32,450 bases of DNA from a virus. The stretch is taken from the IMG/VR virus record IMGVR_UViG_3300031576_000226, positions 1 to 32,450 of that record, one strand, 5' to 3'. Positions 1 through 32,450 of the stretch are shown here, one piece after another. Positions within the stretch are counted from its first letter, which is position 1, and every line of letters starts with the position of its first letter. The notes below the pieces were generated by a model. That model was not told the origin of the DNA. It worked only from the letters and a program-made list of their open reading frames with translations, and did no database searches. The translations under genes were made by a program, and so were the position numbers.

Positions 1-226
1 CGGCGTGGCGAGCGACGCGACCGTTAGAGTCCTTGAGGTCCTTCTGCCGGATGCCGTAGAACGCGATGGACGGTTTCTCGCGAGGCCCGTCATAGTCGTC
101 CTGCTTGAGCATCTCGCGAGACCGATCCAGCACCGCGCCGATGGCAGCAAACGCGCCGCCCGACGAGGCAAGCGACGTCTCCTGGCTGGACTCAGGCAAC
201 GATTCCTGTGAGTCTTTCCTGACCAT
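1..226 (-). CDS. Hypothetical protein, N-terminal part (cut by window edge)
   Basis: Seen: on the minus strand an ATG at 226 opens a frame that stays open to the window edge, giving 75 residues beginning MVRKDSQESLPESSQ. The ATG lies immediately after the TGA of the upstream nuclease gene (TGAATG), as expected for a coupled operon. The first part is rich in Ser, Glu and Gln and looks disordered; the later part (around DDYDGPREKPSIAFYGIRQK) looks like the start of a folded domain. I do not recognise the family. Its place after a Cas4/RecB-like nuclease suggests a role in phage DNA metabolism, which is inference from position only. The C-terminus lies outside the window. Confidence 0.6.
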   Translation of the reverse strand, partial: MVRKDSQESLPESSQETSLASSGGAFAAIGAVLDRSREMLKQDDYDGPREKPSIAFYGIRQKDLKDSNGRVARHA

Positions 227-1168
227 TCATCCCTCCCCGTAGATCGCGGCACCTTCGGCCGCATCTCTGACGTCCAACGCGCTTCCGAACTCCAGCAGGC
301 ACCGCTCGAACACCTTGCACCGAGAGCACTGGTACGTGCTCGGCCTGCGCTCGAACCTCCCAAGCTTCACCGCCTCAGCGAACATGGCGATTTCCCGGGC
401 GTGGGAGTCCAGCCGGGCTGGCGTGATCTCCACGTCGTAAAATACCGGCCCTCGCAAGTCACCCTTCTTGTAGGACACCCCGCCTCGGGTCGAGGCGCGC
501 TCGTATGGGATATAATCCCGCAGGTGGAGCCATGACACGCGACCGACCTCGAGTTGCTGCGGCCTCCACGGCGCCCACTCGTCGGCCCCTACGGGCCGGA
601 ACACGGCGTCGCGCAAGGCCATCGCATACGTGAAGCCCTGGGGCCACATGCGGTGCGCCACAGCGTGAGGACGCTCAGCCCCGCTCTTCAGATCGACCAG
701 ATGGACCAGCCCAGAGCCGCCCCACATCTCACGAGCCTGGTCTAGCGTGCCTTCCCAGTCGTGCCCGCCGAACGTAGCGCGCCAGTTCGCCTCGGAGAGC
801 AGGATCTTGGAATCCCGGTTTCGCACGTCGGCCCGGTATCCGTCCAGCATGGCCAGCACGTCCGGCTCGAACTCACGGAACGCTCCGTCGCGGTCCACCA
901 GGTCTCCCCACCGTACCGGCACGTCGCGTTCGTGGTCTTTCGCATGGCTCTCGGCGTAGAGGAAGGCGTCTCGATACAGCGCAGAGATGCGTTCTGGCGT
1001 GGCGGTCCATAGCCCTTCGCGATGAATCAGGTCGATCACGTGGTGAATGGCCGTACCGTTGAGCGCGGCGGGATGGCGGTAGGCCGGAGGCTCACGTTTG
1101 ATCTCGGCCAGCTCAAACCGCTTGCCGCAGCCCTGCCAGTCTCCCAGGCTGGAAGGATGAAGACGCAT
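227..1168 (-). CDS. PD-(D/E)XK nuclease, Cas4/RecB-like, with probable Fe-S cluster
   Basis: Predicted DNA exonuclease of the PD-(D/E)XK superfamily (RecB/AddB nuclease domain or Cas4 type), 313 aa. Seen: an early Cys (C14 in the QGCGKRF context), a G-x3-H motif near residues 38-42 (NGTAIHH), an acidic residue in WEGTLDQA near 140, the core VDLKSG near 157-162, a QGFTYAMAL helix as in motif IV/V, and a C-terminal CSRC-x5-C group. One early Cys plus three late Cys is the usual 4Fe-4S arrangement of Cas4/AddB nucleases. The frame runs open to 1249, but ATG at 1168 is preferred: it overlaps the upstream stop by one base (TGATG) and removes an Arg-rich, low-quality leader. It is probably a phage recombination or end-processing nuclease; no other CRISPR genes are present. 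Confidence 0.8.
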   Translation of the reverse strand: MRLHPSSLGDWQGCGKRFELAEIKREPPAYRHPAALNGTAIHHVIDLIHREGLWTATPERISALYRDAFLYAESHAKDHERDVPVRWGDLVDRDGAFREFEPDVLAMLDGYRADVRNRDSKILLSEANWRATFGGHDWEGTLDQAREMWGGSGLVHLVDLKSGAERPHAVAHRMWPQGFTYAMALRDAVFRPVGADEWAPWRPQQLEVGRVSWLHLRDYIPYERASTRGGVSYKKGDLRGPVFYDVEITPARLDSHAREIAMFAEAVKLGRFERRPSTYQCSRCKVFERCLLEFGSALDVRDAAEGAAIYGEG

Positions 1169-1467
1169 CACGCTATAGCGTCCGTGAAGACGCCGCCGTC
1201 TCGCACCACGATACGCACCTTGCAGCCGCAGCCATCCTGGCCGCAGCACATCCGCGTCCCCGTCTCAAGCGGCCAACGCATGAGCGCACGCTTGCCGCAC
1301 TCCGGACACGCCATGCCGCCTCCGGTGCAGCCCGACGCTATCTGCCGGAACACCTCGCCGCGTCGGTTGATCTCGGCCTGCGCGGCGAACCTGTAGCCGC
1401 CGCGACCGAAATCGTCGAACAGCGACGCGACCACGTGCGCGTGATGGCTCGGCTCCGGGTATCTCAT
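1168..1467 (-). CDS. Small zinc-ribbon-like protein
   Basis: A 99-aa protein. Seen: CPECGKRALMRW near residues 54-65 and CCGQDGCGC near 74-82, i.e. a CxxC knuckle and a second Cys cluster about 20 residues later, followed by a beta-rich KVRIVVRDGG tail. This is the layout of a zinc ribbon. Such small proteins in phage early operons often bind nucleic acid or act as adaptors, but nothing here fixes the role. It starts 3 bases after the stop of the 82-aa gene and its TGA overlaps the nuclease start, so it is translated within the leftward operon. The N-terminal half (MRYPEPSHHAHVVASLFDDF) is not recognised. Confidence 0.65.
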   Translation of the reverse strand: MRYPEPSHHAHVVASLFDDFGRGGYRFAAQAEINRRGEVFRQIASGCTGGGMACPECGKRALMRWPLETGTRMCCGQDGCGCKVRIVVRDGGVFTDAIA

Positions 1468-1470
1468 GGC

Positions 1471-1719
1471 CTACATTCCAGTGATAACGTCGAGCAGGTC
1501 GGCGGCCAACCTGAAATCCACGGCCGCGTCCGAGTACTGCTTGCCCCTCATCGCGACACGCGCCCTCGCGAGCGCCTTCCGGACCTCACGCAGCGCCATC
1601 GGCTTCGACGTGATCCCCATCGCCACGGCCTCGCGTAGCGCCTCCCGATATCGAGAGATCGACGTCGAGATCGCGGGCGCGTCCACTCCGACCTGAGCCT
1701 GTTCGAGTTCCAGATTCAT
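1471..1719 (-). CDS. Hypothetical helical protein
   Basis: An 82-aa protein beginning MNLELEQAQVG. The frame is open further upstream, but ATG at 1719 is chosen because it overlaps the upstream TGA as ATGA and has a strong GGAGGG ribosome-binding site 8 bases ahead. Seen: two Arg/Ala-rich amphipathic helices (ISRYREALREAVAMG and LREVRKALARARVAMRGKQYSDAAVDFRLAADLL), with a TPR-like feel in the second part. There are no Cys residues or catalytic motifs. The family is not recognised; it sits between other small early proteins of the leftward operon. Confidence 0.65.
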   Translation of the reverse strand: MNLELEQAQVGVDAPAISTSISRYREALREAVAMGITSKPMALREVRKALARARVAMRGKQYSDAAVDFRLAADLLDVITGM

Positions 1720-2027
1720 AACGTAGTCCCTCCTTGCCGTTTGCCTTTTCCCGTACCCCATAAACCCCGCTGCGTCTCACTCATGGCGTCACAGATGCGA
1801 ATCCTTCCGATGCGCTCCCACCATGATGCCTTCGGCGGACCTTCCGGAGGTCCGATTGTGCTTCGACCAGCGAACGCGACACGCCCCCCATACATGATCC
1901 GCTCGGCCACGTCCCATGCGTTCTCGTCCGCCCCGATCTGAGTCTCCCGCCATTGTCCCACCTCGGTTCCGCCGCTCCACCAATACACACGGTCATAACG
2001 CGGTGGCATCAAGATCATCCTCTTCAT
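1716..2027 (-). CDS. Hypothetical protein rich in Trp and Gly
   Basis: A 103-aa protein beginning MKRMILMPPRYDRVYWW. The start at 2027 is chosen over the upstream ATG at 2066 because a strong GGAGGG sits 4 bases ahead of it. Seen: five Trp residues, an AWDVAERIMYGGRVAFAG helix-turn segment, and a Gly/Lys-rich tail. No family is recognised. The tail sequence MSETQRGLWGTGKG is hydrophilic and probably exposed. Its stop overlaps the next start as ATGA. The strong site makes this the likely first well-translated gene of the main leftward cluster. Confidence 0.6.
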   Translation of the reverse strand: MKRMILMPPRYDRVYWWSGGTEVGQWRETQIGADENAWDVAERIMYGGRVAFAGRSTIGPPEGPPKASWWERIGRIRICDAMSETQRGLWGTGKGKRQGGTTL

Positions 2028-2109
2028 TTTGCCCTCCTTTTTTGCGTCCAGAATCGCCAGCAGCAATCACGCACGCAAAAGGAACGTACTACCGCTAGTT
2101 CGACAGACG

Positions 2110-2123
2110 CAAGAGAAATCTTG
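2110..2123. repeat. Short hairpin, 5-bp stem with GAAA loop
   Basis: CAAGA-GAAA-TCTTG is a perfect 5-bp inverted repeat with a GNRA-type loop in the 132-base gap between the 51-aa gene and the 103-aa gene. It could be an mRNA hairpin or part of an operator. At 5 bp it may also be chance. Confidence 0.3.
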
Positions 2124-2141
2124 AGTGGGAACAAAGAAAGT

Positions 2142-2164
2142 TATAACCGATTGTACGGTCTATA
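2142..2164. promoter_or_regulatory. Imperfect dyad, possible operator
   Basis: TATAACCG at 2142-2149 is followed six bases later by CGGTCTATA at 2156-2164, an inverted repeat with one extra base in the right arm. It lies at the 3' end of the 51-aa gene, upstream of the main leftward cluster, where a regulator could act on transcription. No matching repressor gene is visible in the window. The assignment is inference. Confidence 0.25.
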
Positions 2165-2315
2165 GTTGCGGCTGTTTGCGAGCCTTGCGGCGGCGTGCTT
2201 TCCCAGAAGCGAGCCCTGCTCTACGGGCTAACGCCACACGTTCCTCCCGCGTCGTGCCACGATGACGAAGCTTACCCAACGACACCGCTCCAGGATGTTT
2301 CCGTGTCTTGGCCAT
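2160..2315 (-). CDS. Small very basic protein, 51 aa
   Basis: Seen by translating the minus strand from ATG at 2315 to TAG at 2160: begins MAKTRKHPGAVSLGKLRHRG and ends with an ARRRKARKQPQL tail. About a third of residues are Arg or Lys. The middle, TREERVALARRAGLASGKA, resembles the small 'EERxxLARxAGxAxGKAR' proteins common in phage and bacterial genomes; this is pattern recognition, not a verified family. It is probably nucleic-acid binding. A weak AGGG lies 7 bases before the start. It is the first gene of the leftward arm, divergent from the csrA-like gene. The codons give a coherent low-complexity basic protein, which argues against chance, but the short length limits confidence. Confidence 0.6.
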   Translation of the reverse strand: MAKTRKHPGAVSLGKLRHRGTTREERVALARRAGLASGKARRRKARKQPQL

Positions 2316-2443
2316 GCCGCAACCCTATTCCTCCGCACCAGCGCTAGTCAACCCAAAAATCCTCTTGACGCGCTCAGGCCCATCCCACCACTCTCTCACA
2401 CCTATTCTCAAAACGCAGCATCGGCCCGCAACATAGGACGCAC

Positions 2444-2458
2444 GGAGGCGCTCCCATA
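2444..2458 (+). promoter_or_regulatory. Ribosome-binding site and unusual ATA start of the csrA-like gene
   Basis: GGAGG at 2444-2448 lies 7 bases before ATA at 2456-2458, ideal spacing. In this frame there is no ATG, GTG, TTG or CTG between the in-frame TGA at 2366-2368 and the conserved CsrA N-terminus. The site therefore points to ATA as the initiation codon. ACG at 2462 would also give a CsrA-like MLVISRR start, but its spacing is 13 bases. GGA within the Shine-Dalgarno sequence is also the core of CsrA-binding sites, so self-repression is possible. Confidence 0.6.
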
Positions 2459-2650
2459 ACAACGCTCGTCATATCGCGCCGAGCCGGAGAATCCTTCCGC
2501 GTGGGAGAAGTAACGGTCCACGTGGACCGCATCCACAGCGAGTCCCGCGTCAAGCTGCGCATCATCGCCCCACGCACGATCGCCATCATGCGAACCGAAC
2601 TCGACGAGAGCGCAGAAAATCACCGTACCAGCAAGGACGACCAGCGATGA
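2456..2650 (+). CDS. csrA: CsrA-like RNA-binding translational regulator
   Basis: A 64-aa protein, about the length of bacterial CsrA (~61). Seen: from the ATA start the product reads (M)TTLVISRRAGESFRVGEVTV, then a central segment ending IIAPRTIAIMRTELDE. This matches the CsrA pattern MLxLTRRxGExxxIGxxVxV and APKxVxVHRxEI. The two RNA-contact landmarks, the N-terminal Leu (L4) and the Arg after the last strand (R46), are both present. CsrA dimers bind GGA motifs in mRNA leaders and repress or stabilise messages. The gene heads the rightward early operon and its TGA overlaps the next ATG (ATGA). It probably redirects host or phage mRNA translation early in infection, which is inference. The non-NTG start is the odd point; a base error at the start codon is the alternative. 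Confidence 0.8.
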   Translation: MTTLVISRRAGESFRVGEVTVHVDRIHSESRVKLRIIAPRTIAIMRTELDESAENHRTSKDDQR

Positions 2651-2883
2651 TCGCCGAGATCATCGGCGGCCCGCGCGACGGACAAATCATCAAGATCGAC
2701 CCGATGCGCCTACCCGTAGACGGCGAACTGCGATTCGTTGAGGAGACGCTTGTCGTTTCACCACTCCACGGGATGAGCGCGCGCCGTGCTCGCATGCGCC
2801 ACGTCTACCATATCGAGGACGCCAACCCGCTCGACGGGAAAGCCCGACTCATCTACGTCCGCACGGAATCGGCTGAACCATGA
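2647..2883 (+). CDS. Small phage protein with GGPRDG motif
   Basis: A 78-aa protein beginning MIAEIIGGPRDGQIIKIDP. It belongs by pattern to small phage proteins that open with a strand followed by GGPxDG; their function is not known to me. The rest has alternating strands (LRFVEETLVVSP, RHVYHIED, KARLIYVRTES), suggesting a small beta-barrel or sheet. There is no Shine-Dalgarno sequence of its own. It starts within the csrA-like stop (ATGA) and its own stop overlaps the methyltransferase start in the same way, so translation is coupled along the operon. Confidence 0.7.
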   Translation: MIAEIIGGPRDGQIIKIDPMRLPVDGELRFVEETLVVSPLHGMSARRARMRHVYHIEDANPLDGKARLIYVRTESAEP

Positions 2884-3584
2884 CCCCGTACTACCAGGAC
2901 GATCTCGTCACGCTGTACCACGGAGATTGCCGGGAGATTCTTCCAATTCCACCCGCGTTGGCTTTAGTTACTGACCCACCATACGGGTTGGGAAGGCGTA
3001 TGCATGAGTCTCGCGCTGACAAACAGCATGGAGCGGCCCTTGCACCGAGCAAGAATTATGGAGAGGTTGCTTGGGACGATATCCCATGCGATAGCCGATT
3101 GCTCCGCCGGTTTGTTTGGGGCGCAGAAGAATCGGTAATATGGGGCGGGAACTTCTTTTCGCTCCCGCCGAGTCGGTGCTGGCTAGTTTGGAATAAAGAT
3201 AACGGTTCGAACGATTATGCGGACTGCGAACTTGCGTGGACAAGTCTTAACGCTCCCATTCGTTGTCTCCGACATAGGTGGATGGGGATGCTTCAGGAGT
3301 GGCCTGAGCGCCGCGTACATCCTACGCAGAAGCCACTTCCGGTGATGGAGTGGGCACTTCAGTTTATTCGGCTAGAGCTTTGCGTATTCGATCCATTTAC
3401 AGGATCAGGAACGACCCTCGTGGCCGCGAAGAATCTAGGCCGCCGCGCCATCGGTATAGAGATCGAAGAGCGATGGTGCGAGGTGGCCGCGCGACGACTA
3501 GCTCAAGAGACGCTCTTTACAGCCACAGCGGTCATGCTCGACACACACGAACAACTGACAATGCTAGAAGAAGTTCCGCCATGA
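2880..3584 (+). CDS. Beta-class site-specific DNA methyltransferase (N6-adenine or N4-cytosine)
   Basis: A 234-aa enzyme predicted to transfer a methyl group from S-adenosylmethionine to adenine N6 or cytosine N4 in DNA. Seen: catalytic motif IV TDPPYG near residues 31-37, VHPTQKP near 145, and the AdoMet-binding motif I VFDPFTGSGTT near 170-180, followed by GIEIEERWCEVAARRL. The order IV before I is that of the beta class. The target recognition part between them is short. No restriction enzyme is adjacent, so it is an orphan methyltransferase, probably protecting phage DNA. Base composition of the middle (about 2940-3420) is more AT- and G-rich than both flanks, suggesting separate ancestry. 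Start and stop are ATGA-coupled to its neighbours. Confidence 0.9.
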   Translation: MTPYYQDDLVTLYHGDCREILPIPPALALVTDPPYGLGRRMHESRADKQHGAALAPSKNYGEVAWDDIPCDSRLLRRFVWGAEESVIWGGNFFSLPPSRCWLVWNKDNGSNDYADCELAWTSLNAPIRCLRHRWMGMLQEWPERRVHPTQKPLPVMEWALQFIRLELCVFDPFTGSGTTLVAAKNLGRRAIGIEIEERWCEVAARRLAQETLFTATAVMLDTHEQLTMLEEVPP

Positions 3585-5488
3585 GCTCCTCCGTCGATCG
3601 AGTCCTCGAACGCCTCGAAAACGTCCGGCCGGACCGCGGCGGGCACAACGCGCGCTGCCCCGCCCACGACGATGCGCGTAACTCACTCCACGTCTCCGAA
3701 GGACAAAACGGCCGCGCGCTCCTCCACTGCCACGCCGGATGCTCCTTCGCCGACATCATCGCCGCAATCGGTCTCGGACCCAGCGACGCCACTCACGCGA
3801 CGAACCGCTCCACCGCCGCATCCAAGAACGACCGCCCCTTCGGCAAAACCGTCGCCGCCTACGACTACATCGACGAGAAAGGCATCCTCCTCTTCCAAGT
3901 CGCCCGAGACGAACACAAGAACTTCCGGCAACGCCGCCCCACCAACTCCGAGCCACCGGCCGAGCTCTGGACGTGGAACGTCGAAGGCATACGGAAACCG
4001 CCCTATCGGCTTCCAGAAGTCCTCGCCGCGGTGCGTTTCAAGCATCGCATCTACGTCGTCGAGGGAGAGAAAGACGCCGACGCCCTAGCCGCCCTCGGCC
4101 TCGTCGCCACCACCAACCCCGGCGGTGCCGGCAAGTGGTCCGCCGAACAATCCGCCGCGCTCAATGGCGCGGACCAGGTCTCAATCATCCCGGACAACGA
4201 TGAGCCTGGAGAGAAGCACGCGAAGGCCGTCGCCCTAGCCTTGCGTGGAATCGTGCGACGACCCCGGATCCTCCGTCTCCCCAACCTCCCACCAAAGGGC
4301 GACGTCTCCGACTGGCTCCTAGCTGGCGGGACAAAGGAAGAACTCGAGCGATTCGCCTCCGCCGGGCCCGAAACCCGAGGCTGGGAAGACGCATCCACGA
4401 TGGTCACTCAAGGACGCATCGAGACCAACTGGATCGTCCAAGGCGTCCTCGCCAGACCCTCGCTCGCGATGGTCAGCGGTGACGCCGATACCTTCAAGTC
4501 ATGGACCCTGACCCAACTCCTCATCGCGACCGCCACCCCTCAATACGCCCGAGTCCGCTGGATGGGACGATTCGACATCGCCGGTCGCCGCGCCATGCTC
4601 GTCACCGCCGACGAAGACCGCAGCGAAACCGTGCGCAAAATATCGTGGCTCGCCCGCGGACACGGCGAAGAAGTCGCCGCATCCCTGCGCGGCAACCTCC
4701 TCGTATGGTCCGACGACCTCCTCCTCGACGACCCCACAACCTGCGACGCCTTCGTCGAGGACATCGCAGACTTCGAGCCCGACATCGTCGTCATCGACCA
4801 CCTCCGCGTCTGCTTCGACGGCTCCGAAGACTCCTCCGAATTCGCCCGGAAAATCAAACTACTCGGCCGACGCATCCACGCCCTACACCCATGCGCCATC
4901 GTCTGGATCCACCACTGGCGTAAAGCCGCCGAACGAGGAGAACTCAACACCGCCCGACAACGCGCCCGCGGCACCGGCGCCCTCATCCAATCCTTCGACC
5001 ACCACCTCGCCTTCACCCGTACCGACCTCGGCCTCGGCGTCATCGAAATCGACCGAAACAAAAAAGGAAAACTCCTCCCAGACTTCTGCTTCGACCCTCG
5101 CTTCTCAGACCACGAAGGCATCGCCGCCATCGAATACCGTGGCGACGCCCCATCCGCCGCCGGTAACTCCCAAAAACCAGGCTTCGTCCTCGACTGGCTA
5201 CGACGCGCCGCCCACGAAACCCTCGCCCCCTTCCACTGCGGGGAAATCGTCGCCGCCCTCGAACACACCATCTCCAAAAACACCATACTCCGAGCCCTCA
5301 AAGTCCTCGAAAAAGACCGACTCATCACCGTCGAAGGCTCCAACAAAAATACCACCTACTACCCCCGCGAAACGAATGACTGGAACCGCGACACTGCACC
5401 CCTCTCAACCACCACAATTCCACCGTCCCATGACCGTCTCATTGAAACCACCGTCCCACCGTCCCATGACCGTGCCAAGATTTTGTAA
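3581..5488 (+). CDS. Primase-helicase: CHC2 zinc finger, TOPRIM and RepA-like ATPase
   Basis: A 635-aa replication protein. Seen in order: a zinc finger with C26-x2-H29 (CPAH) and C50-x3-C54 (CHAGC); a TOPRIM-like domain with EGEKD near 161 and PDNDEPG near 204; a RecA-fold/RepA-like ATPase with a Walker A variant SGDADTFKSW near 298-307 (Phe instead of Gly before Lys-Ser), a Walker B DIVVIDH near 401-407 and a following WIHHWRK; then a winged-helix-like segment and a Pro/Ser tail. This layout predicts RNA priming and DNA unwinding at the phage origin. The start at 3581 overlaps the methyltransferase TGA as ATGA, although the frame is open from 3350. The tail carries PPSHDR twice, encoded by the iteron-like repeats described separately. 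Codons end strongly in C, unlike the late genes. Confidence 0.87.
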   Translation: MSSSVDRVLERLENVRPDRGGHNARCPAHDDARNSLHVSEGQNGRALLHCHAGCSFADIIAAIGLGPSDATHATNRSTAASKNDRPFGKTVAAYDYIDEKGILLFQVARDEHKNFRQRRPTNSEPPAELWTWNVEGIRKPPYRLPEVLAAVRFKHRIYVVEGEKDADALAALGLVATTNPGGAGKWSAEQSAALNGADQVSIIPDNDEPGEKHAKAVALALRGIVRRPRILRLPNLPPKGDVSDWLLAGGTKEELERFASAGPETRGWEDASTMVTQGRIETNWIVQGVLARPSLAMVSGDADTFKSWTLTQLLIATATPQYARVRWMGRFDIAGRRAMLVTADEDRSETVRKISWLARGHGEEVAASLRGNLLVWSDDLLLDDPTTCDAFVEDIADFEPDIVVIDHLRVCFDGSEDSSEFARKIKLLGRRIHALHPCAIVWIHHWRKAAERGELNTARQRARGTGALIQSFDHHLAFTRTDLGLGVIEIDRNKKGKLLPDFCFDPRFSDHEGIAAIEYRGDAPSAAGNSQKPGFVLDWLRRAAHETLAPFHCGEIVAALEHTISKNTILRALKVLEKDRLITVEGSNKNTTYYPRETNDWNRDTAPLSTTTIPPSHDRLIETTVPPSHDRAKIL

Positions 5489-5514
5489 GTTGGTAGAAAT
5501 AAACAACATACTTC

Positions 5515-5555
5515 GACCGTCCCACCGTCCCATGCTATTTTATGCGGTCTTTTTT
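5515..5555 (+). terminator. Weak candidate terminator after the primase gene
   Basis: GACCG at 5515-5519 can pair with CGGTC at 5545-5549, followed directly by six T (5550-5555). The 25-base loop is long and contains repeat units, so the stem is weak. It is the only stem plus T-run between the early and late genes. Confidence 0.25.
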
Positions 5556-5624
5556 GGCACCAACGCACCACTAACCGTTGCTACATATACAATTGCCCGT
5601 GAGACCGTCGCACCGTCCCAAACT

Positions 5625-5643
5625 CCCCCCCCTACGGGGGGGG
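5625..5643. repeat. Perfect 8-bp G:C hairpin
   Basis: Eight C, the loop TAC, and eight G form a perfect stem of G:C pairs. There is no T-run on either strand, so it is not a standard intrinsic terminator. It lies just after the last forward iteron-like repeat and before the inverted one, so it may be structural in an origin, for example by pausing polymerase or extruding a cruciform. Confidence 0.6.
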
Positions 5644-5901
5644 ACCCGTGGCACGGTGGCACGGTCCCCCCATCGAAAATCGGGGGATCGCCGCCAAAAT
5701 GGGGCGGTCGAAAACTGCCAAGAAAATGGGTGCGCCGCTGAGCTACGGAAAGGCCCCAAAGCCAGCCAGCGGGCCATAGGGCGATTCTGACGCCGAAGGT
5801 CGCCCCCCGGCACAGGCGCCTGGAGATCGTCGATCCTGGGGCTCCTGGCGCGGTTTGGGGGTTGGGGAACCCGGCGAGTGGCATGCGTGCCCTTCCAGGG
5901 C

Positions 5902-5937
5902 CCGCCAAATCCCCTAGCGCCAACGGAGGTTTGGCGG
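5902..5937. repeat. Inverted repeat CCGCCAAA / TTTGGCGG
   Basis: Perfect 8-base arms at 5902-5909 and 5930-5937 are separated by 20 bases. The dyad is about 120 bases upstream of the small terminase start. It could be a binding site for a late regulator or for terminase. No protein can be assigned from sequence alone. Confidence 0.4.
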
Positions 5938-5987
5938 CGCGCCGCTGATTTTGCTTGCTTTTGTGCTCTGAGGCGGTTTCACTTTCT

Positions 5988-6013
5988 GCCGCTGGCCAGA
6001 CTCGCCGCTGGCC
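5988..6013. repeat. Direct repeat GCCGCTGGCC, twice
   Basis: Two exact copies at 5988-5997 and 6004-6013 have a 16-base pitch, flanked by CTGCC on the left and GGCAG on the right as an outer dyad. The position just upstream of the terminase genes fits a small-terminase recognition site, but the assignment is inference. Confidence 0.35.
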
Positions 6014-6058
6014 TGGCAGGAGACGCGATAGATTTCTCGGGAGGGCTGTGGGAGTTGG

Positions 6059-6532
6059 GTGGCGAAGGGAAGTGGAGTTCTCAAGCTACGGTCCTCATTC
6101 GACCGTAGGCTTGCCCGCCTCGAGCATCAACGCATCTGGGAGCACACCCCGGCTGCGATCGATCTCGCCGTCGAGATCGTGCAACGTGCCGTCGCGATGT
6201 CGAACGAGGACGGCGCGACCCGCATGGAGCGCATCCGCGCGCTCGACTTAGCCCACCGCGTCAACAAAGAGATCTTCGTCGATCGCACGATCCCGGTGCT
6301 GAACCGCATCGAGGCTACGGCCGCGGTGATGGCGCTGCCGATGGCGGACGTGGAGCGCGACGCGGCAGAGGTGGAGGCGGGTAGCGTCGAGGCGATGCGC
6401 GTCGAGACGCACCGGATGATGCGGGAGCTGTTGGCGCGGGCCATCGGCAACGGGTCGGCGGCGCTCGAATCTTCGCGCCCTGGTCTGATTCTTCTTCCAC
6501 GGAACGGCGATGCTGGCGATGGCGCCCACTGA
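6059..6532 (+). CDS. Putative terminase small subunit
   Basis: A 157-aa protein starting at GTG 6059, with GGGAG a few bases ahead. Seen: an almost wholly helical sequence, a basic N-terminus (MAKGSGVLKLRSSFDRRLARLEHQ), then long helices (AIDLAVEIVQRAVAMSNEDGATRMERIRALDLAHRV and the segment from DVERDAAEVEAG to HRMMRELLARA). No clear helix-turn-helix motif stands out. The call rests mainly on place: it directly precedes and overlaps (23 bases) the large terminase, where nearly all tailed phages carry the small, DNA-recognising subunit. It could instead be an unrelated small protein. It is the first gene of the late rightward unit. Confidence 0.55.
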   Translation: MAKGSGVLKLRSSFDRRLARLEHQRIWEHTPAAIDLAVEIVQRAVAMSNEDGATRMERIRALDLAHRVNKEIFVDRTIPVLNRIEATAAVMALPMADVERDAAEVEAGSVEAMRVETHRMMRELLARAIGNGSAALESSRPGLILLPRNGDAGDGAH

Positions 6533-8156
6533 CCTCCGCCACGGCGTAGCGGATATTGCGGTGCGCGATCTAGAACTTCAGCGCGCCATGTGCGACCCGA
6601 CGTTCAACCCGGACGCCGCAGCGTTCTTCGTGTTCAATTTCTGTGTCACTCAGGACGAGGAGCGTGGCGGTGCGGTGTGCCGGATGCCGGATCCGGTGCG
6701 TCGCGGCTTCACGCTCCGGTTCCTCGACGCGCTCGACGCAGCGCGCACCGATCCCCACAACATTCACGACGAGAAGTCCCGTCGCATGCTGCACACATGG
6801 ATCGCCTGCCTTTACAACCTCTGGGCGGTTCAGTGGGTGCCGGGTTACGTTGGGTTGTTGATCTCGTTGAATCAGGACTACGTGGACGACGGTGGGCGGA
6901 ACTCGAAGACGTTCTCGATGTTCGGCCGCATGCGTTTCGCCTATGAGCGGCTTGCGGACCACGTGCGCAAGCAGGTTGACTTCTCCAGCATGTCGGCTGT
7001 GTGCGCTGAGAACGGCGCCTGGGTTATGGGGCGCGCTCCGACGCCCGAGGCTGGCCGTGGAGGCGGATTCGTGCGCGCGTTCGTGGACGAGTGCGCTCAC
7101 GTTGAGTGGATGGACTCGATTCATGCCGCGCTCGACCCGGCGTGTCGCATGGGCAAGGTGTACATGAGCACAGTGAACGGTCCGAACAACGTGTTCGCTC
7201 GGGTCAAGCGGGAGCGTTACGACGGCTGGCGTTTCTTCGAGGGGGATTGGAAGGGGGACCCAGACAAGACGGTCGGAAAGCGTGAGACGGAGACACCGGA
7301 GGAGCGGGAGCGTTACGGATCGCACGTGTCGCCGTGGTTTGTCTCGGCGACGTCGTCGCTCACATCGGACGATATCGCCCGTGAGTACAACCGCAACTAT
7401 TCGAAGTCCCGGCGCGGTTTGGTGTATCGAGAGTTCGACGTCCAGACTCACGCGCCCGGGTTGATCGAATATGACCCATCGCTCGAGCTGGCCGTTGGCG
7501 TGGACTACGCCTCGACGGGGATCGCCGCATTCGCGATCGGCCAGCCTGTGGGCAAGCGCGAGATGCGGGTCATTGCAGACTATGAGATCTCGGGGCAGAC
7601 GCTGGCGCAGCACGCCGAGAACCTGAAGCATCTGCTCCGTGCCGTCGGGTACGAAGGCCGCCTCGAGGACGTGACTTTGCTCGACGGCCCGGACGGCGAG
7701 ATGACGGAGGGCAGCGGGAGCCGCAAGGCGGACTACTTCCGAGAGGCTGGATTCCTCAAGGTGCGCCGCCCGCTGGTCAAGGGGCCCGGGTCTCACGATC
7801 GTGGCGTGGATGTTGTGCGCGTGCTTTTGTCTCAGCGTCGCATCCGTGTTTCGTCTCGGTGCCGGGCGATGATTGATCGGTTCGGGGAGTACCGCTGGCC
7901 TTTGGAGCGGACGACGGGACAGATCAAGGCGACGAAGCCGGTGCACGACGACTCGTCGCATGTGATGGACGCGCTGCGTTACTTGGTGACGGGCTTCTTC
8001 ACCGCGGCCGAAGTCAAAGCCTACGCGCCTTCGACGGTTGGGAATGACAGTTACGTCGCACGTGTGCGCAGCGCGTTCCAGGGTGCGAGGGTTGCGGAGC
8101 GCGCTGGTAGCTATGCGCGTCCTTTGGCTCCGGCGTCCGGCGAGATGAGGTGGTGA
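6510..8156 (+). CDS. terL: Terminase large subunit (packaging ATPase and nuclease)
   Basis: A 548-aa motor that pumps DNA into the procapsid and cuts it. Seen: a variant Walker A region KSRRMLHTW near 88-97 followed by the LYNLW helix, as in terminases that lack the classical GKS; Walker B AFVDECAHV near 190-198; a coupling segment VYMSTVNGPNNVFARV; and an RNase H-like nuclease with acidic motifs AVGVDYAS near 330, LLDGPDGE near 390 and HDDSSHVMDALRYL near 479-492. The length fits the family. ATG at 6510 has GGAA 5 bases ahead; ATG at 6519 is an alternative. Its TGA is one base before the portal GTG. Confidence 0.92.
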   Translation: MLAMAPTDLRHGVADIAVRDLELQRAMCDPTFNPDAAAFFVFNFCVTQDEERGGAVCRMPDPVRRGFTLRFLDALDAARTDPHNIHDEKSRRMLHTWIACLYNLWAVQWVPGYVGLLISLNQDYVDDGGRNSKTFSMFGRMRFAYERLADHVRKQVDFSSMSAVCAENGAWVMGRAPTPEAGRGGGFVRAFVDECAHVEWMDSIHAALDPACRMGKVYMSTVNGPNNVFARVKRERYDGWRFFEGDWKGDPDKTVGKRETETPEERERYGSHVSPWFVSATSSLTSDDIAREYNRNYSKSRRGLVYREFDVQTHAPGLIEYDPSLELAVGVDYASTGIAAFAIGQPVGKREMRVIADYEISGQTLAQHAENLKHLLRAVGYEGRLEDVTLLDGPDGEMTEGSGSRKADYFREAGFLKVRRPLVKGPGSHDRGVDVVRVLLSQRRIRVSSRCRAMIDRFGEYRWPLERTTGQIKATKPVHDDSSHVMDALRYLVTGFFTAAEVKAYAPSTVGNDSYVARVRSAFQGARVAERAGSYARPLAPASGEMRW

Positions 8157-8157
8157 C

Positions 8158-10299
8158 GTGGCGACGATGACGAGCCGACAGACGGCGTTGACTGGCGTGC
8201 GGTACGAGGGTGGTGCGGTATTCAATCGCGACGACTTCAACGCGCGGTTGGCCCAACAGGATGGGACGAAGGTTTACGACGAGATGCGCACCACGGACGC
8301 TGTCATCTCCGCGTCCCTGGATCGCATCATCTGGCCGCTCATGGCGGCGTCGTGGACCGTGCGTGCGGCCGAGGAGGATTCACAGGGCGAGGAGATCGCT
8401 GAGTTCGTCGAGTCGGTGCTGATGCCGGAGCGCTACACGCTCGGCTCGTCGCTCACGACCTGGATGGATACGTTGCGCCATGTGCTGCTCATGGTCCCGT
8501 TCGGTTTCACGGCGTTCGAGCGGGTCTGGGATGTGGACGAGCAGGGACGCAACGTGTACCGGGAGCTGTTCCCGATCCATCCTCGCAGTGTCTGGAAGTT
8601 CGAGGTAGACGAGCGTGGTGATCTAGCTGCCATCGTGCAGAGAGCGTATGACACGGGCGGGCGGCTCAAGGTGACGCGCGTCGAGGTCGGGTCCGCGATG
8701 GTCGTCACGTTTGGTCGAGAGGCGAAGAATCCCTGGGGGCGTGCGACGCTTCGCCCCATCTACGGGGACTGGTATCTGAAGCGTGTGCTGCTCGAGGTGG
8801 ACGCGATCCGGCACGAGAAGTACGGCGGCGGGATCGCCACGTTGACGATGCAGGATGGCGTCACGCGTGGTCAGGGAGCATGGGAGGAGGCCGAGAAGGT
8901 GGTGTTCGAGCTTCGGTCTCATCACCGCCAGGGCGCTGTGTTGGAGAACGGGCAGAAGCTCGAGGTTTTCTATCCGTCCGGCACTGGGTCGGACGTGATT
9001 GGGTCGGTCAAGTATCACGACGAGGCTATTGAACGCGCGTTGTGGTCGGAGTTCATGTCGATAGGGTTGTCTGAGACAGGTAGCCGCGCTACGCACGAGT
9101 CGAAGACTGGAATGCTGTTCTTGGCGAATCAGGGGGTGGCGAACGTGATTCGCGGTGCGTTCAACGCTCAGGCGATTCGTCCATTGGTGGATGCGGCGTT
9201 CGGGGTGCGGCCCGCATACCCGACGATCGAGGTCGAGGATCTGGACAAGATGACGGGGGATCAGCTTTCCACGGTGCTGGCGCCGTTGGTCAAGGCCGGG
9301 GTCATCACGCCGGATGGTGACCTCGAGGAGCATGTGCGTAACGTGCTCAAGTTCCCGGCGGCGAACCCGAAGACGGCGAAGACGCCCGTTGGGCCGGAGC
9401 CATCCGAGGATCCTGACGAAGACGAAGACGAGGCTGAAGACGCGGAGTTGGAAGCGGTGAAGGCTGGGGAGTCCGGCGCTCGGTTGATGATCGAGTTGCG
9501 TCGTGATCCTTTGCCCCACGAGTCGGCGTGTCGGTGGCGTGAGATGGCCGATTTCTTGGAGCAGGAGCCGCAGGACGTGATGCGAAACGCGGTGATCCCG
9601 GTGCGGAATCGCCAGATCTCTAAGTTGGCGAAGGCTTTGGCTTCTGGCTCTGCGGCGGAGGCCACGAAGCGCCCGCCTCCTGTGCCGTTTGTGAAGGAGA
9701 TGGTAGCGGCGATTGTGGCGGCGCTTCGCGAGGCGTACCTGCGCGGCGCCCAGGACGTGCGCCAGGAGCGAGAGCTTCAGTTGTCGGAGGAGAGGGTGTC
9801 TGGCGCGATCACGTTTCAGGAGGGCGAAGCCGACCTGGACGATGACGACATCGTGGACGAGGTGCAGCGCAAAGCATCCGCGAAGCTGAACCGGAAGGCT
9901 GAGGCGTTCGCTGTGGCGACCGGAGCCGCGTTGCTGGCTCGCGGCATGATGGAGCGCGTGGCTGTGCAGCCGAGTCTTGTCGGCGCGGCGCTGGAGAGGC
10001 AGATCGCGAACGCGATGGGCGGTCTCTCCACGGCCGTGCTCGAGGCTGAGGTGGCGGGACTGGTCGCTACGGCACTGGCTATTGGGCGTAACGATCAGGC
10101 CGCGGCGATAGGAGTGGAGCGGGCGTTCTACAGTGCGATTCTGGACGAGGGCACGTGCGATGCCTGCTTGCCTCTGGACGGCGACGAGCACGAGCCGGGT
10201 GACGTGCGGTACGAGACTCCGAATTCCGATTGTGAATCCACGGCCAGCGGGTCGAATCGTTGCCGGTGCGTCACGGTGTACGTCTGGGAGTCGCCATGA
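8158..10299 (+). CDS. Portal protein (Mu gp29-like) fused to a Mu F-like minor head domain
   Basis: A 713-aa protein. The first ~400 residues read as a Mu gp29/DUF935-type portal: DAVISASLDRIIWPLMAASW near 45-65, FGFTAFERVWDV, LFPIHPRSVW and WGRATLRPIY. This is the dodecameric ring through which DNA passes. An acidic linker (DPDEDEDEAEDAELE near 418-432) follows. The last part is helical and ends in the Mu F/SPP1 gp7 signature: FYSAILDEGTCDACLPLDG near 655-675, then CRC near 700. In Mu and SPP1, portal and minor head protein are separate genes; here no stop lies between them. GTG at 8158 starts one base after the terminase stop; ATG at 8167 is possible. The stop overlaps the next ATG. Confidence 0.85.
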   Translation: MATMTSRQTALTGVRYEGGAVFNRDDFNARLAQQDGTKVYDEMRTTDAVISASLDRIIWPLMAASWTVRAAEEDSQGEEIAEFVESVLMPERYTLGSSLTTWMDTLRHVLLMVPFGFTAFERVWDVDEQGRNVYRELFPIHPRSVWKFEVDERGDLAAIVQRAYDTGGRLKVTRVEVGSAMVVTFGREAKNPWGRATLRPIYGDWYLKRVLLEVDAIRHEKYGGGIATLTMQDGVTRGQGAWEEAEKVVFELRSHHRQGAVLENGQKLEVFYPSGTGSDVIGSVKYHDEAIERALWSEFMSIGLSETGSRATHESKTGMLFLANQGVANVIRGAFNAQAIRPLVDAAFGVRPAYPTIEVEDLDKMTGDQLSTVLAPLVKAGVITPDGDLEEHVRNVLKFPAANPKTAKTPVGPEPSEDPDEDEDEAEDAELEAVKAGESGARLMIELRRDPLPHESACRWREMADFLEQEPQDVMRNAVIPVRNRQISKLAKALASGSAAEATKRPPPVPFVKEMVAAIVAALREAYLRGAQDVRQERELQLSEERVSGAITFQEGEADLDDDDIVDEVQRKASAKLNRKAEAFAVATGAALLARGMMERVAVQPSLVGAALERQIANAMGGLSTAVLEAEVAGLVATALAIGRNDQAAAIGVERAFYSAILDEGTCDACLPLDGDEHEPGDVRYETPNSDCESTASGSNRCRCVTVYVWESP

Positions 10300-10550
10300 A
10301 GCTTTGGACTCCGGGCGTCATCGTGAGCGGCGCACGCGGCGGCAACGGCGCACGAGCGTTCATGGTGAAGCGGAGCCGATACAACGGACAGCGCAGCGCC
10401 AGGATTCTCGCCACGTATCGGAGTCGCAAGTATCACGTCGAGATCCCGGTGCGCGGTGACGGTGCGGTGGCGGATCAGAGGGCATTGGTTGAGGCTTGGG
10501 AGGAGTTGAAGCTGAAGCTCGGAGCGGTAGCGGAGGACTTGACGCCTTGA
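10296..10550 (+). CDS. Hypothetical small basic protein
   Basis: An 84-aa protein beginning MKLWTPGVIVSGARGG. ATG at 10296 overlaps the portal stop (ATGA), which decides the start although the frame is open from 10260. Seen: a basic, strand-rich middle (FMVKRSRYNGQRSARILATYRSRKYHVEIPV) and a C-terminal amphipathic helix (DQRALVEAWEELKLKLGAVAEDL). The family is not recognised. It sits between the portal and the protease/scaffold, a place where phages often carry small head assembly factors. Confidence 0.65.
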   Translation: MKLWTPGVIVSGARGGNGARAFMVKRSRYNGQRSARILATYRSRKYHVEIPVRGDGAVADQRALVEAWEELKLKLGAVAEDLTP

Positions 10551-11800
10551 GGAATCGACACGTTTTCACGGACGCCGTGCCCGGATTCGATCCGGCGGGC
10601 AAGTACCGGGTTCAGGCTATGTGGACGGGGGAGTGGCAGCACGACCAGCACGGAAAGATTGAGGTGACGAAGGCCGACCTAGAGACCGTGTTGCGCAATT
10701 TCAAGGCCGGGAAGCGGCGTCTCGTGCTCGATTACGACCACGGGACGGACTACGGGGCGACGCCGGAGGATCGCAAGGCTGCCGGGTGGTTCGACGATCT
10801 GGAGTTGGAGGAGCGGGAGGACGGCAGCGCGGTGCTTTGGGCCACGGTCGGTGTGACGGACGCGGCGAACGAGTACATCGAGGACGGCGAGTACATGTTG
10901 TTCTCTCCGACGTGGCATCCGAACTACAAGAACAAGGAGACTGGGGAGCTTCAGGGGCCGACGCTGTTGCGGGGCGCCTTGACGAATAACCCGTTTCTGG
11001 ACGGCGGGCAGCCTATGACTCGCGTCATGAGCGAGGGGGCCAGGAAGTGGGCAGAGAGAGCGGGCTTGGTATCGGCCACGGATGCGGCAACGATTGTCAC
11101 GTTGAGGCTTCCGGCCGGGATGGATCTCGCGGAGGTGGTCGCATCGTTGGAGGAGAAAGGGTACGTGGTCGATGGCGTATATCGTCAACAAGCGTACAGC
11201 GAGGGCGGAGCGGTGGTCGTTTCAAGGGTTCGAGTGAACCGGAAGGGGGCATCAGTGGATGAGAAGGATCAGAAGGAGCTCGTGGCGCTTCGCGAGACTC
11301 GAGCGGCTTCCGAGAAGGAGCTGGTCGCGTTGCGTGAGGAGGTCGTGAAGCTGAAGGGCGGTGCGTCGGAGCAGGTGCTTGCGATGACCGAGAAGCTCGC
11401 CGCAGTGGAGGGGCAGGTCAAGACTCTCGCTGAGGAGCGGGATAAGGCGGCAGGCGAGGCGAGGGCGATGCGGCGTTCGGCTGCGCTGGATCGGAATCGG
11501 GACCGCATTTCGCATGCGGACCGTGAGAAGTTCGGCAAGCTGTTCGACTCGGACGAGAAGATGTTCACGGAGATCGTGGCTTCGTTGCCGGTGCGGTTCC
11601 CTGGAACTCAGGCGGCGATCGCCTCGGGCGAGGTCGGTAGCGCATCCGACGAGTTCTTGGCGAAGGTCAAGGACGTGGAGGAGAAGGACAAGAAGAAGTT
11701 CTCCGATGCTGTTCGGATCGTCTCCATGAGGGAGCCTGACCTGCACGCGCGGTATGTCCAGGAGCGGCGCAGCGCCGTTCCCTCGGGAGGTGGCCGTTAA
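10547..11800 (+). CDS. Mu I-like capsid maturation protease with C-terminal scaffold
   Basis: A 417-aa protein. Seen: LVLDYDHGTDYGATPEDRKAAGWFDDL, then DGSAVLWATVGVTDAANEYIEDGEYMLFSPTW, near residues 50-125. This matches the Mu gpI protease pattern (D-x-H, AAGWI, LWaxVxWT, geYxxxSP). From about residue 235 an Arg/Glu/Lys-rich coiled coil (KELVALRETRAASEKELVALREEV) looks like internal scaffold, followed by a globular tail. It probably acts as scaffold and cleaves head proteins during maturation. The TTG start at 10547 is chosen because it overlaps the previous TGA (TTGA) and has GGAGG 10 bases ahead; the frame is open further upstream. A possible nested start is listed separately. Confidence 0.8.
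   Translation: MRNRHVFTDAVPGFDPAGKYRVQAMWTGEWQHDQHGKIEVTKADLETVLRNFKAGKRRLVLDYDHGTDYGATPEDRKAAGWFDDLELEEREDGSAVLWATVGVTDAANEYIEDGEYMLFSPTWHPNYKNKETGELQGPTLLRGALTNNPFLDGGQPMTRVMSEGARKWAERAGLVSATDAATIVTLRLPAGMDLAEVVASLEEKGYVVDGVYRQQAYSEGGAVVVSRVRVNRKGASVDEKDQKELVALRETRAASEKELVALREEVVKLKGGASEQVLAMTEKLAAVEGQVKTLAEERDKAAGEARAMRRSAALDRNRDRISHADREKFGKLFDSDEKMFTEIVASLPVRFPGTQAAIASGEVGSASDEFLAKVKDVEEKDKKKFSDAVRIVSMREPDLHARYVQERRSAVPSGGGR
11255..11800 (+). CDS. Possible nested scaffold protein, in-frame internal start
   Basis: Within the protease-scaffold gene an in-frame GTG at 11255 is preceded by an A/G-rich ribosome-binding site (AAGGGGG) with about 5 bases of spacing. The product would be 181 aa beginning MDEKDQKELVALRE, exactly at the border between protease and coiled coil. 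Several phages (lambda C/Nu3, Mu I/Z) make a free scaffold from an internal start in this way. The signal is the site plus the domain border; expression is inferred. Confidence 0.45.
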   Translation: MDEKDQKELVALRETRAASEKELVALREEVVKLKGGASEQVLAMTEKLAAVEGQVKTLAEERDKAAGEARAMRRSAALDRNRDRISHADREKFGKLFDSDEKMFTEIVASLPVRFPGTQAAIASGEVGSASDEFLAKVKDVEEKDKKKFSDAVRIVSMREPDLHARYVQERRSAVPSGGGR

Positions 11801-12192
11801 TGTACGAGAACGTTCAGGGTTTTAAGTACGAGAACGCGACGCAGGGTCGCAAGGGCAACGCGATCACGATCGGCACGGGAGAGGGTACGTGCGACTTGGC
11901 GACGGCGATCACGTCGAAGCCGATCGGTCTGTTGCTCGACGAGCCGAAGCAGAATGAGACGGGATCACTCGGCACTGTGCGCGGCAAGGTGTATCAGGCC
12001 ATCGCGTCGGCGGCTATCACCTACGGCGTGGTGCTGACGGCGACTACGGGCGGGAAGTTCGTCACGATCGGTGCGAAGGCCACTACGCTCACCACGACGT
12101 TGGAGTACACGTGGGGGTTCGCGTTGGCCGCGGCGAACGACGCGGACGACTTGATCCCGTTCCTGTTCGACCCTCACGAGATGGAGCAGTAA
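11800..12192 (+). CDS. Putative capsid decoration protein
   Basis: A 130-aa protein whose ATG overlaps the protease-scaffold TAA by one base. Seen: a Gly/Thr-rich, strand-forming sequence with ITIGTGEGTCDLATAITSKPIGLLLDEP, a middle of small residues (AITYGVVLTATTGGKFVTIGAKATTLT), and an EYTWGFALAAANDADDLIPFLFDPHE end. This composition and its place immediately before the major capsid gene resemble the small DUF2190-type or head-fibre/decoration proteins of phages with Mu-like head modules. It probably coats the capsid surface. There are no catalytic motifs. Confidence 0.6.
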   Translation: MYENVQGFKYENATQGRKGNAITIGTGEGTCDLATAITSKPIGLLLDEPKQNETGSLGTVRGKVYQAIASAAITYGVVLTATTGGKFVTIGAKATTLTTTLEYTWGFALAAANDADDLIPFLFDPHEMEQ

Positions 12193-12223
12193 ACAAGGCG
12201 GATAGCCTGGAAAGGAGTCGGGA

Positions 12224-13204
12224 ATGATTTCGGCGTATCAGGCGATTCCGTCGGACCCAGTTCTGACTGGTATCGCGTTGGAGTACCTTCAGAACCGAGG
12301 CAAGTATTTCGGGAAGAGCGTCTTCTTCCCCTACGTGTCTTCGGAAAAGGCGTCCGGGGTTTATTACGAGTTCGACGCCTACAACACGCTGACCGCGCGC
12401 AAGGCCGAGAAGGGTCGGCAAGGGCAGCTTACGCGGATCGACTTGCGGGCCACGAAGCAGTCGTTCATGGCCAGGCAATGGGGGTTCGCGACGACGATCC
12501 TGGCCGAGGACCGTCGGGATGTGTACCCGTCGGCCGATCTGGACACTCGGGCGGTGCGCATGTTGGAGGAGCAGGTGCTTCTCTCGCTCGAGGTCGAGGC
12601 GGAGCGCATCGTGGACGTTAACTCGACGTCACCGACGCAGGCAGCGACGGCAGCATGGACGGCCGCAACGGCCGACCCGAAGAAGGACGTGTCGCTGGCG
12701 GCCGAGAAGGTGCTGAAGCGGATTGGGGTGTTGCCGAACGCTTTCGCGATCGTCGGGGCTGAGTGGAGCACGCTCACGGCAAGCCAGGCTACGGCTGGGT
12801 CGGCTGGAGCATTGTATCACGAGGCCGTGAAGTACGTGGCGCAGGCCACTGGGCGCACGATGCAGGATCCGACGCTTGTGGCGTCGTACTTCAACGTCGA
12901 GGTTGCCGTGCCGTTGCTGGCGATCAGGAACGCCACGACGGACCTTCCGGAGAGCACGGTCGCTTCCGGCGGGCTGGCGGCGGACGGTGGGTACGTCTGG
13001 GACGAGCCGGACACGGCCTACGTGTTCATTACGGATCCAAACCCGGACACGGCGACGGTCATGTACGGCGGGGCGATGGGGCCGGTGGACATCGCGTCCG
13101 GTTCCTATGCGGAGAGCCCGCGGGTGGACGTCGTTGAGACGTGGAGCGAGGTCGAGCTGAAGGAGGTAGCGGCCGGGGCGCTCTGCAAGATCACTGGCAT
13201 CTGA
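12224..13204 (+). CDS. Major capsid protein
   Basis: A 326-aa protein with a strong ribosome-binding site (AAAGGAG, 7 bases before ATG) and its own 31-base leader, fitting high expression. Seen: MISAYQAIPSDPVLTGIALEY, then FFPYVSSEKASGVYYEFDAYN, and a long acidic helix (LEEQVLLSLEVEAERIVDV) like the spine helix of HK97-fold capsids. A later VAQATGRTMQDPTLVASYFNVEVAVP and a C-terminal VDVVETWSEVELKEVAAGALCKITGI resemble phage capsid ends. There is no obvious N-terminal delta domain, consistent with a separate scaffold next door. Assignment rests on order, length and fold-like pattern. Confidence 0.78.
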   Translation: MISAYQAIPSDPVLTGIALEYLQNRGKYFGKSVFFPYVSSEKASGVYYEFDAYNTLTARKAEKGRQGQLTRIDLRATKQSFMARQWGFATTILAEDRRDVYPSADLDTRAVRMLEEQVLLSLEVEAERIVDVNSTSPTQAATAAWTAATADPKKDVSLAAEKVLKRIGVLPNAFAIVGAEWSTLTASQATAGSAGALYHEAVKYVAQATGRTMQDPTLVASYFNVEVAVPLLAIRNATTDLPESTVASGGLAADGGYVWDEPDTAYVFITDPNPDTATVMYGGAMGPVDIASGSYAESPRVDVVETWSEVELKEVAAGALCKITGI

Positions 13205-13207
13205 GGC

Positions 13208-13606
13208 GTGAAATTCGTCGCAGTGATGCCGTTCGGGTTCGATCTGGTGGTTGACACCAGCGATTGGACCCCGTGGTTTCGTCGGGGTCGGCGAGGGAGT
13301 CTCGTCCGGCCCCACGAGCTGCGCTACGCGGTCGGTGCTAAGCGGCTTTGGTACGAGACGCTGAGGCGCGAGATCGCGTTGGGGTACGAGGCGTGTGTGT
13401 CGAGCGTGCCGCTCGAGGAATCGAGTCGCAAGGACGGTCCCGCGGCTCGGTGGAAGGCGTTAGGCCGCATCGCGGAGGGGGAGCAGCGGGTGTTCGATCC
13501 AGGAGACTCGGCGGCCGAGAGGTCCAAGACCATAGATGCCGTGAAGTCCGCGAGGCTTGCGTTGGAGTTGTCACCGGTGCAGAGGCGATACGCTCTGGAG
13601 GTCTAG
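13208..13606 (+). CDS. Hypothetical protein after major capsid
   Basis: A 132-aa protein starting at GTG 13208, three bases after the capsid stop; ATG at 13226 is an alternative start. Seen: MKFVAVMPFGFDLVVD, a basic loop (WFRRGRRGSLVRPHELR), then helices (LWYETLRREIALGYEAC and SKTIDAVKSARLALELSPVQRRYALEV). The family is not recognised. Proteins in this place are commonly minor head or connector components. Confidence 0.65.
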   Translation: MKFVAVMPFGFDLVVDTSDWTPWFRRGRRGSLVRPHELRYAVGAKRLWYETLRREIALGYEACVSSVPLEESSRKDGPAARWKALGRIAEGEQRVFDPGDSAAERSKTIDAVKSARLALELSPVQRRYALEV

Positions 13607-14059
13607 GTGGCGTATACGACGCTGTCGGAAGTTCGCAACGTAATTCCGTCCATCCAGATCAATGAGCAGTCGTTGCCGTCTCATGCGATCGTGACGACGT
13701 GGCTTACGTATGTTGATGGGCAGGTCAATCTCGCGCTCTCCGAGTCCGGCACTACGCTTCCCCTGGACGCTACGGCTGACGTCGATCTTCTGAACGCGCT
13801 CAAGCTGATCTGCGCGCGCGAGGTGGCGTACCAGGTTTTGACGTCGCGCGGCGCCACCGGATCGGGCGAAGGTCGTCCGTACTGGGCCGGATGGCATGAA
13901 GAGTTCATGGAGATGCTGGACAAGATCCGAGAGGGGTCATACCTCAAGGAGCGCGGAGTGGCTGGCGGCCCGAGTAGTTTCACGATGGGTGCCGATCCAG
14001 ACGACACGATCGACGAGGACCGCAAGAACGCCGACATCGTGAAAGGCATGCAATGGTGA
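13607..14059 (+). CDS. Putative head-tail connector (DUF1320-like position)
   Basis: A 150-aa protein starting at GTG 13607 directly after the previous TAG, with TGGAGG about 5 bases ahead. Seen: MAYTTLSEVRNVIPSI opening, helices (SHAIVTTWLTYVDGQVNLALSES, DVDLLNALKLICAREVAYQVL), and a WHEEFMEMLDKIREGSYLKE segment. The pattern of a short N-terminal motif followed by a helical bundle, between capsid and tail completion genes, is that of head completion/connector proteins (DUF1320 or gp6-like). The name is by analogy. Confidence 0.6.
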   Translation: MAYTTLSEVRNVIPSIQINEQSLPSHAIVTTWLTYVDGQVNLALSESGTTLPLDATADVDLLNALKLICAREVAYQVLTSRGATGSGEGRPYWAGWHEEFMEMLDKIREGSYLKERGVAGGPSSFTMGADPDDTIDEDRKNADIVKGMQW

Positions 14060-14529
14060 CGCTCCGCGCCTCATGGAACGGGATTGATCAGGCCGTCGTG
14101 AGAATCAGTCGTCTCCGTACTCGCATCGAGGATATGAGGCCGTACTGGCCTTTGATCGCGGAGAAGTTCTACAAGATCGAACAACGAGCGTTCTCAAGCG
14201 AGGGGGCCGTATCGCGCCACGGTATGTGGGCTCGGCTAAATGCGAGGTATAAGGCGTGGAAGGATCTCCACTATCCCGGGCGGCGTGTGCTGACTTTGCG
14301 TGGCTCGCTTCGGGATACGTTAACTCGCGCGGGGCACCCTCAGGCCATCTATGAGGCCACGCCTCGCAGCCTGACGCTTGGATCGCGTGTTCCGTATGCG
14401 ATCTACCATCAGACCGGCACCGGTAAGATGCCGGCGCGCAGGCCGATAGACCTTTCGGCGCGAGAGTATGCCGAGATCGCGCGAGAGATTCACAGGTTGC
14501 TTGTGGCTGAGTTCTCGAGGGCTGCATGA
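14053..14529 (+). CDS. Phage virion morphogenesis/tail completion protein (Mu G / P2 S-like)
   Basis: A 158-aa protein. Seen: RVLTLRGSLRDTLTRAG followed by SLTLGSRVPYAIYHQTGTGKMPARRPIDLSA near 90-140. This is the signature of the Phage_tail_S/virion morphogenesis family: L-x2-(T/S)G-x-LR, later YAxxHQxG and PARPF. These proteins join head to tail. The N-terminal half holds a helix (MRPYWPLIAEKFYKIEQRAF). The start overlaps the previous gene by 7 bases and the stop overlaps the next by 4 (ATGA). Confidence 0.8.
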   Translation: MVTLRASWNGIDQAVVRISRLRTRIEDMRPYWPLIAEKFYKIEQRAFSSEGAVSRHGMWARLNARYKAWKDLHYPGRRVLTLRGSLRDTLTRAGHPQAIYEATPRSLTLGSRVPYAIYHQTGTGKMPARRPIDLSAREYAEIAREIHRLLVAEFSRAA

Positions 14530-15035
14530 CCGTCTTCAGTGTGGCCGAGGCGACCTACGTGATGCGATCTCTAGAGGAGGAGCTGCGAAGGATTAGCAAG
14601 GAGAACGGGTATCACACGGCGTTCGTGAACGTCGAGCGACCTTCTTGGTCTCCGGATCAGGACAACGAGCTGTACGCGCGAGACGCTCCGTCCCTGTTTT
14701 TGTGGACGTTGTCGATCGGTGAGGAGGGTGGGGGGAACGGCGACACGATCCAGGAACGCAACCGCGAGATGGAGGTTGTGGTCATAGGGTTGTTTAGCCA
14801 GCAGGATGGTCTCCAGGAGGCGATGCTGAACGGAGCGGACGACGTGGACAAGGCGCTCCGGTCCAATCCGCAGCGCAATTTCCCTGGATCGACCGGCGTC
14901 ACGAACACGTGGGGGATCGACACGGTGCTGAGCGGCGGGTTCTCGTTCGATATGCGCCGCTCGGAGCCGGGTCAGACGTGGGGCAAGGGGACGTTCGCAG
15001 GGCGGTGGACGGTGAAGTACCGGGCACCGATGTGA
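14526..15035 (+). CDS. Putative tail terminator protein
   Basis: A 169-aa protein. Seen: an N-terminal helix (VAEATYVMRSLEEELRRI), then alternating strands (LFLWTLSIGEE, REMEVVVIGLFSQ) and a C-terminal FAGRWTVKYRAPM strand. A helix plus a sheet with the central 'EVVVIGLF' strand fits tail terminator/minor tail U-like proteins. Its position between the virion morphogenesis protein and the tail tube gene supports this. There is no specific motif; the name is by position and shape. ATGA-coupled to the previous gene. Confidence 0.55.
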   Translation: MTVFSVAEATYVMRSLEEELRRISKENGYHTAFVNVERPSWSPDQDNELYARDAPSLFLWTLSIGEEGGGNGDTIQERNREMEVVVIGLFSQQDGLQEAMLNGADDVDKALRSNPQRNFPGSTGVTNTWGIDTVLSGGFSFDMRRSEPGQTWGKGTFAGRWTVKYRAPM

Positions 15036-15052
15036 TGACGGAGGGACGCACG

Positions 15053-15271
15053 ATGGTCAAGCTCGTATATCGTGGCCCGGACGATGTGCGTTACTTCGTC
15101 GGGCCGTTCAAGGAGCGCATCGCGATGCTAAAGGACGTGCCTCGGGACGTGCCGGAGGAGTTGGCGGCTAAACTGCTCGATGAGTGCGGGCCGGGGGTGA
15201 ATCAGAATTACGAGGTGCATCGATTCGATGTTGTGGGCGGAGACGTCCGGAAAGGTGGTGATCCGAAATGA
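15053..15271 (+). CDS. Hypothetical 72-aa protein
   Basis: Begins MVKLVYRGPDDVRYFVGP. ATG at 15053 is chosen because GGAGGG lies 8 bases ahead; an in-frame ATG at 15035 overlaps the previous stop but lacks its own site. Seen: short strands (LVYRGP, RYFVGPF) and a helix (PEELAAKLLDECG). Small proteins of this type, with an 'IVYRGP...Y..G..F' pattern, occur between tail terminator and tube genes in other phages. The role is unknown. Confidence 0.65.
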   Translation: MVKLVYRGPDDVRYFVGPFKERIAMLKDVPRDVPEELAAKLLDECGPGVNQNYEVHRFDVVGGDVRKGGDPK

Positions 15272-16329
15272 GTATGGGGATCGGCTATGCGTCCTACGTA
15301 TCGTTCGCGATGCAGACGGCGTTCCGTTCCGCAGCTACGCCGACGATAACAGCCGCCCACATTCGTGGAGGGCCTGTATTTTCTCCGAGGCAGACTCAGG
15401 TGCCACGGGTCACGACGACGACAGCCATGAAGAGGGCTGGGCAGTTGTGGGACACGATGGGTCTTGTGGATTTCACGATAGAGTTCGAGATGGTGGCGAA
15501 CGCCACGGCATGGCTCGCGCTCCACACAGCGGCTTGGTGCAAGCGGCTCAAGGCGGGAGCTGGGCCGTTCACGCACACGTATACGGTGAACGATCCGCCA
15601 ATGGACGGCGGTACGGACGGGACGCCTGCGAATACGTTCTACAATCACGGGCTCACGATCCGTAACACGATCCACGACGGCACGGCCGAGGTGAAGACGT
15701 ATCAGGTTGCGGACTGTTGCCCAACTCAGTTCGTGTTGACGATGCCGGCGAACGAGCCGCTTAGGTTCGGGATGTCTGGGGTGGGGCAGACGATGACGGC
15801 CTCCACGGCCACGGCCTTCACGGACGTTTCGGGCACGTTGGAGGCTTGGAAGCACGCCTACAAGGGGGCGAACAGTGGAATCTACGTCGGAGCGACGAAT
15901 CCGCCCGCGCTGAATGGCGCCGAGAGCATGATCATCCGGCGTGCGGTGTTCACGCTGGAGAACAACCTTTCGTTCGAGCCGGGGCTTGGTACTCCGAGTG
16001 GGCAGGAGCTGTTGCATCCAACTAGGGCCGATCATCCTGCGGGACGCATTGAGTTTGAGATGGACTACGAGGACGCGGCGTCGGTCACGGACGCGGTCCA
16101 GATCATGACAGACTATATTGCCGGGACTGAGGAGAACGCTCGCCTCGTCTACTACGTGGACGCGAACAACGCCTTGGAGATCAAGGCTAGCGGGGCGACG
16201 AAGCCAGGGGTGATTGACTCGCCGCGCCCTTCGACGCCGGATACAGGCCGGGCGAAGTTCAGCTTCAACCTGATGCTTTATCCGGACACGATCTCCGATC
16301 TGTCGATGATTCAGACCACGGCTTCGTAA
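15268..16329 (+). CDS. Tail tube protein
   Basis: A 353-aa protein, ATGA-coupled to the 72-aa gene. Seen: MSMGIGYASYVSFAMQTAFRS opening like other siphophage tube proteins, beta-rich body (VDFTIEFEMVANATAWLALHTAAW, QFVLTMPANEPLRFGMSGVGQ, FTLENNLSFEPGLG, RIEFEMDYED) and an IEIK-like module near the C-terminus (NARLVYYVDANNALEIKASG). The 'FTLENNL' strand with later 'GRIEFEMDYED' resembles the major tail tube family found just upstream of tail assembly chaperones. It polymerises into the tail tube. Length is above the ~200-aa minimum, suggesting an added domain. Confidence 0.72.
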   Translation: MSMGIGYASYVSFAMQTAFRSAATPTITAAHIRGGPVFSPRQTQVPRVTTTTAMKRAGQLWDTMGLVDFTIEFEMVANATAWLALHTAAWCKRLKAGAGPFTHTYTVNDPPMDGGTDGTPANTFYNHGLTIRNTIHDGTAEVKTYQVADCCPTQFVLTMPANEPLRFGMSGVGQTMTASTATAFTDVSGTLEAWKHAYKGANSGIYVGATNPPALNGAESMIIRRAVFTLENNLSFEPGLGTPSGQELLHPTRADHPAGRIEFEMDYEDAASVTDAVQIMTDYIAGTEENARLVYYVDANNALEIKASGATKPGVIDSPRPSTPDTGRAKFSFNLMLYPDTISDLSMIQTTAS

Positions 16330-16348
16330 TTCGCTACTGGAGGGCATG

Positions 16349-16711
16349 ATGGGATTGACCGAGACGTTTCTAGCCAGCAACACGATGCGGTTTTCAGCCG
16401 GTGGTGTTGACTTCGAGGTGTGTAGGCTCACGACGGCCGAGATGTTGGCCGTTCGCGGCGGCGTGCCGAGGCTGAAGAACGACCCAGACAGGAAGGAAGC
16501 TCCTACGCCGGAGGAAGAGACTGCCTTCATGCGAAGCGTCGTCACCGCCTCGCTTAAGTCTCCGAGGCTGTGCAAGAACGGATCGGTTCCGGCCGATGAT
16601 GAGCTTTCCTATGAGGCGATTCCGTTCGGCCTGGCGAATCGGATCATGATGTTCGCCTTGTCGGACGTCGTGTCAGGGCAGGAGGACTCCGCGCTTCGGG
16701 GGATTCTTTGA
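16349..16711 (+). CDS. Tail assembly chaperone, short form (G)
   Basis: A 120-aa protein. GGAGGG at 16339-16344 precedes two consecutive ATG codons (16346 and 16349); 16349 gives the better spacing. Seen: RFSAGGVDFEVCRLTTAEMLAVRGGVPRL, then EEETAFMRSVVTASLKSPRL and ELSYEAIPFGLANRIMMFAL. This matches the G-like tail chaperone pattern that lies between tube and tape measure genes and helps assemble the tape measure. The zero frame ends at TGA 16709-16711, which is also the slip site for the longer GT form. Confidence 0.72.
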   Translation: MGLTETFLASNTMRFSAGGVDFEVCRLTTAEMLAVRGGVPRLKNDPDRKEAPTPEEETAFMRSVVTASLKSPRLCKNGSVPADDELSYEAIPFGLANRIMMFALSDVVSGQEDSALRGIL

Positions 16712-16964
16712 CTCGGAGGGTCTTACGTTGATGATTGACGGCCTTGCGCAGCGGTACGGCGTGAGGCCGTCGGAGCTTGCAACGGGGTCGATGTCGTGGC
16801 TCAAGTTCGATATGGAGGTCGGCGTGGCCGGGTCCGAGAACGAAGCCAGAGGCAGGGACGCCGCAAGGAACGGCAGGCTTTCGAGCAATGCGATGTCTCG
16901 TGACGCTATGAGGTCGGAATTGGACGCTTGGAGCAAGGCGGAAGAGGCGGCACGCAATGGCTGA
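16349..16964 (+). CDS. Tail assembly chaperone, +1 frameshift fusion (GT)
   Basis: The zero frame (120 residues, to CTT 16706-16708) can join the +1 frame from GAC 16710 to TGA 16962-16964, giving about 204 aa. The +1 frame is open from 16650 and encodes DSEGLTLMIDGLAQRYGVRPSEL and then SMSWLKFDMEV. 'RYGxRPSEL' followed by a Trp/Phe helix is typical of the T part of tail chaperones. The T part has no good ribosome-binding site of its own. The stop overlaps the tape measure start by 8 bases. The frameshift is predicted from the gene layout and the slip site, not observed. Confidence 0.75.
16694..16712 (+). promoter_or_regulatory. prfB-like programmed +1 frameshift site
   Basis: CTT CGG GGG ATT CTT TGA C. 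The E. coli prfB site is CTT AGG GGG TAT CTT TGA C. Both have a G-run Shine-Dalgarno-like element exactly three bases before CTT, then a UGA stop followed by C, a poor termination context. Slippage of the P-site tRNA from CUU to UUU moves the ribosome +1 into the T frame. Confidence 0.8.
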
Positions 16965-18750
16965 GCAGCAGGATCTGCGTCTCAAGATAGAGGCCATCAA
17001 CGCGGCGACGACCGCGTTATCTCAGGTCCAGGCACAGCTTTCATCGCTGAAGGGCCGCACAGACGACTTCAATAAGTCACAGGACAAGGTGTCGGCAGGC
17101 CAGAAGGCGCTCCAGAACGCTTTAGGCCAGGTGTCGCAGTCGATGAGGAGTCAGGCGTCTCAGATCGGAGCCTTCAGCGGCGCGATGGATGCCGCGGCTG
17201 CTTCTGGGTCTTCGTTGGTCGTGGCTTCGGCCGGAGTGGCGGCCGGCATGGTGGCCATAGGGGTGGCCGCGTTTTCGGCTTCCAAGTTCATCGGCGACTA
17301 CGCCGAGTCGGTGACGAACGCTGCGTTGCGTACTGGGCTCACGGTCCAGGAGATCGGTGGGCTAAGGGTCGCTGCGGCGAACGTTGGCCGCAGCTTCGAG
17401 TCGGTGGAGACCGGAGTTTCTATCTTCGTCAGGAAGCTCGACGAGGCTCGTAACGGTTCCGAGGAGGCCGTGCGTGCGTTCCAGAGACTCGGCATATCGT
17501 CCGGGGATCTGAACCGTTCCGTCGGGGAGAATCTCGAGGCCGTCGGAGAGGCACTTGCGAAGATCGAAGATCCCGCGAAGCGGTCTGCCGTGGCGTTTGC
17601 GTTGCTTGGGCGTCAGGGTGGGGCACTGATCCCGGTGCTAATGCAGAATCTTGATGCGGCGGAGGAGTTGGCAATCGAGTACGGGGTGACTCTTTCTCCG
17701 GCCATGCAGAAGGTAGCGGACGACGCGGATAAAGCTCACGACCGATTGAAGATTGCCACCGACGGGCTTCGCAACATCATCGCGGTGACGCTGGCTCCGT
17801 TGGGGACCATGATCGCAAACATGGGTACTGATTTCGTCGCCGGCCTGCGTGACATGACCAGCGGAATCCAAACGTTTACATCTAAATTGATTCCCGGACT
17901 CGATAAGCTTGAACGTTGGGTGAGGTTGGCGTCCATTTTCAGGCCGAGCCTTCCTGGGTTTGGATTCCTAGCTGACAAGGGCAGGCCAGGAGCCGATGTC
18001 GTCGTTGGGCCTGGCGGAGAGATACCCGACGCCGTTCCTGGCGGCAGGACGGTTCCTCCGAGCTTCGATTCGGAGGAGGCGTTTAAACGAATGGCGGGAT
18101 TCGGGGAGACAGGCCCCGAGTTCGGCTACAAGTATTCATCGAATCGGACTCGGGAACAGATGGTTGCGTTGACGGAAGGCACGTTCGGTCCGCTCGAGGA
18201 GAGCCTGGATCTTCTGGCTGAAACGTCTTTGGATCTGGGAAATGGGTTCAAGATGGTGGACGGAGAGATCGTCAAGACCTCCACCCAATTCGATAAGTTC
18301 TCTCAAACTGTGATGAAAACCTCAGCTGCCGCGATTTCAGGCGCAGTTTCTGACGTAATACTTGGATTCAACAACCTGGGAGATGCGGTGAAGAACCTAA
18401 CGACGACGATTTTGGATGTTGTGATTCGCGCTGGTGTGAGTGCATTGCTTGGTGGTATAGGGTTTCAGCACGGTGGTGTCGTGATGTCGGGGGTCTATGG
18501 CAAGGACACGGTGCCTGCGATGTTGGGGCGAGGGGAAGCTGTGATCGGGCACGAGTTCACGGCGAAGCTGGATCGGTTCCTGACTTCCGTGGAGCGCGGT
18601 GGAGGATCTGACAGACGTTCGGCTCCCAGCGTAAGCATCTCCGTGGACGCTCGTGGCGGGTTTCTGGACCGGCAGGCCCTCGACGATCTGGTGTCGGAGC
18701 GCATCATTCCGTCGTTGAATCGAGCCCTGTCCACAGGTAGTCACCGATAG
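16957..18750 (+). CDS. Tail tape measure protein
   Basis: A 597-aa protein that sets tail length and leads DNA ejection. Seen: N-terminal coiled coil (LRLKIEAINAATTALSQVQAQLSSLKG...), a hydrophobic segment near 85-110 (SLVVASAGVAAGMVAIGVAAFSASKFIG), tape-measure-like LRTGLTVQEIGGLRVAAANVG near 125-145 and LEAVGEALAKIEDPAKRSAVAFALLGRQG, a second membrane-like stretch (LRNIIAVTLAPLGTMI), and a C-terminal FQHGGVVMSGVYGKDTVPAMLGRGEAVIGHEF, the usual tape measure end. At roughly 1.5 angstrom per residue it predicts a tail near 90 nm, short for a siphovirus. It starts inside the GT stop region. Confidence 0.88.
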   Translation: MAEQQDLRLKIEAINAATTALSQVQAQLSSLKGRTDDFNKSQDKVSAGQKALQNALGQVSQSMRSQASQIGAFSGAMDAAAASGSSLVVASAGVAAGMVAIGVAAFSASKFIGDYAESVTNAALRTGLTVQEIGGLRVAAANVGRSFESVETGVSIFVRKLDEARNGSEEAVRAFQRLGISSGDLNRSVGENLEAVGEALAKIEDPAKRSAVAFALLGRQGGALIPVLMQNLDAAEELAIEYGVTLSPAMQKVADDADKAHDRLKIATDGLRNIIAVTLAPLGTMIANMGTDFVAGLRDMTSGIQTFTSKLIPGLDKLERWVRLASIFRPSLPGFGFLADKGRPGADVVVGPGGEIPDAVPGGRTVPPSFDSEEAFKRMAGFGETGPEFGYKYSSNRTREQMVALTEGTFGPLEESLDLLAETSLDLGNGFKMVDGEIVKTSTQFDKFSQTVMKTSAAAISGAVSDVILGFNNLGDAVKNLTTTILDVVIRAGVSALLGGIGFQHGGVVMSGVYGKDTVPAMLGRGEAVIGHEFTAKLDRFLTSVERGGGSDRRSAPSVSISVDARGGFLDRQALDDLVSERIIPSLNRALSTGSHR

Positions 18751-19590
18751 ATGGCCACCGAACCGATTCTGTTCTTTGATGATTTGATGCACGCCTCGAA
18801 GTCTGGCATTTCGCTTACCGTATCGTCCACTAAGGTTGGTTACAACAAGGATAACGTTCGCGACACGAATCTTGCGACGGCTTGGGCTCCAGCCGATTCG
18901 GCAATCGACGAGTGGATTGAATGCGACCATACGCCGGATACTTTGTTTGGTGGCAACTCAGAGAACGTATGGCATGCCTTAGCCTATGATGCTCGCGGAG
19001 TGAATCAAGCGTTGCTAAAGGTACAATCGTTTGATGGGACATCGTGGGCTGACGCATTGAGCCACACGCTTGAAAAGACCGGGGTAGGCTGCTTCTACGG
19101 TGAAGTGGTTGGAGGAAACCCCGCCTATACGAAGTGGCGTCTCATGCAGGCTTCCGCCGACAGGAGCGGCGGGAACGTCATGGCAAAGGTGTTCTCCTGG
19201 GCGATCTTCGACAAGGACCGGGTATACCGTGTTGGAGTGTCCCCCTACGCGGCCGAGGGTCACGGTCCGCACTCGATGACCAACTTCTACCGTGTGGGTA
19301 GTGTTGAGACGAGCGGCGGTCATATGGCCACCAACAAGTACGGAGAATCTGGCCAGGAGTTCGAGCTTACGTTCAGGCCAGCTGCGTACTCGTTCTGGAA
19401 GGATCTTCGGGATAGGTTTCACGAGTATGCCGGGGCGAATCGTGCGATCTACATACGCAAGGACGGACTTCGCAATCCGGCTCAGGCAGATTTTTTTCTG
19501 TGCCGCCTTGTTGACGTAATTGAGGGATCATTCTTCATGCAGAATGTAGTCCTAACTGCGGTTAGGTTTCGTACAGAGGCTTGGGTTTAG
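18751..19590 (+). CDS. Putative distal tail protein
   Basis: A 279-aa protein beginning directly after the tape measure TAG, with AGGTAG ahead. Seen: MATEPILFFDDLMHASKSGISLT, a discoidin-like stretch (NVRDTNLATAWAPADSAIDEWIEC, in the style of galactose-binding jelly-roll domains), and later RVGVSPYAAEGHGPHSMTNFYRVG plus a C-terminal FWKDLRDRFHEYAGANRAIYIRKDG. Distal tail proteins (Dit) lie directly after the tape measure and often carry such beta-sandwich inserts. The call rests on position and on the two-domain look. Confidence 0.55.
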   Translation: MATEPILFFDDLMHASKSGISLTVSSTKVGYNKDNVRDTNLATAWAPADSAIDEWIECDHTPDTLFGGNSENVWHALAYDARGVNQALLKVQSFDGTSWADALSHTLEKTGVGCFYGEVVGGNPAYTKWRLMQASADRSGGNVMAKVFSWAIFDKDRVYRVGVSPYAAEGHGPHSMTNFYRVGSVETSGGHMATNKYGESGQEFELTFRPAAYSFWKDLRDRFHEYAGANRAIYIRKDGLRNPAQADFFLCRLVDVIEGSFFMQNVVLTAVRFRTEAWV

Positions 19591-19593
19591 ACG

Positions 19594-22446
19594 ATGGCGC
19601 TTAAAGAGTCGATGAGCCGATTCGATGTCTCGGCATCGTACATGCTCATGGCGTTCTCTGTTACGGACACCGCCTACGGGACTATGGCCTTTCGGATTTC
19701 GGATGCCTCATTTGTCGCTACAAACGTCACTGGTGGCCCTATGGCGTCTCCAGCAGTTGTCTCATGGGGATCCTTCCGTAAGTTCTTGCCTATCGAGGGC
19801 AAAGGTCGGCAGTCTCCCGCCTCTGTAGTGCTCGATGCGGATTGTGTACTGATTCCTACGGACGGTAACACGCGCATTACGGTGGCCACGTTGCTCCGTG
19901 AAGTGAATTTGCGGGACGTGGCCGTTACGGTATATCAATGGAATTCCGAGGTAACGACGTTCGATGTCGTGTGGTTCGGCTACATTACAGGAATTACGGA
20001 CTCAGTTACGGTTCACGGCAAGTCCACTATAACGCTTGGCATGGTGGACTCGCGGCGCGCTGTGACTACTCCGATATCCGATATTGTGGTCAAGGACGTA
20101 TTCGCGAACGCTCCTTCCGAGTCGCTTGGGAAAATGGTGCCTCGCGCATATGGTAACTGGCGTGAGACATTTGATGCTCTGGACGATGTAAGGCCGATCC
20201 TGTTCGGTCTGCCGTGCAACGCCAGTCCGGGTGTGCTAATTGATGACAGTACGGTAGTTTCAACGGCACCTTACAATACGTTTCGATTTCTAAAAATGGA
20301 TGGCACGTCTACCGCGGAAGACATTGATGCTTTCTTGCAATCTTCCACGGTACTAGGTGGAGATTATCTGATGTACATAGAAGAAACCGATACGTATGCA
20401 CAATTAGTTGATCACTCGCCTTCGTCGTCATCTTCAAGTGTGCAGACCGACGCCAAGAAGACAGGTCTTATATGGCTTCCGTTGAGGCTTTCGGAAGAGG
20501 GGCCGTTGACCACGGTAGGTTACGAGGACGAGCTTTACAAGTGCATCAACGAGAACACGGATGACTTCGTGACGTTGGCGAAGGATGATGAGCTAGCTTG
20601 GCGCATGCCTCAGAGGATGATTCCAACTGGATGCACGGTAAGCTCTGCTAAGATTTTGGTGGACGCCAGAAACGAGAACATAGACGGGAAAATTCGATTT
20701 GGGATATGGAATAATCAAGAAAGCGGCGGGGCGAATTGGCTTGGTGCCAGCAAGTCTCAGTTGTTCCAAACCGTGAATTTTCCCACCACTAGAGCACGTT
20801 ACTTCACTACGACCGCTAATGAGTATGACGCTAACGACTGCAAGACTCACGTCGGGAGTTATGATACTGACAAGGAGTTTTCGAGGGGCGAGTTTTTCGG
20901 TGCGGACAGCGGCAATAATTTCGATCCGTTGCAAGTAGCGGTATGGAATGTTGCAACGATTGGAACTCCAAACATATACATCTACAATGTGGCGTTGTTG
21001 TTGAAGGTTCGCATGCCGCATCGTTGGGTGTACCGGCAAGGTGGTAAGGAATATACGCAGGAGGACATTCCGAGTCTATACTGGAGGAAGAGATTCTATC
21101 AGTTCGCGACTCTTGAACCTGTTGCCGGACTAGCTGAGCGCAGCATCTACGCCATTACCGGTAAGTTCCAGAAGGATGATGGCTCAGGCACATACACCGG
21201 GACCGCGAATCAGAGGATCAACAAGGCTTCAGAGATCGTCCACCACTTGTTGCATAAGATCGGTGGCGAGTCGGTGAATACAACTTCCGGTACTCTTGGT
21301 AATTTCACTGATTCACGCACTGAGAACGTTGCGGACGAGTCACACATCGAATGCTCGTTCGGTCCGGAAGTGACTAGTTACTTGGAGGCGAAAGATCACA
21401 TTTCCTCCGAATACCCAGTAATTACGTACCAGGAAGATGGAACGTGGCGTATCGTCAAGGACGAGATGAATCCGCATTCTTCGCAAATGTATCGATCGTC
21501 TTCCGATCCTGTGATGATCGAGGCGTTCGATATCGTTGATGGATCGCTGGCTGTGGAGGAGGACTCGATTCGAGATATTGTGAATCGAGTAACGCTCAAT
21601 TACGGATATTCCGCTTCCGTGGGTGGATACAAGCACCAACTCCGGTATGACCACCCATTATCTCAAGACCGTTTCGGTGTGTTGCCAGAGATAACGGTTA
21701 ATTCAAAATACGTGCATCGCAGAAGCCTGGATACGGTGCCGGCGGCGGCGACGTATCTTTCCAAATATCATGGCCGTAAGTCTGCTCGCCCGAGGCTTCG
21801 CGTCAAACTGTCGCTCACTCAGAAGTTCTACGATCTCAAGCGTGGGCACGTGCTCACGTTCGGCGATTCGATGGAGAGCGCTGGATACACGTGTCCAGCG
21901 TACCGATGCGGGAGGCTTGATTATCAATACTTCAGGGGTGATTCCTCTCCAGCCAATCAGGCGGACGACACTACGCCTACGTACCTACCTGCGGGCAACC
22001 TAACAAATGAGACGTATTTCGTGGCGTCGCAGCAGTACCCGAGCCTTACGTTTGAACTCGGTTCTACGGCTGGAGTCTACAGCACGGTGGCCAACGGTTG
22101 GGAGTATCACGACGGAGCCTCATGGACCGTACTGTCGAACGTGAAGAGGGACGACGGTGGAGATCCGTTGGAGGTGTTCAAGCTCACGAGCCAGACAAGA
22201 ATCGTTTCGTGGGATTGGCCTACTCTTACGACATGGAAGAAGTCGGAACTCACTATCGCGAGTGCGGCTCGCGGCCCTGGGTATGCGGTGCGGATGAAGT
22301 ATTCGACTTCCTCGGTGGCCACTTCTGGGACGTCGGTTACGAGAATCCCGGCCAAGTGGAGGGGTCGCGTATTCGTCGTCGAGGAGGCCACACGCAAGCC
22401 TGGCCGCTATTCGCCTATGGAGGTCGTACTGAGGGAGGTCATGTGA
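19594..22446 (+). CDS. Large tail hub / tail-tip protein
   Basis: A 950-aa protein, the largest gene here. Seen: N-terminal part with strand-rich repeats (SPAVVSWGSFRKFLPIEGKG, VDSRRAVTTPISDIVVKDV), PRAYGNWRETF, a serine run (SPSSSSSS near 275), a middle beta domain, then ASEIVHHLLHKIGGESVN, YPVITYQEDGTWRIVKDEMNPH and RDIVNRVTLNYGY near 570-670. The 'IVNRVTLNYGY' and 'DxxxRPRxxxKLSL' parts resemble hub/baseplate proteins that close the tail tube and hold fibres. Base composition of the middle third is clearly lower in GC (line at 20281 is 25/60) than the head genes, hinting at a different source. The exact family is unsure. Confidence 0.6.
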   Translation: MALKESMSRFDVSASYMLMAFSVTDTAYGTMAFRISDASFVATNVTGGPMASPAVVSWGSFRKFLPIEGKGRQSPASVVLDADCVLIPTDGNTRITVATLLREVNLRDVAVTVYQWNSEVTTFDVVWFGYITGITDSVTVHGKSTITLGMVDSRRAVTTPISDIVVKDVFANAPSESLGKMVPRAYGNWRETFDALDDVRPILFGLPCNASPGVLIDDSTVVSTAPYNTFRFLKMDGTSTAEDIDAFLQSSTVLGGDYLMYIEETDTYAQLVDHSPSSSSSSVQTDAKKTGLIWLPLRLSEEGPLTTVGYEDELYKCINENTDDFVTLAKDDELAWRMPQRMIPTGCTVSSAKILVDARNENIDGKIRFGIWNNQESGGANWLGASKSQLFQTVNFPTTRARYFTTTANEYDANDCKTHVGSYDTDKEFSRGEFFGADSGNNFDPLQVAVWNVATIGTPNIYIYNVALLLKVRMPHRWVYRQGGKEYTQEDIPSLYWRKRFYQFATLEPVAGLAERSIYAITGKFQKDDGSGTYTGTANQRINKASEIVHHLLHKIGGESVNTTSGTLGNFTDSRTENVADESHIECSFGPEVTSYLEAKDHISSEYPVITYQEDGTWRIVKDEMNPHSSQMYRSSSDPVMIEAFDIVDGSLAVEEDSIRDIVNRVTLNYGYSASVGGYKHQLRYDHPLSQDRFGVLPEITVNSKYVHRRSLDTVPAAATYLSKYHGRKSARPRLRVKLSLTQKFYDLKRGHVLTFGDSMESAGYTCPAYRCGRLDYQYFRGDSSPANQADDTTPTYLPAGNLTNETYFVASQQYPSLTFELGSTAGVYSTVANGWEYHDGASWTVLSNVKRDDGGDPLEVFKLTSQTRIVSWDWPTLTTWKKSELTIASAARGPGYAVRMKYSTSSVATSGTSVTRIPAKWRGRVFVVEEATRKPGRYSPMEVVLREVM

Positions 22447-22673
22447 AGGAGGAGATGGTTGATTCGGCCGCGATTGTGGAGCAGGTCGCCGCGATCGGTT
22501 TCGACGTGGACGGGCAGCTTCGGATTCGGTGCGAGCCGGGGACGAACCCGGCGATGGTGTCGATCATGCTGGAGCAGTTGAGGCTATCGATGATTCATCG
22601 GATGCGGTTTGAGCCGTCTCGTAAGGTGGCCACGGTGCTCGCGATGCCGGGACTCAACGGTAGGAAGATCTAG
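22443..22673 (+). CDS. Hypothetical 76-aa protein
   Basis: Starts at GTG 22443 overlapping the hub gene's final ATGTGA, with GGGAGG 4 bases ahead; ATG at 22455 has a Shine-Dalgarno sequence only 2 bases away and is less likely. Seen: DSAAIVEQVAAIGFDVDGQLRIRC, then MVSIMLEQLRLSMIHRMRFEPSRK. A compact alpha/beta protein with no known motif. It lies between hub and fibre genes and may be a small tail accessory protein. Confidence 0.6.
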   Translation: MKEEMVDSAAIVEQVAAIGFDVDGQLRIRCEPGTNPAMVSIMLEQLRLSMIHRMRFEPSRKVATVLAMPGLNGRKI

Positions 22674-22674
22674 G

Positions 22675-22905
22675 ATGCCGACTCCTGCCGAGGCACTCCA
22701 CGTACACGAAAAGGTGGGTGAGATCGTGGCTCACGGCCAGGCAGTGCAGGAGTTGATCGCGGCATGGCGTGAGGCAAGGCTGGCGCACAGGACGGAGAAT
22801 CCGGAACTAGCCGTGAACGTGACTCCGGCGATGCGCGCCGAATGGTGGGGAAAAGTGTCGGATCACATTGTGGCGATCAAGGCTGCTGCCTCCACTATAC
22901 CGTGA
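22675..22905 (+). CDS. Hypothetical helical 76-aa protein
   Basis: Begins MPTPAEALHVHEKVGEIVAH one base after the previous TAG. Seen: nearly all helix (AVQELIAAWREARLAHRTENPEL and TPAMRAEWWGKVSDHIVAIKAAAS). There are no motifs. The frame is open from 22609 but the earlier part is Arg/Cys-rich and overlaps the previous gene, so ATG 22675 is preferred. The role is unknown; the gene precedes the first fibre gene. Confidence 0.6.
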   Translation: MPTPAEALHVHEKVGEIVAHGQAVQELIAAWREARLAHRTENPELAVNVTPAMRAEWWGKVSDHIVAIKAAASTIP

Positions 22906-22908
22906 CGA

Positions 22909-24198
22909 ATGGGATACTTTCAGCCTGGCGGGGCAGGAACCGAGATTCAATGGTACGACGACAACGACGCGACCGGAGGTCATACGGCGGGGCAGCCGCA
23001 CTCGAGGGCGGAGCTTGCGGTGGCGTTCCCGTCGGACTTCGTGGCGAACGGCACGGCGTTGCCTTCGTACCGTTGCAAAGTACCCACCAGGCACGGGAAC
23101 AACGTGGGGACGGCCGTCACGACGTTCACGGACGAAGACACTGTGACGCTTCACGACACTGGGAAGATTCACGCCTATTCGACCAACTCCGGGGCGGCGA
23201 TCAATCAGCACACGAACCTGGGCACGAAGATCGGAAGCGGGAGCATTGCCAGCGGTCGCAGCGGCCCATTGTGGGATATACGCGGCACCGGAGCGGCAAC
23301 ATTTCGTGGAAACCTTGGCCTCTACGGCTCATTCATCCGGGCGAACGGCCTCAACATCGCTTTCAGCGCCGCGGCTGGGGTGACTCAGGAAGTAATGAAT
23401 TGCTTGATTCAGGGTACTGGAATCATCGCGTTCACCGGTGGACTGGCTACGCTCTACAACGTAAACTTCATGAGCACGACGACCACTGGAACATTGGACT
23501 TCGTGGTTACTACGTTGGACGTGGCGAAGATGGAGCAATGTACCATCTCCGGAACCGGGATGAGTTCGTTGGTGCAGCCTGGGAGTCAGTTCACTGTGCG
23601 GGATCTCGCGCTGTATGGCTCACCATCGGATGCTGACCTTCGCGTATCGGGTGGCGCAGGTGGTGGAGTGGCGTGGAAAATGGTCAAGATGCGCTGGACC
23701 GGTGGCAAGAAGATTTCCGACGTCACGGCGCTCAGCACGGATCCGAACAACGCGGCGGGAGAGTATTCGTTGTTCACGACGAGAGTCGTCCAGCCGGCCA
23801 TAGGGTCTCCCATTTCGGGGGTTCGAGTGTTGCTTGAGGACGGACTTGGCAATCTGCTTGTCGATCAGGTGACGGATCAGTTCGGATCAATCGCGTTCGG
23901 CGCCGATGTGTTGGCATCTGCGGTCCGCGTGGCCGACTGGTATCGAAACGGGTCGGTCCATATTCCTCGGGCCCGGAACCCGTTTCGGTTGAGTGTAAAC
24001 CCGTTCGGAGAGCTTGGGGCGTATGAGCGAGTAAACTACCTGCTCAATTGGCCTGGATCTGACGAGTATTCAAACACGTTCGGACAACTGGACGATCTCA
24101 AGGACAGCTTGCCGTTACGGCTAAAGTCTGGAGCTTCGGTTTCGATGCAGGCTTCCGGGATTGAGCAGGCATTGATCCGTATGCCTGAGGCGACCTAG
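22909..24198 (+). CDS. Putative tail fibre/spike with beta-helix-like and CnaB-like parts
   Basis: A 429-aa protein. Seen: a low-complexity Gly/Thr/Asn-rich middle with short regular strands (LYGSFIRANGLNIAFSAAAGV, NCLIQGTGIIAFTGGLATLYNVNF, MEQCTISGTGMSS), in the style of a right-handed parallel beta-helix. A C-terminal segment IGSPISGVRVLLEDGLGNLLVDQVTDQFGSIAF near 295-330 reads as a carboxypeptidase-regulatory/CnaB-like beta-sandwich. Proteins of this build are tail spikes or fibres that touch the host surface. No enzymatic residues can be picked out. Confidence 0.6.
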   Translation: MGYFQPGGAGTEIQWYDDNDATGGHTAGQPHSRAELAVAFPSDFVANGTALPSYRCKVPTRHGNNVGTAVTTFTDEDTVTLHDTGKIHAYSTNSGAAINQHTNLGTKIGSGSIASGRSGPLWDIRGTGAATFRGNLGLYGSFIRANGLNIAFSAAAGVTQEVMNCLIQGTGIIAFTGGLATLYNVNFMSTTTTGTLDFVVTTLDVAKMEQCTISGTGMSSLVQPGSQFTVRDLALYGSPSDADLRVSGGAGGGVAWKMVKMRWTGGKKISDVTALSTDPNNAAGEYSLFTTRVVQPAIGSPISGVRVLLEDGLGNLLVDQVTDQFGSIAFGADVLASAVRVADWYRNGSVHIPRARNPFRLSVNPFGELGAYERVNYLLNWPGSDEYSNTFGQLDDLKDSLPLRLKSGASVSMQASGIEQALIRMPEAT

Positions 24199-24296
24199 TG
24201 TCGATCATAGTGGAAGCGGACATCGTGGAACGGAAACTGGTGATGATTCCGGAGCGAGTCACGGTTTCGACTGACGTGGACGAGGAGAACGAATAG
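24198..24296 (+). CDS. Small hypothetical protein, 32 aa
   Basis: Starts at GTG 24198 overlapping the previous TAG by one base (TAGTG) and ends at TAG 24296, filling exactly the gap to the next gene. Product begins MSIIVEADIVERKLVMIPER and ends TVSTDVDEENE. It has two short strands and an acidic tail. Length and start codon are weak evidence alone; the neat packing between two genes supports it. Confidence 0.45.
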   Translation: MSIIVEADIVERKLVMIPERVTVSTDVDEENE

Positions 24297-24305
24297 GAGG
24301 ATGAG

Positions 24306-24857
24306 ATGAGGGATCGTGTAGGGGTCCACGGTAGCATCGAGATGCGCGTCTGGAAGGTGGACGGGCGCCCAAGGCTTCAACGTGTCGAGAGCGGCATCGC
24401 ACGTTGGATCAGAAGGCATCTCGGACTGAGCCTCAACATCTGGCCTTTGTGGCATCTTTCGGATACGGTAAAGATACACAACCTTGTCACCAACACTGGC
24501 ATGGCCGGGGTCGCTTCAAGGATCAACGGATCAGGCGGTGAGGCGGCGTTCACGTATATCGCGGTAGGAACTGGGGCGACCGCCCCGGCGGCTGGAGATA
24601 CGGGGCTTCAGACCGAGATCACCACGGGCGGGCTGGCTCGTGCCGCGGCCACGGCCTCGAGAGTCACTACGGACGTGACAAACGACACATCTCAACTCGA
24701 CAAGACGTTCAACGTCACCGCGACGTTCGCTGTGACGGAGGCCGGGGTGTTCAACGCGGCGTCGGCTGGCGTGTTGCTAGGGCGACAAACGTTCGCTGCA
24801 GTGAACGTGGTGAACGGCGACACGCTCCAGATCGTCTACAAGTTCGACGTAGATTAA
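24306..24857 (+). CDS. Virion structural protein, tail-fibre-associated
   Basis: A 183-aa protein with GGAGG 5 bases before ATG 24306. Seen: a basic N-terminus (RVESGIARWIRRHLGLSLNIWPLWHL), then AAFTYIAVGTGATAPAAGDTGLQTEITTGGLARAAATAS and TFNVTATFAVTEAGVFNAASAGVLLGRQTF near 75-165, ending in LQIVYKFDVD. The 'YIAVGTG-T-A' start and 'EAGVFNA...LLGRQTF' end form a beta-sandwich module that recurs in phage tail and virion proteins. It is probably a fibre-linked component. Confidence 0.65.
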   Translation: MRDRVGVHGSIEMRVWKVDGRPRLQRVESGIARWIRRHLGLSLNIWPLWHLSDTVKIHNLVTNTGMAGVASRINGSGGEAAFTYIAVGTGATAPAAGDTGLQTEITTGGLARAAATASRVTTDVTNDTSQLDKTFNVTATFAVTEAGVFNAASAGVLLGRQTFAAVNVVNGDTLQIVYKFDVD

Positions 24858-24866
24858 GAGGCCGAC

Positions 24867-25397
24867 ATGGCGACCGGAGTCATCAATCTATTTCCAGGAG
24901 GCGTAGCACCGGACGGTAGCGGGTCAGGTAACAACCCGGCTTCGCTCACGTTCGAGGTGTCGTCCGGGACGCAGACGACGAACACTCCAAAATCCTCACA
25001 ACTCAAGTTGCTGTTTGATGGGTCAACGGACGAGCACTGGATGTTCACGGTGCTGCTTCCTGGCGACTATGCCAGCGGCGGGACGTTGCGCGGGAAGGTC
25101 AAGTTTACAGCCGCCACAAGCGGATCCGCCATCATGAAGGCCGGGCAGGCATCCACCACAGACTCCAGCACCGACGATGACGCGAAGGTGTTTACCGCGG
25201 CCGACGTGAGCTCGTCGATAACGGCTCCGGCGACACAGGGTCAGGTCGTGGAGTTCACCATAGCGTTGACGACTACGGGCATGGCGGTGCACCGCTTCTG
25301 TTCCGTGTTCATCGGGCGAGATCCGGACAACGCGAGCGACACGATCGCGACCGACTTGGAGTTGCTGGCCTTGAATCTTGAGTATACGACCACATAG
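24867..25397 (+). CDS. Beta-sandwich virion protein (putative)
   Basis: A 176-aa protein. Seen: FPGGVAPDGSGSGNNPASLTFEVSSGTQTTN, then WMFTVLLPGDYASGGTLRGKVKFTAATSG near 55-85, and GQVVEFTIALTTTGMAVHRFCSVFIGRD ending DLELLALNLEYTT. Thr/Ser-rich alternating strands and the sequence 'LPGDYASGGTLRGKVKF' match small phage structural beta-sandwich proteins. No Cys pairs or active sites. It lies in the middle of the fibre gene run, so a surface role on the tail is likely. Confidence 0.6.
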   Translation: MATGVINLFPGGVAPDGSGSGNNPASLTFEVSSGTQTTNTPKSSQLKLLFDGSTDEHWMFTVLLPGDYASGGTLRGKVKFTAATSGSAIMKAGQASTTDSSTDDDAKVFTAADVSSSITAPATQGQVVEFTIALTTTGMAVHRFCSVFIGRDPDNASDTIATDLELLALNLEYTTT

Positions 25398-25407
25398 GGG
25401 AACCTAG

Positions 25408-27831
25408 ATGCCGCTTCCGTTCATTCGCCCCGGTTATTGGTACGAGATTCCGAGTTCTCGGCTGGATACGTCCGGGGTGATGGAGACGTCCGCGCCTGGG
25501 GATGAGGCGGGGATCATGGGAGCATGGAGCGGTGGATGTTACGACTCCACGCGGGAGCGGCTGATCGTTTGGGGAGGCGGGCACGGAGACTATGCTGGCA
25601 ATGAGATTTATGCCTTCAGCCTGACGGCGCTCACATGGTCGAAGGTTCGAGCGGGCAGTACGTTGTGGGGAGGCGACGAAACTACCGGATATTACCCGGA
25701 CGGCGGTGGCTCTCCGGACGTTCAGCAGCCTCGGTCCAGACATACACGGTCCTATCTTGACTATTCCCCAGAAGCGGACTCGATGTGTTGTGTTGCCGTA
25801 GCGGCCATGTATCCGAGCGGGTCGATCTTCGCTCCGAACACGGACATATTCAGGTTCGCCACTGGGCTTTGGGAACGTAAGGCGGATCATCCGGATTGGG
25901 CCGCTGGGACGAATTCCGGGGCGTTCTGTGGGTACGATTCCGTGTCGAAAAAGATCATTCGGCATGGTGTAACAACGAATAAGTTTCTTTCCGCGTTCGA
26001 CCCGGTGGCCGGGACATATCAGACGCGAGGGCCGGCCAGCGGCACGTTCTACGAGCGGGACGTCATGGCTGCGGTGGACCCAGTCAATCGGCGGTTCGTC
26101 ATGGTGGGAACCGGGCAGTGCGTGTCTTGGGATCTCGTGGCACAAAGCGGTGTCTCGGGGCAAAGTCTTTCAACTACTGGCGGGGCGTCGATCGTGTCCG
26201 CTTCCGGCCCAGGACTGGCGTTCGACCCGATCGAGAATCGGCTTGTAGCGTGGATTGGAGGAACGAGCGTCTACACGTTGAATCTTAGCACTCTGGTGTG
26301 GACGCAGCGTACTCCAGACGCTGGGAATACGGTAAACCCAGGGACTCCCGCAGCGGCCGGGACGTTCGGCCGGTTCAGGTACTCGGCTAAGTTGAACCTG
26401 TTCGTGGTGGTCAACTCGATCAGTTCCAACGTGTTCGTCTACCGGCTGAATCCCGCCCCGGTAGACGATGCCACATACACGATCACGGAACCGGCGTTGA
26501 CCGTTCCAAGCCCAGGCGTTCCATACGCGGACCCGACGTTCGGTGGATCGAATATCCGGATTCAGAGTGTCTATCCGGAATACTCGGAACTTCAGGCTTG
26601 GAACTCGGATCAGACACTCCTCCTAGTAAACGCTGGGGCAACGAGGCAAGTACGGGATGCTTCCTCCTACGCGCTTCTCCACACGATTGACTACGGCGCG
26701 GCCCCAGACTTCGGGAGGGCACTTCGATGGTCGCCAATAGATCCGCTCGTTCTCTATTACTTGGACTTCGCCAACACGTTCGGTTCCGGAGCTACGTTGC
26801 TAAAGTATTCGCTCACGCCACAGCCTAGTCCGACTCTTTGGACACGGACCAGATCTCTCGTTCGACACTTCACGGAATATATCCAGTTCGAGGCGGACGA
26901 ATCGTTTGAGGAGTTGTCGGAGGACGGCCGCTATATCGCCCTGATTGGTAAGCGAGCTGTGGTCAGTTCATGGGGCCACGTCTTTGACGCTTTTGTGTAC
27001 GACGTGATATCGAACATCAAACACGTGCCACTAGAGCTTCCCGTAGACATCACGTTCGGGCCGAGGTCTCCTGATCACATCGCGATGAGCCCGAGCGGTG
27101 GGCACGCTCTAATGTGGTGGGCCAGCGGGACGAGCTTCTACCAGGGGATCGAAGCGTACACTAAGGACATGGTGTACGCAGGCAAGGTATCCACAGCTCA
27201 ATACCCTCACAGTACGTTGTGCCGTGAGGCTGACGGCACTGACGTTGTGGTGCTGGACAATGCGAACAATCCGTATCTGTTGAGTGGGAATCATTACATT
27301 GTGAAGGCGAAGGTGCCGGTGGGAGTCCTCTTTGATGGTTCTGGCAACGTGGACTCTTCAGCTACGATAAATGGTGGGTACAGTGTCGCGTTGCTTCAAC
27401 TGGATTGGCAGCACAACGTTCACATTTCAGGGACAAACCGTAACGCTCGCGGCTGGGTAGTGGTGAGCACCTATGCCGGTCAGCCAGGGTACGATAACGG
27501 CTGGCAGCCGTTCGAGGATGAGGTGTTCCGGGTGTTTTTAGACTCGACGGTCACGACTCCGCACGTGTCGCGTGTGGCCCATCATCGAAGCCATGCAGGT
27601 GGACTCACGGGTAGGGACGCTTGCCCAGGTGAGAGCGAGTATTTCGCGCAGCCTCACGCTACGGCGTCTCCGAATGGGAATAAAATATTTTGGGGTTCAA
27701 ACTTCGAGAACATATGCACCGTGCCGCACGTGATTGACGGAGTGGTGCTGTCTTCCTCAGCCGATCCGGTGATCCCATCCACTCCGGTCGGTAACGTCGT
27801 GACCAGCTACAAATTGGAAGGGATGCCTTGA
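25408..27831 (+). CDS. Large tail protein with Kelch-like and second beta-propeller
   Basis: An 807-aa protein. Seen: in residues ~35-340, repeated Kelch-like blades (CYDSTRERLIVWGGGHGDYAGNEIYAFSLTALTWSKV, FRFATGLWERKADHP, YDSVSKKIIRHG, VDPVNRRFVMVGTGQCVSWDL, FDPIENRLVAWIGGTSVYTLNLSTLVWTQR). From ~385 on, a WD40/YVTN-like set (YSELQAWNSDQTLLLVN, FGRALRWSPIDPLVLYYLD, FEELSEDGRYIALIGKR, IAMSPSGGHALMWWA) suggests a second propeller. Phage propeller proteins usually bind or cut surface glycans; no catalytic residues are assignable. It sits among fibre genes and is a strong receptor-binding candidate. Confidence 0.65.
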   Translation: MPLPFIRPGYWYEIPSSRLDTSGVMETSAPGDEAGIMGAWSGGCYDSTRERLIVWGGGHGDYAGNEIYAFSLTALTWSKVRAGSTLWGGDETTGYYPDGGGSPDVQQPRSRHTRSYLDYSPEADSMCCVAVAAMYPSGSIFAPNTDIFRFATGLWERKADHPDWAAGTNSGAFCGYDSVSKKIIRHGVTTNKFLSAFDPVAGTYQTRGPASGTFYERDVMAAVDPVNRRFVMVGTGQCVSWDLVAQSGVSGQSLSTTGGASIVSASGPGLAFDPIENRLVAWIGGTSVYTLNLSTLVWTQRTPDAGNTVNPGTPAAAGTFGRFRYSAKLNLFVVVNSISSNVFVYRLNPAPVDDATYTITEPALTVPSPGVPYADPTFGGSNIRIQSVYPEYSELQAWNSDQTLLLVNAGATRQVRDASSYALLHTIDYGAAPDFGRALRWSPIDPLVLYYLDFANTFGSGATLLKYSLTPQPSPTLWTRTRSLVRHFTEYIQFEADESFEELSEDGRYIALIGKRAVVSSWGHVFDAFVYDVISNIKHVPLELPVDITFGPRSPDHIAMSPSGGHALMWWASGTSFYQGIEAYTKDMVYAGKVSTAQYPHSTLCREADGTDVVVLDNANNPYLLSGNHYIVKAKVPVGVLFDGSGNVDSSATINGGYSVALLQLDWQHNVHISGTNRNARGWVVVSTYAGQPGYDNGWQPFEDEVFRVFLDSTVTTPHVSRVAHHRSHAGGLTGRDACPGESEYFAQPHATASPNGNKIFWGSNFENICTVPHVIDGVVLSSSADPVIPSTPVGNVVTSYKLEGMP

Positions 27832-27832
27832 C

Positions 27833-29044
27833 GTGGCCCGAGATTTTGACGGTGTGGACGACTTCCTTGACGCCGGGAGTCCTTCGATATTGGACAACGT
27901 CAACACATTCACCTGGTGCGCATGGGTGCAGAGTGACGTGGCAACGTTCAGTGGACGGGTCGCTTCCAAGCGAAGCCCTTCAACCGGACTCGGGAAGAAT
28001 TTCCAAAGCGATACGTCGTTCGTCGCTCGCGGACTTCGGCTCACGGTCAGTAGGGCAGGTGTAGATGCGGACGCCGTATCTGTCGCCGAAGCTCTACCGC
28101 TTGGAGTCTGGAGATTCGTCGCATGCACCTATGATGGGACGGACGGCCCAAGGCTGTTCGCATGTGGCGCAGGAGATAACGTGGCCGAGCTTTCCTACAA
28201 CACCAGGACGACCGGAGACGGAGCGGAAGACTCTGATGCTGACGGCAGTTTCATCATTGGAGCCCGTAACACATCCGGGACCGATCCGTTCGACGGGCGG
28301 ATCTGTGACGTCCACATATGGAACGTTCGGCTATCTCTCGCCGACCTACAGGCAGTACGTTGCGGTGTCCACGTGAGACGCGACGCCATGTTGGGATGGT
28401 GGCCGGTGTGGGGCGCGCAGTCTCCTGAGCCGGACTGGAGCGGTAACGCGAACCACGCTACGGTTAGTGGACCAGTAGCGGCGGATCACCCGGCCGGATT
28501 TTCAGCCCTCTATTCTGTGGCTCGCAAGGTTATCAAGCTCGCGGCCGCCACCGGTCAGAACTACACCCAGACTGTGACGGATGTCGTGTCGATTGCTGAT
28601 AACTTTATCCGTGGGGTCGGAAAGTATCTGATCTCTGCGCTGACGATATCTGACCCAGCACTCACGGCACAGAAGATAACTCAGAAAGTGCTCACCGACG
28701 TTGTGGCGATTCGTGACTTGGCCTTCAAGCTCACCACGATCAAGACGATCACGGATTCAATTTCCGTGGTGGACTCGGCGGCGAGAGGAGCTGGTAAGGT
28801 CATCGTCAACGCCATCTCGGTACTGGACCAGCCGATCAGCATTGTCAAGCTGCTATATCAGAAGATACTCACCGAGACTCTCACCGTTACCGATTCCATG
28901 TCTAGATCAATCGTCAAGGTACTCACAGACACTTTACCGATCACCATGAGTGTCGTGGCGCAGAAGGCTGTTCTGTTTATTGCCACGGCCACGGAGCGGG
29001 TTCAGGTTTTAATGACGAGCATCTTCAAGACCACGAGGAATTAA
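27833..29044 (+). CDS. LamG/concanavalin-like tail protein with C-terminal repeats
   Basis: A 403-aa protein starting at GTG 27833, one base after the previous stop. Seen: MARDFDGVDDFLDAGSPSIL, FTWCAWVQSDV, LGVWRFVACTYDGTDGPRLFACG and FDGRICDVHIWNVRLSLADLQAV within the first ~190 residues, the classical LamG/concanavalin A-like jelly-roll signature (FDGxDDxv, W-x-fvaxTYDG, G-x-DVrIWnraLs). From about 243 to 395 there are seven imperfect ~20-residue repeats with the core (V/L)TDxVxIxD, e.g. VTDVVSIADN, LTDVVAIRDL, ITDSISVVDS, LTETLTVTDS. It is probably a glycan-binding tail component with a fibrous repeat stalk. Confidence 0.75.
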   Translation: MARDFDGVDDFLDAGSPSILDNVNTFTWCAWVQSDVATFSGRVASKRSPSTGLGKNFQSDTSFVARGLRLTVSRAGVDADAVSVAEALPLGVWRFVACTYDGTDGPRLFACGAGDNVAELSYNTRTTGDGAEDSDADGSFIIGARNTSGTDPFDGRICDVHIWNVRLSLADLQAVRCGVHVRRDAMLGWWPVWGAQSPEPDWSGNANHATVSGPVAADHPAGFSALYSVARKVIKLAAATGQNYTQTVTDVVSIADNFIRGVGKYLISALTISDPALTAQKITQKVLTDVVAIRDLAFKLTTIKTITDSISVVDSAARGAGKVIVNAISVLDQPISIVKLLYQKILTETLTVTDSMSRSIVKVLTDTLPITMSVVAQKAVLFIATATERVQVLMTSIFKTTRN

Positions 29045-29046
29045 GA

Positions 29047-29406
29047 ATGAGCAACGCTCAGTGGTACGAGATGAGAACACTGCTATCCGGTGCCACACTT
29101 CCCGTCTTGGAACTCGCGGTCTTCGAGCAGGACAGTGCTACGGCCGTGAATCTTACCGGATATGCCGTGACCGTGAAGTTCTGGGTGACTGGGGCGGCTC
29201 CTCACGTGATCCGATCCGGCTACGTGGAGGACGCCGCGGCGGGATTGACACGGTACGAACTGGACGGCTCCGAGATGATCGAGGCGACTGAACTGCTCTA
29301 CCAGTTCACGTTGATGAAGCCTGGGAGCGTGAACGACTCCAAGCATGAGTGGGCCTCTATGGCCTCGCCGGTGTTTCGTCGGCAGGTCATTGCGGCGGCG
29401 GCATGA
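29047..29406 (+). CDS. BppU-like baseplate/tail protein (short)
   Basis: A 119-aa protein with AGGAA 8 bases ahead of ATG. Seen: LPVLELAVFEQDSATAVNLTGYAVTVKFWVTGAAPHVIRSG near 18-58, then AGLTRYELDGSEM and YQFTLMKPG. This strand pattern, an opening 'PxLxxxV...NLTGxxVTxxF' followed by 'GxxRYEL', is that of the Ig-like N-terminal domain of BppU/minor tail proteins. It probably links fibre subunits. The stop overlaps the next ATG (ATGA). Confidence 0.6.
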   Translation: MSNAQWYEMRTLLSGATLPVLELAVFEQDSATAVNLTGYAVTVKFWVTGAAPHVIRSGYVEDAAAGLTRYELDGSEMIEATELLYQFTLMKPGSVNDSKHEWASMASPVFRRQVIAAAA

Positions 29407-30743
29407 GTGCTCAGATTGTTCAGATGTGGGACGGAGACACCTACCCGGTGATCCGTGTCGAGATGAAGGACTCCGGTGCCGCTCGCGACCTTACGAACTG
29501 CGCCACGTGGATCGACGTCTGGAAGGACGGGGCATTCCTCGTGCGACGCCCGGGCAGAATTCTCACGCCCAAGACGGCTGGGCTAGCTGAGTACTTTCTG
29601 GGAGGTCGGGAGACGGATTGGGCTGGAGTGGGCGGCAGACTGTCCCTCTATCCCGTGCTCATGGTGCCGTACACGGCAGGAGGCGATATCGCCCTGAACC
29701 TGCTAACGAACGGTGGACTTGACACCTTCACGGGGGCCGCTCCGTCCAAGTTGCCTACGTCTTGGACCCTGGTAGGGGCCCAATCCACGGAAACCTTCGA
29801 CGGCTACTGCAATGACTCGAAGCCGCCGTGTCTGTTCGAGGGCGGCAACTTCTGGCTTGCGCAACCCGGGACTACGGCCGTGACGCACCTGGAGCAGTCC
29901 GTAACCCAGAACACCGTGCCGGGTGACTACGTGACGTTCGGCTGCTGGGTACGTGGAACATCTCAGGTGGCGGTAACCCCGGGCGACGACACGGCCATCG
30001 AGGTGTTTTCGTCGGGCGGGGCCGACGACGTCAAGACTCGATTCAACGCCACGGAGTTCGATTGGAAGTTCCTGACGGCCGATCAACTCACCACCGTGGC
30101 CCACACGAGCGTCGGGGCGCGTCTTAGGTACAAGGGGTTCAACCCTGGGTCGCTACGGTTCGACGAGTCGTGCCTGTTCGTTGGCCGCTACAAGCGCCTC
30201 TCCATGAGGTCGATCCCGGTAGTCATATCGCCTACGGCGCAGCCAGCCAAAACCACGAATCAGATCGCGGGGATCGGAGCGTTCGACCGAGACTCGGACA
30301 GTGACGGCTTCCCGGACGGCTGGATGCATACGGCTGCGTTCTCAGGCGTCACGCCGTCCATTGAGCAGAATCCGGTCAACGTATACGTCTCCGGGAAGTC
30401 TCTGAAGCTGGTCCTAGCAGCTTCCAGCACTGGGGCTAGGATCTTCACGATACGCCGAGGACGGTTCTTGAATGGGGAGACGTGGAGGTTTACCCTGCGG
30501 GCTCAATGCACCGGTCTATCCGCAAGCGCCTCCATCTCGATCGCCGCCACGCCGTTCACCAACGGCGCCTCGGTGCGGCAGTTCGGGGCATCCACAAGCA
30601 TCGGCACGACGATCACGTTTTCCACCCTGTACATTGCCGACTTGACGTTGACGTCCGATTACGACTCGCTAGAGTGTCGGATCTTGATCGGTGACATAAC
30701 CGGAACGTTGTGGCTGGATGACGCGCAGTTCTATCGTGTCTGA
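29403..30743 (+). CDS. Tail protein with BppU-like N-terminus and carbohydrate-binding-like domains
   Basis: A 446-aa protein from ATG 29403 (ATGA overlap decides the start; the frame is open from 29349). Seen: N-terminal Ig-like part (YPVIRVEMKDSGAARDLTNCATWIDVWKDG), then NLLTNGGLDTFTGAAPSKLPTSWTLVG near 120-145 and FDRDSDSDGFPDGW near 310-325. The 'NGGxD-W' opening and later strands are typical of carbohydrate-binding (CBM-like) jelly rolls, here apparently two in tandem. The Asp-rich loop could bind calcium. Likely receptor-binding or fibre component. Confidence 0.65.
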   Translation: MSAQIVQMWDGDTYPVIRVEMKDSGAARDLTNCATWIDVWKDGAFLVRRPGRILTPKTAGLAEYFLGGRETDWAGVGGRLSLYPVLMVPYTAGGDIALNLLTNGGLDTFTGAAPSKLPTSWTLVGAQSTETFDGYCNDSKPPCLFEGGNFWLAQPGTTAVTHLEQSVTQNTVPGDYVTFGCWVRGTSQVAVTPGDDTAIEVFSSGGADDVKTRFNATEFDWKFLTADQLTTVAHTSVGARLRYKGFNPGSLRFDESCLFVGRYKRLSMRSIPVVISPTAQPAKTTNQIAGIGAFDRDSDSDGFPDGWMHTAAFSGVTPSIEQNPVNVYVSGKSLKLVLAASSTGARIFTIRRGRFLNGETWRFTLRAQCTGLSASASISIAATPFTNGASVRQFGASTSIGTTITFSTLYIADLTLTSDYDSLECRILIGDITGTLWLDDAQFYRV

Positions 30744-30798
30744 TGACGGTCCTGCGCCGGTCGGTCCGGTTCTCCTCCACCACGATAGGGGGCCCTCC

Positions 30799-31107
30799 GT
30801 GACGCAATGGCTAAAGTACTTGCTTAACGGGTCCAAGCTCCCGAACTGGGTGAAATTCGTGGCGTTGGGAACCGGCGTCGGATGGCACGCCATGACGATT
30901 GTGAACGCTCAGGAAAGGACCACGAACGAGATCAGAGCCGAGATACGCAGGTCATCAGTCGTGGACTCGCTTCGTTCGGAGGAACTGGAGCGAGCCATCG
31001 TTGAGTTAAAGGACACCGTAGAGCGTCGCACCCGCCAGGGCGACAGGATCCATACTGAACTTTGGGACGCCATACGCCAGCCCGGCCGCGCGAGGCCGCT
31101 TGAATGA
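30799..31107 (+). CDS. Small membrane protein with coiled-coil tail (lysis region)
   Basis: A 102-aa protein. GTG at 30799 is chosen because AGGGGG lies 6 bases ahead; the frame is open from 30718 but the earlier part overlaps the previous gene. Seen: a short hydrophobic stretch (WVKFVALGTGVGWHAMTIV near 17-35), then a long charged helix (EIRAEIRRSSVVDSLRSEELERAIVELKDTVERR) and a basic tail. A single membrane helix plus coiled coil in front of a probable lysis cassette suggests a holin, antiholin or spanin-type protein; not decided by sequence. Stop overlaps the next ATG (ATGA). Confidence 0.55.
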   Translation: MTQWLKYLLNGSKLPNWVKFVALGTGVGWHAMTIVNAQERTTNEIRAEIRRSSVVDSLRSEELERAIVELKDTVERRTRQGDRIHTELWDAIRQPGRARPLE

Positions 31108-31319
31108 CACCGAGAGCCGCAAAGCCTCCTGCCGGACTCGTGATCCCTTGGCCTCTGATCGGTGTCGCGGTAGCGATCCTATCGGGCGTGGTCTGGCTCA
31201 ACGTGCAGATCGCGATCCTGTCAACGGAGCAGCGGGCGATGAAGGAGCAAGTCAAGTGGCTCGTCGAGACTGAGATGGGCCGTCATCCGAGGGCCGGACC
31301 CGCCGCCCCGGAACGGTGA
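31104..31319 (+). CDS. Small membrane protein, candidate holin or spanin
   Basis: A 71-aa protein. Seen: MTPRAAKPPAG, then one strongly hydrophobic helix (LVIPWPLIGVAVAILSGVVWLNVQIAIL near 12-39), a charged helix (STEQRAMKEQVKWLVETEMG) and a Pro/Ala/Arg tail. One membrane segment with a charged C-terminal tail is common in class III holins and in inner-membrane spanins. ATGA-coupled on its upstream side. Confidence 0.55.
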   Translation: MTPRAAKPPAGLVIPWPLIGVAVAILSGVVWLNVQIAILSTEQRAMKEQVKWLVETEMGRHPRAGPAAPER

Positions 31320-31351
31320 AGGCACTTGGCGGGAATCGGGAGGCATTAAGG

Positions 31352-31729
31352 ATGAAAACGATTTTGACCGTGATGGCCTTGCTGGCCCTGACGTGCGGCA
31401 CGGCTCAGGCGATGGACCGGCCGTACATCATGCTGACCATGAACGGCATGGACGGGGATACCGTGCTGCGGGACCGTGGCATGCTCGTCGCGCTGGCCGA
31501 TGTCTATGCCGGGGATGGCTGCAAGCCCAGGACGCTTGCGCTGCCCTCAGACCGAGACGCAGACGGCTTCGGTTTCTCGCTCGAGGGCCTGTACCCGATC
31601 AGCGAGAAGGCCAGTCTGGTGGGTTCGCTCGGCACTTGGGACGCCGACGTTGGGCTTGGACGGATCGGAGAGCACAATATTGACGCGACAACCTGGAGCG
31701 TCGGGATCAAGGTGTACCTGGGTCGATGA
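31352..31729 (+). CDS. Secreted protein with signal peptide, possible outer-membrane strand protein
   Basis: A 125-aa protein from ATG 31352 with GGGAGG about 8 bases ahead; GTG 31316, overlapping the previous stop, is an alternative that would hide the signal. Seen: a typical signal peptide (MKTILTVMALLALTCGTAQA, cleavage after AQA), then RPYIMLTMNGMDGDTVLRDRG, FGFSLEGLYPISEKASLVGSLGTWDADVG and a final TWSVGIKVYLGR strand. The end pattern resembles outer-membrane beta-strand proteins. It is too short for a full barrel. A role in envelope disruption or in blocking superinfection is a guess. Confidence 0.6.
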   Translation: MKTILTVMALLALTCGTAQAMDRPYIMLTMNGMDGDTVLRDRGMLVALADVYAGDGCKPRTLALPSDRDADGFGFSLEGLYPISEKASLVGSLGTWDADVGLGRIGEHNIDATTWSVGIKVYLGR

Positions 31730-32160
31730 GATTCAAGACGAAGGCCGTCGAGCACGAGTTTCAGGCGCAGCTAGAGCCCGCGGCGGCTGCCATCGCGCTC
31801 TACTCGGACTGGTACGCGGTCCAGAAGTTTGGCAAGGACTTGATGGTGACGGACGTGTCGCGCGACCAGGCCGAGTACGACCGAATCTATGCTCAGAAGA
31901 TCGCCGAGGGCGTCTACTTCATCGGGGACGACGGCACGAAACACTACTCGGGGCCTCGGCCTCACCTGGCGGACCCGCACGCTGGCACTACATCGCGTGC
32001 GGTGGACTTCCGTACCATCGGCGAGCTGACGCACGGCAAGATCCTGGAACTGAAGTCCCATCTTAACTCCGAGTTCAGGCGTCGGGACGGGAAGCAGACG
32101 GCCATCTACCACGACGTCGGGGCCGGAGCCCATCTTCACGTCCAGGCGGAAGCGGTCTAG
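31726..32160 (+). CDS. M15-like peptidase, putative endolysin
   Basis: A 144-aa protein. Seen: DPHAGTTSRAVDFRT near 83-97 and AIYHDVGAGAHLHVQAE near 126-142. In VanY/M15 peptidases the zinc is held by a His-x6-Asp pair in SxHxxGxAxD and by a late His. Here H85, D94 and H136 or H138 could serve, but the His-Asp spacing is longer than usual, so activity is uncertain. M15 enzymes cleave peptide cross-links in peptidoglycan. The place among small membrane and secreted proteins supports an endolysin. Start overlaps the previous TGA (ATGA). Confidence 0.5.
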   Translation: MRFKTKAVEHEFQAQLEPAAAAIALYSDWYAVQKFGKDLMVTDVSRDQAEYDRIYAQKIAEGVYFIGDDGTKHYSGPRPHLADPHAGTTSRAVDFRTIGELTHGKILELKSHLNSEFRRRDGKQTAIYHDVGAGAHLHVQAEAV

Positions 32161-32164
32161 GGCG

Positions 32165-32338
32165 ATGGACGAATTCACGATTCCACGGAAAGGAGACAAG
32201 TGCCCGCGATGCGGGTACTCACCAATCGACATGATCGACGCGACGTTGCTTTGCTATGGGTGTGACACTACCTGGGATCCGGAGACGCCGGACCTAGACG
32301 AGACGGAGGATGACGAGGAAGAGGGGGTAATGGCATGA
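32165..32338 (+). CDS. Small zinc-ribbon protein, 57 aa
   Basis: Translated from ATG 32165 to TGA 32338. Begins MDEFTIPRKGDKCPRCGYSP, then LLCYGCDTTW and a strongly acidic tail (DLDETEDDEEEG). CPRC and CYGC, 16 residues apart, form a two-knuckle zinc ribbon. The stop overlaps the next ATG (ATGA). It has no known function; acidic-tailed zinc ribbons can be adaptors. Confidence 0.6.
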   Translation: MDEFTIPRKGDKCPRCGYSPIDMIDATLLCYGCDTTWDPETPDLDETEDDEEEGVMA

Positions 32339-32450
32339 CCGGCGACACCTGGGTAGGAATGGGTACCGTGTTGGCGCTCGTCCTGGGCTTCGTGCTCAAG
32401 CGGCTGCCCAACGACGTGCTCTACAACAAGATCATCCCGATCATCACGTT
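32335..32450 (+). CDS. Membrane protein, candidate holin (cut by window edge)
   Basis: ATG 32335 overlaps the previous TGA as ATGA. The frame is open to the end of the window, 38 codons. Seen: MTGDTWVGMGTVLALVLGFVLKRLPND, one hydrophobic segment near 7-20, then LYNKIIPIIT, which may begin a second. The pattern of small size, membrane helix and place after an endolysin-like gene fits a holin. The rest lies outside. Confidence 0.5.
   Translation, partial: MTGDTWVGMGTVLALVLGFVLKRLPNDVLYNKIIPIIT

Follow-up and report, generated by a model that had tools for sequence, protein, structure and literature searches.

The present analysis concerns the IMG/VR virus record IMGVR_UViG_3300031576_000226, an orphan record of an unclassified phage that consists of a single metagenomic contig and was analysed over its whole length of 32,450 bases (the window). 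Its tail genes include a tube-like gene, assigned by a weak match, followed by the genes termed here G and T and by the gene for the tape measure protein, an order that fits the position of a G/GT tail assembly chaperone in a long-tailed phage. The features of this locus are as follows.

15268..16329, + strand: likely tail tube protein gene, upstream of G (weak PHROG 290 (tail) and Pfam Phage_tube_2 matches)
16346..16711, + strand: G-like tail assembly chaperone gene (alignment, AlphaFold2 model, Foldseek)
16680..16685, + strand: AGGAGG, an SD-like run 20 nt 5′ of the putative slip codon (a similar run at 16–23 nt in four +1 relatives)
16697..16702, + strand: CGGGGG, candidate SD-like stimulator three bases 5′ of the slip codon (hybrid −8.6 kcal/mol; spacing as in prfB)
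16706..16709, + strand: CTT_T, putative +1 slip tetranucleotide (sequence; prfB analogy, PMC12421855)
16709..16712, + strand: TGA stop codon of G and the C after it, a weak termination context (sequence)
16710..16964, + strand: T domain in the +1 frame, 84 codons and a stop, with GAC as the first codon after the predicted slip (homologous T in 17 other lineages)
16715..16733, + strand: GGAGGG (16715–16720), 7 nt 5′ of TTG 16728 and 10 nt 5′ of ATG 16731, both in the T frame (hybrid −9.7 kcal/mol)
16735..16773, + strand: 15-bp hairpin within the T coding region (RYGVRP segment; z −2.4)
16957..18750, + strand: tape measure protein (PHROG 8462, E 1.5e-20, and others)

By sequence, neither G nor T matched a PHROG or Pfam family. 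The G protein, which begins at ATG 16346 (121 aa) or ATG 16349 (120 aa), was modelled by AlphaFold2 from an input alignment of 16 rows with a pLDDT of 81.5. When this model was compared by Foldseek with BFVD, the targets of which are themselves predicted viral proteins, the named matches were mostly tail assembly chaperones (E 2e-3 to 1e-2, probability 0.98–1.00), among them proteins of Mycobacterium phages Hawkeye and Madruga and Bacillus phage Gemini; the PDB gave no chaperone match by sequence or by fold. Judged by its predicted fold, its alignment and its position, G is a tail assembly chaperone.

The T domain lies in the +1 frame relative to G. As the first-pass annotation of this DNA had described, that frame, with its RYGVRPSEL segment, is open as far as the tape measure gene: it spans 16650–16964 and ends in a stop that overlaps the tape measure ATG at 16957. 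Alignment with the relatives described below shows T to be conserved at RYGVRPSE and at an FD position. The −1 frame meets a stop at 16729–16731 and is thus closed to the canonical −1 chaperone shift on a slippery heptamer, so that T can be reached from G only by a +1 (or −2) change of frame.

In the zero frame, the 3′ end of G reads CTT CGG GGG ATT CTT TGA C (CTT, 16694–16696; CGG; GGG, 16700–16702; ATT; CTT, 16706–16708; TGA, 16709–16711; C, 16712), with a run of five Gs at 16698–16702 that ends three bases 5′ of the CTT at 16706. The letters and open reading frames here, including the three-base gap, agree with the earlier account of the site at 16694–16712 as a near copy of the prfB +1 site. 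The site has all elements of the prfB cassette in their exact spacing, namely the SD-like run, the three-base spacer, CTT_T, TGA and C, and the predicted hybrid between the G-run and the 16S tail (anti-SD), at −8.6 kcal/mol, is nearly as stable as that of the prfB AGGGGG (−8.8 kcal/mol). Resampling of codons from the phage's own genes gave probabilities of 0.016 for an SD this strong at this spacing, 0.014 for CTT, 0.56 for TGA and 0.22 for C, the product of which is a joint chance of 2.7e-5 per gene end for a prfB-like site. In the window, over all frames and both strands, the combination of SD, YTT and stop occurs at this site alone. Among 2.9 million viral contigs, 18 other stretches carry the exact pattern CTTMGGGGGNNNCTTTGAC, none of them (0/18) at a tail chaperone, and of 45 matches to CTTTGA with a YGxRPxE-like motif within 15–45 nt, none proved on inspection to be a gene end with a T domain in +1. 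The prfB-like site at the end of G is real and not a product of chance. The hairpin at 16735–16773 was also considered as a shift stimulator but is given no weight: it starts 26 nt from the start of the TGA, too distant for a typical stimulator, and is absent in the other +1 relatives. It sits just 3′ of the possible TTG and ATG starts.

Protein scans of viral contigs with G, T and the portal yielded no confirmed close relative of the window, a DNA search with the locus found no match among phage records, and the tail tube and a 950-aa tail protein returned no relatives as tblastn queries. The first relative of the chaperone was a weak tblastn match of the G+T fusion (E 0.06) that lay in the right place in phage MW202444. 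Patterns conserved in the alignment of the window with MW202444 were used to search for more, giving a total of 18 lineages including the window, where a lineage is one locus or a set of loci that are nearly identical; because L021 is more closely related to L088, and L076 to L078, the 18 lineages do not amount to 18 independent origins. The query of the last viral scan, which gave further lineages, included two composed consensus rows (one family-like, one varied) that served as query only, and each match from it was judged on its own DNA. Within 80 bacterial genomes from the phylum of the sole bacterial relative, the family was detected in that genome only. The family is very divergent, with a best T identity to the window of 56%.

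In all 18 lineages T is out of frame with G. It stands in the +1 frame in seven of them (the window, L020, L022/23, L025, L026, L094/95/97 and L101) and the other eleven have it in −1. The generalisation in the first-pass annotation that tail chaperones usually shift by −1 is correct for tail chaperones at large, but +1 is common in this family. On a tree of the GT fusions, the branches of which are long and unresolved, the direction changes about five times. In roughly half of the lineages (L020, L022/23, L075, L081, L084, L094 and L096/98) there is no ATG, GTG or TTG between the opening of the T frame and RYG, and T there must therefore be translated as a frameshift fusion; these start-less T domains provide the best grounds for expecting that the window, too, makes a fusion. 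A search of the related chaperone genes for the same site, which had been suggested as a check, came back empty: CTT_TGA is present in none of the ~17 other lineages and belongs to the window alone. This absence, the divergence of the family and its −1 majority weigh against the prfB-type reading put forward below.

The slip codons of the relatives are putative, being readings of the overlap between frames, and each was measured to RYG by manual counting; in most of the family they fall ~40–62 nt 5′ of RYG, and the corresponding distance from CTT in the window is 43 nt. Besides the window, the +1 lineages comprise five with TTT_C and one (L026) with an SD-spaced CTT_C. The TTT_C sites, which resemble that of influenza PA-X and are followed by CGA, CGT or CCT, read as follows in the zero frame.

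L022, 1176–1195: AAT TTT CGA
L094, 2929–3020: CCC TTT CGT
L101, 2944–2987: AAT TTT CGT
L020, 6218–6330: AAC TTT CCT
L025, 3522–3670: GTG TTT CCT

TTT_C re-pairs perfectly in +1, and its occurrence in the overlap zone of the five lineages has a combined P of 5e-4 by codon shuffle, with motif and zone chosen post hoc. It seems to represent a second kind of +1 chaperone shift, apparently unreported in the literature examined. In L026, GGGAGG-TTC-CTT-CCT supplies an SD, three bases and CTT_C, which is the prfB layout without the stop. The −1 members have mostly NNC_CCT, and in one −1 branch of four aligned members C_CCT is invariant at the junction, at these positions.

L076, 2981–3080
L078, 2981–3080
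L100, 2975–3074
L093, 2960–3059

C_CCT is followed by TAG in L075, L076 and L078, and three further −1 lineages (L024, L096 and L081) have A-rich or A_AAT_TTT sites. In L076, L078 and L100 a long stem begins ~5 nt 3′ of the junction (z −2.2 to −3.4). The two sides of this stem appear to covary, changing together among the three. Strong SD-like runs occur 6–13 nt 5′ of the slip in four −1 members, 16–23 nt 5′ of it in five +1 members (the window, L020, L025, L094 and L101) and 2–3 nt 5′ of it in the window and L026. For the +1 group, SD strength over the 30 nt that precede the slip is in excess, with a combined P of 2e-5 (post hoc). A distance of 16–23 nt lies beyond the known prfB or dnaX spacings, and the distant runs may perhaps derive from conserved residues.

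Collectively, the homologues, the predicted fold, the site statistics and the gene position support the earlier reading of the locus as a G/T chaperone with T in +1 behind a prfB-like site, and we think it probable that a prfB-type +1 shift at CUU_UGA makes the GT fusion. In prfB, slow termination allows an SD-paired ribosome, whose P site is occupied by CUU and whose A site by UGA_C, to slip to UUU (PMC5009743, PMC12421855). By analogy, most ribosomes on the phage message would terminate at TGA 16709 and release G, while some would pause at UGA_C, a poor termination signal, with 16S rRNA paired to the G-run three bases before the CUU. Such a ribosome, holding CUU in its P site, would be strained towards +1 by this pairing for as long as termination is slow, the peptidyl-tRNA-Leu would slip from CUU to UUU, and translation would resume in the +1 frame (...GIL|DSEGLTLMIDGLAQRYGVRPSEL...) to give a GT fusion predicted at 205 aa. 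The slip at CUU, its efficiency and its dependence on release factor 2 (RF2) are features that we infer. RF2 competition is part of the prfB mechanism, and the G:GT ratio should therefore respond to RF2, a dependence that is plausible here. The prfB motif shifts ~53% of ribosomes in B. subtilis and 6.6% in M. smegmatis (PMC12421855), and the G:GT ratio of lambda is ~30:1 (PMC5009743); set against that ratio, such rates mean that GT might be overproduced unless the host or the context lowers the rate. More speculatively, and in our view rather doubtfully, RF2-sensitive recoding may set the chaperone ratio, with GT rising when free RF2 is scarce and tail assembly thereby tied to how well the host can terminate translation, in which case a prfB-type cassette would have arisen independently in, or been captured by, a morphogenesis gene.

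The alternative that survives best dispenses with a frameshift: T would be translated as a protein of its own, with TTG 16728 or ATG 16731 as the start, GGAGGG (16715–16720) as the ribosome-binding site and initiation coupled to termination of G. Few of this phage's ribosome-binding sites are predicted to pair more stably than GGAGGG, which the first-pass annotation does not mention; because this run is well placed for either start, T might be initiated in this way besides or instead of the shift. However, whereas T of the window has in-frame TTG and ATG codons behind a good SD, a start codon is missing from about half of the homologous T frames, which argues that the family makes T by fusion; the residues that precede the TTG, DSEGLT, are similar to DRGGLT in the start-less T of L075; and the prfB-like cassette would have to be a coincidence (3e-5). 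We consider separate initiation unlikely as the sole route to T.

It is less likely still that ribosomes enter the T frame elsewhere between 16650 and 16709, either through tRNA-Gly slipping −2 within the five Gs (from GGG to GGG, Mu-like) or through a +1 slip on GGG_A. Either would yield the T frame, GGG 16700–16702 re-pairs perfectly two bases back, and its 49 nt to RYG are within the family range; Mu gpGT provides the one known natural −2 case (PMC3498833). Yet the A-site codon after GGG is ATT, neither a slow codon nor a stop, a tandem slip of CGG GGG is unsupported, no stem is adjacent on the 3′ side, and the other +1 relatives are read as using P-site slips at CTT_C or TTT_C. An assembly or sequencing indel within one gene is a very improbable cause of the frame break: the source is a single metagenomic contig with a G5 run beside the junction, but every other lineage found has T and G in different frames, and the SD, the spacing, CTT, TGA and C would not arise from an indel. 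Least credible of all is that G simply ends at the TGA with T unexpressed or the site vestigial, since T is conserved at RYGVRPSE and the FD position and its end overlaps the start of the tape measure gene.

The prfB-type shift that we favour shares with the RF2 gene the SD-like G-run, the three-base spacer, CUU_U, UGA and the following C. The site in the window differs in having CGGGGG for AGGGGG, in lying near the 3′ end of its gene and not early in it, in following an upstream product that is a full functional domain, and in lacking an autoregulatory loop by that product; because the gene is a phage chaperone gene and not the RF2 gene, its likeness to the cassette does not make the site a prfB site. 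According to the discussion by the PRFect authors, all +1 sites in RECODE with CUU before a stop are prfB (PMC10274946). The order of tail tube, G, T and tape measure genes, the fold of the G domain and a T in another frame that ends at the tape measure gene are shared with lambda G/GT, in contrast to which the window has its predicted shift in +1 at a stop codon, where lambda shifts by −1 on a slippery heptamer, and may produce a far higher proportion of GT. The "shifty stop" major tail proteins (SPP1 17.1*, Listeria PSA tsh and lactococcal phiC0139) likewise slip +1 at the final sense codon ahead of a stop, but they use CCC_UAA, CCC_UGA or CCC_UAG and extend the tail tube protein, not a chaperone, by a domain, and the parts of the sources available to us mention no SD stimulator for them. 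A GT in +1 is considered very likely in the chaperone of the archaeal virus HSTV-2 (PMC5009743); there the host is archaeal, and the portion of that account available to us mentions no prfB-like site. Influenza PA-X shifts on UUU_CGU, with CGN codons preferred in the A site (PMC3498833), and the five +1 relatives with UUU_CGU, UUU_CGA or UUU_CCU appear to be of like kind, whereas the window has CUU_UGA and an SD instead. The GGGGG of the window would also allow the Mu-type P-site shift from GGG to GGG into the same frame as +1, although it lacks a stalling codon or an adjacent stem. In the open-licence papers searched, we found no report of a prfB-like or RF2-dependent shift site in a phage tail gene. 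Thus, from its sequence, the locus appears to be a G/GT locus of a known kind with a prfB-like signal that we did not find described for such a locus.

If the site shifts as predicted, the prfB cassette would be a portable +1 module that is not private to release factor 2, and a structural ratio of the phage would be under the control of a termination factor. The family also offers a natural experiment: a single chaperone gene appears to carry both +1 (CUU_UGA, CUU_C and UUU_C) and −1 (C_CCU, A_AAA_AAG and A_AAT_TTT) signals, such that candidate determinants of direction, including SD spacing, the downstream stem and the A-site codon, can be compared within one gene.

Two further observations concern the remainder of the window. 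The portal gene (8158–10299) matches the Mu portal and Thermus P23-45 portal-barrel profiles, and its C-terminal part matches Mu F-like proteins, such that this long portal may be a fusion with an F-like domain. A DNA methyltransferase-like gene (2880–3584) overlaps the primase/helicase gene (3350–5488).
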